Assembly: GCA_029210625.1 (NCBI GenBank)
Contig: JARGFU010000025.1
Coordinates: 1-64,000, forward strand
Source: Deltaproteobacteria bacterium
Lineage (GTDB): Bacteria; Myxococcota; Myxococcia; SLRQ01
Length of the DNA stretch: 64,000 nucleotides
Direction: 5' to 3'
A program made the position numbers and the translations under genes. Numbering within the stretch: position 1 is the stretch's first letter; each line of letters begins with the position of its first letter. The notes under the pieces are model-generated. The model was not told the DNA's origin and searched no databases. It saw only the letters and a list, made by a program, of their open reading frames with translations. Positions 1 through 64,000 of the stretch are shown piece by piece.

Positions 1-90
1 GCTGCCGCGGGGGCCGGCGCTGCCGCGGGGGCCGGAGCCGCCGCGGGGGCCGGGGCCGCCGCGGGGGTCGGAGCCGCCGCCGGGGCCTCT
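1..90. repeat. 18-bp tandem repeat inside gltG linker
   Basis: Five consecutive 18-bp units, the last one degenerate, encode an Ala/Pro hexapeptide repeat in the linker after the FHA domain. The array runs off the left edge, so its copy number is unknown. In-frame repeats of this kind can change length by slippage. Confidence 0.8.
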
Positions 91-416
91 GCGGCCGGGG
101 CGTCGCCCTTCCCCAGGTCGTGGACGTGGAACACCATCCGGGTACCCCCGACGGTGATCTCGTCCCCCTCCTTCAGGAGGGACTTGTTGATCCGCTCACC
201 GTTGACCAGGGTCCCCACGGCCGAGCCCATGTCGATGATGGAGATCTCGCCCACGGCGTTGACCTCGATCACCGAGTGGATCCGGGAGACCTTCTCGTCG
301 TCGAGGCGGAGGTGCGCCGAGGAGAGGCGCCCCACCTTGATGATGTCCCGGTGGAACTCCCGGGTCTCGGCGAGCGTGCTGCCCTGGTAGATTTCGAGAG
401 ATAGGTGCGCTGGCAT
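1..416 (-). CDS. gltG: GltG-type FHA-domain gliding motility protein (N-terminal part, runs off the window)
   Basis: The visible 138 residues form an N-terminal FHA domain followed by an Ala/Pro-rich linker. The FHA hallmarks are present: GR at residues 29-30, SRIH at 44-47 and GTLVNG at 68-73, the loop set that binds phosphothreonine peptides. The ATG at 416 gives a domain that starts at the usual place. In Myxococcus xanthus, GltG (PglI) is an inner-membrane protein with an N-terminal FHA domain and a C-terminal AgmX/PglI domain; the latter would lie outside the window. It follows cglF and gltE on the same strand, the order known for the gliding locus. The assignment rests on the FHA domain plus synteny; the missing C-terminus is the main uncertainty. 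Confidence 0.75.
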   Translation of the reverse strand, partial: MPAHLSLEIYQGSTLAETREFHRDIIKVGRLSSAHLRLDDEKVSRIHSVIEVNAVGEISIIDMGSAVGTLVNGERINKSLLKEGDEITVGGTRMVFHVHDLGKGDAPAAEAPAAAPTPAAAPAPAAAPAPAAAPAPAA

Positions 417-493
417 CGTCTTGCCGCTCCCGCCGTGGGCTGTCGATTCCTTTGAGTTGGGCTTCCCTTACGTCTCTATCCGACCCCGGAGAG

Positions 494-518
494 GGCCGCG
501 AGTTCCCGCCTCGCGGCC
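494..518 (-). other. Perfect hairpin between cglF and gltG
   Basis: A 9-bp perfect stem (GGCCGCGAG with CTCGCGGCC) encloses a 7-nt loop in the 120-bp gap between cglF and gltG. No U-run follows on the minus strand, so it is not a classical terminator for cglF. It could be a processing site or a partial attenuator that lowers gltG relative to the upstream genes. Confidence 0.4.
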
Positions 519-536
519 TTTCGGGGGCCGGCCTCG

Positions 537-809
537 CTAGAGCTCGCCCACCGACTGCAGGACCTTGTCCCGGAAATGCTCCCGGATCTTGATGAGGTTG
601 GAGTGCCTCACCTTCTTCCGGGCCTCGACGTACTCCCCGTCGGGGCGGGTGAGATCGCCCGAGACCGTGTCCTCGTCGAAGCTGTATTCGGTCTTCTTCT
701 TGTAGGAGACGTCCTGTGCCGCCGCGCCGGCCGGCCAGACCAGGAGGAGCCCACCCAGGATCAGGGCCGCCAGGCCCAGAAGCCCGAACTTCCTTCTCAT
801 TCCGCCCAT
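537..809 (-). CDS. cglF: CglF/GltF-type small exported gliding motility protein
   Basis: This 90-residue protein has a signal peptide (about residues 1-31, ending Ala-Gly-Ala-Ala-Ala) and a mature part of about 59 residues rich in Lys, Arg, Asp and Glu, with no Cys. The start at 809 is preceded by AGGAG eight bases upstream; an upstream extension in the same frame is Arg/Pro-rich and looks like read-through of non-coding GC. Size, export signal and position between gltE and gltG match CglF/GltF of M. xanthus, a small protein needed for cell-contact-dependent gliding. No enzymatic motif is visible. The name depends largely on synteny and overall character. Confidence 0.65.
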   Translation of the reverse strand: MGGMRRKFGLLGLAALILGGLLLVWPAGAAAQDVSYKKKTEYSFDEDTVSGDLTRPDGEYVEARKKVRHSNLIKIREHFRDKVLQSVGEL

Positions 810-954
810 CTGGCTCACTCCTTCACGCTGACGTTCCAGGGGCCCTGGCGCCGGCAGCCGCCGGCACGATCGGGCCATCGGGAAAAGTCTAGCACAGGCC
901 GTGCCGGGGCGCCCAAACTGGCTCGTCGTCCAACCGCCTGGAATTCCGGGAGGT

Positions 955-2352
955 TCAACCCTCAGCGGGGGGATCCTCCGGCGGGGTGTCACCCTCGGCC
1001 GGGGCCTCCGGGGTCTCCTCCCCCGGGCTGCCCTCCGCGGCCTCAACCTCGGCGGGCGCCCCCTCGGCCGGCTCGCCGGCGGCCTCGCGAGCCGCGGCCT
1101 CCTCGGCGGCCTTTCGGGCAGCCTCTTCTTCCTGCCGCTTCATCTCCTCCTCCTGCCGCCGCATCTCCTCCTCCATGCGGGCGGCCTCGGCCTCCATGCG
1201 GGCGGCCTCCTCCTGGACCTTGATGGTCTCCTCGGCCTCCTGGATGAGCTTGCGGGCGAGGTGGTTCGGCGGCGCGTCCCGCTCGATGGCGAGGTACTTC
1301 TGAGCGTGCTCGATGGCCGGCTTCGGCTCCTGGCGGACCCGCTGGTAGACGACGGCCATCCCCAGGTGGGCATCGGCCATCCGCGGCGCGATCTGCAGGG
1401 CCTTCTCGTAGGAGGCCAGGGCCTCGTCGGGGTTGCCCTGGGCACGGCGGGCCACGCCCTGCAGCACCCAGGCGGCGGCGTTCTCGGGCTCGGCCTCGAG
1501 GATCGGTGCCAGGTGCTGCTGCACGGCAGCCCAGTCCTGGTGCGCCCGGGCCAGCTCCAGCAGCGCCAGATGAGCGTCCAGGCGCTGCGGATCCAGCTCC
1601 AGCACCTTGGCGAGGTGGCGCCGCGCCGAGGCCTCCTTCTTCTGGAGGAGGTCCGCCCAGGCCATCCCGAAGTGCAGGTCGGGATCGTCGGGGGTGAGCT
1701 TCATCGCCTTGAGGGCCAGCAGCCGGGCCATGTCGGGGTTCTCGCGATCGAGCTCGATCTTCATGAGCACCACGTAGGCCTGGGCGGTGTCGGACTCGCG
1801 CTCGAGGGCGGCGCGCGCCAGGGACTCGGCCCGGTCGTTGTCACCCCGGGTGCGGATCACCTCGGCCAGCCGCGCCCGGGCGGCCGCGTCCTCGGGATAG
1901 ACCCGCAGGACCTGCTGGTAGATCTTGGCCGCCTGCTCGGGGTTGCCGCGCTTCTCCTGGATCACCGCCAGGTTCTGGGCGGACTGCCGCAGGGAGGGCT
2001 TCACCCGCAGGGCCTGGCGGTAGGCCTTCTCGGCCTCGTCGAGGCGGCCGAGGCGCTCGAGGATCACGCCGTGGTTGTGGTGGACCTCGCCGATGTCGGG
2101 CGCGTCGCGGACCACCCGGGACCACTTGCTGTCGAGGGCCTGGAGGTCCTCGACCTTGGCCTCGCGCTGCTCGGTGATGGCCCGGACCCCGTCCTCGAAG
2201 GCGCGCTTCTGATCGGCCTCGATCTTGGCCGGATCGACCGCGCCCTTGCCGGGGCGGGAGAGGTTGGTGGGATCGTCGCCCTTGGTCTGGGCGCCGGGGC
2301 AGGCGCCGAGCAGCAGGGCGAGGGGGAGGACGATGAGCTCGAGCTTCCTCAT
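955..2352 (-). CDS. gltE: GltE-type TPR lipoprotein of the gliding machinery
   Basis: A 465-residue lipoprotein: lipobox LLGAC puts the lipidated Cys at residue 18. Roughly residues 45-350 are tandem TPR helices with the usual A..Y..AL pattern, so the protein is probably a periplasmic or outer-membrane scaffold. The last 80 residues turn into a Glu/Arg/Ala-rich coiled coil and then a Pro/Glu/Ala tail. The start codon overlaps the stop of the upstream TPR gene by four bases (ATGA), implying translational coupling. Length and order match GltE (AglT) of M. xanthus. TPR proteins are common, so the specific name rests on the neighbouring cglF, gltG and gltD genes. Confidence 0.75.
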   Translation of the reverse strand: MRKLELIVLPLALLLGACPGAQTKGDDPTNLSRPGKGAVDPAKIEADQKRAFEDGVRAITEQREAKVEDLQALDSKWSRVVRDAPDIGEVHHNHGVILERLGRLDEAEKAYRQALRVKPSLRQSAQNLAVIQEKRGNPEQAAKIYQQVLRVYPEDAAARARLAEVIRTRGDNDRAESLARAALERESDTAQAYVVLMKIELDRENPDMARLLALKAMKLTPDDPDLHFGMAWADLLQKKEASARRHLAKVLELDPQRLDAHLALLELARAHQDWAAVQQHLAPILEAEPENAAAWVLQGVARRAQGNPDEALASYEKALQIAPRMADAHLGMAVVYQRVRQEPKPAIEHAQKYLAIERDAPPNHLARKLIQEAEETIKVQEEAARMEAEAARMEEEMRRQEEEMKRQEEEAARKAAEEAAAREAAGEPAEGAPAEVEAAEGSPGEETPEAPAEGDTPPEDPPAEG

Positions 2353-5300
2353 GGCAGCAGGTCCTCGTCTTCCTCGGGGTCGGAGTAGATCTCGTCGAGG
2401 CTCTTCTTGCCCCGGGGCTTCGGGGTGTCCTCCGGGCCGGCCCCGGCCACCTCCTCGGGAGCGCGGGCCGGCACCTCCTCGCCGGGAAGATCACCGGCGA
2501 TGTCGGAGTCCGGCCGCTCGGCCTGCCCCTCCGGCTCGGGCGCGGGGATGGGCTGGATGGCCTCCACGTAGCCCTCCCCCGTCGCGTGGACGACCGGCTT
2601 CACGGTGACGGGGGGCGCCTTCTCGACGATCAGGGGCCACTGGTCCGGCCGCAGCTTGCGCAGCTGCTTGAGGGCCCGGCGAGAGCAGGCGTTGTAGATG
2701 TGCAGCTCGTGGCTCTTCTGCACCGCGGTGGAGAAGGCCTCGATCGCCTTGTCCTCGATGGGGAGCATCTCCTGGGCCAGGTTGTCCCGGAACTGCAGCT
2801 CCTGCCCCTCGTCCTGGAGGTAGGGCGGGGCCGGGGCCTTCTTGAGGACCTGCACGTAGTCGAGGTAGACGAGGCCGATCTTCTCGAGGGCGCAGAGCGC
2901 GGGCTCGCCCTGCTTGTACTTCACGATCTTGGTGTAGGCCTCGACCACCTTCTTGAGCTCGTCGGCCTTCGCCGAGGCCGACTTCTTGAAGGCCGCGTCG
3001 GACTTCGACACGCCGGCCTTGAGCGCCTCGGCGGTGTCCTTGATCCGCTTCTTCAGCCGGACGACGTCCCGCTCGGTGCGCAGCTTCGCGGCGAGCTTCT
3101 GGAGGTTCTCCTCGGCGATGAAGGCGAAGAGCTCCTTGGGGGTCTGCTTCTCGGTCCAGGGGTAGACCAGCTTGGCCTTGTCGTAGTCCTCCCGGACCCG
3201 CTTCAGGTCCATCAGCTCGACGGTGGCCACGGCCTCGAGGCCCGCCTTGACCTCGCTCTTCCGCTTCTTCAGGCCGGCGTAGTAGCGGCGGATCTCGTCG
3301 TACTTCTGGTCCGCCTTGGCCCGCAGCTTGGTGTTCTTGCTCTTCTCGTAGAGCCTCGCCATGCGCAGCCGCATGACCAGGTTCTCGTCGATGTCACCGG
3401 CCTTGTAGGTCTTCAGGTAGCCCTCGAGCTGGGCGTTGGCCGCGGGGATGTTCCCCTCGCGCTCGTGGAGGTCGGCGATGGTCAGGTAGAGGGCCTCGGC
3501 GTCCGTCGCCTTGGGCCACAGGGCGATGTAGGTCTCGCGGTCGGCGCGGGCCTTGGCGAACTGGCCGAGGCCCTCGCGCAGCACCGCCGCGTTGAAGAGG
3601 GCCTCCTGCGCCTTGCCCTCCTCGTACTTGGCGTCGCTCTTCGGCGCCGCGGGCTTCGCCTTGCCCTTTCCCTTGCCCTTGCCCTTGGCGCTGGCCGGGG
3701 GGCCCTCCTTCTGCTCCTTGTAGCGGTTGGCGTAGAGCTCGTAGAAGCGGGCGGCCTGGTCGAAGGCGGCGAAGGACTCGTAGCCCTTGGCCGTGGAGAA
3801 GATGGACTCGGGGACCAGCTTCGAGTCCGGGTACTCCTGGATGATCCGGGCCCGGAGGGCCAGCGCGCGGTCGAGGCGGTTGGCCTTGGCCCAGGAGACC
3901 GAGGCGTTGAAGAGGGCCCGGTCCGCCTTCTTGGACTTGGGGAACTCGGCCACGAAGCCCTCGTAGGACTTGGCCGCGACCGCGTGCTTGCCGTCCTTGC
4001 TCGAGCGCTCGACCATCGTGAGGGCGGAGTCCTCGATGATCTGCAGCAGATCGGTGCGGAACTTCCCCTTCGCCAGCTGATCGTTCTTGAGGAACTTGCG
4101 CGCCCAGCCGTTCACCTTCTCCGGATTGTCGAGGAGCACGTAGGAGTCGAGGACGAGGTTGGCCGCGTACTCGGCCATGTCGTTCTCGGGGTGCTCGAGC
4201 GCCACCCAGGCGAAGCGCTGCACGGCCTCGTCGAAGTGGTTGTAGCGGTAGTAGATGTTGGCGATCTTGTAGGTGATCTCGACGACCTTGTCGCCGCGGG
4301 GCACGTACTTGTGGTAGCGCTCGCAGGCCTCGAGGAGGGCCTGCTTCGGCGGCGGGATGTCGATCTTGGTGGTCGAGGGCACCGAGGGCCGCTGCTCGGT
4401 CTCCTCGAACTTCTTGGCCACGTCCTCGTAGGAGAGGATGGCGTTGAAGGTGGCGTCGATCATGAACTTGCCCGGCTTCTCGGGCTCGCCCTTCTCGTTC
4501 TTCCGCTTGCCCTCGATGCGATCGATGTCGATCAGCACCGTGCGCGTGTACTGCTCGGCCGCCTCCGGGAACTTCTCCAGGTAGTAGAGGAGCTCCGCGA
4601 AGTAGAAGCGCATCTTGTATTCGTGCTTCGTCGACGGGAAGAGGTTCAGGTAGTCGGCGTAGAGCTCGTGGGCGAGGAAGTAGACGTCCTCGTCGCGGGT
4701 CTTCTTCGCCTCGGAGTGCCAGGTGACCGCCAGCGTCCGGATGGTCCGCTCGGCGAACTCCATGGCGTCCGCCATCTTCTCCTTCTCCTTGTCCGTCTTG
4801 ATGACCTTCGCCTCCTCGACCTCGCGGAAGAGGCGGGTCAGCAGGCGGGCCTGCTTCACCGTGTAGCGCTTGTTGCCGATGCGCTGGGCGGCGTCGACGA
4901 TGCGGGCCTGGTAGCCGGGGGAGTCGGGGTGGAGGGGCTGCTCCTTGATGAGGAGGCGGTAGACGTAGATGGCCTCCTTGTCCTTGCCGGTGTCGTAGTA
5001 GAGGTTCGCCAGCGAGCGGATCATCTTGTCGGCGTTGTCTCCGCCGATCGCGTCGAAGTCGGTCTTGGCCTCCTTCGGGTTGCCCACCTGGGAGTAGGCC
5101 AGGACGTAGTCGCGGCGCGCCTCGCGCACCAGGGCGATCTTGTTCTCACCCGTGACCGAGGCCGCGATGTCGCTGTAGTAGATGACCGCCTTGAAGAGGT
5201 CGAGCGCCTTCGCGTAGTCGCCGAGGTTGTAGTAGCACCACCCCTGCTTGTACATCGCGAAGCCGTAGACCTTCGACTCGGTGAAGGCGCTGGCGCTCTC

Positions 5301-6050
5301 GTAGGCCTTGAGGGCTTTCCGGATCTCGCCCTTGTTGAAGTAGTACTCGCCGAAGGCCAGGAAGGCGTCGGGGACGTACTCCGACTGCTTGAAGCGCTGG
5401 ACCAGGGCCTTGTAGGCCTTCAGGGCCGCCTGCTGCTCCCCCTGCTCCCAGAGGTTCGAGCCCAGGGAGTAGAGCACCTCGTCGAGGCGCGGATAGTCGC
5501 GGTAGCCCTGTACGATCTCCCGGTAGCGCTGCACTGCCTGGCGCCGGTAGTAGTTCGACTGGTCGTTGAGCTCGAGCTGCTCGGCCTTGAGCTGGGCGAT
5601 CTTCTGCTGGTCACCGCCGGCGGCGATGATCTCGTCGTCCTTCTGGTTCGAGAGGAAGAAGTAGTACTGGGCCTCCTCCCAGTAGAGCTCGGCCAGGCGG
5701 AAGAGGAGGTCGGCGATGTCCGAGCCGCCCTGCCCCAGCTCGACGATCTTGGAGAGGGTCTCGATCTGCTCGCGGCGCTTCTCCGCCAGCTGCAGCTCGA
5801 CGCCTCGCTTGAACTGCTCGAACTTCAGGGTCGGCGCGGCCTCCCAGTTCTCGTCCGACTTCTGGCGCTTCAGCTCCTCCTTGAGGGAGTCGTCCAGCCC
5901 GGCGTCCTTCTTCTGGCCGAGCTTCGCCTCCTTCTTGGGCGAAGGCCGCTTGGGCTGCGCCGGCGCGAGCGCCGGCGTCAGGAGGAGAAGACAAGAGAAG
6001 AGGAGGAGGGCCCGCTTCAGCGGACCCCGCGTGCTTCCGTACTTGCTCAT
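2349..6050 (-). CDS. gltD: GltD/AgmU-type large periplasmic TPR protein
   Basis: A 1233-residue exported protein with a signal peptide (about residues 1-31, ending Ala-Pro-Ala) and TPR-like helical repeats over nearly its whole length, consistent with GltD (AgmU) of M. xanthus, a large periplasmic TPR protein of about the same size. A short Lys/Gly run (KGKGKGKGKAK) breaks the repeats near residue 800. The start at 6050 lies five bases after the gltC stop, with GAGAG overlapping that stop; an earlier ATG at 6095 would read into gltC. The C-terminal 100 residues are Pro/Glu-rich and probably flexible. It is coupled to gltE by a 4-base overlap. Confidence 0.75.
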   Translation of the reverse strand: MSKYGSTRGPLKRALLLFSCLLLLTPALAPAQPKRPSPKKEAKLGQKKDAGLDDSLKEELKRQKSDENWEAAPTLKFEQFKRGVELQLAEKRREQIETLSKIVELGQGGSDIADLLFRLAELYWEEAQYYFFLSNQKDDEIIAAGGDQQKIAQLKAEQLELNDQSNYYRRQAVQRYREIVQGYRDYPRLDEVLYSLGSNLWEQGEQQAALKAYKALVQRFKQSEYVPDAFLAFGEYYFNKGEIRKALKAYESASAFTESKVYGFAMYKQGWCYYNLGDYAKALDLFKAVIYYSDIAASVTGENKIALVREARRDYVLAYSQVGNPKEAKTDFDAIGGDNADKMIRSLANLYYDTGKDKEAIYVYRLLIKEQPLHPDSPGYQARIVDAAQRIGNKRYTVKQARLLTRLFREVEEAKVIKTDKEKEKMADAMEFAERTIRTLAVTWHSEAKKTRDEDVYFLAHELYADYLNLFPSTKHEYKMRFYFAELLYYLEKFPEAAEQYTRTVLIDIDRIEGKRKNEKGEPEKPGKFMIDATFNAILSYEDVAKKFEETEQRPSVPSTTKIDIPPPKQALLEACERYHKYVPRGDKVVEITYKIANIYYRYNHFDEAVQRFAWVALEHPENDMAEYAANLVLDSYVLLDNPEKVNGWARKFLKNDQLAKGKFRTDLLQIIEDSALTMVERSSKDGKHAVAAKSYEGFVAEFPKSKKADRALFNASVSWAKANRLDRALALRARIIQEYPDSKLVPESIFSTAKGYESFAAFDQAARFYELYANRYKEQKEGPPASAKGKGKGKGKAKPAAPKSDAKYEEGKAQEALFNAAVLREGLGQFAKARADRETYIALWPKATDAEALYLTIADLHEREGNIPAANAQLEGYLKTYKAGDIDENLVMRLRMARLYEKSKNTKLRAKADQKYDEIRRYYAGLKKRKSEVKAGLEAVATVELMDLKRVREDYDKAKLVYPWTEKQTPKELFAFIAEENLQKLAAKLRTERDVVRLKKRIKDTAEALKAGVSKSDAAFKKSASAKADELKKVVEAYTKIVKYKQGEPALCALEKIGLVYLDYVQVLKKAPAPPYLQDEGQELQFRDNLAQEMLPIEDKAIEAFSTAVQKSHELHIYNACSRRALKQLRKLRPDQWPLIVEKAPPVTVKPVVHATGEGYVEAIQPIPAPEPEGQAERPDSDIAGDLPGEEVPARAPEEVAGAGPEDTPKPRGKKSLDEIYSDPEEDEDLLP

Positions 6051-6055
6051 GGCTC

Positions 6056-8026
6056 TCAGTCCCCAGCCGCCGTGACCGCGAGGCGGTCCTTGCAACCCTT
6101 GGTGAGGGTGTACTCGAAGGTCCCCAGCTCGTCCCGCCAGTACTCACCCTCGTAGGGCCAGTAGAGGGTCTCGTCGGAGACGGCCACCGAGTATCCGTAG
6201 TCCTTGACGACGTCGAGCTTGCCTCCCGCGGCGAGCTGCGCCTCGAGGTACTCCTTCTCCTTGGTCGTCGTCTCGAAGCGGATGCGCAGCCCCTGGCCGA
6301 TGAGGCCGCGGAGCGCCTCACCCTCGGCGTAGAGCTTGGCGCCCGCCATCATGCCGGCCTTCTGGATGAGGTCGTAGCGCTCCTCCTTCAGGCTGATGAG
6401 GAGCTCCTTGGAGATCGCCGAGAACTTGAAGACGTCCTTGCCCGTCTCGATGCGCTCGATCTCCCGCTCGACCTCGCGGATCGAGTCGTTCATCGCCTCG
6501 AACTCCTTGTCGGTCAGCGCAGCCTTGAGGATCCGCGCCATGACCTCGTCGGTCTCCTTGCCCGCCTCGATGCCCTTCTGGGTGTCGGCGAGGAGGTCGT
6601 AGTACTGCTCGGGGGTCCGGTTCGAGGTGGTGAGCTTCTGCAGCTCGGCCTGCACCGGCCCGTAGACCCGCTCGAACTCGTCGACGATGGCCTTGGCCTC
6701 GGGGTAGCGGCAGTTCTCGTAGTAGATGACCGCCTTGAGGATCAGCGACTCGGGGAAGTACTCCTCCTCGAAGAAGGGGGAGTGGAGGGTGACCATGTTG
6801 CCCAGCGCCTTCTCGTAGTCGCCGAGGCGGAAGTAGCCCCACGAGGACTCGAAGAGGCTCTCGAGCCACTGGTCGGAGTCGCGGCGGATCTTGCCGAAGT
6901 AGAAGGCCGCGTAGCGGTTCTGCTTGTGCTCGTAGTGCAGGCGGGCCAGCTGCATGAAGGCCAGGTCGCGCAGGTCGTCGTTGCTGTACTTCCCCTTGCG
7001 GGGGTTGGTCATCCGGACGACTTCCTTGAACTCCTCGACCGAGGCCTGGGGATCGCCCGCCTGGTACTTGGCGAGGCCGGTGAGGAAGCGGGCCTTCGGG
7101 TAGAACTTGGTGTTCTGCGAGATCTGGGAGAGGAAGGTGTTGACCTCGTCGAAGGAGGCGGACGCCTCCCCCTCCTGCCCGGCCTCCTGCAGGGCGCGCG
7201 CCCGGGCGAAGTAGTACTTCGCCAGCAGGTAGAGGAACTCGTCCTTGTACTTCTCCGGGAACTCCTGGTCGGCGTAGGCGGCGATCTGCTCGAGCACCAC
7301 CGACTCGTTCACGGTCTTGCGGCTGATGAAGAAGAGCCACTCCAGGCCGACCTGGAAGTACTTGTGGCCCTCGCCCGCCGCCAGGATCCGCGAGAAGCGC
7401 GCGAGCGACGAGTGGTAGAGCTCCTTCTTGTAGAGGCTCTTCGCCAGCAGGTACTCGGCCTGCTGGTGGAAGGCGGCCATCTTCGGGTCCTGGAGCATGT
7501 TGTAGAAGGCCACGGCCGCGGCGTCGTGGTTCTCCTTCTCGGCGAGGCGCATCGCGGCGTCCATCGCGCGGCGGCTCTCCGGGGTCTCCTCGAGCACCAG
7601 CTCGTCGAAGGCGAGGCCCGAGCCCTCGTCGGACTTCACCTCGGCGTCGCCGACGCCGATGTCGATGGAGAAGCCGTCACCCCCGGCGCTGGAGCTCCCG
7701 GTGTCGCCGCTCTCGCCGGAGTCGCCGGTGAGATCGATGCCGAAGTCGCTCCCGCTCGCGCCGCTCTCGCCCGTGAGGTCGAAGCCGCCGCCGGTGTCCC
7801 CGGAGTCGCCGGAGAGGTCGAAGCCCCCCCCGCTCTCCTCGGGCTCCGCCTTCTTCTTTTTCTTCTTCTTTCCCTTCTTCTTCTTCTTCGGCTCGGGCTT
7901 GGACTCGCCCCCCTCGGAGAGATCGAAGCCGTCGAAGCTCATCTGGGCGGCCGCCGCTCCGGGCGCGGTGACGCCGAGGAGCGAGAGGCCGAAGACGAGG
8001 GCCGTGCCTACGCGTAGCAGCCTCAT
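6056..8026 (-). CDS. gltC: GltC-type TPR protein with low-complexity N-terminal tail
   Basis: A 656-residue exported protein: signal peptide about residues 1-27, then a short FDGFDL segment, a run of Lys broken by single residues, and several copies of FDL(S/T)G(D/E)SG before a helical TPR-like body to the C-terminus. GltC of M. xanthus is a periplasmic TPR protein of similar size next to the outer-membrane barrels GltA and GltB, which is the arrangement here. The start at 8026 overlaps the upstream stop by one base (TGATG). The repeated FDL motifs in a disordered, highly charged tail are unusual and may be a docking region. I did not see any catalytic motif. Confidence 0.7.
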   Translation of the reverse strand: MRLLRVGTALVFGLSLLGVTAPGAAAAQMSFDGFDLSEGGESKPEPKKKKKGKKKKKKKAEPEESGGGFDLSGDSGDTGGGFDLTGESGASGSDFGIDLTGDSGESGDTGSSSAGGDGFSIDIGVGDAEVKSDEGSGLAFDELVLEETPESRRAMDAAMRLAEKENHDAAAVAFYNMLQDPKMAAFHQQAEYLLAKSLYKKELYHSSLARFSRILAAGEGHKYFQVGLEWLFFISRKTVNESVVLEQIAAYADQEFPEKYKDEFLYLLAKYYFARARALQEAGQEGEASASFDEVNTFLSQISQNTKFYPKARFLTGLAKYQAGDPQASVEEFKEVVRMTNPRKGKYSNDDLRDLAFMQLARLHYEHKQNRYAAFYFGKIRRDSDQWLESLFESSWGYFRLGDYEKALGNMVTLHSPFFEEEYFPESLILKAVIYYENCRYPEAKAIVDEFERVYGPVQAELQKLTTSNRTPEQYYDLLADTQKGIEAGKETDEVMARILKAALTDKEFEAMNDSIREVEREIERIETGKDVFKFSAISKELLISLKEERYDLIQKAGMMAGAKLYAEGEALRGLIGQGLRIRFETTTKEKEYLEAQLAAGGKLDVVKDYGYSVAVSDETLYWPYEGEYWRDELGTFEYTLTKGCKDRLAVTAAGD

Positions 8027-8754
8027 CAGTTCGCGCTCCGGTAGGAGAAGGTGGTGGGGAAGAAGAACGAGGCGCTGGCGGTGAAGGCCAGCTGGCCGCG
8101 CAGGCGGCGCCCCTCGTTCACGTCCTTCTGGGTGTAGAGCAGGTCGGAGAACTCGAGGCGCAGGGCGAACCACTCGTTGAAGAAGATCCGCTGCCCGACG
8201 CTCAGGGGGACGGCCAGGCCCAGGGCGGCCTCGGGGGCGGCGCTGGCGCTCTGGAAGCCCACCACGCCGGCGCCGACGCTGCCGAAGATGTCGAAGTGAA
8301 TGACCCACTCGGCGATGATGTTCAGCTTGCCATAGAGCGGGGAGACCTCGCCCGAGAGGGCGGCGACCAGGGTGAGGTTGCCCGGCAGGGTGTCGAGGGC
8401 GTCGTCGCCGGGGCCGCTGCAGGAGTCGGGGGTCGGGCAGACCTGGACGGCGCCCGAGTCCGTGGCGAGGAAGTTGTAGGAGACCCGCGCCGAGAGGCCG
8501 AAGTACTCCTGGAGGTGCCAGGCGTAGTAGAGCCCGCCGCCGAGCTTCCGGCGGAAGGGATCCGCCAGGGAGAGCGAGACGAGCGGTGAGAGCTCGTGCC
8601 GTCCGGCCTTCAGGAAGAGGGGTCCGGAGACCGCGGGGATACGATCCTGCAGCTCGTCACCCCGCTTGCCCTTGCGCACCGACTGGGCGCTGGCCGGGGA
8701 GGCGGACAGGAGGAGAAGGCCGACGAGGGCCGCCAACAAGGAGGTGCGGCGCAT
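8026..8754 (-). CDS. GltA/GltB-family outer-membrane beta-barrel protein (second copy)
   Basis: A 242-residue protein with a signal peptide cut near residue 23 (ASA-QS) followed by alternating short amphipathic strands typical of a small beta-barrel. It resembles its upstream neighbour in the phrase around LSPLVSLSLADPF, which corresponds to IAPALSLSVNDPF there, so the two are paralogues. In M. xanthus, GltA and GltB are paired outer-membrane barrels encoded beside gltC. Start and stop overlap the neighbours by one base on each side (TGATG). I cannot tell from sequence alone which of the two is GltA and which GltB; a CglE/GltH-like barrel is a further alternative. Confidence 0.7.
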   Translation of the reverse strand: MRRTSLLAALVGLLLLSASPASAQSVRKGKRGDELQDRIPAVSGPLFLKAGRHELSPLVSLSLADPFRRKLGGGLYYAWHLQEYFGLSARVSYNFLATDSGAVQVCPTPDSCSGPGDDALDTLPGNLTLVAALSGEVSPLYGKLNIIAEWVIHFDIFGSVGAGVVGFQSASAAPEAALGLAVPLSVGQRIFFNEWFALRLEFSDLLYTQKDVNEGRRLRGQLAFTASASFFFPTTFSYRSAN

Positions 8755-9623
8755 CACTGGCTGTAGCTGAAGTCCATGGGGAAGAAGATCGACGCTCCGA
8801 GGGAGAGGGTCAGGACGTTGGAGATGCCCGAGACCCGCCCGGCCTTCAGATCGAAGACCTCTGGATAGAGGCGGTCCTCGACCTTGAAGAAGAGCGCCAG
8901 GAAGCGGTTGACCAGGTAGCGCTGGCCCACGCCGAAGGTGGTCATCACCTGGAGGGGAGGGGTGTCGTCGAGGGCCGCCGCCGAGGTGCGCACCACGCCG
9001 AAGCCCGCCGAGAAGAAGAGATCGAAGTGGATGATCTGCTTCCCGAGGAAGGCGACCTTCCCGTAGACCGGCGACCACTGGAAGCCGCCGGCGGCCAGGA
9101 AGCGCAGCCGCGAGTCGAGGAGGGTGCTGACGGTGGCCTGCTTGGCCAGGCGCACGTTCTCGGTCTCGATGGTGGAGAGGCTGTAGACGTCGGCGAAGAT
9201 GCCGAGGTTGTCCGCGGGCCAGAAGGTGGCCGCCACCCCGCCCCCGATCTTCTGGAAGAAGGGATCGTTCACCGAGAGGGAGAGGGCCGGGGCGATCTCG
9301 AAGCGGCCGGCCTTGAGGATCAGCTTCTTCTGCACCGCCTTGACCCGGTCGCCGACCGTGAAGACCCGATCGCCCGGGGCCGTGGGCAGGCGCTTGTCCT
9401 CCGCGGCCTTGGCCCGGGCATCCTTAGTAGAGGCCCGCGCGGCCGGGGCGGCGGCGTCGGGCTCGGAGGGCGCGGCGGCGGGCGCTGGCCCGGGATCCGG
9501 ATCGCCGCCGTCGTCGCTGAGGTCGAAGGCCGGCGGCTCGTCGAGGAGGTCGTCGTCCGCCCGGGCAGCCCCGCTCCAGAGGAACGCGGCGGCCGCAAGA
9601 AGCGCCATGCTGGAGGCTCGCAT
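8754..9623 (-). CDS. GltA/GltB-family outer-membrane beta-barrel protein (first copy)
   Basis: A 289-residue exported protein: signal peptide about residues 1-22, a 50-residue Asp/Pro/Ala-rich linker, then a beta-barrel domain that is paralogous to the next gene. It is the first gene of the gliding operon and is divergent from cglC. The start at 9623 gives a clean signal peptide and has GAGAGA about eight bases upstream; an in-frame ATG at 9656 would add basic residues before it. Known GltA/GltB barrels sit in the outer membrane and connect the periplasmic motility complex to the cell surface. The acidic linker between signal peptide and barrel is absent from the second copy. Confidence 0.7.
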   Translation of the reverse strand: MRASSMALLAAAAFLWSGAARADDDLLDEPPAFDLSDDGGDPDPGPAPAAAPSEPDAAAPAARASTKDARAKAAEDKRLPTAPGDRVFTVGDRVKAVQKKLILKAGRFEIAPALSLSVNDPFFQKIGGGVAATFWPADNLGIFADVYSLSTIETENVRLAKQATVSTLLDSRLRFLAAGGFQWSPVYGKVAFLGKQIIHFDLFFSAGFGVVRTSAAALDDTPPLQVMTTFGVGQRYLVNRFLALFFKVEDRLYPEVFDLKAGRVSGISNVLTLSLGASIFFPMDFSYSQ

Positions 9624-9737
9624 CACCTTGATCTCTCTTCGAAAGTTCCGGACGCCCATCATCCCCCACATCCCGGCAAGGGACGCACTCGAGTGGTTCG
9701 TTGGCTGGATCTGGGGAAAACGCCCAGTGAGTGCTGG

Positions 9738-9767
9738 AGCATACACCACGGCTCCTGAGGCGAGCAA
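9738..9767 (-). promoter_or_regulatory. Candidate sigma-70 promoter of the glt operon
   Basis: On the minus strand TTGCTC (9762-9767) and TATGCT (9738-9743) are separated by 18 bases. Transcription would start near 9731 and leave a leader of about 108 bases before the first glt gene. Both boxes match the consensus at most positions, but this is a by-eye call. Confidence 0.4.
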
Positions 9768-9798
9768 TTGAACCCACCCTCCTTCCGGAGGCACCGCC

Positions 9799-9828
9799 TT
9801 GTTCGCCCTCGCCGCGGCGTGCTATGCC
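9799..9828 (+). promoter_or_regulatory. Candidate promoter of cglC
   Basis: TTGTTC (9799-9804) and TATGCC (9823-9828) are 18 bases apart. The second box ends eight bases before the cglC start, so the transcript would begin at or next to the ATG. Confidence 0.4.
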
Positions 9829-9836
9829 GCTTCTTG

Positions 9837-10244
9837 ATGACTCCTCGCCTCTCCCTCCTGGTGCTGCCGCTCCTCCTCGTGGTCTCGGCCGGCTGCGGCA
9901 AGACCGACCTGGGCACGCCCTGCACCCTGGTCCAGCCCACCGTGGGCGGCGAGCCCGAGCCCTTCGACCCGCCCTCCGAGGCCAACGACTACCTCTCCAC
10001 CGGGCAGGCGGGCTGCGAGGACTTCACCTGCATCGACACCGCGGGTGACGGCGAGGACGGCTACTGCTCCCGGCGCTGCGCCGAGGACGCCCAGTGCAAG
10101 GGCGGGGTCGACAAGACCCTGATCTGCCGGGAGCTGGTCCTCGACGAGGCCTTCCTCACCGAGCTGCGGCAGCGCCTCGGCGACGAGGAGTTCTTCCGGG
10201 TCTTCGGCGACATCCAGAACGCTCGCTACTGCGCCCGCCCCTAG
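9837..10244 (+). CDS. cglC: CglC/GltK-type gliding motility lipoprotein
   Basis: A 135-residue lipoprotein with lipobox VSAGC (lipidated Cys at residue 20). The mature part carries spaced Cys residues in a GTPCTLV, GCEDFTC, GYCSRRC and final YCARP pattern, suggesting disulfides in the periplasm or at the surface. I recognise this pattern from CglC (GltK), the M. xanthus A-motility lipoprotein encoded beside gltA/gltB/gltC, and here the gene likewise adjoins the barrel genes, divergently. The start at 9837 gives a compact signal peptide; an earlier ATG at 9768 would add 23 Arg/Pro-rich residues ahead of it. Confidence 0.7.
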   Translation: MTPRLSLLVLPLLLVVSAGCGKTDLGTPCTLVQPTVGGEPEPFDPPSEANDYLSTGQAGCEDFTCIDTAGDGEDGYCSRRCAEDAQCKGGVDKTLICRELVLDEAFLTELRQRLGDEEFFRVFGDIQNARYCARP

Positions 10245-10269
10245 GGCGGCGCGGCCCCGCCTCTGGAAG

Positions 10270-10285
10270 CCCCTGAAATCAGGGG
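10270..10285 (+). terminator. Hairpin after cglC
   Basis: CCCCTG and CAGGGG pair across a 4-nt AAAT loop, 25 bases after the cglC stop. There is no clear U-run, so it is at best a weak or factor-assisted terminator. Confidence 0.35.
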
Positions 10286-10437
10286 GCGGATTCCGTCCCG
10301 GGCGCGCCCCTCGGTCGAATGACCGACCGCGCCTTGCCCGATGGATCCTTCGCGCGCCAAGATCGTAGGAACAAAGGAAAGGCTTCATCTGTCCCTTCCT
10401 TTGCAGGTGACGCGCCGTCACGTGTCGGAGGTCCCAA

Positions 10438-11886
10438 ATGCTTCGCACCCTCTCGAGCTTCCTGGTCGCCGCCGCGCTCTCCCTCGCGGCCCTGATCCTC
10501 GGCCCCATCCTCGACAAGCTGCCGCCGCCTCCCGACCCGCCCCCGGTCCCGGACGTCGTCCCCTTGCCCCCGCCCGTGCCCACCAGCGCCTACCCCTCCA
10601 GGGCCAGCGCCGACGGCGTGCTCTCCCTGAGCGGCGCGCTCTCCGGCAGCCACGTCCTGGTCGGCGCTGACGGCAGCCTGACCCTGGTGGCCGACGTGCA
10701 CGCCAGCAAGCTCGCGGCCGGCGCCGCGCCCCCCCTCGACCTGGCCCTGGTCATCGACCGCTCGGGCTCCATGGCCGGCCCCAAGCTGAAGGCCGCCAAG
10801 GACGCGGCCCGCAGCCTGATCGATCGGGCCCGCCCCGACGACCGGGTCACCCTGATCGCCTACGGCTCCACCGTCACGATGCTGGCCCGCGGGGTCCCGG
10901 GCACCCGCTCGGGCAAGGCCGAGCTGCTGGCCGCGGTGGACCGGATCGAGGACTTCGGCGGCACCTTCATCTCCGGCGCCCTCGAGGCCGCGGGCAGGGC
11001 CCTGCAGAGCGGCCACCCCGGCCGGGTCAAGCGGCTGATCCTCCTCTCGGACGGTGAGGCCAACGAGGGCGTCACCTCCCGCCGCGGCCTGACCCGCCTG
11101 GCCGAGCGCCTCTCGGGCCAGGGCATCACCATCTCCAGCGTGGGCTTCGGCGTCGACTTCGACGAGGACACCATGCTGGCCCTGGCCGACGCCTCCGGCG
11201 GCCGCTACGCCTACGTGCGCGGCCCCGCCGATCTCTCCGGGGTCCTGGGCCAGGAGCTCCTCGACGCCGGCCAGACCGTCGCCCGCGAGATCCTCCTGCG
11301 GCTGCGCCCCCGGGACGGCACCACCCTCGAGACCCTCTACGGCTATCCCAGCACCCGGCAGGACGGTGAGGTCTGGGTCCGCCTGCGCGACCTCGAGAGC
11401 GAGGGCCACGCCCGGGTGGTCGCCACCCTGCGCGCGCCCACCGGGATCCCCGGCGGCGTGCCGGTGGTCGAGCTGACCCTGCAGTACCAGATCGCCGATC
11501 CGGCCACCGCCGCCCGCTACGCCGGGGGCATGGCCACCACCGCCTTCACCCTCGGCCACACCGTGGTCGATGACGCCGAGCTCGTCGAGCGGGGCCGCGA
11601 CCGCGAGGTCCTGGCCGCCGGGGCCCGCGCCTACGCCGCCGAGGCCCTCGACCAGGCCGCCCGCGCCTACGCCGAGGGCCGCCAGCGCGAGGCCCAGCGC
11701 GTCCTGCGGACCCGCCTCGAGGAGGTCATGCTGCAGAACCGGGCCACCATCGGCTCGGCCGACCTCTCCCGGGAGTTCGAGGCCCTGGAGGCGGAGGCCG
11801 ACTTCGACGCCGCCCCGGCCGGCAGCGACCGGGGACGGGACATGGTGAAGTCCATGAAGGCTCGCGCCGTGAGGATGGCCCGATGA
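10438..11886 (+). CDS. VWA-domain protein with N-terminal membrane anchor
   Basis: A 482-residue protein. Residues 5-23 form a hydrophobic anchor or signal, residues 28-48 are Pro-rich, and a von Willebrand factor A domain starts near residue 100 with an intact MIDAS motif DRSGS (107-111), a Thr in the GGTFISG loop and the later LSDGEAN loop. Such domains bind a divalent metal and usually mediate protein-protein contact. A GGAGG ribosome site lies six bases before the start. The stop overlaps the start of the following membrane-protein gene (ATGA), so the two probably act together. The C-terminal 100 residues are helical and Arg/Ala-rich. The cellular role is unknown. Confidence 0.7.
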   Translation: MLRTLSSFLVAAALSLAALILGPILDKLPPPPDPPPVPDVVPLPPPVPTSAYPSRASADGVLSLSGALSGSHVLVGADGSLTLVADVHASKLAAGAAPPLDLALVIDRSGSMAGPKLKAAKDAARSLIDRARPDDRVTLIAYGSTVTMLARGVPGTRSGKAELLAAVDRIEDFGGTFISGALEAAGRALQSGHPGRVKRLILLSDGEANEGVTSRRGLTRLAERLSGQGITISSVGFGVDFDEDTMLALADASGGRYAYVRGPADLSGVLGQELLDAGQTVAREILLRLRPRDGTTLETLYGYPSTRQDGEVWVRLRDLESEGHARVVATLRAPTGIPGGVPVVELTLQYQIADPATAARYAGGMATTAFTLGHTVVDDAELVERGRDREVLAAGARAYAAEALDQAARAYAEGRQREAQRVLRTRLEEVMLQNRATIGSADLSREFEALEAEADFDAAPAGSDRGRDMVKSMKARAVRMAR

Positions 11887-13031
11887 CCAGCTCCGCCCTG
11901 ACCAAGCAGGCGCCCCGCCCCACCCTGCCGGTGGCCTTCCAGGACCACGGCCGCTTCCACCGCACCGTCAGCCGCAGCGTGGCGGCCGGCGCGGTGGCCG
12001 GCGGCGTCAGCGCCCTGGTCGGGGCCATCGCCGGACCCATCTCGCTCTTCGCCCCGGTGGCGATCGGGGTGGCCATCGCGGCCACGGTTGACGCCTGGTG
12101 GCCCATCCTCATCGCCGCCGCCGCCGGGGGCGGGCTGGCGGGGATCGCCGCGACCTCCCTGGGCACGGCGCCCTCCACCTTCGCCGCCCTCTGCGTGGGC
12201 CTGGGGCTGGGCGCGCTGGCCGGGCGCAAGAAGATCCCTCGCGGGCCGGCCAAGGCCTGGCTCCTCTCGGCCCTGGGCTGCGGCCTGACCACCGCCCTGG
12301 GCGCCTTCACCATCACCCGGCTGATGGCGCACGGCTTCTTCGAGTCGGTGCTGCCCACGCCCCTGGCCCTGGTGGGCTACGGCGCGGCGATGGGCCTCTT
12401 CACCCTGCTGGGGACCGCCGCCGCTCACCTCACCACTGCCCGGGACCCCGTCGAGCGGGCCTTCGCCAAGGCCCGGCCTCAGCTACAGGGGGAGCTGCTG
12501 CAGCTGGCCGAGCGCAGCGTGACCACCTACCAGTCCTGCCGCGACGCCCTGCGCGCCCGGGGCGCCCAGAAGTCCCAGGTGGTCCGGCTCGAGAGCCAGC
12601 TGGCCGGGATGGCCACCCGCTCCATCGAGCTGGCGGTGCAGGTCTCGGACGTGGACGGCGCCCTCGGGGGCCGCTCGGACCTCGACCTCGCCGACGAGCT
12701 CGAGCGCCTGGCGGGCAAGGCCGAGAGCACCACCGACGAGGTCGCCCGCCGCCAGTACCTCCTGGCCCGGCGCAACCTCGAGGCCCAGGCCGATCAGCTC
12801 CACCGGATCCGCACCGGCCGCGACCGGGTGGTCGCCTCCCTCCACGGGCAGGTGGCGCTCCTCGAGCGCACCCGGGTCTCCCTGGTGGGCCTGCGCTCCT
12901 CCGACTCCAGCCGCCTGGCCACCGAGCTGGGCACCCTCTCCGAGGTCCTGGCGGACTCGGCCCGGGAGATGGAGGCCGAGAGCGAGGCGGTGCTGGAGGT
13001 GGGGACGCTGCCGGGGATGCTCGAGGACTGA
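11883..13031 (+). CDS. Membrane protein with C-terminal coiled coil, partner of the VWA protein
   Basis: A 382-residue protein I do not recognise. The first 175 residues hold several hydrophobic segments rich in Gly and Ala (about residues 35-75, 80-108, 122-145 and 155-175). The rest is a long charged helical region with heptad character that is probably cytoplasmic. It is coupled to the VWA gene by a 4-base overlap and is the last gene of that pair. Its stop codon overlaps the first unit of the heptamer array. No catalytic motif is visible; a scaffolding or sensory role is possible but unsupported. Confidence 0.6.
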   Translation: MTSSALTKQAPRPTLPVAFQDHGRFHRTVSRSVAAGAVAGGVSALVGAIAGPISLFAPVAIGVAIAATVDAWWPILIAAAAGGGLAGIAATSLGTAPSTFAALCVGLGLGALAGRKKIPRGPAKAWLLSALGCGLTTALGAFTITRLMAHGFFESVLPTPLALVGYGAAMGLFTLLGTAAAHLTTARDPVERAFAKARPQLQGELLQLAERSVTTYQSCRDALRARGAQKSQVVRLESQLAGMATRSIELAVQVSDVDGALGGRSDLDLADELERLAGKAESTTDEVARRQYLLARRNLEAQADQLHRIRTGRDRVVASLHGQVALLERTRVSLVGLRSSDSSRLATELGTLSEVLADSAREMEAESEAVLEVGTLPGMLED

Positions 13032-13089
13032 GCTGCGAGCTTCGAGCTGCGAGCTTCGAGCTGCGAGCTGCGAGCTACGAGCTGCGAGC
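13030..13089 (+). repeat. Heptamer tandem array (GAGCTNC)n, plus orientation
   Basis: Eight complete 7-bp units of GAGCTGC, GAGCTTC or GAGCTAC run head to tail, starting inside the stop codon of the membrane-protein gene and filling the gap before the DUF192 gene. A matching array in the opposite orientation lies at 13622-13649 on the other side of that gene. Confidence 0.85.
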
Positions 13090-13098
13090 GCCCCGGGA

Positions 13099-13608
13099 TC
13101 AGTCGGTGACCGAGACGCCCTCGGGTAGGGTTCGAGTCCGGACGGTGGCGCCCGCGTCGATGCCGTTGGCGCGGGCCCAGCCCCCCGGCACCTCGAGCAC
13201 CCAGCGGCTCGGCCGATCCACGTAGCGCGAGGTGGTGGTCAGGGGCTCGGCCTCGTGGACCACGCCGACCACCTTCCCCTCCGAGTCGATGAAGATCATG
13301 TCCAGGGGGATCAGGGTGTTCTTCATCCAGAAGCGCTGGATCTTCGGCTGCTCGAAGATGAAGAGCATCCCGTGCCCACCCTCGAGGGACTCGCGGAACA
13401 TCATCCCGCGGGCGCGGTCCGCGTCGTTCAGGCAGAGCTCGACCTTCACCGGGATCGGCTCGCGCCCCACGGGCGTCACCGTGATCACCCCCGGGGGAAG
13501 CGCCCGAGGTCCCGCATCGGGCGGCCCCGCGTCGGCGCGCCGAGCCCCCGGGCACGCGGCCAACGTCGCCAGCAGCAGCGGGACCAGGAAGATCGAGCGG
13601 CGGATCAT
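13099..13608 (-). CDS. DUF192-family lipoprotein
   Basis: A 169-residue lipoprotein (ATLAAC, lipidated Cys at residue 19) with a DUF192 domain. The family signature FWMKNTLIPLDMIFID is present, preceded by the DRARGMMFRE segment. DUF192 proteins are small, usually secreted beta-rich proteins of unknown biochemical function. The start at 13608 places the lipobox correctly, and a TAGCCT box ends seven bases upstream, predicting a leaderless transcript. Heptamer arrays in opposite orientations flank the gene on both sides, so it may have moved as a unit or been trapped between repeat expansions. Confidence 0.75.
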   Translation of the reverse strand: MIRRSIFLVPLLLATLAACPGARRADAGPPDAGPRALPPGVITVTPVGREPIPVKVELCLNDADRARGMMFRESLEGGHGMLFIFEQPKIQRFWMKNTLIPLDMIFIDSEGKVVGVVHEAEPLTTTSRYVDRPSRWVLEVPGGWARANGIDAGATVRTRTLPEGVSVTD

Positions 13609-13615
13609 CGAGCGC

Positions 13616-13621
13616 AGGCTA
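13616..13621 (-). promoter_or_regulatory. Candidate -10 box of the DUF192 gene
   Basis: TAGCCT lies seven bases before the ATG at 13608. The minus-oriented heptamer array directly abuts its upstream side and would occupy the spacer and -35 region. Confidence 0.45.
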
Positions 13622-13649
13622 TCAGCTCGAAGCTCACAGCTCATAGCTC
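13622..13649 (-). repeat. Heptamer tandem array (GAGCTNN)n, minus orientation
   Basis: Four complete 7-bp units (GAGCTAT, GAGCTGT, GAGCTTC, GAGCTGA on the minus strand) lie between the DUF192 start and the PilZ stop. They mirror the array at 13030-13089. Confidence 0.8.
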
Positions 13650-13673
13650 ACAGCCGGCCCGACGCCTCCGGCG

Positions 13674-14063
<390 letters not shown>

Positions 14064-14071
14064 CGCGTTCG

Positions 14072-14100
14072 ATGCTAGGAGTGGCCCAGAGGGCTGTCAA
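14072..14100 (-). promoter_or_regulatory. Consensus-like sigma-70 promoter of the PilZ gene
   Basis: TTGACA (14095-14100), a 17-base spacer and TAGCAT (14072-14077) form the best promoter in the window. The -10 box ends eight bases before the ATG, so initiation is expected within two bases of the start codon and no ribosome-binding site can be included. Confidence 0.6.
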
Positions 14101-14109
14101 CAAAGCTTC

Positions 14110-16506
14110 ATGGAGACCTGGGAACATCTGCAGCACCGCCTGCGCTCGCTCCTGCGGCGGCGGGCCTACTGGGTCCTCGTCGCCCTCACCCTCCTCGCCT
14201 GCCTCGGCCTCTGGGCCGAGCGCCTCGTGGGAGTGCTGGGCTTCCCCAACGCCCTGGCCCTGAACGTCCTCTTCGGCCCCGCCGCCCTGATCCTCGGGGT
14301 GATGGCCGGCCGGATGGAGCGGGTGATCGCCGGCCCGGAGCAGCCCCGCTGGCTGGCCCTCTACCTCCTGCCGGCGAAGAACCCCCGGCGCGCCGTCCTC
14401 GGCGCCTGGGGGGCCGCCCTCGGCGGCGCGCTGCTCCTCCTCGCCGGTGGCCTCGGCGTCGCCCTCCTCGGCGGGCTGGTCCTGGGCAGCTGCGAGATCC
14501 TGCGCGGCCTCGCCTTCTACCCGGTGCTGGTGCTCCCCTCCCTGGCCCTCGGGACGATCAGCGGCGTGGCCCTCACCCTCCTCGACGGCCGGCGGCGCAT
14601 CCTCTGGCCGGCGATGGTGGCGGTGCTCGGCGCCTCCCTCGCCTTCTCGGCCTGGCCGGTGGTGCTCGGCCCCCAGGCCTTCGTCTTCAACCATTTCCTC
14701 GGCCACGTCCCCGGGCCGATCTACGACGAGCGCATCGCCCTGACCGGCGCCCTCCTGGCGTACCGCGGCCTGACCCTCCTTTGGACCGGCGTCGTGGCGG
14801 CCCTGGCGATGGGCCTCTGTGACGCGCCCCGCTTCGCCCTGCGCCGCTGGCAACCCGACCGCCGGGTCCACGTCCTCCTGCTCGCCTGCGCCCTGGGCGC
14901 CCTCACCCTCTACGGGCTGCGCCACCGCGTCGGCTTCACCCAGAGCTTCGCCAGCCTGCAGCGGGAGCTCGGCGGCACCCTCGAGGTCCCCGGGCTGGTC
15001 ATCCACTACCCGGCCGAGCGGGACCCGGCCTGGGTCGAGCGCCTGCGCGCGGACCACGTCCACGACCGGAAGGTCCTCCTCGAGTGGCTGGCGATCGATC
15101 CCTCCACGGCGCCGGTGATCCACAGCTACGTCTTCCGCAGCACCGAGGAGAAGGCGCGGCTCACCGGCGCCGGCGGCACCAGCATCGCCAAGCCCTGGCA
15201 GAGCGCCGTCTTCCTCGACGACCGCGGCTACCCTCACCCGGTGCTGCGCCACGAGCTGGCCCACGCCCTCACCGCGGGCTGGAGCCGCTCCCTCTTCGGC
15301 GTCCCCGGCGGGCTGCTGCCCAACGCCGGCCTGGTCGAGGGGGTGGCGGTGGCGGCGACCCACCGCGCCCAGGACCTGACCCTCCACCAGTGGGCGCGGG
15401 CGATGCGGGAGATCGGGGTGGCGCCCGACATCCGCGGCCTCTTCTCCACCTACGGCTTCTGGCGGGAGTCGGGCAGCCGCGCCTACACCCTGGCCGGCTC
15501 CTTCATCCGCTGGCTGGCCGAGGCCGAGGGCATCGACGCCGTGCGCCGCGCCTACGCCGCCGGCGACCTGGCGGTGCTCGGCGATCCCGAGCCCCTCTTC
15601 GCCGCCTGGGAGGCCTCGCTCGACCTGCTGCCCCTGCCCGAGCGGGCCCTGCGCCTGGCCGAGGACCGCTTCCGGCGGCCGGGCATCCTCCGGCGGCCCT
15701 GCGCCTTCGACGTGCAGGCCCTCCGGCGAGAGGGGGAGGACGCGCTGCGGGCCGGAGACGGCGACGCCGCCCGGCGCGCCTTCGAGCGCTGCGCGAAGCT
15801 CGAGCCCGACGATCCGGCGCACCTCGAGGCCCTGCTGCAGGTCGCGCTGCAGCACCCCCTGGAGACCGACGAGGCGAGCGAGCCCGAGCGCGCCGGCGAG
15901 CTCCTCGAGCGCCTCCTCGCCCACCCGAAGACCGGCCCGCAGCTGAAGACCCGGGTGCAGGGCCGCCAGGGAGACGAGGCCTGGCGGGCCGGCGACCTCG
16001 CGGCGGCCGACGAGGCCTACGCCGAGGCCCTGGAGACGGCGGCGCGGGACGACGAGCGCCGCCTCCTCTCGATCAAGCGCTGGGCGATGGTCCACCCCGG
16101 GCACGCGCCGGTCCTCTTCGGGCTCTTCCTGAGCGAGCGCGCCCGGGACCTCCTCCCCCTCACCCTCCACGAGCACCTCGCGACGATCTCCGAGGACGAG
16201 CCCGAGGCTCGCGCCCTCTTCGCCTACCTGCTCGGCCGGCAGATCTTCAACCGCCGGGAGTTCGGCCGGGCGCTGCGCTGGTTCGAGGAGGCGCGCGACC
16301 TCGGCCTGCCCCCCCTCAAGGGCTTCGCGCTGGAGAACCTCCGCCTCATCGCCCAGGCCCGGGACGAGCTCTCCTGGTCCGACCCCGGACAGGCCCGGGC
16401 GGCCGCGGACGCCTGGCAGGCCGTGCTCGACCACCCCGGCGCCCCCGAGGTCGATCGCCTCGAGGCCGCCGATCGCCGGGACCGCCTCCTCTCGCGCGTC
16501 CCCTAG
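14110..16506 (+). CDS. Membrane protein with gluzincin-type metallopeptidase domain and helical-repeat C-terminus
   Basis: A 798-residue protein. Residues 20-290 hold about seven hydrophobic segments. A peptidase-like domain follows with the zinc motif HELAH (381-385) and a downstream Glu in LVEGVAV (E410), the arrangement of gluzincin metallopeptidases, where the second Glu is the third zinc ligand. The last 250 residues are Ala/Leu/Glu-rich helical repeats of TPR type. The start at 14110 lacks a strong ribosome site. The stop shares a CTAG palindrome with the convergent neighbour. The substrate is unknown; a membrane-anchored protease or an inactive relative are both possible, although the three metal ligands appear intact. 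Confidence 0.6.
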   Translation: METWEHLQHRLRSLLRRRAYWVLVALTLLACLGLWAERLVGVLGFPNALALNVLFGPAALILGVMAGRMERVIAGPEQPRWLALYLLPAKNPRRAVLGAWGAALGGALLLLAGGLGVALLGGLVLGSCEILRGLAFYPVLVLPSLALGTISGVALTLLDGRRRILWPAMVAVLGASLAFSAWPVVLGPQAFVFNHFLGHVPGPIYDERIALTGALLAYRGLTLLWTGVVAALAMGLCDAPRFALRRWQPDRRVHVLLLACALGALTLYGLRHRVGFTQSFASLQRELGGTLEVPGLVIHYPAERDPAWVERLRADHVHDRKVLLEWLAIDPSTAPVIHSYVFRSTEEKARLTGAGGTSIAKPWQSAVFLDDRGYPHPVLRHELAHALTAGWSRSLFGVPGGLLPNAGLVEGVAVAATHRAQDLTLHQWARAMREIGVAPDIRGLFSTYGFWRESGSRAYTLAGSFIRWLAEAEGIDAVRRAYAAGDLAVLGDPEPLFAAWEASLDLLPLPERALRLAEDRFRRPGILRRPCAFDVQALRREGEDALRAGDGDAARRAFERCAKLEPDDPAHLEALLQVALQHPLETDEASEPERAGELLERLLAHPKTGPQLKTRVQGRQGDEAWRAGDLAAADEAYAEALETAARDDERRLLSIKRWAMVHPGHAPVLFGLFLSERARDLLPLTLHEHLATISEDEPEARALFAYLLGRQIFNRREFGRALRWFEEARDLGLPPLKGFALENLRLIAQARDELSWSDPGQARAAADAWQAVLDHPGAPEVDRLEAADRRDRLLSRVP

Positions 16507-17444
16507 AGCTCGTCGGCGAAGACGACGCCGTCGAAGCGCTCGGCCTCGAAGGGGAGCGTGAGCACGCCCTCCCGGGGCCGCGGCTCGCGGACGATCCGGG
16601 GACGGAGGGGGAAGCGGGTCGGGTAGTAGTTCCACTCCGAGACCAGGGTGGCGCCGCGCAGGTAGGGATCCTCGATCGCCTGCAGGGCCTCCCGGGTCGC
16701 CGCGGTCTTGCAGGCCTCGATGGCCTCGCTCACCGCGGCGGCGTCGAAGAGGGTGGGCTGGAAGTCGAAGGGCTCGTCCTGGCCCGCCGGCACCGGCAGG
16801 TCGCCGCCGCGCCAGAGGCTGGCCTCCCCGTCGTGGGGGAAGGGATCGACGGGCTCGGCGTCGTGCCAGACGTTGAAGTGGACGTGGGGCACGCCGAAGA
16901 GGAGGGTCACCAGGGCGTCGAGGCCGCTGTAGCCCGAGAGCGCGATGGCCTGACCCCGCTCGAGGCGGGCGCCCTCCTCCACCAGGGGCCGCGCGAGGTG
17001 GGCGTAGCAGGTGAAGAGCCCGCCGCCGTGATCGAGGATCAGCTTGAAGCCGCCGCGGTTGTACTCGACGTAGCGGCGCACCACCCGGGCCGGAGCCGCC
17101 GCGGTCACCACCGTGCCCACCGGGATGGCGAAGTCGGTGCCGTTGTGGCTGTCGTAGGAGAGGGTGCCGCCGCGGAAGTCACGCACCCGCGTCTTCTTCA
17201 CCGACCAGCCCTCCTCGATGGGGCTCTGCTCGTGGTTGAAGAGGTTGGTGAGGATCACCTTGCGCTCGACGACCTGCCGCCCGAACCAGAGCGGCGGCGC
17301 GATCTTCGGGTGGAGCTGACGCAAGGAGGAGAGGCCGAAGCGGCTCGGCGGCACCGAGTCGGCGCCCCGCAGGGCGATCCACGCCTCCTTGAGGCGCGGC
17401 AGCGGCTCTCCCAGTCCCAGGGCTTCGCGGAAGGACACCGGCAT
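16503..17444 (-). CDS. M23-family peptidase-like protein without signal peptide
   Basis: A 313-residue protein with a LytM/M23 core. The zinc and catalytic pattern is visible as HNGTD (first His and Asp), CYAHL and HVHF (paired His). M23 enzymes cut glycine-containing or peptidoglycan cross-links. Unusually, no signal peptide is seen with the start at 17444 (AAGGAG just upstream), so the protein may stay in the cytoplasm or use an unrecognised route. About 90 residues before the core and 80 after it are specific to this gene. The stop codon is shared within CTAG with the convergent metallopeptidase gene. Confidence 0.65.
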   Translation of the reverse strand: MPVSFREALGLGEPLPRLKEAWIALRGADSVPPSRFGLSSLRQLHPKIAPPLWFGRQVVERKVILTNLFNHEQSPIEEGWSVKKTRVRDFRGGTLSYDSHNGTDFAIPVGTVVTAAAPARVVRRYVEYNRGGFKLILDHGGGLFTCYAHLARPLVEEGARLERGQAIALSGYSGLDALVTLLFGVPHVHFNVWHDAEPVDPFPHDGEASLWRGGDLPVPAGQDEPFDFQPTLFDAAAVSEAIEACKTAATREALQAIEDPYLRGATLVSEWNYYPTRFPLRPRIVREPRPREGVLTLPFEAERFDGVVFADEL

Positions 17445-17515
17445 CGCTCCTTCTTGCCACAGCTCGTCAGAAGAAGCGCGGGGAAGCGTCCCTGGAGCCG
17501 TGGGCGGGGCTCGGA

Positions 17516-17521
17516 TATCCT
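17516..17521 (+). promoter_or_regulatory. Candidate -10 box of the rhomboid gene
   Basis: TATCCT lies 25 bases before the ATG, which would leave a leader of about 18 bases containing the G-rich stretch ahead of the start. No clear -35 box is seen. Confidence 0.3.
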
Positions 17522-17546
17522 GGTGCCTGGTGGGGCGGGGGCGGCG

Positions 17547-19511
17547 ATGATCATTCCCTATGAGCTGGAGGACTCGAGGATCTCCCGGATCCCGTGGACC
17601 TCCATCGGCCTGGTGGCCACCATCCTGATCGGCTTCTTCGTGGCGAGCCCCGGCGCGAGCGACGACGCCGAGGTCGACGAGCGGGCCCTCGCCCTCGTCG
17701 AGCACGTGGCGGCCCACCCCGATCTCGAGATGCCCGAGGCCTGCCGGGAGCTGCTGCCGAACGCCGAGCGGCTGCGCGACCCCGACTCTCCGCTGGCGCA
17801 CCTGCTGCGCGAGGGGACGAGCGCGGCCACGGACGCCGATCGGCAGCGAGGCGAGGTGCTCTGCGGCGATCTGCTCGCGACCCTGCGGGGCGGCTGGCGG
17901 AGCTGGGCCCTGGTGCCGGCCCGCGGCCTCCTCCAGCCGGGATGGCTCACCAGCCTCTTCCTCCACGCCGGCTGGCTCCACTTGCTGGGCAACCTCTTCT
18001 TCTTCGTGATGCTGGTCGGCCCCTTCCTGGAGGACGTCTGGGGCTGGAAGTACTTCCTGGCCTTCTACCTCCTCGGCGGGCTCTTCGCCGGCCTGGCCCA
18101 GGCGGTCATGAGCTGGGGCTCCGAGATCCCGATCCTCGGGGCCTCGGGCGCCATCGCCGCCTGCATGGGCGCCTTCTCCCTGCGCTTCGCCAGCCGGCGG
18201 GTGAAGTTCTTCTACTGGCTCCACCTCCGCTGGTACGGCACCTTCCTGCTCCCGGCCTGGGTCTACGGGATCTTCTGGATCGGCTCCGAGATCCTGAACC
18301 TCGTCACCTACGGTGACGGCGCGGGCGTCGCCTTCATGGCGCACATCGGGGGCTTCGGCTTCGGCTTCGGGACGGCCGTGGCCCTCAAGGTCTTCCGGCT
18401 CGAGGAGCGCTTCATCCAGCCCTCCCTCGATGCGGCCGACGGACTCTGGAAGCAGCACCCGGGGGTCGCGGCGGGCTACGCGGCCCTGGCCGAGGGGAGG
18501 CGAGAGGAGGCCCGCGCCGCCTTCGAGTCGGTGGTCGCCGCGGACGCGACGAACCAGGACGCCCACCTCGCGCTGGCCCGGATGGACTTCGACGAGGGCG
18601 ACGACGCCCGGGGCACCCGCCGGCTCGACGGCGTCTTCTCCCGCTGGCTGGCCCAGCAGCAGGAAGAGAACATCCGCGCGGTGATCGACGAGCTGCACGC
18701 CCACATCGACGCGAGCGCGCTGCGGCCGGCCCTGGCGTACCGCCTCGCCCGGATGGAGGCCAAGGCGGAGCGCTACACGGCGGCCTTCGCCTTCCTCATC
18801 GCGGTGGGGCGCTCGGCGGCCCCCAACGCGATCGCGGCCCGCCTCGAGGCGGCCGAGCTCGCCGCCGGTCCGATCCACGACCTGCACCTCGCCCGCGAGA
18901 TGGCCAGAGAGCTCCTCGCCGAGCCCCTCGAGCCGGCCCTGCAGGATCGGGTGCAGGCCATCCTCCAGGCCACCGGCGGCGCCGGGAGCACCTCCACCGA
19001 TTCGCTGGTCGGGGCCGCGGCCCCGGCCGCCGCGCTCGCCCCCCGGGCGGCCGCCTCCCCTCCCCCACCGGCGCCGGACCTGCGCGCCCGCGCCACCCTC
19101 TGCCGGGTGGCCGCCCGCACCCCGCAGGGGCCGCGGATGATCCTGCGCGACGGCCGCGAGGGCCTGGTGGCCTGGTCGAAGATCGTTGGCGTGGTGGTGG
19201 GGCACGTGGACGCCGGCCCCGACTCGGCGGGAGAGCCCCTCCCCCAGGCCATCATCGATCTGGTCGCCAGCTGGGGTGGCCCGGGGCAGCCGCCCACGGT
19301 GGTCCGCCTCTGCGACCCCCAGCTCTCCTTCGGCCAGCTCTTCGATCCGCCCCTGGACGAGCCGCAGGCCGTGGCCGCCTTCCTGCGGGAGGTGCTGGAG
19401 CAGAGCGGCGCGCGGGCCTGGCCCTCCCCGGAGTCGGTCCTGCGGGGCCCCTGGCCCATGTATCCGGACACGGAGGCCCTGGAGGCCGCCGCCTATCCGG
19501 CCGCGCGCTGA
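17547..19511 (+). CDS. Rhomboid-family intramembrane serine protease with long repeat-containing tail
   Basis: A 654-residue protein. A rhomboid domain spans about residues 10-290: the HAGWLHLLGN loop, the nucleophile motif GASG with Ser200 and the catalytic His266 in AHIGG are all present. A long soluble insertion (about residues 35-125) separates the first membrane segment from the rest of the core. After the membrane domain come TPR-like helices (about 300-475), a Pro/Ala linker and a C-terminal domain of about 150 residues that I cannot assign. Rhomboids cleave transmembrane substrates; the tail could recruit them. It is divergent from the M23-like gene with a 102-bp gap. Confidence 0.8.
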   Translation: MIIPYELEDSRISRIPWTSIGLVATILIGFFVASPGASDDAEVDERALALVEHVAAHPDLEMPEACRELLPNAERLRDPDSPLAHLLREGTSAATDADRQRGEVLCGDLLATLRGGWRSWALVPARGLLQPGWLTSLFLHAGWLHLLGNLFFFVMLVGPFLEDVWGWKYFLAFYLLGGLFAGLAQAVMSWGSEIPILGASGAIAACMGAFSLRFASRRVKFFYWLHLRWYGTFLLPAWVYGIFWIGSEILNLVTYGDGAGVAFMAHIGGFGFGFGTAVALKVFRLEERFIQPSLDAADGLWKQHPGVAAGYAALAEGRREEARAAFESVVAADATNQDAHLALARMDFDEGDDARGTRRLDGVFSRWLAQQQEENIRAVIDELHAHIDASALRPALAYRLARMEAKAERYTAAFAFLIAVGRSAAPNAIAARLEAAELAAGPIHDLHLAREMARELLAEPLEPALQDRVQAILQATGGAGSTSTDSLVGAAAPAAALAPRAAASPPPPAPDLRARATLCRVAARTPQGPRMILRDGREGLVAWSKIVGVVVGHVDAGPDSAGEPLPQAIIDLVASWGGPGQPPTVVRLCDPQLSFGQLFDPPLDEPQAVAAFLREVLEQSGARAWPSPESVLRGPWPMYPDTEALEAAAYPAAR

Positions 19512-19592
19512 AGTCCGCCTTCGACCTGCAGCGGGGCGCCCGGGGGACTACGGTTCCGCGAACTCGCAACCGAGCCCCCCTGGAGGCGCACC

Positions 19593-22265
19593 ATGATCCA
19601 TCAGCTCGTCCACGAACCCCACAAGATCAAGACCATCCGCCCCGTCGCCTTCCCGACGCTGCAGGAGCGCAAGAAGCTCCTGGCGGAGGCCCACTTCAAC
19701 GTCTTCAACCTCACGCCCTCCCAGGTCGGCTTCGACATGTGTTCGCTGGGCACCAGCGCCATGACCCAGGAGCAGCTCTCCGGCCAGCTCGTCGGCGACG
19801 AGGCCTACGCCGGCGCCCGGAACTTCGAGCGCCTCGAGAAGGCGGTCCGCGAGGTCCTCGGCCACAGCTACGTCTGCCCCACCCACAACGTGCAGGGCTG
19901 CGTGAAGCTGGTCACGGCGACCCTGGTGCCCCCGGGCTCCCTCCTGCCCTCCAACGCCCGCACCCGCCTCGATCTGCTCACGCCCCGCGGCGTCGAGATG
20001 CCCGACGTGAGGGACCGCGCGGCCGAGGTCTTCACGGGCAACGTCGATCTGGCGAAGCTCGAGGCCCTCCTCGAGGGCGGCAAGGTCTCGGTGGTCGGCC
20101 TGCAGGCCTTCGCCGACGGCCAGCACCCCTTCAGCATGGCGAACCTGCGGGCGGTGCGCTCCCTGGCCGAGCGCCACGGCAAGCGCCTGATCCTCGACGG
20201 CTCCCGCGTCATCGAGAACGCCTGGTTCATCCAGCAGCACGAGCAGGGGATGGGCTCCCGCAGCATCGCCACCCTGGTGCGGGAGATCGCCAAGTTCGCC
20301 CACGTCTTCCAGCTCGACGGCGCCCAGGATCCCAAGTGCCCCACCGGCGGCCTGCTGGCCACCGACAACCCGCAGGACCACGAGGCCTTCATGAACTGGG
20401 TCGTGGTCTACGAGGGCCTGCACACCTACGGCGGCATGGCCGGCCGCACCATGGAGGTCTTCGCCCGCGGCCTCGAGGAGATGTGCCTCGAGGAGGAGGT
20501 GCAGTGGGTGATGCAGCAGACCGAGCGCTTCACCCGCCGCCTCAAGGACGGCGGCGTCCCCCTCGAGCGGGGCTGTGACGGCGCCTACATCCTGGCGGAC
20601 TCGTTCTTCCCCCACCTGAAGAGCCACCAGCAGGACGCCTTCTCGGCCGCCCTGTATCTCATGTCCGGCGTGCGGGCCCTCGCGCACGGCGTGGTGGGGC
20701 GGGACGGCCTCGTGCCCGTCCAGATCCCGCGGCTGGCGATGACGACCCGGCAGCTGGATCAGGTCGCCGACGCCATCATCAGCCTCCACGCCCAGGGCGA
20801 GAAGGTCGTGCCCCTGGAGGTCGTGAAGGAGGGCACCTGGCGCGATCAGATGAAGTACCGCTGGGTCTACCCCGACCTCGAGACCTTCACCTTCGAGACC
20901 TACCCCTTCGTGATCCACACCATCGAGCGGATCGCCTCCCTCGGTCCGGCGGAGCGCCGCAAGGCCATCCAGGAGGCCGGCTACAACACCTTCCTCCTAC
21001 GCTCGGCCGACGTCACCATCGACCTGCTCACCGACTCGGGCACCTCGGCGATGAGCACCGACCAGTGGGCGGCCTTCGACGCGGCCCGCGCCACGCCGAC
21101 GACCTCCGACGAGTACCACCGCCTGGTGAAGGTGCTGCGGGAGGCCACCGGCTACGAGCACATCATCCCGACCCACCAGGGCCGGGCCGCCGAGCAGATC
21201 CTCTCCGAGATCATGATCCAGCCCGGCCAGCTCGTGCCCGGGAACATGTACTTCACGACCACCAAGCTCCACCAGGAGATGGTGGGCGGCGTCTTCGCCG
21301 ACGTGATCGTCGACGAGGCGCACGATCCGGGCGGCGACTTCCCCTGGAAGGGCAACATCGACCTCGACAAGCTGAAGGCCCTGGTCGACGAGCACGGCCC
21401 GGAGAAGATCGCCTACATCTCCTTCGAGCACTCGGTGAACATGGCCGGCGGCCAGCCCGTCTCGATGGACAACATGCGGGAGGTCTACGCCTACTGCAGC
21501 AGCCTGAAGATCCCGATCTTCTTCGACGCCACCCGGATGGCCGAGAACGCCTACATGATCCAGCAGCGGGATCCGGCCTACGCCGACACCAAGATCCGCG
21601 ACATCCTTCGCGAGATGCTCCTCTACGGGGACGGCTGCACCGTCTCGGGCAAGAAGGACTTCCTGATCAACATCGGCGGGCTGCTGGCCTTCAAGGACAA
21701 CGCGGTCTGGGCCGAGAAGGCCGAGGAGTTGCTGCGCCTCTACGAGGGCAACGTCACCGACGGCGGCCTGGCCGCCGGCGACCTCGCGGCCATCGCGGTG
21801 GGCGTCGACGAGATGCTCGACGATCGCTACATCAGCGCCCGGGTCGAGCAGACCGCCGCCCTCGGCCAGATGCTGATGGACGCCGGGGTGCCCATCGTCA
21901 CGCCCCCGGGCAGCCACGCCATCTTCCTCGACGTGAAGGCCTTCCTCCCCCACGTCGACCAGGACGAGTACCCGGCCCAGCGGCTGGCCGCCGAGATCTA
22001 CGTCGAGACCGGCGTGCGGCCGATGGAGCGGGGCAACGTCTCCAAGGGCCGCGACCCGAAGACCGGCGAGAACTACCGGCCGGCCCTCGAGCTGGTCCGG
22101 CTGACCATCCCCCGGCGGGTCTACACCCGTGACCACATGCGGGCGGTCGCCGACGGCATCATCCGGCTCTACCAGCGCCGCGACGAGATCAAGGGCCTGC
22201 GCTTCGTCTACGAGCCCGAGAAGCTCCGCTTCTTCCAGGGCCGCTTCGAGCCCATCGAGGCCTGA
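19593..22265 (+). CDS. Tandem tryptophanase/tyrosine phenol-lyase-like fusion protein
   Basis: An 890-residue protein made of two beta-eliminating-lyase domains (PLP fold type I), about residues 1-410 and 430-890; single-domain tryptophanase and tyrosine phenol-lyase have about 460-470. The C-terminal half has the PLP-lysine motif SGKKD (685-689), the phosphate loop THQGR (527-531), DATR (645-648) and LTIPR (837-841), but lacks GDEAY and reads VTDGG where the family has TYGG. The N-terminal half keeps GDEAYAG (68-74) and HTYGG (277-281) but reads DGAQDP where the lysine should be (Gln246) and THNVQ for THQGR. GGAGG lies seven bases before the start. The reaction is probably C-C beta-elimination giving pyruvate and ammonia; the substrate is unknown. 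Confidence 0.8.
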   Translation: MIHQLVHEPHKIKTIRPVAFPTLQERKKLLAEAHFNVFNLTPSQVGFDMCSLGTSAMTQEQLSGQLVGDEAYAGARNFERLEKAVREVLGHSYVCPTHNVQGCVKLVTATLVPPGSLLPSNARTRLDLLTPRGVEMPDVRDRAAEVFTGNVDLAKLEALLEGGKVSVVGLQAFADGQHPFSMANLRAVRSLAERHGKRLILDGSRVIENAWFIQQHEQGMGSRSIATLVREIAKFAHVFQLDGAQDPKCPTGGLLATDNPQDHEAFMNWVVVYEGLHTYGGMAGRTMEVFARGLEEMCLEEEVQWVMQQTERFTRRLKDGGVPLERGCDGAYILADSFFPHLKSHQQDAFSAALYLMSGVRALAHGVVGRDGLVPVQIPRLAMTTRQLDQVADAIISLHAQGEKVVPLEVVKEGTWRDQMKYRWVYPDLETFTFETYPFVIHTIERIASLGPAERRKAIQEAGYNTFLLRSADVTIDLLTDSGTSAMSTDQWAAFDAARATPTTSDEYHRLVKVLREATGYEHIIPTHQGRAAEQILSEIMIQPGQLVPGNMYFTTTKLHQEMVGGVFADVIVDEAHDPGGDFPWKGNIDLDKLKALVDEHGPEKIAYISFEHSVNMAGGQPVSMDNMREVYAYCSSLKIPIFFDATRMAENAYMIQQRDPAYADTKIRDILREMLLYGDGCTVSGKKDFLINIGGLLAFKDNAVWAEKAEELLRLYEGNVTDGGLAAGDLAAIAVGVDEMLDDRYISARVEQTAALGQMLMDAGVPIVTPPGSHAIFLDVKAFLPHVDQDEYPAQRLAAEIYVETGVRPMERGNVSKGRDPKTGENYRPALELVRLTIPRRVYTRDHMRAVADGIIRLYQRRDEIKGLRFVYEPEKLRFFQGRFEPIEA

Positions 22266-22269
22266 GCCT

Positions 22270-22283
22270 CCTCGCGGGCGAGG
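22270..22283 (+). terminator. Hairpin after the tandem lyase gene
   Basis: CCTCG and CGAGG pair across a CGGG loop five bases after the stop codon. No U-run follows, so termination strength is doubtful. Confidence 0.3.
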
Positions 22284-22315
22284 CAAGAACTGTTCGGGAA
22301 TCCCGGGCCCTGGAT

Positions 22316-22321
22316 TAGACT
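22316..22321 (+). promoter_or_regulatory. Candidate -10 box of the methyltransferase operon
   Basis: TAGACT ends six bases before the GTG start at 22328, predicting a leaderless transcript for the three-gene operon. Confidence 0.4.
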
Positions 22322-22327
22322 TCGCCG

Positions 22328-22987
22328 GTGTCCGAGGCCGTCGACTACTACGCCAACCACCGGCTGAAGCTGCGCTTCCCCTGGCGCCTCTACCACCGGC
22401 CGATCGTCGAGGGGCTCGCCCGGGTGCTGCGAGAGGGGCCCGGCGGCCCGGCCCTCAACGTCGGCTCCGGACCCTTCCTCGAGCTTCGCGAGCTGCCGGA
22501 GGCGGGCTGGCGCTGGTCGGTCTGCGACATCGATCCCCGGGCCGTCGAGGCGGCCCGCGGCCTCCACGGCGAGGCCCTCGAGGACGCCCGGACCCTCGAG
22601 GTCGGCGCGCCGCTCCCCTACCCCGACGGGGCCTTCGCGCTGGTCACCTCGATGGACGTCATCGAGCACGTGCCGGAGCCGGCGCCCTGGCTGGCCGAGC
22701 TGGTGCGGGTGCTGCGGCCCGGCGGCCGCATCTACCTGACCACCCCGAACTACGGCCGCACCTCCACCCTGCCGCTGATCGAGGCGACGGTGCTGGAGCT
22801 CATCGCCCGCTCGCAGGGCTTCTCGCGGCGCGAGCTCCACCCGAGCCGCTTCGATTGCCGCAGACTGACCGAGGTGATGGAATGCGCCGGCCTCTCCGCC
22901 GTCGAGGTGCACGCCCGCTCGCTCGGGTGGGTGCTCTCGGGCACGGCCAGGAAGCCCCAGACGAAAGCCGATGCCCCCGATGCGTGA
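22328..22987 (+). CDS. Class I SAM-dependent methyltransferase
   Basis: A 219-residue methyltransferase. Motif I is LNVGSGPFLEL, the acidic loop is CDIDPRA, and the later DVIEHVPEP and LRPGGRIYLTTPN segments are typical of the type-11 family. The start is a GTG at 22328 with no ribosome site but a TAGACT box six bases upstream. Its stop overlaps the next methyltransferase gene, which leads into a glycosyltransferase gene, so the substrate may be a sugar or lipid-linked glycan of the envelope. That is inference from gene order; the sequence does not reveal the acceptor. Confidence 0.8.
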   Translation: MSEAVDYYANHRLKLRFPWRLYHRPIVEGLARVLREGPGGPALNVGSGPFLELRELPEAGWRWSVCDIDPRAVEAARGLHGEALEDARTLEVGAPLPYPDGAFALVTSMDVIEHVPEPAPWLAELVRVLRPGGRIYLTTPNYGRTSTLPLIEATVLELIARSQGFSRRELHPSRFDCRRLTEVMECAGLSAVEVHARSLGWVLSGTARKPQTKADAPDA

Positions 22988-23795
22988 CGAGATCACCTAC
23001 GCCGACTTCCTCTCGTACTTCCCCTATGCGCCCACCGCGCTGGTCATCAAGGAGTGCGTCCGCCTCGGGGCGATGAAGGAGCACGGCTGCCCGCCCCCGA
23101 TCCTCGACGTCGGCTGCGGCGACGGCCTCTTCGCCCGCCTCGCCTTCGAGGACGCGGAGGTCTGGGGCATCGACATCGACGGCAACGAGGCGCGGCGCGC
23201 CCAGGCGAGCCGCTCCTACTCCCAGGTGGTCCTCGCCGACGTCACCACCGCCCACCTCCCCAAGGGCTTCTTCGGCGCCTGCGTGGCCAACTGCTCCCTC
23301 GAGCACGTGCCGGACCTCCCGGCCGCCGCCCGCAACATCCTCGCGGCCCTCAGGCCCGGGGGCGTCTTCTACGCCTTCGTCCCCGACCGGGCCTGGGCCG
23401 GGCAGATGCTCTCCTCGCGCTTGCTGCGCGGCCTCAAGCTCGGCCCCCTGGCCGGGATCCTCGACGAGGCGGTGAACACCGTCTTCAAGCACCACCACCT
23501 CGAGGACGCCGAGGGCTGGCGCGCGATCTTCGAGGACGTCGGCTTCGTGGTCGACCGGGTGGAGCCGGTGGGGAGCACCGCCTCGACCATGGCCTTCGAG
23601 GCCTTCCTGCTCCCCTCGCTCCTGGGCTGGGTGAACAAGAAGGTCACCGGCCGGTGGACCCTGACCCCGGGCCTCCGCAAGGCGGCCAGCCTGCCGGTCT
23701 ACGCGATGGTGAAGAGCGTGCTGGAGCTCAACCCCCTCCAGGCCCCCACCGCCGAGTACCTCCTGATCGCGCACCGCCCCGCCGAGCAGGGATGA
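22971..23795 (+). CDS. Class I SAM-dependent methyltransferase, second in operon
   Basis: A 274-residue methyltransferase with motif I LDVGCGDGLF, the acidic loop GIDIDGNE and a LRPGG segment. It is longer than its neighbour at the C-terminus. The start could be the ATG at 22971 or at 22980; both overlap the upstream stop. It overlaps the glycosyltransferase start by four bases (ATGA). Both methyltransferases probably act on the same pathway, but they are not close paralogues. Substrate unknown. Confidence 0.8.
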   Translation: MPPMRDEITYADFLSYFPYAPTALVIKECVRLGAMKEHGCPPPILDVGCGDGLFARLAFEDAEVWGIDIDGNEARRAQASRSYSQVVLADVTTAHLPKGFFGACVANCSLEHVPDLPAAARNILAALRPGGVFYAFVPDRAWAGQMLSSRLLRGLKLGPLAGILDEAVNTVFKHHHLEDAEGWRAIFEDVGFVVDRVEPVGSTASTMAFEAFLLPSLLGWVNKKVTGRWTLTPGLRKAASLPVYAMVKSVLELNPLQAPTAEYLLIAHRPAEQG

Positions 23796-25585
23796 GCCCC
23801 GACCGCGCCAGGGAGGCGGCCTCCGCCCGGCCCTCTCCGGTGGTCTCCGCGGGCCTCCTCCTGGCCGGGGCCGCCCTGCTCGCCGCCTACCACTGGCTCC
23901 ACGGTCGCTGGGGGCTGGGCCTCTCCTTCGTCGAGCAGGGCCTCCACTTCCGCCCCTCCCCCGGTGAGCTCTTCTCCCTCCTCCTCGCCCTGGCGACGGT
24001 CGTCCCCGCCACCTTCCTGCTCGGCGAGGCCCTGCGGCGCGGGGCGCCCGGCCTGCCGCGGCGCCTCCTCGCCCTGGGCGCGGCCGAGCCCGGGAAGGTC
24101 GTGGCCCTGCTGGCGCTCCTCGGCGTCGCCGTGGCCCTGCTCGCCCGCCACCTCGTGGTGCTGGACGCCGACCTCACCGACGACGAGCGGACCTACTGGT
24201 ACCAGGCCCAGGTCTTCCTCGAGAGCGGCTTCACCGGCCCCCTGCCCCGCCCGCTGCGCGCCTTCCTCCCGGCCTTCGCCATCCCCATCGAGGGCGGCGA
24301 GGGGCTCGCCGGGCTCTTCCCGGTCGGGCAGCCCCTCCTGATGGCCGCGGCCTCTCTCCTGGGTGACCCCTCCCTCTTCCAGGCGCTCTTCGTCGGCGGG
24401 ATCGTCCTGCTCACCTGGCGCCTGGCCCTGCGGCTGCTCGAGGAGCCCCGGCTCGCGCTCCTCGCGGCGGCCCTCGTGGCCCTCTCCCCCTGGCTGCTGG
24501 GGGTGGCGGCCACCAAGCACAACGCCGTCCCGAGCACCTTCTTCGTGCTGCTCTCCCTCTGGATGGCGCTCGAGGCGCGCGAGCGGCCCGCCCTCTGGCG
24601 GGCGCTGCTCACCGGCCTCGCCATCGGGATCAGCTACCTCGTGCGACCCCTCGACGGGCTGGTGGTCGGGGTCACCGTCGCGGCGGTGTGGATCGCGGCC
24701 TTCCGCGCGCTCGGTGGAGGGGAGCGGCTGGCCTTCGCCCTGCGGACCCTCGCGGCGCTGGGCGCGACGGGCGCGGCCGCCTCGGTGCAGCTGCTGGCGA
24801 ACCTGCGCACCACCGGGAGCCTCCTGGAGACCGCCTACCCGCGCTGGGTCGCGCAGGGGATGCCCGGGGCGCCCCTCTTCGGCTTCGGCAAGACGATCTG
24901 GAACCTCGAGCAGACGCCCCTCTCGGCGCTCACCAAGACCCTCACCGCCCTGCTGCGCATCGAGCTCTGGGCCAGCGGGTGGCCGCTCCTCCTGGTCGTG
25001 GTCGCCATCGGCCTCGCCCACCGCCCCTTCCGCCGCCGCGGGTGGCCGCTCTGGCTCTTTTCGGGCCTGCTCTTCCTCGGCTACTTCCTCTACATCTTCC
25101 CCTCGGTGCAGGACCTGGGGACCCTCTACCACCTGCCCGCCTGGCCGGCCCTCGCCCTCGCCGTGGCGGTGGGCCTCGAGCGCCTCGCCGCGCGCTTCGG
25201 GCGCGAGCGGGTCGCCGCCCACGCCCTCGCCGCCACCCTCTGCGCCCTGGCGACCTTCTGGGTCGTCCAGGCCGTTCGCCTCCACGGCCTGGCCGGGGAC
25301 ATCACCCGCCCGGTGGCCCTCGCCGAGGAGGCGGCCGCGGCCGCCCCTGGCGGGAAGATCCTCCTGCTCTGGTCGGACGTGCGGGGCGGCCGGCGCAGCT
25401 GGGTGACGCGCCCTCCCCTGCCCTCGCCGCGGATGGACGAGCCGGTGCTCTGGGTCCGCGACCGGCCCGAGCTCCACGCCGAGCTCGCCGCGCGCTACCC
25501 CGAGCGCCTCCCCCTGCGCCTCGTCTGGAAGGCCCGGGGCCAGCCGGCCCTGGTCCCCGTCGCGCTCGGCGCCGGTCCTCCCTAG
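23792..25585 (+). CDS. GT-C family polytopic glycosyltransferase (PMT/ArnT-like)
   Basis: A 597-residue integral membrane protein with about twelve hydrophobic segments. The first large periplasmic loop carries an acidic DADLTDDE motif (125-132) followed by YWYQAQ, the place where GT-C enzymes such as ArnT and protein O-mannosyltransferases have their catalytic Asp/Glu. These enzymes transfer a sugar from a polyprenyl-phosphate donor on the periplasmic side. The start overlaps the upstream methyltransferase stop, and its own stop shares CTAG with the convergent ligase gene. Acceptor (protein, lipid A or another glycolipid) cannot be told. Confidence 0.75.
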   Translation: MSPDRAREAASARPSPVVSAGLLLAGAALLAAYHWLHGRWGLGLSFVEQGLHFRPSPGELFSLLLALATVVPATFLLGEALRRGAPGLPRRLLALGAAEPGKVVALLALLGVAVALLARHLVVLDADLTDDERTYWYQAQVFLESGFTGPLPRPLRAFLPAFAIPIEGGEGLAGLFPVGQPLLMAAASLLGDPSLFQALFVGGIVLLTWRLALRLLEEPRLALLAAALVALSPWLLGVAATKHNAVPSTFFVLLSLWMALEARERPALWRALLTGLAIGISYLVRPLDGLVVGVTVAAVWIAAFRALGGGERLAFALRTLAALGATGAAASVQLLANLRTTGSLLETAYPRWVAQGMPGAPLFGFGKTIWNLEQTPLSALTKTLTALLRIELWASGWPLLLVVVAIGLAHRPFRRRGWPLWLFSGLLFLGYFLYIFPSVQDLGTLYHLPAWPALALAVAVGLERLAARFGRERVAAHALAATLCALATFWVVQAVRLHGLAGDITRPVALAEEAAAAAPGGKILLLWSDVRGGRRSWVTRPPLPSPRMDEPVLWVRDRPELHAELAARYPERLPLRLVWKARGQPALVPVALGAGPP

Positions 25586-27069
25586 TCCAGCAGCAGCTTC
25601 TTCTGGACCTTGCCCATGGCGTTGCGGGGGAGCTCATCGCGCAGGTGCACGGCGCGCGGGCGCTGGTGGGGCGAGAGCGCCTCGGCGACGCCCTGGATGA
25701 GCGCCGCCGGGTCGGGCCGGGCGCCGGGCGCGGGGACGACGAAGGCCTCGATGCGCTGGCCGAGGTCGTCGTCGGCGACCCCGACCACCGCCACCTCGGC
25801 GACGCCGGGCAGCTCGAGGAGGGCCGCCTCGACCTCGCCGGCGCCGATGCGGTAGCCCCCGCTCTTGATCAGATCCACCGAGCGCCGCCCGACCAGGCGG
25901 ACGCTGCCGTCGGCGCGGCGCGCCGCGATGTCGCCGGTCTTCAGCCAGCCCGCGAGGAGGACCTTGGCGCTCGCCGCCTCCTGCCCGTGGTAGCCCCGCA
26001 TCACCGAGGGGCCCCGCACCCAGACCTCGCCCAGGCTCTCGCCGTCGGAGGGCACCTCGCTCAGCCCGTCGTCCGCCACGAGCTTCAGCTCGACCCCCGG
26101 CAGGGGCGGCCCGACGAAGCCGGGGTCAGGGCCGTCCTCGACCCGCACCGCGCAGTTGATCGCGCTCTCGGTGAGGCCGTAGCGCTCGAAGACCGGCTGG
26201 CCGCAGAGGGCCTCGACCGCGGCGTGCATCCTCCGTGGCAGGGGCGCCGAGCCGCTGATCAGCCGCCGCGCCCTCCCCAGGGCCTCGCCGATGCCGGGAT
26301 CCTCGCGGCCGGCCTCGACCAGGCGGTGGAGCATCGTGGGCACCGAGAAGAGCATCCCCCGGCGCTCGCCCACCGCCCGGGCCAGGGCGCCGGGCTCGAA
26401 GCGGGGAAGGTGCAGGAGGCCACCGCCGTGGCGCAGCCCTCCGAAGAGCCCGAGGACCAGGCCGTGGACGTGGAAGAGCGGGAGCGCGTGGACCACGGGG
26501 GTCGCCTCGCCCCAGGCCCAGGCCCGGGCCAGGGCGTCGAGGTTCGCGGCCAGCCCGGCCGGCGAGTGGGGCACGCCCTTCGGGCTGCCGGTGGTGCCGG
26601 AGGTGTAGAGCATCAGGCAGGGGCGATCGTCGAGGGCCCGCCGCAGCGCGCCCCCCCTCCGGGATCCCTCGCTGGCGGCCTCCCGCAGGCGGGCGGGCTC
26701 GAGGGTGCAAAGCCCCGTGAGGGGGCTCCCCTCGGCGGCGGCCCGGCCGACGCGCAGGCGAGCCGCCGTGTCGGCGCGCAGGTGGGCGAGCGCCCGGTGC
26801 CCGAGCTTCCCCGCGTGGGGGACGGCGACGGCCCCGAGCTCCATCACCGCCAGGAGCGCCGGCAGGACCGCGAGGAGGTTCTCGGCGTCGCCCCCCACCT
26901 CGATCAGGACCGGCTCGCCCTCCGTGAGCCCCTCGGCCTCGAGGAGGCGCGCGGCGGCGTGGACGGCCGCGCCGAGCGCCGCGGCGTCGAGGCGAGCCTC
27001 GCCCAGGGAGAGCAGGGGGGCGCCGGTCGCCGGTCGCCCGGCGCCGAGGGGTGGGAAGAGGAGGTCCAC
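25582..27069 (-). CDS. Acyl-CoA synthetase-like AMP-binding enzyme
   Basis: A 495-residue member of the adenylate-forming family. The P-loop YTSGTTGSPKG, the ERYGLTES motif, LKTGDIA and the C-terminal Lys in GKVQKK are present, so it should be active in forming an acyl-adenylate and then an acyl-CoA. Its compact length resembles malonyl-CoA synthetase and other small acyl-CoA ligases, but the acid is not clear. The start is a GTG at 27069; AAGGA lies ten bases upstream and overlaps the stop of the SCP2-like gene, so the two are translationally linked. Its stop codon shares CTAG with the convergent glycosyltransferase gene. Confidence 0.75.
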   Translation of the reverse strand: MDLLFPPLGAGRPATGAPLLSLGEARLDAAALGAAVHAAARLLEAEGLTEGEPVLIEVGGDAENLLAVLPALLAVMELGAVAVPHAGKLGHRALAHLRADTAARLRVGRAAAEGSPLTGLCTLEPARLREAASEGSRRGGALRRALDDRPCLMLYTSGTTGSPKGVPHSPAGLAANLDALARAWAWGEATPVVHALPLFHVHGLVLGLFGGLRHGGGLLHLPRFEPGALARAVGERRGMLFSVPTMLHRLVEAGREDPGIGEALGRARRLISGSAPLPRRMHAAVEALCGQPVFERYGLTESAINCAVRVEDGPDPGFVGPPLPGVELKLVADDGLSEVPSDGESLGEVWVRGPSVMRGYHGQEAASAKVLLAGWLKTGDIAARRADGSVRLVGRRSVDLIKSGGYRIGAGEVEAALLELPGVAEVAVVGVADDDLGQRIEAFVVPAPGARPDPAALIQGVAEALSPHQRPRAVHLRDELPRNAMGKVQKKLLLD

Positions 27070-27083
27070 CGCCGGGGGGTCCT

Positions 27084-27563
27084 TCAGCGCGACTTGCGCA
27101 GCTTGTCGATGGCCTTCTTCACCGCGGTGGGGCCCATGTAGCCGTTCTTCGCCATGAAGGCGAAGACCTTGGCGCCGCCGAGGGCCATGGTCTTCAGGTA
27201 GCCCCGGCTGGTGAGCTTGAGGAAGCCCGAGTGGAGCTTCACCCCGATCTTCTGCTCGGGGTCGTCCGCGAGCATGCACTTGAAGAAGGTGACCGCGAAC
27301 TCACCCAGGTCGTCGGTCTGCATCGAGCAGAGGCGATCGACGGCCCCCGGGGCCAGCTCCAGCTCGAAGTCCGGATCGGAGGCCTTGCCCTCGCCGATCC
27401 GTCCGGCGCCCGTCTCGACGCCGAAGCGGTAGTCGCCCGGCACGTCGGTGAAGACCACGCCCACCTCGGCGCCCTTCTTGAGGGGCTTGGTCGCCTTCGC
27501 GGCCGCGGGGCTGGTCTCGAAGAAGGTGCGCAGCTTGTCGACGCTGGTTGCTTCGGTGCTCAT
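27084..27563 (-). CDS. SCP2-like lipid-binding protein
   Basis: A 159-residue protein that looks like an SCP2 sterol-carrier domain: a beta-rich first part, then the FELELAPGAVDRL and FKCMLADDPEQKIGVKLHSG segments, where SCP2 domains place the ligand cavity. Such proteins bind fatty acyl-CoA or sterol-like lipids. It precedes an acyl-CoA-synthetase-like gene with the ribosome site of that gene overlapping its stop, which fits a lipid-handling pair. TATACC ends nine bases before the start. The family call is moderate because the domain diverges widely. Confidence 0.55.
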   Translation of the reverse strand: MSTEATSVDKLRTFFETSPAAAKATKPLKKGAEVGVVFTDVPGDYRFGVETGAGRIGEGKASDPDFELELAPGAVDRLCSMQTDDLGEFAVTFFKCMLADDPEQKIGVKLHSGFLKLTSRGYLKTMALGGAKVFAFMAKNGYMGPTAVKKAIDKLRKSR

Positions 27564-27572
27564 GGGTCGAGC

Positions 27573-27578
27573 GGTATA
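27573..27578 (-). promoter_or_regulatory. Candidate -10 box of the SCP2-like gene
   Basis: TATACC lies nine bases before the ATG at 27563; a transcript from it would have almost no leader. Confidence 0.35.
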
Positions 27579-27648
27579 GGCCCTCCGCCGGGCCCTTGTC
27601 ATCCGGCGGCGCTTTGGAATACCCCCAGGGTCGAAAGGTTGGACTCAC

Positions 27649-28128
27649 ATGCGTACGTTCCGGACCCTGCTCCTCGCCCTGGCGATCGTCACCCTCCTGC
27701 CCGCCTGCACCGGCGGCCGCAAGAACCAGCGGATCCCCCGGGGACCGCAGTCGGAGGCCGTGCTCGAGCTGCTCGAGAGCTACCGTCACGCGATGGAGGC
27801 CCGGGACGTCGACGCCATCCTCTCCCTCACCTCGCCCGACTACCTCGACGGGCGCGGCTCCCTCGACCCCTCGGACGATCTCGACCGCGCGGGCCTGAAG
27901 GCCAAGCTCGAGGCGGAGATGGCGCGGATCACCGCCCTGAAGCTCTCCCTCGAGGTCCTCAAGCTCGAGTTCGACGAGGGCAAGGAGGTCGCGGCCCTCG
28001 AGCTGCGCTACGACCTGCGCTTCCAGCTCGAGATGCCCGCGGGCAGCAGCTGGCACAACGAGATCAACGTGCACCAGATGAAGCTGCGCCGCGAAGAGGC
28101 GGGGTGGCGGGTTATCGGGGGGCTGTAG
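27649..28128 (+). CDS. Small lipoprotein with NTF2/SnoaL-like fold
   Basis: A 159-residue lipoprotein (TLLPAC, lipidated Cys at residue 20). The mature part begins with a helix containing YRHAMEARDVDAILSL and ends with a strand reading LRREEAGWRVIGGL, a layout typical of NTF2/SnoaL-like proteins used for binding or as enzyme partners. No catalytic residues stand out. It is divergent from the SCP2-like gene, with AAAGG 11 bases before the start. Function unknown. Confidence 0.6.
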   Translation: MRTFRTLLLALAIVTLLPACTGGRKNQRIPRGPQSEAVLELLESYRHAMEARDVDAILSLTSPDYLDGRGSLDPSDDLDRAGLKAKLEAEMARITALKLSLEVLKLEFDEGKEVAALELRYDLRFQLEMPAGSSWHNEINVHQMKLRREEAGWRVIGGL

Positions 28129-28146
28129 GGCACCACGGCCCCCGCC

Positions 28147-28177
28147 GTACACCTACACGTACACGTACTCGTACACG
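28147..28177. repeat. GTACAC hexamer array, left arm
   Basis: Five hexamers (GTACAC, CTACAC, GTACAC, GTACTC, GTACAC) in a row after the lipoprotein stop. Its reverse complement recurs at 28231-28260, so the two arms can pair. Confidence 0.8.
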
Positions 28178-28184
28178 GCCTCTC

Positions 28185-28200
28185 CCTGGGCTTGCCCAGG
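28185..28200. terminator. Hairpin between convergent genes
   Basis: CCTGGGC and GCCCAGG form a tight stem in the loop between the two hexamer arms, midway between convergent stops at 28128 and 28280. It could help terminate transcription in both directions, although no U-run is seen. Confidence 0.4.
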
Positions 28201-28230
28201 TAGGGCTCGTCGAGCACGGGAGAATCCGAG

Positions 28231-28260
28231 CACGTGTCCGTGTACGTGCACGTGTACGAG
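28231..28260. repeat. CGTGTA hexamer array, right arm
   Basis: Hexamers CGTGTC, CGTGTA, CGTGCA and CGTGTA follow a CA pair; they are the inverted counterpart of the left arm. Together the two arms could form a long imperfect hairpin. Confidence 0.8.
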
Positions 28261-28279
28261 TCGCCCTGCCTTTTCGACC

Positions 28280-29191
28280 TCAGGCGCCGGGATCATCTCC
28301 CAGCGGCAGAGCAAAGAGCGTCGAGGGCCTCACGTAGACCCCCTGCAGCTTCGCCCCGAAGTGCAGGTGCGGCCCGGTCACCCGCCCGCTGCGGCCCACC
28401 AGGCCGATCACCTGTCCCTTCTCGACCCGATCCCCCTCCGCCACCTTCAGCTCGCTCATGTGGAAGTAGACGCTGAAGAGACCCAGGCCGTGATCGATGA
28501 AGACGCAGCGGCCGGTGTAGAAGAGGTGGCCGGCGAGGACGACCCGCCCACCGGCGACGGCCTGGATGGGGTCGCCGGTCTTGCCGTCGAGATCGAGGCC
28601 GAGGTGCCGGCTCTCGACCTTGTCGTTGAAGACCCGCTCCGTGCCGAAGACCCCGGTGACCTCCGTCGTCATCGGGCGCTGAAAGGCACCCCGCCAGAGG
28701 CGCTGGTCGGACTGCTTGCGCCAGGCCTTCTTGATGAGGGCCCGCTCCCGGCGGATCCGGGCCCGGGCCTGCTTCGGGGGGGAGGTGAAGCGGGGGCTCA
28801 CCCGCAGGGTCGACTGCTCGAACTCGACCTCGGCCACGGGGACGCCGACGGTGCGCTCCAGGGTCTGGCGCGCCTCCCCCTCGCCCCGGGTGAGGACCAC
28901 CTGCAGGGGGTGGGTGCCCGCCTCGGTCGTCACCGCGATCGGCGCCAGGGCCCGCTGCTGCTCGCCCCAGGGGAAGAAGGCGAGGCGGTGCTTCAGGAAG
29001 GTCGCCCCGATCTTCCAGTCCGCGGCGCCCTCCCCCTCCAGGCGGACCTCGACGACGAGGGGATCACCGCGGCCGGGCTGCTCCGGGTACCACTGCACGA
29101 AGACCTCCGGCTCGGCCGGCGCGGGCTGCGCCAGGATCCCCGCCGGCAGGAGCCAGAGCCCCAGCAAGAGCCACCGTCCGTACGACCTCAT
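28280..29191 (-). CDS. Exported M23-family (LytM-type) metallopeptidase
   Basis: A 303-residue protein with a signal peptide (about residues 1-22, ending ILAQP), a beta-rich N-terminal domain and a C-terminal M23 domain with all ligands: SRHLGLD (His and Asp), YFHM and HLHFG. It should act on peptidoglycan in the periplasm as an endopeptidase. The start at 29191 gives a clean signal peptide; a longer frame upstream would run through the mobile element. Its TATGGT box overlaps the end of the MITE-like element. It lies alone between the convergent lipoprotein gene and the element. Confidence 0.8.
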   Translation of the reverse strand: MRSYGRWLLLGLWLLPAGILAQPAPAEPEVFVQWYPEQPGRGDPLVVEVRLEGEGAADWKIGATFLKHRLAFFPWGEQQRALAPIAVTTEAGTHPLQVVLTRGEGEARQTLERTVGVPVAEVEFEQSTLRVSPRFTSPPKQARARIRRERALIKKAWRKQSDQRLWRGAFQRPMTTEVTGVFGTERVFNDKVESRHLGLDLDGKTGDPIQAVAGGRVVLAGHLFYTGRCVFIDHGLGLFSVYFHMSELKVAEGDRVEKGQVIGLVGRSGRVTGPHLHFGAKLQGVYVRPSTLFALPLGDDPGA

Positions 29192-29199
29192 CGCAACCC

Positions 29200-29205
29200 A
29201 CCATA
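29200..29205 (-). promoter_or_regulatory. Candidate -10 box of the M23 gene at the MITE border
   Basis: TATGGT ends eight bases before the ATG at 29191, and its first two bases are the terminal TA of the MITE-like element. The -35 region would lie inside the element. Confidence 0.4.
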
Positions 29206-29364
29206 GACCGATTTCAGGTTGATCTGATCCCACCACGCAGGTTCGGCACGCCCCCAGCGGCGTTGTCCTCCTTGCCGGGGCCCCACCCCGGCTGCGTCGT
29301 CCGCCTTGCTGGGAACGCGCCGCCCTCAGCGTGGACGGGCTCACCTCAACCTGAAAGCGGTCTA
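29204..29364. mobile_element. MITE-like element with 24-bp terminal inverted repeats
   Basis: A 161-bp segment begins with TAGACCG(A/C)TTTCAGGTTGA and ends with its inverted copy; 21 of 24 terminal positions match. Both outer ends are TA, as expected for insertion at a TA target. The interior also folds: CCCACCACGCAG near the left pairs roughly with CAGCGTGGACGGG near the right, and GCCGGGG pairs with CCCCGGC at the centre. It has no coding capacity. The features fit a miniature inverted-repeat element mobilised in trans by a Tc1/IS630-type transposase, though no such gene is in the window. Its right end supplies the stop codon of the kinase-like gene. Confidence 0.6.
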
Positions 29365-30360
29365 ACGCGGGTGGAGCGCATCCCAAAATTCAGCCCCGAT
29401 CGCCTCGAGGTGGCGCAGGCATCGATCGAGCTCGCGCCAGTCCTTCTGCACCAGGCGATCGCCCGCGAGGGGGCTGCGGGCGAAGTCGCGGATCCGGCTC
29501 AGGGCGTAGCGGGCGGCCACGAAGTGGAGCGCGCCGCGCAGGCGATCCGGGTCGGCGCCCGGCGCCCGGCCGTAGCCCTCGAGGAGCGCGCGCGCCCCCG
29601 CGGCGTCGGGCCCCGCGTCGGTCCAGCAGAAGATCAGCAGGCCCACCGCCAGGTCCCACTCCCGGGGCAGATCGCAGGCCATCTCGAAGTCGAGGACCCC
29701 GGTGATCCGTCCGCCCTCCCAGTGGAGGTTGTCGGGGAAGAGATCGCCGTGCCCCACGAGGGGGGCCTCTCCCGCCGGGAGGGTCACCGCCTCCCGGCCT
29801 CGCTCCAGGGCCCGCCGGATCCGGGGGAGGGCCTCGCCGACCTCTCCCCCCGGGGCCTCCGCCTCCAGCGCCCGCAGCCAGCCCTCCACGGTCGCGCCGC
29901 CGTAGGGGTTCGAGCGCCGCCCGGCGAAGCCGGCGGAGGCGAGGTGGAGGCGGGCGAGGAGGGCGCCGAGGGAGCGCAGCTCGGGGGGCCCGAGCGTGGC
30001 GGGCTGCCGCGGGCCTCCCGGGACCGCCTCGAAGAGGGCGGCCGGCGCCCCGGCCAGCTCCCGGAAGAGGCGGCCGTCCCGGTGCACGACCACCTCCGGC
30101 AGGTGGAGGGGCTCCGCCACCCCGGCGGCGAGGCGCGGGGCGAGGTGGCGCAGGAGGGCGAGCTCGTACTCGACCTCCCCGATCGGCGTCCCCTCGTAGC
30201 GGCGCAGGTAGCGGGTGCGCCCGGCGTGGCGCAGCCGGTAGGTGGTGTGGATCGAGCCCTCGGCCACCCCCTCGCTGGCCTCCAGGTGGGCGCCCTCTAG
30301 CCCCGCCGCCTCGAGAAAGGCCGCGATCTCGGTGGCTTGGAGGGGGGTGTGGACCGCCAT
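29362..30360 (-). CDS. Homoserine kinase type II-like (APH fold) protein
   Basis: A 332-residue kinase of the aminoglycoside/choline-kinase fold. The N-terminus (MAVHTPL, then GVAEGSIHTTYRL) and the catalytic region HGDLFPDN (204-211) with VLDFEMAC follow the pattern of type II homoserine kinase ThrB, which phosphorylates homoserine for threonine synthesis. Length is close to the usual 315-320. It could be another small-molecule kinase of this fold, since no threonine gene adjoins it. The stop codon TAG is the first three bases of the MITE end, so the native C-terminus may be altered. TAAGGT ends seven bases before the start. Confidence 0.6.
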   Translation of the reverse strand: MAVHTPLQATEIAAFLEAAGLEGAHLEASEGVAEGSIHTTYRLRHAGRTRYLRRYEGTPIGEVEYELALLRHLAPRLAAGVAEPLHLPEVVVHRDGRLFRELAGAPAALFEAVPGGPRQPATLGPPELRSLGALLARLHLASAGFAGRRSNPYGGATVEGWLRALEAEAPGGEVGEALPRIRRALERGREAVTLPAGEAPLVGHGDLFPDNLHWEGGRITGVLDFEMACDLPREWDLAVGLLIFCWTDAGPDAAGARALLEGYGRAPGADPDRLRGALHFVAARYALSRIRDFARSPLAGDRLVQKDWRELDRCLRHLEAIGAEFWDALHPR

Positions 30361-30367
30361 GGACCTC

Positions 30368-30373
30368 ACCTTA
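30368..30373 (-). promoter_or_regulatory. Candidate -10 box of the homoserine kinase-like gene
   Basis: TAAGGT lies seven bases before the ATG at 30360, predicting a leaderless message. Confidence 0.4.
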
Positions 30374-30433
30374 CTTCAAAGGTCCCGCCGGGATCGGTCA
30401 GTCGTCCGATGCCCGTTTTCGCCTGGGCTGGGC

Positions 30434-30439
30434 TAGGCT
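30434..30439 (+). promoter_or_regulatory. Candidate -10 box of the Cys-rich lipoprotein gene
   Basis: TAGGCT lies six bases before the ATG at 30446. Together with the previous entry it forms a divergent pair 60 bases apart. Confidence 0.4.
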
Positions 30440-30445
30440 CACAGG

Positions 30446-32449
30446 ATGAGGTCCATCAAGGGAGGGGTGTGGCTCGTCGCCGTGGTTGCCCTGCTGTCCG
30501 CCGCTTGCGGCGGGAACGGCACGGTGACCCCTGACGGTGGCGGAACGACGGACGGCGGAACCGACGGCGGCAGCGGTGCCGGCCGGAGGCTCTCGGTGGT
30601 CGGTCCACCCCTGGTGAGCGTCCAGACGGGCACCACCGCCCAGCTCCAGGTCGCCCTGGTCCAGGAGAACGTCGGCGCGGTCGCCGGCGAGGTGATCACC
30701 TTCCAGATCATCGGCAACTCCGCGGACTCGGCCCTGGGCGGCGCCCTCACCGGCACCGCCGTCACCGACGCGGGCGGCCTCGCGGCGATCACCCTGAACG
30801 CGGGCATGACCGAGACCACCTTCCAGGTGGCCGCCTCGGCGCAGGGCGCCAACCAGGTCGCCTTCGGCGTCCAGGTGATCCAGCTCCAGCAGATCCTCCA
30901 GATCGTCCGGACCCCCACCGTCCGGGTCCAGGCCAACGGCCTCCAGGCCATGGTCGACTCGACGGCCTTCACCAAGGTGCTGCTGCGGGTGCGGATCACC
31001 GACCAGTTCGGCAACGCCCTCGAGGGGGTGCCGGTCTACTACTCCTTCCAGACGACCGCCTCGAGCGCGGCCTTCGTCGACGCGGCGGTCACCCCCACCA
31101 CCGGCGGCGGCGGCGAGGCCCAGATCACCCTCGACACGGGCACCGACCTCCAGGACACCTTCATCATCACGGCCCGCAGCGACGCCTCGGCCACGGCCAC
31201 CTGGACCGTCACGCTGCAGGACGCGGCGATCAAGCTCTGCGCCGGCAACCAGGACTGCCCCCAGGGGCAGTACTGCGACGGCAACGGCATCTGCCAGGGC
31301 GTGCCGGGCTGTGACCCCACCCAGGGCATCGACTGCCCGGTGGGCTACCAGTGCTCGCCGAACAACGAGTGCCTGCCGGTGTTCGGCGGGGTCTGCGTCG
31401 ACGACAGCAACTGCGGCAACGGCTTCCACTGCGACACGACCACCGGCGCCTGCGTGGCGGACAACCCCTCCTGCGACGCCACCAACCCCTGCCCCTCGGG
31501 CTTCGTCTGCAACGCCGGCGCCTGCGAGCCGGTCGGCGTCATCCCCGACATCTCCGGCCCCTGGTACACCGAGCACGTCTTCGACATCTCGGGCGCCATC
31601 CCCTTCGTGGCGGACATCGCCGGTCCCATCCGCACCATCGACCGCATCCTGGTGGGCGACTTCGGGCTGCCGGGCTTCATCGAGGACATCATCGCCTCGG
31701 TGGTGCAGCAGTACATCCCGGGCTGGGTGGTCGACCTCATCCACGTCCTCGACGTCATCGCGACCCTGCTCAACGAGCTGCGCTCGATGGGCTACATGAC
31801 CATCACCCAGACCGACGGCGCCTGGACCGGCACCGAGGTCTGGGAGAGCTTCGTCTTCTACGACCTCACCCTCTGCAGCTCGATCCCCGCCGACCCCACC
31901 CCGCCCTGCGCCCGGGTCGACCTCTTCACCTCCGGCCCCGGCGTCCCCGCCGATCTCGGGCTGAAGGTGAAGCCCTTCAACGGCACGGTGAGCGAGAGCG
32001 TCGTCGTGGTGAACGAGCGCGAGGCCGAGATGCGGGTGGCCAAGCTGGTGGGCTGGCTGGTCGACGAGCTGATCGACCGCTTCACCCCCTACAGCACCCT
32101 CTCCGAGGCCCTGGTGGCCGTCGTGGACTGCGAGAGCATCGGCTCCTTCGTCGCGAACAACAGCTTCGGCCTCCTCTCGGAGTCCGCCGCCGAGGGCATC
32201 TGCAACTCCCTGGTCGGCAGCGTGGCCCAGACGGTCACCGACCGGCTCTACGGGTTCGCCTTCGACCTCGGGGTGCTGACCTTCCACGGTGAGGCGAACA
32301 TCACCGAGATGCGCACCACCCAGGCGCGCGAACTGGGCACGGCGAACCACGAGTCCACCCGCGACGGCTGGTACGACGGCGAGTTCCTCACCAGCATCCT
32401 CCGGGACATCGAGGGCACCTGGCGCGCCTCGCGCCGTCAGATCCCCTAG
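30446..32449 (+). CDS. Large lipoprotein with Ig-like domains and a Cys-rich segment
   Basis: A 667-residue lipoprotein (SAAC, Cys at residue 21) with a Gly/Asp/Thr linker typical of myxobacterial surface lipoproteins. Two Ig-like beta domains (about residues 50-150 and 155-260) resemble bacterial Big domains. A Cys-rich stretch (about 265-370) contains repeated CxxxxDCPxGxxC-like units similar to those in other deltaproteobacterial secreted proteins. The last 300 residues are a separate domain I cannot assign, containing a hydrophobic helical part around residues 385-450. It is probably surface exposed; function unknown. Confidence 0.65.
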   Translation: MRSIKGGVWLVAVVALLSAACGGNGTVTPDGGGTTDGGTDGGSGAGRRLSVVGPPLVSVQTGTTAQLQVALVQENVGAVAGEVITFQIIGNSADSALGGALTGTAVTDAGGLAAITLNAGMTETTFQVAASAQGANQVAFGVQVIQLQQILQIVRTPTVRVQANGLQAMVDSTAFTKVLLRVRITDQFGNALEGVPVYYSFQTTASSAAFVDAAVTPTTGGGGEAQITLDTGTDLQDTFIITARSDASATATWTVTLQDAAIKLCAGNQDCPQGQYCDGNGICQGVPGCDPTQGIDCPVGYQCSPNNECLPVFGGVCVDDSNCGNGFHCDTTTGACVADNPSCDATNPCPSGFVCNAGACEPVGVIPDISGPWYTEHVFDISGAIPFVADIAGPIRTIDRILVGDFGLPGFIEDIIASVVQQYIPGWVVDLIHVLDVIATLLNELRSMGYMTITQTDGAWTGTEVWESFVFYDLTLCSSIPADPTPPCARVDLFTSGPGVPADLGLKVKPFNGTVSESVVVVNEREAEMRVAKLVGWLVDELIDRFTPYSTLSEALVAVVDCESIGSFVANNSFGLLSESAAEGICNSLVGSVAQTVTDRLYGFAFDLGVLTFHGEANITEMRTTQARELGTANHESTRDGWYDGEFLTSILRDIEGTWRASRRQIP

Positions 32450-32460
32450 CGGGTGCCGGC

Positions 32461-32474
32461 GGCCCTTTCGGGCC
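32461..32474 (+). terminator. Hairpin after the Cys-rich lipoprotein gene
   Basis: GGCCC and GGGCC pair across TTTC, 12 bases after the stop. The stem is short and lacks a U-run. Confidence 0.35.
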
Positions 32475-32494
32475 AGTTCTTGCGACCACCCGGT

Positions 32495-32516
32495 CCGCCC
32501 CATAGCATCGGGGCGG
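32495..32516 (+). promoter_or_regulatory. Inverted repeat upstream of the kinase gene
   Basis: CCGCCCC and GGGGCGG are perfectly inverted around an 8-base centre that contains TAGCAT, a possible -10 box 20 bases before the GTG start. A dyad centred on a promoter element is a plausible operator. Confidence 0.4.
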
Positions 32517-32528
32517 TACGTGTAGATC

Positions 32529-34709
32529 GTGGCGACTGCAGACTCCCAGAACCAGCCCCAGAACATCGGGCCCTACCGGCTGGTGCGCCTGCTGGCCCAG
32601 GGCGGCATGGCCGAGATCTGGCTGGCCGACCACCCCCAGCACGGGGAGTGCGTGGTCAAGCGGGTCCACCCGCACCTGACCTCGAACACCGAGTTCCTGA
32701 TGATGTTCGTGGACGAGGCGCGGATCGCCGCCCGCCTCAACCACCCCGGCTGCGTCCACATCTTCGATCTGGGGAAGGAGGGCAGCACCTACTACATCGC
32801 GATGGAGTACATCCACGGGGAGGACATCCGCTCCATCGCCCGCCAGGCCCGCGCCGCCCAGATCCCCCTGCCCCGCAAGCTGGCGGTCGCCATCATCATG
32901 GGCGCGGCCGAGGGCCTGCACTACGCGCACGAGCTGATGGACGGCGGGGGCCGCCCCCTGAACATCGTCCACCGCGACGTCTCCCCCCAGAACATCCTGG
33001 TCACCTTCGATGGCCGGGTGCGGATCGTGGACTTCGGCATCGCCAAGGCGGCGGATCAGGCCAACCGCACCCGCTCCGGGGTGCTGAAGGGCAAGTACGC
33101 CTACATGGCCCCCGAGCAGATCCTCGGCGTCCCCCTCGACCGGCGCACCGACGTCTTCGCCCTGGGCATCCTCCTCTACGAGCTGACCACCGGCCGGCGC
33201 CTCTTCAAGGCCAAGACCGAGCTCGAGACGATGCGCCGGATCACCCAGAACATCTTCACGCCCCCCGCGGCGGCCTCTCCGGGCTACCCCCCCGACCTGG
33301 AGCGGATCGTCCTGAAGGCGATCTCCAACGACCGGATCAACCGCTACGAGTCCGCCCAGGCCCTGCGCGACGACCTCGCGGCCTTCCTCGAGGCTCACCG
33401 GGTGACGGTGACCGAGGAAGACCTGGCCGAGCTGATGAAGCAGGTCTTCGCCGAGCGCCTCGCGGCCATCGACGTGGCCCGCCAGAGCGGCGACGCCTCG
33501 GCGCTCCTCGACGCGCGCTTCGGCCTGGAGGGCTCCGACGCCTCGGACGAGATCCCCGCCCCGCCCGCCCCGGCGCCGAGCTCCCCCGGCCCCCTGATGG
33601 TGGACGAGACCGCCGCGCCGACGACCCTCGATCGAGAGCCGCTGATCACCGCGGAGGAGGACGAGGACGGCTTCACCGACCGCGCCCCGCCGGTGAGCCC
33701 GATGGCCCTGGGCCGGGCGCCCCGGCCGGCGCCGGTCGAGGTCGGGGAGGAGGGCCTGGCCCCCACTCAGCTCGCCGCGGTCCTGCCCGGGGCCATCGAG
33801 CCGGCCGCCAAGATCACCGAGACCCACCTGCCGGCGGTCCACCTCCCGCTCCCCGCGCCGGCACCGGCGCCGGCCCCCGAGCACAACCCGGACCTCCGGC
33901 GCACCGAGCCCACGCTGGCCGCCGTGTGGATCCCCCCCGAGCCCCAGATCTCGCGGGAGGGTCCCCGGCCCCTCGAGGGGGTGGTCGGCGACGCCCGGCT
34001 GGGCCTGCCCTCGGAGGGGGGCGCCGCCGAGGCCACCCTCACCGAGGCGGTCGATCCCGCCCAGCAGGGCTGGATCGAGGCGCCCGCCCCCGCCGAGGAC
34101 TGGGAGCTCGAGCCGCCCACACAGGGCAGCGGCCTCCTCTCCCGGATCGTGGCCATCCTGCTGGTCGCCGGGGCCTGCGTCGCGGGCCTGGCCTGGTACC
34201 TCTCGGCGCCGGCCGCGAGCGTGGCCCCGGCCGAGGAGCTGGCGGTGGCCCTGCAGAGCACGCCGCCGGGCGCCGAGATCCACCTCGACAGCCTGCGCCT
34301 GCGCCAGAAGACCCCCACCGTGCTCACCGGCCTGGAGCGCGGGCGCGCCTACGAGGTCCGCCTCTCCTTCCCCACCGGCGAGAGCTGGGTCCAGACCTTC
34401 AAGCCCGAGGAGATCCCGGGCAACCCGCCGACCGTGATCCACACCTTCCCGGGGATGGGCGCCACCCCGGAGCCGGCCGCCGCCCCGGCGGGCGCCAGCC
34501 TCGGTGAGGGCTACCTCACCATCACCGGCGGCAACGGCCTGGTCTTCGTGGACGGGGAGCAGGCCGGCAAGCTCCCCCTCTCCCGCTACCCGCTCCCGGC
34601 CGGCCCCCACGCGGTGGAGATCCAGCGGGGCAAGCGCAAGCAGCGCTTCGAGATCGAGATCCTCGAGGGCGAGACCCTGGTGAAGAAGCTCGGCCGGCGC
34701 CAGCGCTGA
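32529..34709 (+). CDS. Ser/Thr protein kinase with transmembrane segment and tail of PEGA type
   Basis: A 726-residue Hanks-type kinase. The kinase domain (about residues 15-290) has the ATP lysine at K44, the catalytic HRD at 148-150, VDFG and MAPEQ, so it looks active. A 240-residue Pro/Ala/Glu-rich linker leads to one membrane helix (about 535-560). The outer part holds two PEGA-like beta repeats (the second reads GLVFVDGEQAGKLPL), which often bind cell-envelope components. Translation starts at GTG 32529. It stands alone, with the hydrolase gene convergent nine bases away. Such kinases regulate development and envelope functions in myxobacteria; targets are unknown. Confidence 0.85.
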   Translation: MATADSQNQPQNIGPYRLVRLLAQGGMAEIWLADHPQHGECVVKRVHPHLTSNTEFLMMFVDEARIAARLNHPGCVHIFDLGKEGSTYYIAMEYIHGEDIRSIARQARAAQIPLPRKLAVAIIMGAAEGLHYAHELMDGGGRPLNIVHRDVSPQNILVTFDGRVRIVDFGIAKAADQANRTRSGVLKGKYAYMAPEQILGVPLDRRTDVFALGILLYELTTGRRLFKAKTELETMRRITQNIFTPPAAASPGYPPDLERIVLKAISNDRINRYESAQALRDDLAAFLEAHRVTVTEEDLAELMKQVFAERLAAIDVARQSGDASALLDARFGLEGSDASDEIPAPPAPAPSSPGPLMVDETAAPTTLDREPLITAEEDEDGFTDRAPPVSPMALGRAPRPAPVEVGEEGLAPTQLAAVLPGAIEPAAKITETHLPAVHLPLPAPAPAPAPEHNPDLRRTEPTLAAVWIPPEPQISREGPRPLEGVVGDARLGLPSEGGAAEATLTEAVDPAQQGWIEAPAPAEDWELEPPTQGSGLLSRIVAILLVAGACVAGLAWYLSAPAASVAPAEELAVALQSTPPGAEIHLDSLRLRQKTPTVLTGLERGRAYEVRLSFPTGESWVQTFKPEEIPGNPPTVIHTFPGMGATPEPAAAPAGASLGEGYLTITGGNGLVFVDGEQAGKLPLSRYPLPAGPHAVEIQRGKRKQRFEIEILEGETLVKKLGRRQR

Positions 34710-34718
34710 CCGGAGCGC

Positions 34719-35588
34719 TCAGCCCAGGCGCTTCTCGAGCCAGGCGAGGGTGCGCTCGATGGGCGCCTCGCGCCCGATCTCCCGGTAGATCTCGTGGCGC
34801 ATGCCCTCGTAGCTCTCCCACTCCTTGTCGCGGACGCTCAGGGCGTCGAAGAGCTTCCGGCTGGCCTCGGGGCTGACGATGGTGTCGGCCTCGGCCTGGA
34901 GGATCAGCAGGGGGGTCACGATCTCCGAGGCCCGCCGCTTAACCTCCTCCTGCACCTGCTGCATCTGGGTGAACCAGCTGGGCGTGGTGGTGTGGCCGTA
35001 GAGGGGATCGTTGCGGGTCTCCTCCTGGAAGGCCTCGTCGCGGGTGAGGTTCTCGGCCTCCAGCTCGTTGCCGAGGGGGAGGTGGGGGATGATCTTCCCG
35101 ATCACCCGCGCCGCCAGCACCTTCAGCGCCGGCGGCTCGAAGCCGAGGGCCAGGAAGGGGCAGGTGAGCACGGCGCCGGTGAGGCCCGAGGGGCGATCGA
35201 GCAGCCAGCGCAGGGTGATCAGGCCGCCGTGACTGTGGGCGACCACGAAGAGGGGCGCCGAGTCGGTGATCTCGGCGCGCACCCGCGCGACGAAGGTGGA
35301 GAGATCGGAGACGAACTCGCCGAAGCGCCCGACGTGGCCGCGGCGGCCCTCGGACTTGCCGTGGCCCCGGTAGTCGAAGGCGTGGACGGCGAAGCCGCGA
35401 TCGGCGAAGGCCTCGATCACGTGGGGGTAGCGGCCGCTGTGGTCGCTGTAGCCGTGGACGAGGACGATCCGGGCCTTCACCTCGGCGGGCACGACCGAGC
35501 GCCAGAAGAGCCGAGTCCCGTCCGGGGCCTCGAAGAAGCCGTCGTCCCTCACCCGATCCGCGTCCTGATTCATGGCTGTGTCACTCAT
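34719..35588 (-). CDS. Alpha/beta hydrolase of the monoacylglycerol lipase type
   Basis: A 289-residue alpha/beta hydrolase. The oxyanion region HGYSDHSGRY, the nucleophile elbow AHSHGG with Ser119 and the DYRGHGKSEG segment fit the Hydrolase_4 or monoacylglycerol-lipase group; a C-terminal Asp (EADTIVSPE) and His (GMRHEIYRE) complete the triad. No signal peptide is seen. The ATG at 35588 is used here; an internal ATG at 35573 is an alternative. It follows the TPR lipoprotein gene by 37 bases, so it may be the last gene of the tamB operon. Confidence 0.8.
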   Translation of the reverse strand: MSDTAMNQDADRVRDDGFFEAPDGTRLFWRSVVPAEVKARIVLVHGYSDHSGRYPHVIEAFADRGFAVHAFDYRGHGKSEGRRGHVGRFGEFVSDLSTFVARVRAEITDSAPLFVVAHSHGGLITLRWLLDRPSGLTGAVLTCPFLALGFEPPALKVLAARVIGKIIPHLPLGNELEAENLTRDEAFQEETRNDPLYGHTTTPSWFTQMQQVQEEVKRRASEIVTPLLILQAEADTIVSPEASRKLFDALSVRDKEWESYEGMRHEIYREIGREAPIERTLAWLEKRLG

Positions 35589-35625
35589 GTAGGGCGATGG
35601 AAGGTATTTGCCTACATCGGATCGG

Positions 35626-37530
35626 TCAAGGTGCCTTCAGCTGCCGCAGGCGGGTCTCGACCCGCTCGCGCCGCGAATCCTCCAGGCCCGGCAGGCCGAG
35701 GAGGTGCCGGAAGAGCTTCCGCGCCCGGCTCTCCTGCCCCGCCTGCCAGTGGGCCTCGGCGAGGTGCTCGAGCACCTCGGCCTCGACGGGGAGGAGGCGG
35801 ACGGCCCGCGTCAGGGCCTCCACCGCCTCTCCCGGGCGCTGCCGCGCCAGGAGGACCCAGCCCAGGGTGTCGAGGATGTAGCCGTTGTTCGGCTCGAGCT
35901 CGAGGGCCCGGCGGGCGAGGGCCTCGGCCTCCTCCAAACGCTCTCCCTTCTCGGCCCAGGTGTAGGCCAGGAAGTTGAGGGCGTCGGCCCGGTCCGGGTC
36001 CGCCCGGCTCACCGCCTGCATCAGGGTGAGGGCCTCCTCCCGCCGCTGCTGCTGCAGGAGCACCGTCGCCAGGAGGTACTGCAGGTTCTGGTCCCGCGGC
36101 CGCAGGCGCAGCTCCGCCCGCAGGAGGCGGAGGGCCTCCTCCGGGCGCTTCAGGGTGAGCAGGGCCGTGGCCCGCGCGGTGAGCACGCGCACGTCGTGGG
36201 TCAGGGCCGCCGGCACGCGGGCGACCGCGCCCTCGAGCCCCTCGAGATCCCCGAGGCGCGCGAGCACCTCGATCTCGAGGGTGTGGGCCTCCAGGGGGGG
36301 CGTGCGCCCGCGCCCCAGGAGGCGCAGCTCGGCGAGGGCCTCCTCGTCCCGCCCGAGGTCCCCGAGGAGAGAGGCCCGGGCCAGGCGCGCCTCGGCGCCG
36401 TAGACCGGATCCGCGGTGGCCCGGGCGAAGGCGCCGAGCGCCAGGGCGTGCTCGCCGCGCATCTCGCGCAGGTAGCCCTCGAAGAAGGACAGGTCCAGGC
36501 GCTTCGGCGCCAGCGCCCGGGCGCGCTGCAGGCGCGAGAGCGCCAGCTCGAGCTCCCCGCGCTCCGCGGCGGAGAGGGCCACCTGCCGCAGGGTGTCGGC
36601 GCTCCCCGGATCCCCCGCGAGGAGCTTCTCCTCCGCGGCCCGGGCGTCGGCGTCCTGGCCGAGCTCTCCGTGGAGGCGCGCCACGCTGACGAGCAGGGGG
36701 AAGCGCTCCTCGGCGAGCACCACCGCGTCGTCGTAGGCGCGGATCGCACAGGCGCGATCGCGGAGGGCCTGGCAGACCCTGCCCTCGTGCTCCGCCGCCG
36801 CGGCGTCCTCGGGGACCGCCTCCCGGGCGCGGTGGAAGGCCAGGCGCGCCCCCTTCAGGTGGCCCGCCCGCTCGAGGTCCAGCCCCAGCGCCTTCCAGGG
36901 CGCGCCCTCCCGGCTCTCCCTGCCCTCGAGCACCTCGTAGATCCGCAGGGCCTCGTCCACCCGCTCCTCCTCCAGCAGGAGCGCCGCGAGATCGACGTAG
37001 GCCTCCGGCTGGTCCGGGGCCGAGTCGATGGCCCGGCCCAGGGCCGCCTCGGCCTCGGCCTTCGCGCCGGTCGCGAGGTGGATCCGCGCCAGGAGGCGGT
37101 GCGCCTCGGTGAGCCCGGGATCCAGGCGGGCCGCGCGGGCGACGGCCTCCCGGGCCGACGTGAGCTTCCCCGCGTGGTAGCGCGCCCGGGCCAGCGCGAG
37201 GTGGAGCTGGGCGCTCTCGGGATCGTGGAGGACCGCCTCGGCCAGCTCGCGCTCGGCCCGGCCGTAGGCGCCGTCCTCCAGGGCCACGCTCCCCTCGAGG
37301 AAGTGGCGATAGGCGGCCGCGCTCGACCAGGGCCGCACCGGCGCCGGCCGCAGGGCGTCGGCCATCGCCGCGAGATCCCCACCCCCCCGGGCGCCGGCCT
37401 CGGCCGGCGGGTCCACGGGCGCACCGGTGCTCGGCGCGCGGGTGGAGGGCTCCGGCGCGGCACCCGTGGTGGTCGCGCAGGCGGTGGCCCCCAGGAGGAG
37501 GACCGTGATGACGGCTCCCTTCGCGATCAC
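35626..37530 (-). CDS. TPR-repeat lipoprotein downstream of tamA
   Basis: A 634-residue lipoprotein (LLGATAC, Cys at residue 18) with a disordered linker to about residue 60 and TPR helices over the rest, including the segment ILDTLGWVLLARQRPGEAV near the C-terminus. It starts with GTG at 37530, two bases after the stop of the Omp85 gene, so it is probably coupled to that gene. Position suggests an accessory to outer-membrane protein insertion, comparable to TPR lipoproteins such as BamD, but this one is far longer and the link is inference. Confidence 0.7.
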   Translation of the reverse strand: MIAKGAVITVLLLGATACATTTGAAPEPSTRAPSTGAPVDPPAEAGARGGGDLAAMADALRPAPVRPWSSAAAYRHFLEGSVALEDGAYGRAERELAEAVLHDPESAQLHLALARARYHAGKLTSAREAVARAARLDPGLTEAHRLLARIHLATGAKAEAEAALGRAIDSAPDQPEAYVDLAALLLEEERVDEALRIYEVLEGRESREGAPWKALGLDLERAGHLKGARLAFHRAREAVPEDAAAAEHEGRVCQALRDRACAIRAYDDAVVLAEERFPLLVSVARLHGELGQDADARAAEEKLLAGDPGSADTLRQVALSAAERGELELALSRLQRARALAPKRLDLSFFEGYLREMRGEHALALGAFARATADPVYGAEARLARASLLGDLGRDEEALAELRLLGRGRTPPLEAHTLEIEVLARLGDLEGLEGAVARVPAALTHDVRVLTARATALLTLKRPEEALRLLRAELRLRPRDQNLQYLLATVLLQQQRREEALTLMQAVSRADPDRADALNFLAYTWAEKGERLEEAEALARRALELEPNNGYILDTLGWVLLARQRPGEAVEALTRAVRLLPVEAEVLEHLAEAHWQAGQESRARKLFRHLLGLPGLEDSRRERVETRLRQLKAP

Positions 37531-37532
37531 GA

Positions 37533-40502
37533 TCAGAAAGTGTACCCGAAGGTCAGGTGCAACCGTCCTCCCCGATTCACGAGCGAGGGCAAGGGATCTT
37601 CCCCCGGCACCGGGTTCGGGCGCCGGTTGGCCAGCACCGCCGGCAGCACCGCGGGGTAGCCGTAGGCCAGCGAGATCGGCCCCACGGGCGTGACGTAGCG
37701 CAGGGCCGGGCCGACCGTCAGGGTCAGGGGCCCGAAGCTGGGGGCGGGCGACTCGGAGACCGCCGCCGCGTCGGCGAAGAGGGCCAGCTGTACCGTCCCG
37801 AAGCCCACGTTCTGCAGGAGGTACCAGCGCAGCTCGACCGTCCCCTCGAGGAGGCTGCGGGCCACCGGCCAGGCGCCCTCGGCCTGGGAGATCCGCAGCT
37901 TCAGGCCCCGGACGCTGGCGTCACCGCCGTAGGAGAAGGCCTCGCTCTCCGGCAGGGTGAGGGTCCCCCCGGTCGGCCAGCCCAGGCCGATCCGTCCGCC
38001 CATGGCCAGGACGATCGGGCCGCCGGCCACCTGCTCCTCGCCCAGGTCGACGGCGAAGGGCGTTCCCAGGCCGAGATAGAGCTGCCCCGAGACCATGGCT
38101 CGCAGGAAGCTGGCGCCCTGACTCAGGGGAGAGAGCCAGGGGCGGGCCAGCTCGAAGCGCAGCTCGAGGAGGCCCCCGCCGCGCGGGTCGAGGAAGGAGT
38201 CCCGCCAGTCCGCCTTCAGGGAGGGCGTGAGCCGGCCGATGTTGGTGAAGTCCGCCTCCCCGTTGCCACCCTCCTCGTTGATCGACTGGTAGTCGTTGGT
38301 CGAGAGCCCGTAGCGCAGGGCCGCGGTGAGATCGGGGCAGGCCTTGCAGCGGGTCTGGCGCAGGAGCAGCCGGGAGAGCCCGCCGGCGATGCCGATGCGC
38401 CGCTCCTGGAAGGTGGCCTTCTCCCGGTAGTTGTAGAAGGCCGTGCCCTGCACGTCGAAGGGCGCGCCGAAGGGCTCGGGGGCCGAGAGGAGCACGTCGG
38501 CCGTGTCCGAGTTGCCCACCCGGAAGGCGGGATCGATCAGGCCGAAGATCCAGCCCGCCCGGGCGCGGGCCTCCAGGCGCACCGCCCTCCCCAGGAGGTT
38601 GCGGTCGCGAAGGTCGAGACCGAAGGCGAGGCCGTCGTCGGTGGAGGCGGAGAGCACCAGGTCCAGGGTCGTGGCCGTGCGCTCCTTCACCTCGACCGAG
38701 AGCCAGGTCACCCCGTCCTCCCGCCAGCTACCGAGGGGCTCGAGGTCGACCGTGGAGAAGGGCCCCAGCTCGAGCAGCGCCCGCCGGGAGGCCCCGAGGA
38801 CCAGCAGGTCGAGGTCGTCGCCGGGATCGAGCTCGAGGCGCTCCTCGAGCAGGCTCACCCGGGTGCGGAAGTCGCCGCTGACGAGGATGCCTCCGAAGCG
38901 GCTCTTGGGGCCGGGCGTGACCCGGTAGTGGAGGGTGGCCGGCCCCCCTTCCGAGGGCGAGGGCCGCTCGAGATCACGCTTGACCACGCCGCCGGCGTAG
39001 CCCGCCCGGGCCAGCCAGACGTGGATCTCCCGGCGGTCGGGGCCCAGCAGGGAGTGGACGTAGGGCGTGCCGGTGCGCAGCCCCAGCGCCTCGGTGAGCG
39101 CCTTCGGGTCGATCTCCGGCGGGAGGCCCTCCAGGGTCATCGCCTCGACCCAGCGCCGCGGCCCCTCGACGATGCTGTGGACCACCCGGATCTTCCCACC
39201 CGGGCTCAGCTCGCTGCGGCTCTTCACCTCGGCGGCGGCGTAGCCCCTCGCCACGTAGGCTCGCTCGATGGCCCGACGGTCGGCGGCGAGGACCTCGTCC
39301 ACCAGCCGGGAGCGAGTGACGAGGCCGGGTGGCTGGATTTTGAGCTCGACCTCGCGCAGGAGCTGCTCCCGGCTCATCACCTCGTTGCCCTCGAAGTCCA
39401 CCGCGCTCACGGACGCGCGCTCCCCCTCCGTGATCTCGAAGGAGTGCCAGAGGGTGCCCTCCTCGGGCGTGGTCAGCTGGGTCTCGACGGTGGCGCCGTG
39501 GTAGCCGCGCTCCTGGTAGGCCTTGCGCATCGCCTCGGCCGAGGACTCGGCCTCGACCGTGTCCGCCGCGCCCACCTCGCGGAAGGTGAGCTTCTTCTCC
39601 AGGGTGCTCGTGCCGAGGGAGCGGTTGCCCAGGAAGCGCACCACCACCCGCGGGCCGGCGTCGAGCTCCAGGGTGAGGTCCGCGCCGTGGCGCTCCTGAT
39701 CCACCGCCCAGCGCACCTCGACCCGGGCCTCCGGGTAGCCGTGGTCCTTGAGCAGCTCCTCGAGCTTCTCGGCGTCCTGCTCGGCGCGGCGCGGGATGAA
39801 GCGGTCTCGCCACATCCCCAGGGTGCGGTGGGTGAAGAGCTTCTTCACCTCCTTGCGATCGACCTCGGCCGGCAGCGCACCCTCGAGCTCGATCTTCCGC
39901 AGGCGGGCCGGGCGGCCGGCCTCGACCCGCACCTCCAGCTCCAGCCCCTTGGCCGGCTCGGCGCCCGGCACCCGCCGGGTGGTGAGGAGGACCTTCGAGC
40001 CGAAGAAGCCCTCCTTCTCCAGGTAGGACTCCAGGCGCAGGCGCTGGCGCTCGAGGGTGTCCTCCAGCTCCTTCACCACGGTGCCGGGGCGCAGGAAGAT
40101 CCGGCGCCGGAGATCCTCGACCAGCACCGCGAAGGGGATCTTCCCCGCGATCTTCACCCGGTAGACGATCTGCCCCGGCACGATGGCGCAGGCCACCACG
40201 CCTCCCTCCTGAGCCGAGCACTCGGCCCGCTCGAAGCCCGGGTACTCGCGCAGGAGGCGGGAGCGCTCGTCCGGCGTGAAGCGTTTGCCCTCGGGCGAGC
40301 GCAGGTAGAGGGCCAGGCGCTCACAGAACTTCGGCCAGCCCTTCCACTCGGTCTGGAGGAGGGTGAGAGCGAAGGTCTCGCCGTCGCCCGCCTCGACCCG
40401 GCACTCGCTGCGCAGGGCGCCCTCGTCCTGCGCCCGCGCTGCGGCGGGGGCGAGGAGCCCGAGGAGGAGGCCGACGAGGCCGAGGGCAGGCGCGCGCGTC
40501 AT
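37533..40502 (-). CDS. Omp85-family outer-membrane protein, TamA/BamA type
   Basis: A 989-residue exported protein with a signal peptide (about residues 1-24), several POTRA-like alpha/beta modules over roughly residues 30-570, and a C-terminal beta-barrel ending in Phe (TFGYTF). These are the hallmarks of the Omp85 family, which inserts or moves proteins through the outer membrane. It is encoded directly after tamB with a 4-base overlap, so TamA is the likelier assignment. TamA of E. coli has three POTRA modules; the longer N-terminal region here is typical of deltaproteobacterial relatives. The essential BamA is presumably elsewhere. Confidence 0.75.
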   Translation of the reverse strand: MTRAPALGLVGLLLGLLAPAAARAQDEGALRSECRVEAGDGETFALTLLQTEWKGWPKFCERLALYLRSPEGKRFTPDERSRLLREYPGFERAECSAQEGGVVACAIVPGQIVYRVKIAGKIPFAVLVEDLRRRIFLRPGTVVKELEDTLERQRLRLESYLEKEGFFGSKVLLTTRRVPGAEPAKGLELEVRVEAGRPARLRKIELEGALPAEVDRKEVKKLFTHRTLGMWRDRFIPRRAEQDAEKLEELLKDHGYPEARVEVRWAVDQERHGADLTLELDAGPRVVVRFLGNRSLGTSTLEKKLTFREVGAADTVEAESSAEAMRKAYQERGYHGATVETQLTTPEEGTLWHSFEITEGERASVSAVDFEGNEVMSREQLLREVELKIQPPGLVTRSRLVDEVLAADRRAIERAYVARGYAAAEVKSRSELSPGGKIRVVHSIVEGPRRWVEAMTLEGLPPEIDPKALTEALGLRTGTPYVHSLLGPDRREIHVWLARAGYAGGVVKRDLERPSPSEGGPATLHYRVTPGPKSRFGGILVSGDFRTRVSLLEERLELDPGDDLDLLVLGASRRALLELGPFSTVDLEPLGSWREDGVTWLSVEVKERTATTLDLVLSASTDDGLAFGLDLRDRNLLGRAVRLEARARAGWIFGLIDPAFRVGNSDTADVLLSAPEPFGAPFDVQGTAFYNYREKATFQERRIGIAGGLSRLLLRQTRCKACPDLTAALRYGLSTNDYQSINEEGGNGEADFTNIGRLTPSLKADWRDSFLDPRGGGLLELRFELARPWLSPLSQGASFLRAMVSGQLYLGLGTPFAVDLGEEQVAGGPIVLAMGGRIGLGWPTGGTLTLPESEAFSYGGDASVRGLKLRISQAEGAWPVARSLLEGTVELRWYLLQNVGFGTVQLALFADAAAVSESPAPSFGPLTLTVGPALRYVTPVGPISLAYGYPAVLPAVLANRRPNPVPGEDPLPSLVNRGGRLHLTFGYTF

Positions 40503-43500
40503 TTTCCCAGCAACCTCAGCTTCAGCTCGAGCCGGCTGCTGCTCTCATCCTTGTCCTTGGACTCGGCCGAGGCCCCGCTCACCGACTCCCCGGTGTACTC
40601 CAGGAAGAGGCGATCGGAGAGGAGGAAGCGCGCCCGCCCGGTGGCGATCGAGCGCGACTCGAAGCTGCGCTCGAAGGAGCCCTCCAGGCGCAGGCGGCGG
40701 GTGATCTCCTTGCCGGCGGTGACCGTGACCCCCTCGCTGGTGATGCCAGCGTCCAGCTGCAGCTCGAGGTTCAGGTTGCGCTCGAGCTGCTGGGTGACGA
40801 AGCGGGTCAGGGGCGCAGCCAGCTGCGAGCCCACCATCGCGAGCGCCGCGTTCGCCGCGCCCGAGCCGCCGCCCCCCGACTCGAAGTCCGGCGCCACCCG
40901 CCCGGTGGTGAGGAGGGAGAGGACCTCGAGCTGGGAGAGGCTCGGATCGGCGGTGAGCTCCAGGGGCATCTCCTCGAAGGGATCGCCGGCCAGCCCCATG
41001 GTGATGAAGTAGGTGGGCTGGGCGTCGCCGCCGACCAGGGGCGGGGTGACCTCACCCTCGGCGCGCAGGTTCAGGATCGGCGCGATGCCCTCCCCGCCGG
41101 TGGGCTCGAAGTCGATCCGCGCCTCGGTCACGTCGAGGGTGGCGGCCGGGAAGACGATCGTGCCCTGGGTGGAGGAGATCTTCCCCTCGATGAGGGGATC
41201 GGCGGCCGTCCCCTGGATCTTCAGGTCGCTGTCGAGGGAGAGGTCGAGGCTGAGGGGGCCGGCGTTGGCGACGACCTCGAGCCCGCCCGCGCTGACGGCG
41301 GTGAGATCGAGGCCGATGCCCTCGAGCCAGGGGTAGGTCACCGCCAGGGGCTCGTCGAGCTCGACCTCCTGCGCCCGGAAGTTGAAGCGCTTCAGCTCGA
41401 ACTTCTGCAGGTAGCGGCCCCGGACGATCTCCACCTCGCCCCGCACCAGGGTCTCGGGGAGCGTCCCCTCCACCCCCAGCATCCCGTTCACCTCCAGCAC
41501 CAGATCGGGCAGCCGCAGGGGCAGCCCCTCGGCCCGGATACCCAGGCGGTGGGCGCCGGCCCTCTCCCCGGAGAGGGTGATCATCCCCGAGGCCGAGAAG
41601 GTACCGCTGCCGATCTCGCCGACGATGCCCTGGAGGATGGCCTCGCTGCCGCGCAGCTCGATGCTGCCGCTCGAGAGGTGGATCTCCCTCACCACCGTCC
41701 GCGGGCGCAGCATCGCCGGGCCGTTCAGGGAGATCTCGCCCTGCAGATCCGGCGCCTCCGGCGTCCCCCGGATCTTCAGGGCGATCCCGATCCGCCCGCT
41801 CGCCCGGGAGATCGCCTCGACGAAGGGCGGCAGGAGGGAGAGGTCGACCTCGCCGGTCGCGTCGAGGGCGAGGCGCTCACCCACGCTGCCGCCGGCGCGC
41901 AGGCGCCCGCCGGTCCCCGTGAGCAGGAAGGGCTCGAGGGTCAGGCCTTCTGCCCCGTAGCGCAGCTTCACCGGGCCCTGCTGATCGAGGCGGACCCCGG
42001 CCAGGGAGAGCTCCAGGGTGGTGAGCTCGGTCGCGACCTCCCAGGCCTCGCCCACCAGGTCGAAGGAGAGGCGGCCGGCGGTGACGATCTCGGTCTCGTA
42101 CTCGGAGAGGGAGGGGACGAGGGAGGAGACGGCGAAGCGCCGGAGGGAGCCGTCGCCGCTGATCGTCAGCCCACCCTCGGCGAGCGTGATCGAGGCCTGG
42201 CCGTCCAGCACCCCGAGGGCCGCGAGGCTCAGCTGCACCCCGCCGGGCAGGGGCGTCAGGCGGGCGATGGCCTCGCCCCCGGGCAGCCGCTCCCCCTTCA
42301 CCTGGAGGCCGGTCGCGCGCAGCTGGCCGCGAATCTCCGGGATGGGCAGCGCGCCCTCCAGCGTGAGGTCGGCGCTGATCAGCGCGTCGATCGGCGGAGG
42401 CGCCGGCCCGGCCCTCGCCTCGTCGGCCTCCGCGGCGTCGCCGGCCGCGGGCGGGGCGGGCGGCATCAGCGGAGCGATCCGCAGCCCCTCGGTCCGCAGC
42501 CGCGTCGAGCGCAGGCCGGCGCCGTCGTCGATCAGGGTCCCCTCGACCCGCACCGTGCCGGCGTCTCCGATCAGGCTGGCGTCCACCCGCAGGGCGCTGC
42601 GCTGGCCTCCGATCTCGAGGCCCAGGGTCCCCAGCGCGATCCCCTCGACCACCAGACCCTCGACGCCGATGGGGCCCCGCACCGTGGGGTCACGCCAGGC
42701 GCCCTCGACCTCCAGGTTCGCACCGATCACCCCCGCGAGCTGCAGGTCCGGGAGGAAGGGGCGCAGCAGGGCGGTGGGCAGGCCCTCGAGGCGCAGCGTC
42801 AGATCCAGGGTCTCGCGCTCGAGGTCGACGCTGCCCTCTCCGCCGAGGGCGCCGCCGCCCTCGGGCTCCAGCTTCACGCGCTCCAGGCGCAGGGCCTGAC
42901 CCTCGGCGACGACCAGGGCCTCCAGGGTCTCCAGGGGGACCCCGCCCAGCCGCCCGCGCTTCACCCGCGCGCTCGCCTGACCGGTGGGCGCGCGCAGCGA
43001 GCCGCGCAGATCGCCCTCGAAGTAGAGCAGGCCCTCGACCTCGGGGAGGGCCAGCGCCGAGAGGGCGAGCCCGCTGCCCTCGACCGCGAAGGCGCCGCGG
43101 GGATCGGCGACGAGGGCGCCTCCCTCGTCGAGGAGGGTCACCTTGCCGGTGGCGCGCAGAGTGCCGTGGACCACCGAGACCCGGGCGTCCTTCAGGGCCA
43201 GGCTCTGGCCGTCCCAGTCGAAGGGGAGGAGGCCCGAGAGCGGGGCGAGCCAGGGGTTCTTCAGGCCCTCGAGCTCCAGGCTGCCCCCGGCCGTCGGCGC
43301 CCGGATCGGCCCCTCGACCCTCGCCTGCAGCTGCGCCCGGCCGCCCAGCCCCTTCAGGTCGAAGGCCTCCGCCAGGGGACCGAGCTCGGCCGAGACCACC
43401 CGGGTGTCGAGGCGCAGCCGCAGATCGTCGTCGAGGCGCACCCAGCCCCGGGCGAAGACCGAGGTCTCGCCGGCGACGAGGCTCGTCCCCTCGGCGAGCA

Positions 43501-44914
43501 CGACCTTCTCCGCGTCGAGCTTCCCCTTGCCCTTCAGGGTGACCGTGCCGGGCAGCCCGGCGGGCAGGGCCCGGGGCATCCCCTCGATCCGCAGATCGAG
43601 GGACCAGTCGGCGGCGAGCTCGGTGAGGAGCGCCCCGGAGAGCCCGACCCGGCCGCTCACCTTCCCCGGCAACCACTCGGCCGGCGCCCCGAAGGGCTCC
43701 GCCAGCGCCGCCGGGATCTTCTCGAGCTTCGCCGTGAGCTCGAAGGTCCCCGGCTCGGGCAGCAGCCGCGCCGCGCCGCTCGCCTCGACGCGCCCCGTCC
43801 CCAGGCCGGCCTCCAGCCGGCGCAGGGCGAGGCCGCCCTCGGAGAGGCCCGCCTCCAGCCGCAGGGCCTCCACCACCAGCTCCTCGCGGGTGAGGCGCGG
43901 CGCCGTGGCGACCAGCTCGATCCCGGGGTTGCCCAGGGTCCCGCTGCCCTGGATCGTGAACGTCACCCGGCCCCCCAGGTCCGGCAGCTCGAGGGCGGGC
44001 GCGTCGAGCTCCACCTGCCCCTCGAGGGAGGCCCGCAGCCCCCAGTCCCGGTCGAGGTCCAGCTCGGAGAGGCGCAGCTCGCCGCCGAGCTCGAGGCCCT
44101 CGCCGCGCGCCCGGGCGCCCTCGACCTCGAAGTGGGAGCCGGGCCCCTCCGCGTCGCGGTGGTAGCGGCCCTGGCGGATCGTCACGGGGGCGAGGGTCAG
44201 GCTGCGCTCCAGGGCGTGGAGCGTGACCGCCTCGGCCTTCACCCCCTCGAGGAGGGCCTCCACCCCCGGCAGCGTCAGATCGAGGCTGCCCCCGGCGAGC
44301 TCGAGCCCCCGCGCCTCGACCGAGAGGGACTCGAGGACGAGGTCGACGTCCAGATCCTCCAGCACCAGCGAGTCGAGGCTCACCCGCCAGCCCGAGGGGG
44401 TGTCGTCGTCCGGATCGCCCTCACCGTAGCCGTCGGGCAGCACCGCCTCGATGAGGGCGAAGGCCGGCGGCTCGGGCCGGCCGGGCGCCGCCGGCTGCGG
44501 CGGCAGGAGGGAGATCACGGCCTCGCGCAGGATCACCTCCCGCAGCAGGACGCGCTGCTGGAGCAGATCGACGAGGGCGATCTCGGCCTCCAGCTCCCGG
44601 GCCTCCATCACCCGCTCGCCCCGGGGGGCGAAGACCCGCACCGACTCCAGCCGGATCCGCTCGGGGAAGCGCTCCCAGTGGAAGGCCTCCATCTCCAGCC
44701 GGCCCTGCAGCACCTGCGCGAAGACCTCGGTGGCGATGGCCTGGGCGCGCTCCTCGGTCAGGTAGACCCGCAGGCCCAGCGCGAGGACGAGGAGCAGGAT
44801 CAGGAGCCCGACGGAGAGGACCACCGCGACCCGCCGGGCCCGCCGCAGGTAGCGGTCCCGTCTCCGCTCCCGGATCGTCGGCGTCTCGGCGCCGTCGGGG
44901 GGCGTGTCAGACAC
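40499..44914 (-). CDS. tamB: TamB-family translocation/assembly protein
   Basis: A 1471-residue protein with one N-terminal membrane helix (about residues 25-50 after an Arg-rich start), a very long beta-repeat body rich in GxxxLE and G.LRxxG elements, and a C-terminal DUF490-type domain (for example SSTQGTIVFPAATLDV and LTADPSLSQLEVLSLLTTG). TamB forms a lipid-conducting or protein-assembly bridge between inner and outer membrane and works with the Omp85 protein encoded next. The start is taken as GTG 44914, overlapping the upstream stop by eight bases; a longer frame would run into the gamma-glutamyltransferase gene. Confidence 0.85.
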   Translation of the reverse strand: MSDTPPDGAETPTIRERRRDRYLRRARRVAVVLSVGLLILLLVLALGLRVYLTEERAQAIATEVFAQVLQGRLEMEAFHWERFPERIRLESVRVFAPRGERVMEARELEAEIALVDLLQQRVLLREVILREAVISLLPPQPAAPGRPEPPAFALIEAVLPDGYGEGDPDDDTPSGWRVSLDSLVLEDLDVDLVLESLSVEARGLELAGGSLDLTLPGVEALLEGVKAEAVTLHALERSLTLAPVTIRQGRYHRDAEGPGSHFEVEGARARGEGLELGGELRLSELDLDRDWGLRASLEGQVELDAPALELPDLGGRVTFTIQGSGTLGNPGIELVATAPRLTREELVVEALRLEAGLSEGGLALRRLEAGLGTGRVEASGAARLLPEPGTFELTAKLEKIPAALAEPFGAPAEWLPGKVSGRVGLSGALLTELAADWSLDLRIEGMPRALPAGLPGTVTLKGKGKLDAEKVVLAEGTSLVAGETSVFARGWVRLDDDLRLRLDTRVVSAELGPLAEAFDLKGLGGRAQLQARVEGPIRAPTAGGSLELEGLKNPWLAPLSGLLPFDWDGQSLALKDARVSVVHGTLRATGKVTLLDEGGALVADPRGAFAVEGSGLALSALALPEVEGLLYFEGDLRGSLRAPTGQASARVKRGRLGGVPLETLEALVVAEGQALRLERVKLEPEGGGALGGEGSVDLERETLDLTLRLEGLPTALLRPFLPDLQLAGVIGANLEVEGAWRDPTVRGPIGVEGLVVEGIALGTLGLEIGGQRSALRVDASLIGDAGTVRVEGTLIDDGAGLRSTRLRTEGLRIAPLMPPAPPAAGDAAEADEARAGPAPPPIDALISADLTLEGALPIPEIRGQLRATGLQVKGERLPGGEAIARLTPLPGGVQLSLAALGVLDGQASITLAEGGLTISGDGSLRRFAVSSLVPSLSEYETEIVTAGRLSFDLVGEAWEVATELTTLELSLAGVRLDQQGPVKLRYGAEGLTLEPFLLTGTGGRLRAGGSVGERLALDATGEVDLSLLPPFVEAISRASGRIGIALKIRGTPEAPDLQGEISLNGPAMLRPRTVVREIHLSSGSIELRGSEAILQGIVGEIGSGTFSASGMITLSGERAGAHRLGIRAEGLPLRLPDLVLEVNGMLGVEGTLPETLVRGEVEIVRGRYLQKFELKRFNFRAQEVELDEPLAVTYPWLEGIGLDLTAVSAGGLEVVANAGPLSLDLSLDSDLKIQGTAADPLIEGKISSTQGTIVFPAATLDVTEARIDFEPTGGEGIAPILNLRAEGEVTPPLVGGDAQPTYFITMGLAGDPFEEMPLELTADPSLSQLEVLSLLTTGRVAPDFESGGGGSGAANAALAMVGSQLAAPLTRFVTQQLERNLNLELQLDAGITSEGVTVTAGKEITRRLRLEGSFERSFESRSIATGRARFLLSDRLFLEYTGESVSGASAESKDKDESSSRLELKLRLLGK

Positions 44915-46544
44915 GGCAGACCGCACCACCGCGGCGGGCGTCACCGGCGCCGGTGCCCCCCTCGCCCACGGCGTGCGCCCCCCCGAAGTACATGCTCGGC
45001 GTGTCGAAGACGACGAGCTCCCCGACACGGGAGGCGAGGCGCTCGAGGACGGCCACGTCGTAGCTGCCCCGCACGCCCCGGCGCTCGATGTTGAGGGTGC
45101 GGCCCTCGAGGTGCATCCGGGGGAGGTCCACCGCGTCCACCAGCGGCCGCTCGCCGAGGAGGGCGTGCACCAGCACCTGGAGGATCGCCGAGCGGATCCG
45201 GTTCGATCCCCCGCTGCCCACGGCGAGGACCGGGCGGCCCTCCCGCGTCACGATCGAGGGGCACATCATCGAGGTGAGGCGGGTGCCCGGCCGGTCGGAG
45301 TGGAAGCCCTCGGGGTGGAGATCTTCCTCGCCCAGGAAGTTGTTGGCCTGCATCCCGGTGCCCGGGACGAGGTGGCCGCAGCCCTCCCCGTTGCTGTGGG
45401 TGAGGGAGCAGGCCCTCCCCGCGGCGTCGATGACGCTGACGTGGGTGGTGCGCCCGAGGTGGTTGTCGGGCCGGGCGGCGGCGAAGGCCGGCCCCTCGAC
45501 CACCGCCCGCTCGAAGGGCTCGCGCCAGCGGCGGATCGACTCCTCGCCCAGGAACGCGGCGACCACCTCGTCGGGGGGGACGGCGCCGGAGCGCAGCAGG
45601 GGGGCGAGGGCCGCCTGCCGCGCCTGGTTGGCCACCGCCATCACCGCCAGGAGGTGGTCGGCGGTCGCCCCCGGATCCCTCCAGACGCCGCGCTCGACCG
45701 GAGCCAGCAGCTTCAGGGAGAAGGCGATCAGCAGGCCGCCGCTGGCCGGCGGCGGCGGCAGGTGGACGGTCAGGCCCCCGGGCAGGCCGATCCGGATCGG
45801 CACGGTGGTCTTCGCCACCGCCGCGTCGAGATCGGCGTCGGTCATCCGCCCGCGGGGCGGCCCGAAGCCCTCGAGGAGCTCCGGCCGGCCGGGCACCTTG
45901 CCGCCGGCGGCCACCCGCTCGAGCAGGCCCGCGAGCTGGGGCACGAAGTAGGGGTCACCCTCGCCGATGAGCCGGCCGCCCGGCGCGATGATCTCCGAGG
46001 CCTCGGGGGTGAAGCGCAGGATCGGCTCGAGGATCTCCACGATGGGCGCGATCTCGGCGGAGAGGGGCACCCCCGCCCGCGCCAGCTCGATGGAGGGCGC
46101 GACCACCTCCGCCAGGGTCTTGACGCCGTGCGCCCGCTGCAGCTCGACCAGGCCCGGCAGGATCAGGGGCACCGCCGCCGCGCCGCGGCCGACGTGGAAG
46201 ACCTGGCTGGTGGGCCCGAAGCTGACGTCGATGGCCACGAAGTCGAGGCTGGGATCCTCCAGCGCCGGGGGCAGGCCGAGGCCGGGCACCTCGGCGAAGA
46301 AGTCCCAGGCCTCCTCGTGGCCCTCCCCGTCGGAGTAGGTGGCGAAGCCCCCCCCGAAGGGGGAGGCCAGGACGGGCTCGCAGGCGAAGGCGGCGAAGGC
46401 CGCGGCCACCGCGGCGTCCACCGCGTTGCCCCCCTCCTCGAGCAGGCGGGCACCGGCCGCGGCGGTCCGGCGATCGCCGGCGGCGACGCAGCCGTGGGCC
46501 GCGCCCTGATTCCCCTTCGGATGCACTCTCGAGCTGTCGGACAT
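44907..46544 (-). CDS. Gamma-glutamyltransferase family protein
   Basis: A 545-residue Ntn-hydrolase of the gamma-glutamyltransferase family. The autoprocessing and nucleophile motif GRTTHVSV is present with Thr366 in the catalytic place, followed by GSGGSNRI where classical enzymes have a glycine loop. The enzyme cleaves gamma-glutamyl bonds, for example in glutathione. No signal peptide is evident with the start at 46544, so it may be cytoplasmic, unlike the periplasmic E. coli enzyme. It is the first gene of the tamB-tamA run. TATCAT ends seven bases before the ATG, predicting a leaderless transcript. Confidence 0.85.
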   Translation of the reverse strand: MSDSSRVHPKGNQGAAHGCVAAGDRRTAAAGARLLEEGGNAVDAAVAAAFAAFACEPVLASPFGGGFATYSDGEGHEEAWDFFAEVPGLGLPPALEDPSLDFVAIDVSFGPTSQVFHVGRGAAAVPLILPGLVELQRAHGVKTLAEVVAPSIELARAGVPLSAEIAPIVEILEPILRFTPEASEIIAPGGRLIGEGDPYFVPQLAGLLERVAAGGKVPGRPELLEGFGPPRGRMTDADLDAAVAKTTVPIRIGLPGGLTVHLPPPPASGGLLIAFSLKLLAPVERGVWRDPGATADHLLAVMAVANQARQAALAPLLRSGAVPPDEVVAAFLGEESIRRWREPFERAVVEGPAFAAARPDNHLGRTTHVSVIDAAGRACSLTHSNGEGCGHLVPGTGMQANNFLGEEDLHPEGFHSDRPGTRLTSMMCPSIVTREGRPVLAVGSGGSNRIRSAILQVLVHALLGERPLVDAVDLPRMHLEGRTLNIERRGVRGSYDVAVLERLASRVGELVVFDTPSMYFGGAHAVGEGGTGAGDARRGGAVCRV

Positions 46545-46551
46545 CGCGCCG

Positions 46552-46557
46552 ATGATA
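46552..46557 (-). promoter_or_regulatory. Candidate -10 box of the GGT-tamB-tamA operon
   Basis: TATCAT ends seven bases before the ATG at 46544; no good -35 box is visible. Confidence 0.4.
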
Positions 46558-46646
46558 GACGAAAAACCCGGCGAAATGAGGTTTCCTGCCCGCTCCCGAC
46601 CGGTCCCGGGAGAGCCCACGATCTTTCGCCCCCCTCGGGCCCCGAC

Positions 46647-46652
46647 TATGAT
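46647..46652 (+). promoter_or_regulatory. Candidate -10 box of the OmpA-family gene
   Basis: TATGAT lies 29 bases before the ATG at 46682, with GGAGG in between, so this gene would have a normal leader. The upstream TTTCGC is a poor -35 box. Confidence 0.4.
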
Positions 46653-46681
46653 TCCCCCACTTCACGAACCCGGAGGCTCAC

Positions 46682-48988
46682 ATGCGTCTGCTGCTCCTCG
46701 CGCTCGGGGTCTTGCTCCTTCCCCCGCAGGCGGCCAGCGCCCAGGACTTCGTTCCCTTCGACCCCGATCCGGCCCCGGCCGAGACCGTGGCGCCGGCCCC
46801 TGCGCCGGCTCCGGCCCCCGCGCCCGCGAAGGCCGACGAGGAGGAGGAGGAGGAGGAGAAGGAGGACGAGAAGGAGGCCGAGCCCTCCGGACTGCTCCCC
46901 GCCCCCGAGCTCCTCGATGCCCCGGCCCCTGCGCCGGCCGCCGAGGGTGCCTTCCAGCCCCCGACGGATCTCGAGGCCGGAGCCCCGGCCGAGACCGCGC
47001 CCGCGGCCGGTGAGCCCGGCGAGGCCGGCGCCGAGACCACCGCCGCCGAGGAGGATCTGGGTGAGGGCCGGCGCCTCGTGGGGGAGGAGCTGGTGAACGA
47101 GCAGGTCGAGCCCATCGGCGCCTCGGCCCTCGCGCCGGCGACCCGGAAGAACGCCGCCGCGGCGAGGTCCAACGAGCGGCCCTCCCCCTCCCTGACCGGC
47201 GCCGTCGGCCTGGCCACCCAGCGCACGGCGCGGGTGGGCGCGGAGGGCAGCGTCCGCCTCTCCCTGGTGGGCGAGTTCTTCCTCCTCGACGACTTCCTCA
47301 TCGTCGGCGATCGCGAGTCGAGGCAGGCCCTCACCTTCGCCCTCGGCTACACGCCGACCGAGTGGCTCGAGATCTACGGCAACCTCGCCTACGCCTCCGC
47401 GACCAACACCCTCTCGGCGCCCTCCCTCCTGCAGATCCAGGGCGACTCCAGCCTCGGCGTGAAGGGCGTCTACGCCATGGAGAACGGCGTGGCCCTCGGC
47501 CTCGACCTCGAGGTCTCCTTCTTCCCGCCCATCGGCGAGGTGGGCGTGGGCGCCGCCGGCTTCACGCCCCGCGCGCTCTTCGCCTACGACTTCCGCCCGG
47601 CCGTCGAGAAGCTGCCGCTGATCCTCCACCTCGAGGTCGGCGCGAACTTCGACGGCACCGGCGGTCTCCCCGGCAACCTCGCCCTCACCCGGGTCGAGGA
47701 GTTCGCGCTGGGCATCCACCGCTACCACCGCTTCCGGGCCGGCGCCGGCCTCGAGCTGCCCCTGCCCTGGGTCAGCCCCTTCGTCGCCTGGCGGCTGGCG
47801 GCCCCCCTGGGCGTGACCGAGCTGCCCGAGGTGAACGACGACGGCACCCTGCGCACCCTCACCTACGGCGAGATCGTCTCCCAGCACCTCACCCTCGGCC
47901 TGCGGGTGACCGCCCTGCGCGACCTCTCCTTCCTGGCCGCGATGGACATCGGCCTGGCCGGCGCCGCCATCGAGGGCGTGCCCGCGACCATGCCCTGGAA
48001 CCTGATGCTGGGCCTCTCCTACACCCTCGATCCCCTCTCCCGCTCCGAGCGCGTCACGCGCACCATGGAGCGCACCATCGAGGTGGACAAGCCCATCGAG
48101 ACCCGCCCGCCGGCGGGCATTGTCGAGGGCATCGTCCGGGACGCCGAGACCGGCGCGATCCTCGCCGGCGCCCTGATCACCGTCGAGCCCGGCGACGGCC
48201 TCCCCGTCGCCTCGGCGATGGAGAGCGGGCAGTACCGCTCCCGCGACATCGCCCCCGGGCAGGTGCAGCTCACGGCCGTGAAGGAGGGCTACGCGCCGGT
48301 CTCGGCCGCGGCCCTGGTGGCCGACAAGGCCGTCACCCCCCTGGACTTCGCCCTCCAGAAGCTGGTCGTGGCCGGCACGATGACCCTCGCGATCACCGAC
48401 GCCAAGACCAAGGGCGGCCTGCCGGCCACCGTGACCTTCACCGGGCCCGAGACCAAGGAGGTCACCGCGGACGCCGAGGGCAAGGCCCTGGCCGAGCTGA
48501 AGCCCGGCAAGTACCGGGTCGACGTCACCCACGAGGGCCACAACGCCCGGCAGAAGGATTTCGAGATCGACAACGGCGCCAGGCTGCTGGTCGACCTCGA
48601 GCTCTCCCCCAAGGCGAAGCAGTCCCTGATCGTGGTGCACAAGAAGAAGATCCAGCTCAAGCGCAAGGTGCACTTCCAGACCGGCAAGGCCACCATCCTG
48701 CCCGACAGCTACCAGCTCCTCGATCAGGTCATCGACGCCGTCGTCAGCCACAAGATCGAGAAGCTGCGCATCGAGGGGCACACCGACTCCACCGGCGCCG
48801 ACTCGCGCAACCTGCGCCTCTCCCAGGCCCGCGCCGACTCGGTGCGCCAGTACTTCATCGAGAACGGCATCGGCGAGGAGCGCATCGAGGCCAAGGGCTT
48901 CGGCGAGACCAAGCCCATCGCGCCGAACCTCACCACCCGCGGCCGGGCCATGAACCGGCGGGTCGAGTTCCACATCGTCGCCCAGTAG
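46682..48988 (+). CDS. OmpA-family outer-membrane protein with carboxypeptidase-regulatory-like domains
   Basis: A 768-residue exported protein: signal peptide about residues 1-20, an acidic and Pro/Ala-rich linker with a Glu run, a beta-barrel region (about 175-460), two carboxypeptidase-regulatory-like beta domains, and a C-terminal OmpA peptidoglycan-binding domain with EGHTDSTG, NLRLSQARA and RAMNRRVEF. It should anchor the outer membrane to the cell wall. The start at 46682 is preceded by GGAGG. It is divergent from the gamma-glutamyltransferase gene. The two regulatory-like domains between barrel and OmpA domain are the unusual part. Confidence 0.85.
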   Translation: MRLLLLALGVLLLPPQAASAQDFVPFDPDPAPAETVAPAPAPAPAPAPAKADEEEEEEEKEDEKEAEPSGLLPAPELLDAPAPAPAAEGAFQPPTDLEAGAPAETAPAAGEPGEAGAETTAAEEDLGEGRRLVGEELVNEQVEPIGASALAPATRKNAAAARSNERPSPSLTGAVGLATQRTARVGAEGSVRLSLVGEFFLLDDFLIVGDRESRQALTFALGYTPTEWLEIYGNLAYASATNTLSAPSLLQIQGDSSLGVKGVYAMENGVALGLDLEVSFFPPIGEVGVGAAGFTPRALFAYDFRPAVEKLPLILHLEVGANFDGTGGLPGNLALTRVEEFALGIHRYHRFRAGAGLELPLPWVSPFVAWRLAAPLGVTELPEVNDDGTLRTLTYGEIVSQHLTLGLRVTALRDLSFLAAMDIGLAGAAIEGVPATMPWNLMLGLSYTLDPLSRSERVTRTMERTIEVDKPIETRPPAGIVEGIVRDAETGAILAGALITVEPGDGLPVASAMESGQYRSRDIAPGQVQLTAVKEGYAPVSAAALVADKAVTPLDFALQKLVVAGTMTLAITDAKTKGGLPATVTFTGPETKEVTADAEGKALAELKPGKYRVDVTHEGHNARQKDFEIDNGARLLVDLELSPKAKQSLIVVHKKKIQLKRKVHFQTGKATILPDSYQLLDQVIDAVVSHKIEKLRIEGHTDSTGADSRNLRLSQARADSVRQYFIENGIGEERIEAKGFGETKPIAPNLTTRGRAMNRRVEFHIVAQ

Positions 48989-49067
48989 CCGGGGTGGCCG
49001 GGTGCGACCCTTTTGACTAGGTTATGCGGGCTGCGATCCCGACCCTCCTCCTCCAACGGGGCTCTCG

Positions 49068-49583
49068 ATGACCATGGTTGACACCCTCCGAGCACGCACA
49101 TCCGGCCTCCCCCGGGCCCTCCTCGCCCTCGCCCTCCTCCTCGCCCTGCCCTTCGCCGCCGCGGCCGAGGTGCGGGACATCGAGCGCGAGGCCATGAAGC
49201 TGGACCAGCTCTTCCTCGGCCCCTGCTGCTACACCCAGACCCTCGACGTCCACAGCTCCCAGCCGGCCCAGGATCTGCGCAAGGAGATCCGCAAGCAGCT
49301 CGAGGCGGGGAAGACCCCCGAGGAGGTCGAGGCCTGGGTGATCGAGACCTACGGCCAGAAGATCCTCGCCGTCCCGCCGGGCAGCGCCCTGGCCGAGGTG
49401 CTCATGCTCTCGGTGGCCGCCATCCTCATCGCCGGCTTCGCCCTCCTCTGGGTGGGCCGCAAGTGGATGAAGCGGGGCCAGGACGACGAGAAGGGCGAGG
49501 ACAAGACCGAGCTCTCCGAGGAGGATCAGGCCTACCTCGACCGCCTCGACGACGAGCTCTCCCAGATCCGCCCCGAGGGCTGA
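49068..49583 (+). CDS. CcmH/CycL-like cytochrome c maturation protein with a CC motif
   Basis: A 171-residue protein with a signal peptide (about residues 8-33), a helical periplasmic domain, a membrane helix (about 108-128) and a charged cytoplasmic tail. The body (QLEAGKTPEEVEAWVIETYG) matches CcmH, which reduces apocytochrome c before haem attachment. Instead of the usual CxxC it has adjacent Cys53 and Cys54 in GPCCYTQTL. A change of redox chemistry, or a different partner, is possible. An ATG six bases downstream is an alternative start. No other ccm gene is in the window. Confidence 0.65.
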   Translation: MTMVDTLRARTSGLPRALLALALLLALPFAAAAEVRDIEREAMKLDQLFLGPCCYTQTLDVHSSQPAQDLRKEIRKQLEAGKTPEEVEAWVIETYGQKILAVPPGSALAEVLMLSVAAILIAGFALLWVGRKWMKRGQDDEKGEDKTELSEEDQAYLDRLDDELSQIRPEG

Positions 49584-49587
49584 GGCC

Positions 49588-50307
49588 TCAGCCCGGCGAG
49601 ATCCGGGTCGCCTCGTCGTGCTCGAGCAGCGGCGAGCCCTCGACGATGACCGCCCGGGCCCGGGAGAGCTCGAGCAGCCAGGCGAGCAGGTCTCCCTCGA
49701 CGAGCGCTCGTTGGAGGACCAGCGGCCGCTCCGGATCCGAGGCCGGGTGGTTCCAGCGCACGGTCGCCGGCTCCCGCGGCGCGTGCTCCAGGTCGAGGGC
49801 CAGGGCGTAGAGGCGGGGGCGATCCCCCTCCTGCCGCAGGCGGGTCAGGGCGTCGGCCGTGTGCTCGAGCTCGTCGTGGAGGCGGCGCTGCACCAGCGCC
49901 GAGCGGATCGCGCGCAGGGTGGCGCCGAGGACGACCACCACCAGCACGACCGCGCCCGCGATGAAGGCCCAGCGGCGCACCGGCGAGAAGACGAAGCCCA
50001 CGGCGAAGAGGCCCAGGGCGAAGGTGGCGGCCAGCGAGAAGAAGGCCAGGGCCAGGGGGAGGACCGAGCGGACCATCGCCTCGCGCAGGCGCGCGATCTC
50101 GGCGGCGTGCTTCGCCAGCGCCTCGGGCGAGATCCGGCAGGCCTCGATCCAGGCCTCGTGGCCCGGCGAGAGCGCGGGCGCCCCGCCGGCGCGCAGGCGG
50201 GCGAGCCCCTCCTCGTCGAGCCGCACCGCGCCGAGGGCCTCGATCACGGCGGGCTCGAGGGCCGCCTCGCTCACGAAGAGCCCGATCTTCGGGAAGGTGT
50301 CGTTCAA
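49588..50307 (-). CDS. Unrecognised membrane protein at the end of the xse-isp-tly operon
   Basis: A 239-residue protein with two adjacent membrane helices (about residues 80-106 and 110-135) flanked by charged soluble regions on both sides. I do not recognise the family. It overlaps the tlyA stop by four bases, so it is co-translated, and it converges on the CcmH-like gene with a 4-base gap. No functional motif is visible. Confidence 0.6.
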   Translation of the reverse strand: MNDTFPKIGLFVSEAALEPAVIEALGAVRLDEEGLARLRAGGAPALSPGHEAWIEACRISPEALAKHAAEIARLREAMVRSVLPLALAFFSLAATFALGLFAVGFVFSPVRRWAFIAGAVVLVVVVLGATLRAIRSALVQRRLHDELEHTADALTRLRQEGDRPRLYALALDLEHAPREPATVRWNHPASDPERPLVLQRALVEGDLLAWLLELSRARAVIVEGSPLLEHDEATRISPG

Positions 50308-51050
50308 GGGGAGCGCTCCAGCCAGAGGAGGTACTCCACGTTACCCTTGGGGCCCTTCAGGGGCGAGACGATCTCGCCCCGGACGGCGAAGCCCTGCGAC
50401 TCGGCGAAGGCGCGCACCCGCGCGAGGGCCGCGCGCCGCGCTGCCTCGTCCCGCACGACCCCGCCCTTGCCGACCGCCTCCCTCCCCACCTCGAACTGCG
50501 GCTTCACCAGGGGCAGGCAGCTGCCCGCCGGCTTCAGCAGGAGCGCGGCCACCGGCAGGAGCAGCTCCAGGGAGATGAAGGAGCAGTCGACCACGACCAG
50601 ATCCGCCGGCTCCCCGAGGTCACCGGCCTTCAGCAGCCGGGCGTTGGTGCGCTCGTGGACCTCCACCCGGGGATCCGCGCGCAGCTTGGCGGCCAGCTGT
50701 CCGTAGCCCACGTCCACCGCCACCACCGAGGCCGCGCCGGCCTGCAGGAGGCAGTCGGTGAAGCCGCCGGTGGAGGCGCCCAGGTCGATGCAGCGCAGGC
50801 CGGTGGGATCGAAGCCGAAGGCCTCGAGGGCTCCCTGCAGCTTGAGCCCCCCCCGCGAGACGAAGGGGAGGTCCTCGCCCTTGAGCCGCAGCTCGGCGTC
50901 CTCCGGGACCTCGGTGCCCGCCTTCTCCACCCGGTGACCGTTCACGATCACCTCGCCGGCCATGATCCGGGCCTGGGCCCGGGCGCGGCTGGGGCAGAGG
51001 CCGCGCTCGACCAGCAGGCGGTCGATGCGCACCTTGCCCCCCTTCCCCAT
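50304..51050 (-). CDS. tlyA: TlyA-family rRNA 2'-O-methyltransferase
   Basis: A 248-residue protein with an N-terminal S4 RNA-binding domain (RIDRLLVERGLCPSRARAQ) and a class I methyltransferase domain (GASTGGFTDCLL, then the VVVDCSFISL and VKPQFE motifs). TlyA methylates ribosomal RNA cytidines and affects sensitivity to capreomycin-type antibiotics. The start at 51050 overlaps the ispA stop by one base (TGATG). The gene's place after ispA is common in bacteria, usually with dxs between; dxs is missing here. Confidence 0.85.
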   Translation of the reverse strand: MGKGGKVRIDRLLVERGLCPSRARAQARIMAGEVIVNGHRVEKAGTEVPEDAELRLKGEDLPFVSRGGLKLQGALEAFGFDPTGLRCIDLGASTGGFTDCLLQAGAASVVAVDVGYGQLAAKLRADPRVEVHERTNARLLKAGDLGEPADLVVVDCSFISLELLLPVAALLLKPAGSCLPLVKPQFEVGREAVGKGGVVRDEAARRAALARVRAFAESQGFAVRGEIVSPLKGPKGNVEYLLWLERSP

Positions 51051-51940
51051 CAGCTCCGGCGCTCCACCAGGAGGCCGGCCAGGGCGTCGAGGCGGGAGGG
51101 ATCGCCCGCCTCCGCGTCCAGCTCGGCGAGGGCCTCGCGGGCCAGCGCCAGCAGCGCCCCCGCCCGCTCGCGCGCGGCCTCGACGCCGATGGCGCCGGGC
51201 ACCGTGGCGGTCCCCCGCTCGGCGTCCTTGCCCACGGCCTTGCCCATCGACTCGGCCTCGCCCTCGGCGTCGAGGAGATCGTCGGCGACCTGGAAGGCCA
51301 GGCCGATCGCCTCGCCGAAGGTGGAGAGGGCCTCCAGGGCCTCGTCCCCGGCGCCGGCCGCCAGCGCCCCGCCCACGCAGGCGGCCCGGATGAGGGCCGC
51401 CGTCTTCATGCGGTGGACCTCCTCGACGGCGTCGAGGCCGGCCCCCAGGGCGCCCCGCTCGATGTCGAGGACCTGCCCGCCGACCATGCCGCCGGAGCCG
51501 GCGCAGGCCGCGAGCAGCCCCACCAGGGCGGCGCGCTCGCGCTGGGCCTCGCTGCCCAGCAGGGCGAAGGCCTCGGTGAGCAGCCCGTCCCCGGCGAGGA
51601 TCGCCACGGCCTCGCCGAAGACCTTGTGGTTGGTCGGGCGGCCCCGGCGCAGGTCGTCGTCGTCCATCGCCGGGAGGTCGTCGTGGACCAGGCTGTAGGT
51701 GTGCACCAGCTCGAGGGCGACGCAGTAGTCCTGCAAGAGCTCGCTGCGTTCGGTGCTCCCCACGGCCTCGGCCGCGGCCAGGGCCAGCAGGGGCCGCAGG
51801 CGCTTGCCGCCGGCCGCGACGCTGTAGAACATCGCCTCGCGCAGGCGCTCGGGGCCCGGCGCCGCCTCGCCCCACCCACTCAGCCACGCCTCGACCTCGG
51901 CGCGGGCCTCCTCCATCCACTGCTCGAAGCTCTCGCTCAC
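51050..51940 (-). CDS. ispA: Polyprenyl diphosphate synthase (farnesyl/geranylgeranyl type)
   Basis: A 296-residue short-chain prenyltransferase. Both Asp-rich motifs are seen: DDLPAMD (87-93) and DDLLD further on, which bind the diphosphates through magnesium. It condenses isopentenyl diphosphate with allylic diphosphates to give FPP or GGPP for quinones, carotenoids and undecaprenyl carriers. Length and the position beside xseB fit IspA. It overlaps the receiver gene by four bases and tlyA by one. Confidence 0.9.
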   Translation of the reverse strand: MSESFEQWMEEARAEVEAWLSGWGEAAPGPERLREAMFYSVAAGGKRLRPLLALAAAEAVGSTERSELLQDYCVALELVHTYSLVHDDLPAMDDDDLRRGRPTNHKVFGEAVAILAGDGLLTEAFALLGSEAQRERAALVGLLAACAGSGGMVGGQVLDIERGALGAGLDAVEEVHRMKTAALIRAACVGGALAAGAGDEALEALSTFGEAIGLAFQVADDLLDAEGEAESMGKAVGKDAERGTATVPGAIGVEAARERAGALLALAREALAELDAEAGDPSRLDALAGLLVERRS

Positions 51941-52344
51941 GCTACGCTCTCCTCGTCGTTCGATCTCAAGATCTCCTGCACCCGCCGGATGAAGCTGCCG
52001 GGGCGCAGAGGCTTGGTGAAGAAGTCGGCCGCGCCCGCCTCCAGGTAGGCCTGCATGTCCTCGAGGGAGCGGGAGGAGGAGAGCACCGCCACCGGCGTCT
52101 GCGGGAAGCTGGCGTGTCCCCCGGCCACGCTGTGCACCAGGGAGAGGGGGTCGCAGAAGATCTCGTCCCGGTCGACCACCACCAGCGCCGGCCGGTCGAC
52201 CCGCATCCGGGAGACCAGCTCCAGCCCGCTGGCCACCGGCAGGGGCTCGATGCCCGCCGCCATCAGCAGCCCCGAGAGGGCCTTGCGGGTGGAGAAGTCC
52301 TGGACCACCAGGACCACCACCTTCGCCTCGTCCCCGCTCCCCAC
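51937..52344 (-). CDS. Stand-alone response-regulator receiver-like domain
   Basis: A 135-residue single receiver domain with no output domain. The phosphoacceptor region VVVDRDE and the conserved Lys in FFTKPL are visible, but the first acidic pair is reduced to a single Asp (VVQDFS) and the switch position is Ser (VLSSSR), so phosphorylation may be weak. The start is the GTG directly after the xseB stop codon. It overlaps ispA by four bases. A receiver gene inside an isoprenoid/exonuclease operon is unusual. Confidence 0.65.
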   Translation of the reverse strand: MGSGDEAKVVVLVVQDFSTRKALSGLLMAAGIEPLPVASGLELVSRMRVDRPALVVVDRDEIFCDPLSLVHSVAGGHASFPQTPVAVLSSSRSLEDMQAYLEAGAADFFTKPLRPGSFIRRVQEILRSNDEESVA

Positions 52345-52611
52345 CTAGTCCTCGTCCTCGAAGGGCTCCCGGGCGCCGTCGGCCAGCAGCTTCTCCACCC
52401 GGCGCTCGGCGCCGTCCAGCAGCTTCTGGCCGGCCCGGAGCAGCTGCATCCCCTCCTCGAAGGCCGCGAGCTGATCCTCCAGAGGCAGCTCGCCCGCCTC
52501 GAGGCGCTCGACGGTGGCCTCGAGGCGCTCGACGACCTGCTCGTAGGGCAGCGCCTCGTGGGCGCCGGGCGCGGCGTCAGTCTTCTTCCTGGTCTTGCGG
52601 GTGCCGGGCAT
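52345..52611 (-). CDS. xseB: Exodeoxyribonuclease VII small subunit
   Basis: An 88-residue helical protein with the XseB core YEQVVERLEATVERLEAGEL and LEEGMQLLRAG-like second helix, acting with XseA to degrade single-stranded DNA. The N-terminal 18 residues are basic and disordered. The gene overlaps the end of xseA by 35 bases. Confidence 0.85.
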   Translation of the reverse strand: MPGTRKTRKKTDAAPGAHEALPYEQVVERLEATVERLEAGELPLEDQLAAFEEGMQLLRAGQKLLDGAERRVEKLLADGAREPFEDED

Positions 52612-54028
52612 CGCTTGCCTCCTGGGAGTGGTGGCTCACCCGCGCGCCGAGGGCGCCGCGAGCGAGCCGGATCTGGAGCGCGTCTCCCACCGCGACCGTG
52701 GCGGCGTCGCGCAGGAGCCTGCCCTCCTGGTCGCTGACCAGGGCGAAGCCCCGGTCGAGGACGCTCTGCGGGGAGAGGGCCGTGAGGGCGGCCTCGTGGC
52801 GGGTCAGCCGGGTGCGCTCGGCGCGCAGGCCGGAGAGGACCTCGCGCTCGAGCCGCCGCTCGAGGTCGGCGAGCGCCCGCTGGCGCTGGCCGAGGCGCTG
52901 ACGGGGGTGCAGGCGCTCGAGGCGAGCGGCCTCCCGGGAGAGGGCCTCCCGCCGCTCTCGCAGGCCCCGCTCGAGGGCGAAGCGCCCCATCAGGTGCAGC
53001 TCGTCGAGGCGCTGGCGGCGGGCGGAGAGGGCCATGCGGGGATCGGAGAGGCGCGCGCGGGCGCCGAGCAGGACCTGGCGCCGCCGCCCGAGGGAGAGGC
53101 GCAGGGCGCTCTGGAGGCGCCGGCGCAGGCTCCGCAGCTCCTCCCGCAGGCTCTCCCGGGCGGGCGCCACCAGCTCCGCGGCGGCCGAGGGCGTGGCCGC
53201 CCGCAGGTCGGCGGCCAGGTCGGAGAGGGTGACGTCCACCTCGTGTCCCACCGCCGAGATCACCGGCGTCTCGCAGGCGGCGATGGCCCGCACCACCAGC
53301 TCCTCGTTGAAGGCCCAGAGGTCCTCCAGGCTGCCGCCGCCCCGGGTCACGACGATCACGTCGCAGTCCTCGGCGTCCAGGCGGCGCAAGGCGGAGGCGA
53401 GCTCGGAGGCGGCCCCCTCCCCCTGCACCCGGGCCGGGGCCAGCAGCACGGAGACCTGGGGCGCCCGGCGGCCGAGGACCTGGAGGAAGTCGTGGATCGC
53501 CGCGCCGGTCGGGCTGCTCACGACCCCCACCCGGGTGGGCAGCGGCGGCAGCGCCACCTTGCGCGCCTCGTCGAAGAGCCCCTCCTCCTCGAGGCGGGCC
53601 CGCAGCTGCTCGAAGGCCGCCCGCAGGGCGCCCTCCCCCGCTGGCTCCAGCCGGTCGATCACCAGCTGGTAGTTGCCCCGGGGCGCGTAGACCGTGATCC
53701 GCCCGGTGGCGATCACCTCCAGGCCGTCCCGGGGGTCGAGGCGCATCCGGGCCGCCGGCCCCCGCCAGATCACCGCCGAGAGGGTGGCGTCGTCGTCCTT
53801 GAGGGTCAGGTAGCAGTGGCCGCTGGTGGCCCGCTTGAAGCCCGAGATCTCACCCCGCACCTGGATCCGGGCGAAGCGGCCCTCGAGCAGGCCCTTGATC
53901 TCCCGGGTGAGCTCGTCGACCCGGTAGACCCGCGGGCCCGACTCGGCGGGCATGGCTTCCGGGCTGCCCGCGCCCGGGCGAGGACGCCCGGGCAGGTTCC
54001 GGAGCCGATAGCTGCGCTGCGCCGCCAT
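52577..54028 (-). CDS. xseA: Exodeoxyribonuclease VII large subunit
   Basis: A 483-residue protein with an N-terminal OB-fold nucleic-acid domain (starting YRVDELTREIKGLLE near residue 36) and the XseA catalytic region with SSPTGAAIHDF, VTRGGGSLEDLWAFN and ISAVGHEVD. A long coiled-coil arm follows, which binds XseB. The start at 54028 has GGAAGGGG seven bases upstream; a shorter start at 53953 is possible. First gene of the xseA-xseB-receiver-ispA-tlyA operon. Confidence 0.9.
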   Translation of the reverse strand: MAAQRSYRLRNLPGRPRPGAGSPEAMPAESGPRVYRVDELTREIKGLLEGRFARIQVRGEISGFKRATSGHCYLTLKDDDATLSAVIWRGPAARMRLDPRDGLEVIATGRITVYAPRGNYQLVIDRLEPAGEGALRAAFEQLRARLEEEGLFDEARKVALPPLPTRVGVVSSPTGAAIHDFLQVLGRRAPQVSVLLAPARVQGEGAASELASALRRLDAEDCDVIVVTRGGGSLEDLWAFNEELVVRAIAACETPVISAVGHEVDVTLSDLAADLRAATPSAAAELVAPARESLREELRSLRRRLQSALRLSLGRRRQVLLGARARLSDPRMALSARRQRLDELHLMGRFALERGLRERREALSREAARLERLHPRQRLGQRQRALADLERRLEREVLSGLRAERTRLTRHEAALTALSPQSVLDRGFALVSDQEGRLLRDAATVAVGDALQIRLARGALGARVSHHSQEASDARHPQDQEED

Positions 54029-54096
54029 GAGCCCCTTCCTATCCTCCGGGCCTGAGCCCCACAAGCCACGCCCTCCCCGAATCGGCCCGGATGGGC

Positions 54097-54102
54097 TAGG
54101 TT
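54097..54102 (+). promoter_or_regulatory. Candidate -10 box of the ceramidase-like gene
   Basis: TAGGTT lies 25 bases before the ATG with AAAGGGG in between, giving a short but normal leader. Confidence 0.3.
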
Positions 54103-54127
54103 CCGGCCTCGAAAGGGGTCACTCACG

Positions 54128-56038
54128 ATGCGCCAGCGCTCTCTCTTCCTCCTCTCCGGTCTGCTCGTCCTCACCGCCGCCTGCGACGGCAAGGGCGGGG
54201 ACCCCGATGGTGGCAGCGCCACGCCGCCCGCGACCTACTGTCCCGGGCAGGCCGGCTGCGAGAACGGCGGCGGCGAGAGCGACGCCCTCCTGGCCGGCGC
54301 CGCCGCGGTGACGATCACCCCGCCGGCCTTCGAGGTGCCCCTGCCCGAGTACCTCCGGGACGAGGCCGCCCTCGGTCAGTGCGACGTGGGGGACCGCTGC
54401 GGTGAGCTCATCGACATCGCCACCCGCGACTGCGGCGCCGACATGCTCTGCCGGGGGGATCCGACCTACACCGCCCCGGACGCCGACGGCACCGAGCGCG
54501 ACGGCGTCTACGACTTCTTCCGCGACTGCGGCACCGACAACGTCTGCCCGGGCGACGCCGGCTACGTGGCCCCCGACGCCGACGGCACCGAGGGCAACGG
54601 CATCTTCGACGGCATGTGGCTGGCCGGCTTCGGCAACAACCGCCCGGCCACCGGGGTCCACGACGACCTCTGGGCCCGGGCCGCGGTGCTGGGCAAGGGC
54701 GACGTGAAGGTCGCCTTCGTCTACCTGGACCTCGTCGGCTTCTTCAACTCGGACGTGCGCAAGGTCCGCGAGGCGGTGCGCCAGAAGCGCCCCGAGGTCT
54801 TCGCCGACCTCGACTTCATCCAGGTGGGCTCCACCCACGTCCACGAGGTCCCCGACACCCTGGGCCAGTGGGGGCTGACCCCCGACGTCCCGGGCCTGGG
54901 CGTGCCCGCGGCCTACAAGTCCGGCGTGAACCTGGTCTGGCTCGACTACCTCATCGACCGCACCGCCGACGCCATCATCGAGGCCTACGACGCCGCCGTG
55001 CCCGCCACCGCCGCGGTGGCCACCGGCCGCACCGGCGCCGACGGGCTGGTCCGGGACAGCCGCGACCCCGTGATCATCGACGACACCATGGGCGTGCTGG
55101 TCCTCGACGACGCCGCGAGCGGCGACCCCATCGCCACCCTGGTGAACTGGGGCAACCACCCCGAGGTGCTCTCGGACATCAACAACCTCATCACCTCCGA
55201 CTACTCCCACTACCTGCGCGAGGCCGTCGAGAACGGCCTGCCCGCGGAGGGCAGCGCCCCGGCGGTGGCCGGCCGCGGCGGCATCTGCGTCTACCTCCAG
55301 GGCCCGGTGGGCGGCCTGCTCACCCCCCTGGGCACGGTCGGCGCCACCACCCGCGACGGCACCAACCGCGACGCCGTGCGCGACTGGGAGAAGGCCCGGG
55401 CGGTGGGCGAGCGCCTGGCCGAGGAGGCCCTCTCCCTGGCCGCCAGCGCCACGCCGATGAGCGACACGACGATCGCCTTCGGCGCGGAGGAGCTCTTCCT
55501 GCCGATGAACAACATCTTCTTCCAGGTGATGTTCGGGGTCGGCGTCTTCTCGAACCGGCAGGCCTACCAGGCGGACGGCAGCGAGTGGGCCGGCGGCCTC
55601 ATCGACCCCGACGAGAACTTCCCCTGGCTGAAGTCCGAGACCGCCCTCTTCCGGATCGGCAACCTCTCCCTCCTCTCGGTGCCCGGTGAGCTCTTCTCCG
55701 AGGCGGCCGTCGGCTTCGACGCGAGCTACACGCCCGCGAACAAGGAGCGGATCGACCCGAACAACCCGAACCCGCCGACCCTCCCCACCGATCCGCCGCC
55801 GGCCTACCGCGAGCGGATGGGCACCGAGCACACCTTCGTCCTCGGTCTCTCGATGGACGAGGTCGGCTACCTGGTCCCCAGCTGGACCTTCGAGCTCGAT
55901 CCCACCAGCCCCTACTACGAGGAGGCGGCGGGCGATCACTACGAGGAGACCAACTCCCTCGGCCCCAGCACCGTCCCGCTCCTGGAGGAGAAGCTCGAGA
56001 TCCTCTTCCAGTGGCAGGCCGCCGCGGCCGGCGAGTGA
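54128..56038 (+). CDS. Neutral ceramidase-like lipoprotein with inserted Asp-rich repeats
   Basis: A 636-residue lipoprotein (LTAAC, Cys at residue 19). The catalytic-type region resembles the neutral/alkaline ceramidase family: GVHDDLWARA, the HVHE zinc-like motif and NWGNHPEVL. The N-terminal part is interrupted by two tandem units of the pattern DCGxDxxCxGDxxY..PDADGTExxG (about residues 97-162), which look like calcium-binding loops. Such lipases cleave N-acyl bonds of sphingolipids or similar lipids. The natural substrate is unknown, and only part of the active site can be recognised by eye. Confidence 0.6.
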   Translation: MRQRSLFLLSGLLVLTAACDGKGGDPDGGSATPPATYCPGQAGCENGGGESDALLAGAAAVTITPPAFEVPLPEYLRDEAALGQCDVGDRCGELIDIATRDCGADMLCRGDPTYTAPDADGTERDGVYDFFRDCGTDNVCPGDAGYVAPDADGTEGNGIFDGMWLAGFGNNRPATGVHDDLWARAAVLGKGDVKVAFVYLDLVGFFNSDVRKVREAVRQKRPEVFADLDFIQVGSTHVHEVPDTLGQWGLTPDVPGLGVPAAYKSGVNLVWLDYLIDRTADAIIEAYDAAVPATAAVATGRTGADGLVRDSRDPVIIDDTMGVLVLDDAASGDPIATLVNWGNHPEVLSDINNLITSDYSHYLREAVENGLPAEGSAPAVAGRGGICVYLQGPVGGLLTPLGTVGATTRDGTNRDAVRDWEKARAVGERLAEEALSLAASATPMSDTTIAFGAEELFLPMNNIFFQVMFGVGVFSNRQAYQADGSEWAGGLIDPDENFPWLKSETALFRIGNLSLLSVPGELFSEAAVGFDASYTPANKERIDPNNPNPPTLPTDPPPAYRERMGTEHTFVLGLSMDEVGYLVPSWTFELDPTSPYYEEAAGDHYEETNSLGPSTVPLLEEKLEILFQWQAAAAGE

Positions 56039-56054
56039 TCCGCCGGGGGGGCCT

Positions 56055-57272
56055 TCAGCTCGCGTAGAGGGTGATGTCCGTGGCGGCCGCGAAGGCCATC
56101 CGGACCGCCTCGTCCCAGTCCGGGTGACGCACCATCACCCAGCCGTCGGAGAGCAGGGTCTGCTTCCAGTCGCGCCGGTGGCTCCCCGGCCGCAGGAGGG
56201 ACTCGTCCACGACCCAGGAGCCGCAGGCCTGCAGCCAGGCCTCCAGGCCCGTGATCCGGGTGATGCGGCCCTGCCCCAGCGCCCGCTTGAAGGTGATGCC
56301 GCAGTTGTACTTCCGCTCGGTGGAGGCCTCGAAGGCCCCCCAGCAGACGACCCGGGCCCACTCCCGGAAGAGATCGATGTCCCCGGTGAAGTTCATCTGG
56401 TCGACCAGCCGCGCCCCACCCGGGCGGCAGCCGATCTCCCCCAGCACGACCTCGCCCTTGGGGGTGTGGAACCACTCCATGTGGGTGAAGCCGTCGCCCA
56501 TGCCCAGCGCGCCGAGGACCTCGCGCCCGAGGGCGATGCCCGCCTGGAACTTCGGCGGCGCGAGGTCGCGCACCGTGACGATCACCGGGCTGATCCACTC
56601 CTCGCTGCGCGCCTCCAGGGGCTTGGGCAGGTACTGGGCGACGTTCTCGTAGACCGGCCGCCCGTCGACGCAGAGGGTGTCGTAGGTGAACTCCTCGCCC
56701 TCGACGTACTCCTCCACGCTCACCTCGGCGACGCCCCGGGTCAGTTTGATGACCTCCTCCAGGCGCTCGGCGTCGCGGCAGAGGTAGGTGTCGGCGCTGC
56801 CGGCGCCGGCGATGGGCTTGACGATGAGCGGGAAGCCGATCGCCTCGGCGGCCTCCCGCAGCCCCTCGACCGTGGACACCCGCGCCGAGGCCGGCACCCG
56901 CAGGCCCGCGGCGGCGACCCGCTCCTTCATCAGCTGCTTGTCCCGGAAGCCCAGCACCGTGTCGTGGGACATGCCGGGCAGGCCCCAGCGCTCTCGCATC
57001 CGGGCGGCCAGGAGCACGGTCGGCTCCCAGGCGGAGAGCACCCGCTCGATGGGCAGGTTGCGCAGCCACCGGGACGCGCGCTCGAGCACGTCCTCCTCGT
57101 CGAGGAGGCTCGGCACCTGCAAGTAGTCGTGGAGGTAGTAACGCGAGTCCGCCGGCAGGGCGGCCCTCGGCGTGTCCCCGATCCCATAGACCTCGGCGCC
57201 CACCTCGGCCAGGCCGCGGGTGAAGTGCCGCATCTCCGGTGGATAGACCGGACCCAGGAAGACGACTCTCAT
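56055..57272 (-). CDS. ATP-grasp ligase (carboxylate-amine ligase-like), copy 1
   Basis: A 405-residue ATP-grasp enzyme of the carbamoyl-phosphate-synthase/amino-acid-ligase type. FRDK (109-112) opens the ATP-grasp core, VKPIAGAGS (151-159) is the nucleotide loop, and THMEWF (263-268) with GEIGCRPGG (278-286) supplies the metal-binding Glu and the Arg. Such enzymes join a carboxylate to an amine through an acyl phosphate. Copies 2 and 3 (57323 and 60008) share these motifs in the same order. It is divergent from copy 2 over 50 bases; TAGCGT ends eight bases before its start. Substrates are unknown. Confidence 0.8.
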   Translation of the reverse strand: MRVVFLGPVYPPEMRHFTRGLAEVGAEVYGIGDTPRAALPADSRYYLHDYLQVPSLLDEEDVLERASRWLRNLPIERVLSAWEPTVLLAARMRERWGLPGMSHDTVLGFRDKQLMKERVAAAGLRVPASARVSTVEGLREAAEAIGFPLIVKPIAGAGSADTYLCRDAERLEEVIKLTRGVAEVSVEEYVEGEEFTYDTLCVDGRPVYENVAQYLPKPLEARSEEWISPVIVTVRDLAPPKFQAGIALGREVLGALGMGDGFTHMEWFHTPKGEVVLGEIGCRPGGARLVDQMNFTGDIDLFREWARVVCWGAFEASTERKYNCGITFKRALGQGRITRITGLEAWLQACGSWVVDESLLRPGSHRRDWKQTLLSDGWVMVRHPDWDEAVRMAFAAATDITLYAS

Positions 57273-57280
57273 CGAAGAAG

Positions 57281-57286
57281 ACGCTA
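57281..57286 (-). promoter_or_regulatory. Candidate -10 box of ATP-grasp copy 1
   Basis: TAGCGT on the minus strand ends eight bases before the ATG at 57272. Confidence 0.4.
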
Positions 57287-57308
57287 CTCCGGGCGGGGGG
57301 GATGGGGA

Positions 57309-57314
57309 TAGCCT
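57309..57314 (+). promoter_or_regulatory. Candidate -10 box of ATP-grasp copy 2
   Basis: TAGCCT ends eight bases before the ATG at 57323. The divergent -10 boxes are only 22 bases apart, so the two promoters overlap and may exclude each other. Confidence 0.4.
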
Positions 57315-57322
57315 ACAGTCCG

Positions 57323-58537
57323 ATGCGTTCCGTCGTCTTCGCCGCCCCCTTCCTCCTGGAGACCTCCCTGCGCTTCGCCCGGGCGGCGGCGCGCCTCCCC
57401 GACGTGCGGCTCCTCGCCGTGGTGCAGGAGCCTCCCCCTCACGCCGACCGCTCGATCTTCGCCGACGTGGTGGAGGTGGCCGACTGCTTCTCGGTGCCCC
57501 AGCTCATCGAGGCGATCGAGCGGCTCCGTGCCCGCCACGGTCAGCCCCACCGCATCGTCGGCGTCCTCGAGCCGCTCCAGGTACAGCTGGCGAAGGCGCG
57601 CGCGCACTTCGGGGTGGAGGGCACCGACGAGGACACCGCGGATCTCTTCCGGGACAAGGCCCGGATGAAGGACCGCCTCCGGCAGGCGGGCCTGCCGGTG
57701 GCCCGCCACGCCCTCCTCGGGGACGCCGGGGAGGCCGCCGCCTTCGAGGCCAGCGTCGGCTACCCCATGGTCGTGAAGCCCCCGGCGGGGATGGGGGCGA
57801 AGGCCACCTTCCGGGTCCGCAGCGGCGACGAGCTGCGCGCGGCCCTCACGGGCATGAGCGCCAGCGCCGCGCACCCGATCCTCGCCGAGGAGTTCCTCCA
57901 GGGCGAGGAGGGGAGCTTCGACACGATCACCCTCGGCGGCGTGGTGCAGCACAGCTCGATCTCCCGCTACCTCCCCACCCCCCTCGAGGTGCTGGAGAAC
58001 CCGTGGATCCAGTGGCGCTGCGTGCTCCCCGCGCAGATCGACGGCCCCGAGTACGACGAGGTGCGGCGAGTCGGGACCGCCGCCATCGAGATCCTGGGCC
58101 TGCGGGACGGCTTCACCCACATGGAGTGGTTCCGCCGCGCCGACGGCAGCATCGCCATCGGCGAGATCGCCCAGCGGCCCCCGGGCGCCAACATCACCCG
58201 GATGATCGGGCTGGCGGACGACTTCGATCCCTACCGGGCCTGGGCGCGGGCCGTCATCGACGGGGCCTTCGACGGCCCCCACCCACGGCGCCACGCCGTC
58301 GGCTGCGCCTACCTGCGGGGGATGGGCCGGGGCCGGGTCGCTGGCTGCAGCGGGGTGCACGCCGCCCAGGAGGCGGTCGGGCACCTGGTGGTCGAGACCC
58401 TCCTGCCCACCCCGGGCGCGCCCCGCAACGACAGCTACGAGGGCGACGGCTACGCCCTGGTGCGCTCGGAGAGCACCGACGAGGTGATCCGCGCCCTCCA
58501 GACGATCATCGAGACCGTGAGGGTCCACTACCTGTGA
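57323..58537 (+). CDS. ATP-grasp ligase, copy 2
   Basis: A 404-residue paralogue of copy 1 with FRDK (109-112), VKPPAGMGAKATF (151-163) and THMEWF (265-270). The next motif reads GEIAQRPPG (280-288), so the Gly-Cys found in copies 1 and 3 is Ala-Gln here while the Glu and Arg stay. That may change the substrate pocket. The stop overlaps the glgA start by four bases (GTGA). It begins at the ATG after the TAGCCT box; an upstream in-frame ATG at 57239 lies within the divergent gene. Confidence 0.8.
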   Translation: MRSVVFAAPFLLETSLRFARAAARLPDVRLLAVVQEPPPHADRSIFADVVEVADCFSVPQLIEAIERLRARHGQPHRIVGVLEPLQVQLAKARAHFGVEGTDEDTADLFRDKARMKDRLRQAGLPVARHALLGDAGEAAAFEASVGYPMVVKPPAGMGAKATFRVRSGDELRAALTGMSASAAHPILAEEFLQGEEGSFDTITLGGVVQHSSISRYLPTPLEVLENPWIQWRCVLPAQIDGPEYDEVRRVGTAAIEILGLRDGFTHMEWFRRADGSIAIGEIAQRPPGANITRMIGLADDFDPYRAWARAVIDGAFDGPHPRRHAVGCAYLRGMGRGRVAGCSGVHAAQEAVGHLVVETLLPTPGAPRNDSYEGDGYALVRSESTDEVIRALQTIIETVRVHYL

Positions 58538-59976
58538 AGATCCTCTTCGTCTCCTCCGAGGTCGCGCCCTTCGCGAAGAGCGGCGGGCTGGGCGACGTGG
58601 GGGCCGCCCTGCCCCGCGCCCTGGCCGCGCGCGGTCACGACGTGCGGGTCGTCCTGCCCTGCTACCGCCGGGTCTGGGAGGGCGGCCACGACGCCACCGG
58701 CCTCCTCCCCCGCCTCGAGGTCGATCTGGGGCACCACCGCCTCGGCTTCGAGACCCTCGAGACCCGGCTCCCGGGGAGCGAGGTGCCGGTGTACCTGGTG
58801 CACTGCCCGCCCCTCTACGACCGGCCGAGCATCTACACCCAGGACGCCGACGAGCACCTGCGCTTCGCGCTGCTCTCCTGGGCCGCGCTGCGCATCGCCC
58901 AGCAGCTCGCCTTCGCCCCCGACGTCATCCACGTCAACGACTGGCAGACCGCCCTCCTGCCCCTGATCCGGCGGGTGGCCTTCTCCTGGGATCGCCTCTT
59001 CGACCACAGCCGGACGGTCCTGACCCTCCACAACCTCGGCCACCAGGGCACCTTCCCCGCCCAGGTCCTGCCCGAGCTGGGGCTGGCCGGCGCCGCCGAC
59101 GCCTTCCACCAGGACCAGCTGCGCGAGGGAAGGCTCTCCTTCCTGCTCACCGGCCTGCTCTACGCCGACGCGATCACCACCGTGAGCCCGACCTACGCCC
59201 GGGAGATCCTGCGGCCCGAGCACGGCGTGGGGATGGACGGCTTCCTGCGCGCCCGCGGCGACGTGCTCTTCGGCATCCTCAACGGCATCGACCCCGAAGA
59301 GTGGAGCCCGGCGACCGACCCGCACCTGCCGACGCACTACAGCGCGGAGGATCCGGCCGGGAAGGCGCTCTGCAAGCAGGCGCTGCTCGCGGAGCTGGGC
59401 CTGCCCGCGCGGGAGGGCGTCCCGCTCATCGGGGTCGTCTCCCGCCTGGTCTGGCAGAAGGGCTTCGATCTGTGTGAGGCGGTCCTCCCCGGCGTCCTCG
59501 CCCGGCGCGCGGCGCAGCTGGTCGTCCTGGGATCGGGCGAGCCCCGCTACGAGGCCTTCTTCTCCCACCTCGCCCGCGTCGCCCCCGATCGGGTCGCCTT
59601 CCGGAACGGCTTCAGCGAGGCGCTGGCGCACCGCATCGAGGCCGGCAGTGATCTCTTCCTGATGCCCTCCCGCTACGAGCCCTGCGGCCTCAACCAGATG
59701 TACAGCCTCGCCTACGGCACGCCGCCCATCGTGCACCGGACCGGGGGGCTCGCGGACACGGTGGAGCTCTACGATCCCGACGCTGGCACGGGCACCGGCT
59801 TCGTCTTCGACCACTTCGATTCGCGGGGGCTCCAGTGGGCGCTGGAGGCGGCGCTGGACACCTACGACGACGCCGAGGCCTGGGCCGGCTTGATCGTCCG
59901 GGGAATGCTGGAGGAGAACGGCTGGAGCCACCGCGTGCCAGAATACGAGAGCCTCTACCGGGCGCTCCTGCCCTGA
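58534..59976 (+). CDS. glgA: Glycogen (starch) synthase, ADP-glucose type
   Basis: A 480-residue GT5 glycosyltransferase. The ADP-glucose-binding motif KSGGLGD starts at Lys15, and the C-terminal EPCGLNQMYSLAYG holds the catalytic Glu region; length is normal for GlgA. It elongates alpha-1,4-glucan. It starts with GTG, overlapping ATP-grasp copy 2, and 31 bases separate it from copy 3. No glgB, glgC or glgP is nearby, so it is embedded in the ligase cluster rather than in a standard glycogen operon. Confidence 0.9.
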   Translation: MKILFVSSEVAPFAKSGGLGDVGAALPRALAARGHDVRVVLPCYRRVWEGGHDATGLLPRLEVDLGHHRLGFETLETRLPGSEVPVYLVHCPPLYDRPSIYTQDADEHLRFALLSWAALRIAQQLAFAPDVIHVNDWQTALLPLIRRVAFSWDRLFDHSRTVLTLHNLGHQGTFPAQVLPELGLAGAADAFHQDQLREGRLSFLLTGLLYADAITTVSPTYAREILRPEHGVGMDGFLRARGDVLFGILNGIDPEEWSPATDPHLPTHYSAEDPAGKALCKQALLAELGLPAREGVPLIGVVSRLVWQKGFDLCEAVLPGVLARRAAQLVVLGSGEPRYEAFFSHLARVAPDRVAFRNGFSEALAHRIEAGSDLFLMPSRYEPCGLNQMYSLAYGTPPIVHRTGGLADTVELYDPDAGTGTGFVFDHFDSRGLQWALEAALDTYDDAEAWAGLIVRGMLEENGWSHRVPEYESLYRALLP

Positions 59977-60007
59977 AGCGTCCCCTCTTCCTCGTGCGAG
60001 GTCCCTG

Positions 60008-61237
60008 ATGCCCATCGACGTCGTCCTGCTCGAGCCCAGCTTCCCGGTGAACCAGCGCGAGTTCGCCCGCGCCCTCCACGCGGTGGGCGCGCGGGTCACC
60101 GGCATCGGTGAGCGGCCGAAGGATCAGCTCGATCCCGAGCTGCGCCACTGGCTCACCCACTACGAGCAGGTGAGCAACGTCACCGACGTCGGGCAGGTGG
60201 AGCGGATCGTGCGCTGGCTGCAGGGGCGGGTCGAGGTGCACCGCCTCGAGGCGACGGTCGAGGCGCACGTGATGTGCGCGGCGAGGGTGCGGGAGGCCTG
60301 CGGCATCCCCGGCACCAGCGTCCAGACGACCTTCCTCTGCCGGGACAAGCCCGCGATGAAGGAGGCGCTGCGCCAGGCCGGCGTGCCCTGCGCCCAGTCC
60401 ATCGGCTCGGACGACGCCGCCGAGATCGAGGACTTCGCCCGGCGGGTCGGCTTCCCCCTCGTGGTGAAGCCCCGCGACGCCGCCGGCGCCGCCGCCACCT
60501 ACCGCTGCGACGACGGCGCCGAGCTCTCGGCGGCCCTCGGCGAGTGCGGGGTCGGGCGCGGGGCCAGCGTCGCGGTCGAGGAGTTCATCGAGGGCCACGA
60601 GGGCTTCTGGGACACCCTCTGCATCGAGGGCGAGGTCGCCCACGAGTTCGTCTGCCACTACTACCCGAACGTCCTCGAGGCGATGCGCAAGCGGTGGATC
60701 AGCCCGCAGTTCATCGCCACCAACCGCCTCGACGCCGCCCCCGGCTACGAGGAGGTGAAGGCGCTGGGCCGCAAGGTGATCGCCGCCCTCGGCATCCAGA
60801 CCGGGGCCACTCACATGGAGTGGTTCTTCGGCCCCAAGGGGCTGAAGTTCAGCGAGATCGGCTGCCGCCCCCCCGGGGTGCGGGCCTGGGATCTCTACGC
60901 CGCGGGCAACGAGTTCGACATCTACCGGGAGTGGGCCAACTGCGTGGTCTACCACTGCCCGAGCCAGTCCCTCTCCCGCCGCTACTCCGCTGGCATCATC
61001 GCCTTGCGCCCCGATCGGGACGGCCACATCGTGGGCTACGAGGGAGTCGAGGAGCTCCAGGAGGCCTTCGGAGAGTGGATCATCGACGCCCATCTGCCCC
61101 CGGCCGGGACCCCCACCCAGCCCGTGGAGGCCGGCTACATGGCCAACGCCTGGGTGAGGATCAAGCACCCGGACTACGACCACCTGCGGCACATGCTGGA
61201 CCGGGTGGGCCAGACCCTGAAGGTGCGTGCGCGGTGA
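60008..61237 (+). CDS. ATP-grasp ligase, copy 3
   Basis: A 409-residue paralogue of copies 1 and 2: CRDK at 111-114, VKPRDAAGAAATY at 153-165, THMEWF (268-273) and EIGCRPPG (283-290). GAGG lies eight bases before the start. The N-terminal domain differs most from the other copies, as expected if each ligase takes a different substrate. It is followed within 13 bases by the S51-like gene, whose ribosome site begins right after this stop codon. Confidence 0.8.
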   Translation: MPIDVVLLEPSFPVNQREFARALHAVGARVTGIGERPKDQLDPELRHWLTHYEQVSNVTDVGQVERIVRWLQGRVEVHRLEATVEAHVMCAARVREACGIPGTSVQTTFLCRDKPAMKEALRQAGVPCAQSIGSDDAAEIEDFARRVGFPLVVKPRDAAGAAATYRCDDGAELSAALGECGVGRGASVAVEEFIEGHEGFWDTLCIEGEVAHEFVCHYYPNVLEAMRKRWISPQFIATNRLDAAPGYEEVKALGRKVIAALGIQTGATHMEWFFGPKGLKFSEIGCRPPGVRAWDLYAAGNEFDIYREWANCVVYHCPSQSLSRRYSAGIIALRPDRDGHIVGYEGVEELQEAFGEWIIDAHLPPAGTPTQPVEAGYMANAWVRIKHPDYDHLRHMLDRVGQTLKVRAR

Positions 61238-61250
61238 AGGGAGCCCGGCC

Positions 61251-62213
61251 TTGAACCTCGATCCCTCGAAGAGGCCCCCGCCGGCGGTGGTGCTGCTGGG
61301 CGCCCAGCGCTACGGCGGCACCGTCGTGGAGGAGGTGCGTCACCTCGAGGTGAGCGGACGCATCGCCCTGGTGACGGCCGGCTGGCAGGAGCGGGAGGCG
61401 GAGGATCAGGAGCTGCGCTCTCACCTCGAGGCCGACGCGGTGAACCTCGAGCTCCACCGCCGGGCCGAGGAGGTCTTCGCCGCGGATCCCGAGCTGGCGG
61501 CGGCCCACCGGACGCGGCAGCAGATGCTGCGCCACAAGCAGGACTTCTACCGGGTGCGGCTCGAGTTCGCGCTGGAGGCCGACCACGTCATCCGGCAGCG
61601 CACCGCCCCCCCGGAGGTGCTGCGCCAGGAGGAGGAGGCCTCCCTCGCGGCGATCCGCGCGCTCGACGAGTACCACCTCGGGCAGTGCGACCGGGTCCAC
61701 GCCGAGTTCGAGGCGGCGATGAAGCCGGCGAACCGGCCCGCGCTGGCGCGGCAAAGGGAGGAGGTCGCCGAGCTGATCGCCGGCTCCTCGGCCCTGGCCA
61801 TCGCCGGCGGGCACGTGGCCTCCCTGGTCAACCGCCTCCGCATGTTCGGGGTGGCCTCGGCCCTCGATGGCCAGCTCGTCTTCGCCTGGTCGGCCGGGGC
61901 GATGGCCCTCACCGAGCGGATCGTGCTCTTCCACGACGACCCGCCCCAGGGGCCGGGGGCCTCGGAGATCCTCGATCGGGGCCTGGGGCTGGTCCCCTCG
62001 GTGGTGGCCCTGCCCCAGCCCGAGACCCGCCTGCGGCTGGAGGATCCCGAACGCGTGGGCGTGCTGGCGAGCCGCTTCGCGCCGGCCGCCTGCCTCACCC
62101 TCGCCGCGGGCGCGCACGTGACCTTCCGCGACGGAAGGCCGGAGCGGCCCTCGGGGGTGATGCGCCTCGACCCCGAGGGCACCTGCGAGCCGCTGCAGGA
62201 GGTGCCGGCATGA
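61251..62213 (+). CDS. Peptidase S51/cyanophycinase-like protein with a possibly altered triad
   Basis: A 320-residue protein with the class I glutamine-amidotransferase-like fold of peptidase E and cyanophycinase. The nucleophile elbow reads FAWSAGAMAL with Ser214, preceded by LAIAGGHVASLV. The segment where I would expect the catalytic His reads ALPQPETRL, so the His may be replaced by Gln; this needs alignment. Between the first strand and the Gly-rich loop lies a helical insertion of about 130 residues. The TTG at 61251 has AAGGGAG seven bases upstream; a GTG at 61227 is the alternative. The stop overlaps the esterase start (ATGA). Confidence 0.6.
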   Translation: MNLDPSKRPPPAVVLLGAQRYGGTVVEEVRHLEVSGRIALVTAGWQEREAEDQELRSHLEADAVNLELHRRAEEVFAADPELAAAHRTRQQMLRHKQDFYRVRLEFALEADHVIRQRTAPPEVLRQEEEASLAAIRALDEYHLGQCDRVHAEFEAAMKPANRPALARQREEVAELIAGSSALAIAGGHVASLVNRLRMFGVASALDGQLVFAWSAGAMALTERIVLFHDDPPQGPGASEILDRGLGLVPSVVALPQPETRLRLEDPERVGVLASRFAPAACLTLAAGAHVTFRDGRPERPSGVMRLDPEGTCEPLQEVPA

Positions 62214-63346
62214 CGGGCGCCCTGCGCGAGCTCCTCGAGAGCCACCCCGACGGCGCGAAGGTCGACGCCTGGATGAAGGGGCGGCACTTCCCCATCGTGG
62301 AGGGAAAGTGCGCCACCTTCGTCTGGAGGGGGCACGCCGACGCGGTCAAGCTGCGCCACTTCATCTTCGGCCTGGAGTCGGCCCAGGACCTCACCCGCCT
62401 CGAGAACACGGACCTCTGGCACCTGAGCCTGGAGATCCCGCCGGAGTCGCGGGTCGAGTACAAGTTCGAGGTCCACCGGGGGGGGCACAGCGAGTGGATC
62501 GAGGATCCCCTCAACGGCCAGCGGGCCCGGGATCCCTTCGGCGCCAACTCGGTCCTGCAGGGCGAGGGCTACGTCGTCCCCGAGTGGACCCGCCCCGATC
62601 CTCGCGTCCGGCCCGGGAGGCTGGTGCCGCTCTCCCTGCGCAGCGCCGCCCTGGGCGGCGAGCGCCGGGGCCACATCTACCTGCCGGCCCGCCTGCGCGC
62701 CTCCCGGCGCTACTCGCTGGTCGTCGTGCACGACGGCTCCGACTACCTGAACTACGCCGGGATGAAGACGGTCCTCGACAACCTGATCGACCGGCTGGAG
62801 ATCCCGGAGCTCATCGTCGCCTTCGTGGACTCGCCCGATCGGCTCCTGGAGTACGCGAACCACGCCCAGCACGCGCGCTTCCTCACCGAGGAGCTCGTGC
62901 CCCACCTCTACGAGCGCTTCCCCCTGCGGAACACGCCCCGGGCGCGCTGCCTGATGGGCGCGAGCTTCGGCGGGGTGGCCGCGCTCTCCACCGCGGTGAG
63001 CTACCCCGGCTTCTGGGGGCGGGTGCTGGTCCAGTCCGGCTCCTTCGCCTTCACCGACATCGGTGATCACAACCACCGGGGCCCCCTCTTCGATCCGGTG
63101 GTGGCCTTCATGAACGGCTTCCGGGCCGCCCCGAGCGCCGTCACCGAGAAGATCTTCATGAGCTGCGGCGTCTACGAGTCGCTCATCTACGAGAACCGCT
63201 CGCTGGTCCCCCTGCTCACCGAGACCGGGATGCAGGTGCGCTTCGTCGAGGCCCGCGACGGTCACAACTGGGAGAACTGGCGGGATCGCCTGCGGGAGGG
63301 CCTCTCCTGGCTCTACCCGGGACCCTTGCTGATGGTCTACGAATGA
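62210..63346 (+). CDS. Fes/esterase D-like alpha/beta hydrolase with N-terminal beta-sandwich
   Basis: A 378-residue protein. Residues about 25-125 form an Ig-like sandwich (ATFVWRGHA, then YKFEV and DPLNGQRARDPFG) of the enterochelin-esterase-N or glycan-binding CBM48 type. The C-terminal domain is an esterase with the nucleophile GASFGG (Ser252) and His352 in DGHNWENW. It has no signal peptide. The start overlaps the S51-like gene by four bases. Enterochelin esterases cut ester bonds in siderophores; with a glycogen synthase nearby, an ester on a glucan is an alternative substrate. Both ideas are inference. Confidence 0.75.
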   Translation: MTGALRELLESHPDGAKVDAWMKGRHFPIVEGKCATFVWRGHADAVKLRHFIFGLESAQDLTRLENTDLWHLSLEIPPESRVEYKFEVHRGGHSEWIEDPLNGQRARDPFGANSVLQGEGYVVPEWTRPDPRVRPGRLVPLSLRSAALGGERRGHIYLPARLRASRRYSLVVVHDGSDYLNYAGMKTVLDNLIDRLEIPELIVAFVDSPDRLLEYANHAQHARFLTEELVPHLYERFPLRNTPRARCLMGASFGGVAALSTAVSYPGFWGRVLVQSGSFAFTDIGDHNHRGPLFDPVVAFMNGFRAAPSAVTEKIFMSCGVYESLIYENRSLVPLLTETGMQVRFVEARDGHNWENWRDRLREGLSWLYPGPLLMVYE

Positions 63347-63367
63347 GGAAGCGAGACGGAGGAATCG

Positions 63368-64000
63368 ATGGGTGAAATCACGCGCAAGATCGGGCTCTCG
63401 CTCGGGGCCGACATCTGCTGGCCGGCCAGCTACGAGACCATCATGCGGGAGCTCGACCTGAAGATCCCCATGGGGGGAGACACCATCCGCTTCGAGGTCG
63501 AGCGCGTGTCGATCGAGCCCTTCCGGCTGCGCGCCGACTGCCAGTACGACGTGGTCATCGATCGGCTGACGCACTGGTACCACACCAGCCGCGAGTGGAT
63601 CAAAAAGGCCGTGTTGATGAACGACATCTACGTCTTCAACAACCCCTGGTCCCTGCAGTCGATGGAGAAGCACACCGCCTACTGCGCGATGATCCACCTG
63701 GGGATGCCCATCCCCGAGACCTGGCTGGTGCCCCCCAAGCAGTACCCCGCCGGCAACCCCGACCTGCGCCCCACCCTCCACCAGTACGCCAAGCTCTTCG
63801 ATCTCGGGCGCCTGGGCGACCTCGTCGGCTACCCGAACTACGTGAAGCCCTACGACGGAGGCGGCTGGCGCTCGGTGGTGAAGTGCTCGAACGCCGAGGA
63901 CCTCAAGGCCGCCTACGAGAAGAGCGGCACCGACGTGATGCACGTGCAGAAGGCCGTCACGCCCAGCGATCGCTTCGTGCGCACCATCGGCTTCGGGCCG
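63368..64000 (+). CDS. ATP-grasp ligase of the RimK/glutathione-synthetase type (N-terminal part, runs off the window)
   Basis: The visible 211 residues start after a GGAGG five bases upstream of the ATG at 63368. DVVIDR (61-66), the MEKHTAY segment and LGMPIPETWLV match the pre-ATP-grasp region of RimK and glutathione synthetase. YVKPYDGGGWRSV (158-170) is the nucleotide loop. It lacks the FRDK/THMEWF pattern of the other three ligases, so it belongs to a different ATP-grasp group. The catalytic C-terminal half is beyond the window. It follows the esterase gene by 21 bases and closes the visible cluster. Confidence 0.75.
   Translation, partial: MGEITRKIGLSLGADICWPASYETIMRELDLKIPMGGDTIRFEVERVSIEPFRLRADCQYDVVIDRLTHWYHTSREWIKKAVLMNDIYVFNNPWSLQSMEKHTAYCAMIHLGMPIPETWLVPPKQYPAGNPDLRPTLHQYAKLFDLGRLGDLVGYPNYVKPYDGGGWRSVVKCSNAEDLKAAYEKSGTDVMHVQKAVTPSDRFVRTIGFGP

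Follow-up and report, generated by a model that had tools for sequence, protein, structure and literature searches.

A recurrent cassette of ATP-grasp ligases, glycogen synthase and CE1-type hydrolases associated with alpha-glucan synthesis in several bacterial phyla

The cassette described here comprises eight genes, AG1, AG2, GlgA, AG3, S51-like, Est1, AG4 and Est2, seven of which show in the window, that is, the whole stretch of 64,000 nucleotides that was analysed. At the genome level it is associated with alpha-glucan synthesis. It is tentatively read as a pathway of the cytoplasm, spread by horizontal transfer, in which ATP-grasp ligation is coupled to alpha-glucan synthesis and an amino-acid unit is joined to the glucan; this reading is considered possible rather than probable.

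Gene layout and protein families

The cluster of seven genes proposed by the sequence-only reading was confirmed in full at the locus. That reading had also recommended extension past position 64000, and the contig, which runs on to 77257, yielded there the end of AG4 and the eighth gene, Est2 (PF00756). The next gene after Est2 is murI, on the opposite strand. The members of the cassette are as follows.

56055..57272, minus strand: AG1, ATP-grasp ligase of L-amino-acid-ligase type (PF13535/PF02222)
57323..58537, plus strand: AG2, ATP-grasp ligase paralog (PF02222)
58534..59976, plus strand: GlgA, glycogen synthase of ADP-glucose type, from a clade specific to the cassette (TIGR02095, 522 bits)
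60008..61237, plus strand: AG3, ATP-grasp ligase paralog (PF02222)
61227..62213, plus strand: S51-fold protein with an insertion of two long helices (PF03575, 21.3 bits, below cut-off)
62210..63346, plus strand: Est1, Enterochelin_N/CBM48-like domain and CE1-type hydrolase (PF11806, PF00756)
63368..64606, plus strand (window-equivalent, the window ending at 64000; L003:3369-4607): AG4, ATP-grasp ligase of Ddl/RimK/ArgX fold
64646-65377 (window-equivalent, directly after AG4 and beyond the window end): Est2, second PF00756 hydrolase

AG2 overlaps GlgA by 4 nt and the S51-like gene overlaps Est1 by 4 nt (ATGA), both as originally described, and a further overlap of 11 nt links AG3 to the S51-like gene. 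AG1 is divergently transcribed, 50 bases separating it from AG2, so the cassette is not one operon.

AG1, AG2 and AG3 are assigned by sequence to the ATP-grasp superfamily, with Pfam ATP-grasp matches over the cut-off and conserved columns EE, HMEW and E-x-x-x-RP. The motifs first recognised in the window are all present: FRDK in AG1 and AG2, CRDK in AG3, THMEWF and E-I-x-x-RP. The three proteins represent separate orthologous groups, each lying on one side of a branch and each with members from several phyla (SH-aLRT supports of 99, 82 and 99 for AG1, AG2 and AG3). AG3 is the most conserved of them, with a mean column identity across phyla of 73%. The nearest solved chain of AG2 is 4wd3, an L-amino acid ligase (E 2e-20), which is likewise the best solved match of the AG3 profile, and from their family these ligases are predicted to make an amino-acid unit. 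The sequence-only reading had left room for ordinary PurK/PurT or carnosine-type enzymes. PurK (23-34 bits against a cut-off of 318) and PurT (22-27 bits against 502) are rejected, and the nearest solved relative is 4wd3, the curated families compared containing no model of carnosine-type enzymes. Known L-amino-acid ligases work singly and yield dipeptides. Those of known type (4wd3, BL00235, BacD) share the ATP-grasp fold, and AG2 and AG3 have their nearest solved relatives among them, whereas in the cassette three paralogs are accompanied by another ligase, by GlgA and by two hydrolases of CE1 type.

The fourth ligase, AG4, has no match in Pfam or NCBIfam family models, and for this reason the cluster escapes routine annotation. 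Its mean column identity across phyla is 69%. A structure model built on an ortholog 70% identical to it (L019; 49 sequences, pLDDT 88.1) matches RimK, ArgX/LysX and Ddl (Foldseek, E about 1e-9) and possesses an additional C-terminal helical domain; at the level of sequence the match to Ddl is weak. On this model AG4 is assigned an ATP-grasp fold. It would have this fold in common with D-Ala-D-Ala and D-Ala-D-Lac ligases, RimK and ArgX/LysX, but differs from Ddl, RimK and ArgX/LysX in its low identity (about 11-16%), its extra helical domain and its want of a family model.

The model of the S51-like protein (pLDDT 92.8) consists of an S51 core into which two long helices are inserted, at 88-165, and Foldseek matched it to peptidase E and cyanophycinase folds (6nqc, 3en0, 6a4r). 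An S51 fold is thus predicted. Among 66 members the column of the catalytic Ser contains S in 58, C in 4, T in 2 and A in 2, the window protein having S222. The His column, which aligned weakly (E about 1), is occupied by H in 34 of these 66 and by Q264 in the window protein, in which the catalytic His has likely been lost. A peptidase or cyanophycinase role was therefore rejected as the main reading on these active-site columns, and the original suggestion of a protein that cuts peptide polymers did not hold, with Ser replaced in 8 of 66 members. The cassette has amide ligases and an S51-fold protein in common with the cyanophycin system (CphA, CphB), but it is without CphA, and its S51-like protein is likely without the catalytic His. 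Cyanophycin synthetase models score 29-36 bits among the cassette ligases, against a cut-off of at least 850.

Est1 is classed by sequence as a hydrolase of CE1/enterochelin-esterase type. PF00756 is found in all 25 family members and Enterochelin_N in 20 of 25, and the nucleophile Ser and the His are intact, with GAS and DGHNW conserved. Among solved structures it stands closest to Fes and to ferulic acid esterases of CE1-CBM48 type, in agreement with the earlier description of a Fes-like esterase with a glycan-binding-like N-terminal domain (PF11806 followed by PF00756). CBM48 (PF02922) reaches 20.2 bits against a cut-off of 22.4 in the window copy only (1 of 25 members), and Enterochelin_N, matched by other members, is not specific for alpha-glucans. 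Est1 shares domain layout and conserved Ser and His with Fes and the CE1-CBM48 feruloyl esterases, but sits within an ATP-grasp/GlgA cassette. Est2 possesses conserved GASIGA and HDW.

Distribution and conservation across phyla

A scan seeded with AG4 over 84,980 species genomes retrieved 113 relatives, of which the best 80 (57-72% identity) were analysed. These 80 loci, every one from a metagenome-assembled genome, belong to Myxococcota, Acidobacteriota, Planctomycetota and Pseudomonadota, with single records named otherwise. The proposed co-occurrence of the ligases with glgA and the S51-like gene, when checked, was found to recur among them in at least four phyla. All eight genes are present, in varying order, in 16 of the 39 loci longer than 19 kb. 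Within these 39, the individual genes were found as follows: AG4 in 39 (a count that is not independent, AG4 being the scan seed), Est1 and S51 in 38 each, Est2 in 36, AG3 in 29, GlgA in 25, AG1 in 23 and AG2 in 19. The commonest adjacencies among the best 80 of 113 loci are Est1-AG4 (71), S51-Est1 (67) and AG4-Est2 (59), followed by AG3-S51 (33), AG3-GlgA (31) and AG1-AG2 (25). Between phyla, larger blocks of the cassette are inverted and reshuffled. The distances of the cassette gene families correlate with one another (Mantel r 0.45-0.88), and no permutation out of 200 reached such a value.

In a sample of 195 Myxococcota genomes, AG4 was found in 25, orthologs of AG3 (at least 590 bits) in 26 and orthologs of AG1 (at least 548 bits) in 25; these counts cover related genomes and do not represent independent events. 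All 25 genomes carrying AG4 also carry AG3, and 24 of the 25 carry AG1, the sole exception being 78% complete (G155). AG3 occurs without AG4 in two genomes. One of them (G179) has AG3 and AG1, and its contig stops inside Est1; the other (G106) is 61% complete, with AG3 split in two pieces. The cassette is thus patchily distributed, in 13% of the Myxococcota sample of 195 and in 5 of 149 Acidobacteriota, the seed included, and this patchiness, together with the similarity across phyla, suggests that the cassette has spread horizontally.

Around the cassette, genes for GCS2-CBS and AstE-like proteins come after Est2 in about 20 Myxococcota loci. GCS2-CBS was rejected as a core member, being accessory and absent from the host genome, and N-formylglutamate amidohydrolase was dropped as a recurrent neighbour, the copy tested (L012:16255-17232) having no Pfam support. 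Many clusters of apparently conserved neighbours were mirror-strand artefacts of high-GC DNA and were disregarded. Among the genes that recur around the cassette loci, none for a transporter was conspicuous. In one locus (L031), a single open frame of 715 aa spans S51 and Est1, which may reflect a fusion or else a sequencing slip.

Glycogen synthase and glycogen gene context

Cassette GlgA matches TIGR02095 with 522 bits against a cut-off of 328, and its KSGGL (K and GGL of K-x-G-G-L) and C-terminal motifs are conserved. The 46 cassette-linked GlgAs form one clade (SH-aLRT 99) in a quick tree whose outgroup rows have long branches, apart from 24 non-cassette GlgAs of the carrier genomes and of relatives and with the exception of a divergent copy (L080/L137). 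Exactly two full GlgAs are encoded in the host genome. The second lies beside glgC on contig C10, and glgB is on contig C17, so the cassette GlgA is an additional one there. Many carriers outside Myxococcota have, besides the cassette GlgA, no full GlgA that passes the cut-off.

Among relatives from Acidobacteriota, Planctomycetota and Pseudomonadota, genes for GlgC, GH77, phosphorylase, GH13-like proteins and GDE are found around the cassette. In one locus (L044), the flanking genes encode GH77, GlgC and a protein with CBM48+GH13; in another (L084), they encode GlgC, GDE, GH57, a glycogen synthase of GT3 type and a GT4/5 enzyme; in a third (L134), GH77, a GlgC-like gene and phosphorylase come after a block of AG1-GlgA-AG3. 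The statement of the sequence-only reading that no standard glycogen genes adjoin therefore stands for the window and fails in these other phyla, and the alpha-glucan link that it had proposed is stronger than stated, given the cassette-specific GlgA clade and the glycogen neighbours. The cassette shares the GlgA family, and in relatives the neighbourhood, with bacterial GlgC-GlgA glycogen synthesis, but its GlgA is a separate clade. We know of no ATP-grasp ligases or esterases in classical glg operons.

GlgA is strongly linked to the cassette, but not universal. Four loci (L047, L076, L087 and L090) possess the S51-Est1-AG4-Est2 core with no cassette-type GlgA nearby, and GlgA may accordingly be a helper rather than part of the core.

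Proposed pathway and alternative explanations

We infer an amino-acid-modified alpha-glucan as the product, together with the substrates and the order of steps that follow. AG1, AG2 and AG3 would convert carboxylates to acyl-phosphates and, step by step, link amino acids, or units that resemble them, through amide bonds into a short unit. AG4, of Ddl/RimK fold and under strong constraint, would form the final linkage, which may be an ester with a hydroxyl group of a sugar or a bond to an amino group of a glucan primer. VanA-type enzymes form an ester with D-lactate; for ATP-grasp ester formation on sugars we know of no precedent. The dedicated GlgA would make or lengthen the alpha-glucan acceptor from ADP-glucose. 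Est1, with its glycan-binding-like domain, and Est2 would cleave the linkage for turnover or proofreading, and the S51-like protein may be a repurposed partner, probably not a peptidase. That the unit is joined to the glucan is suggested by the dedicated GlgA, the glycogen neighbours and the glycan-type esterase.

The same enzymes may instead yield a glucosylated oligopeptide or compatible solute, small and soluble, with no modification of a polymer: the ligases would build an oligopeptide, cassette GlgA would add glucose or a short maltosyl chain, and the esterases would recycle the product. This is rather unlikely. Four separate ligases are more readily explained by a defined small product than by a polymer, a distinct GlgA clade is expected for a new acceptor, and no export gene was noticed among the recurrent neighbours; yet GlgA keeps normal glycogen-synthase motifs, must also serve bulk glycogen in the many relatives in which it is the only full copy over the cut-off, and lies among glycogen-degrading neighbours that suit a polymer better. 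The peptide may also be a metabolite chemically unlinked to the glucan and merely co-regulated with glycogen genes, for example in starvation or resting cells. Such an explanation could account for the S51-Est1-AG4-Est2 core, sometimes with AG3, lying away from GlgA in some genomes, and for cousin clusters (L013-L015, with AG4-like, AG1-like and Est2-like genes) that carry GCS2 and no GlgA. It is unlikely, however, as the ligases and one GlgA clade are inherited together over four phyla and AG3 directly adjoins GlgA in 31 loci, which exceeds what shared regulation needs.

A combined carbon and nitrogen store, in which the ligases make a cyanophycin-like polyamide, the S51-like protein depolymerises it and GlgA lays down a glucan store alongside, would fit the glycogen context and the match of the S51-like model to cyanophycinase and peptidase E folds. 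It is very improbable, since no ligase of the cassette reaches the cut-off for cyanophycin synthetase, the S51-like protein carries a helical insertion, and about half of its family, the window copy included, is without the catalytic His in a weak alignment. Each gene taken alone falls in a broad enzyme superfamily, so that ordinary, unrelated metabolic or housekeeping enzymes might be thought to lie together by accident; this is hardly credible, as co-occurrence and a neighbourhood kept across phyla exclude chance adjacency.

The coupling of ligation to alpha-glucan synthesis, with an amino-acid unit joined to the glucan, is accordingly retained as the preferred, tentative reading. Clusters of ATP-grasp ligases are of a known kind, and ATP-grasp/GCS2 amidoligase gene clusters were reportedly predicted by comparative genomics by Iyer and co-workers in 2009; such clusters share several amide ligases and hydrolases with the cassette, and the GCS2-CBS and AstE-like genes behind Est2 in some 20 Myxococcota loci are a further resemblance. 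The sequence-only reading knew of no characterised pathway with this set, and in the literature searched, subscription papers being largely beyond reach, no description matching the combination of ligases, GlgA and hydrolases was found either. What may be new is the tie of an ATP-grasp ligase cluster to a cassette-specific glycogen synthase, none having been found in that literature.

That a dedicated GlgA is accompanied in four phyla by four ligases of amide type and two hydrolases resembling esterases points to an undescribed chemistry between sugar storage and amino-acid metabolism. In bacteria, glycogen is taken to be a simple polymer of glucose. It is conceivable, although doubtful, that ATP-grasp ligases in bacteria of several phyla attach amino acids, or else a short non-ribosomal peptide, covalently to glycogen or a kindred alpha-glucan, as decoration or as primer, and that dedicated hydrolases remove them; if true, a universal storage polymer would prove to carry a chemical modification of a new type.

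Genes flanking the cassette

In the window, one gene adjoins the cluster and lies outside the conserved gene set:

54128-56038, + strand, weakly neutral-ceramidase-like, secreted-looking protein (PF04734, 31.5 bits, just below the cut-off of 32.1)

A GCS2+CBS-pair protein is encoded directly 3' of the hydrolase gene Est2 in about 20 loci, mostly from Myxococcota, and is followed, in the loci inspected, by an AstE/AspA-like hydrolase. This Est2-following pair is absent from the host genome. Examples of the arrangement include L011, L019, L035 and:

L040:12004-15094, GCS2+CBS-pair region following Est2

Individual cassette loci

Three relatives show features of note:

L031:906-3053, single open reading frame (715 aa) spanning the S51-like protein and the hydrolase Est1
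L047:3162-5818, RLAN-domain (PF14401) RimK-like ATP-grasp next to a GCS2 ligase, both 5' of the cassette core
L080:3747-18395, unusual cassette version in a Holophagae locus

The L031 frame, whose S51 part carries Thr at the nucleophile position, is possibly a natural fusion. The L047 genes, from a gammaproteobacterial MAG, are a separate amidoligase pair neighbouring the core. In L080 the GlgA is divergent (156 bits), two AG2-type ligases are present, and a large gene separates Est1 from the ligase AG4.

Related arrangements in Myxococcota

A second cluster type, without GlgA, is found in Myxococcota (loci L013-L015; genomes G031, G050 and G012). It contains an AG4-like ligase (31-36% identity), AG1-like, Est2-like, GCS2-like ligase and subtilase-like genes, and a gene judged by eye to be glutamine amidotransferase-like. 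It also includes a gene of 396 aa that matches no Pfam family. In three loci (L189-L191) from Myxococcota without the cassette, a PF00756 esterase adjoins a gene distantly homologous to AG1 (about 140 bits); the ATP-grasp/CE1-type pairing recurs beyond the cassette.
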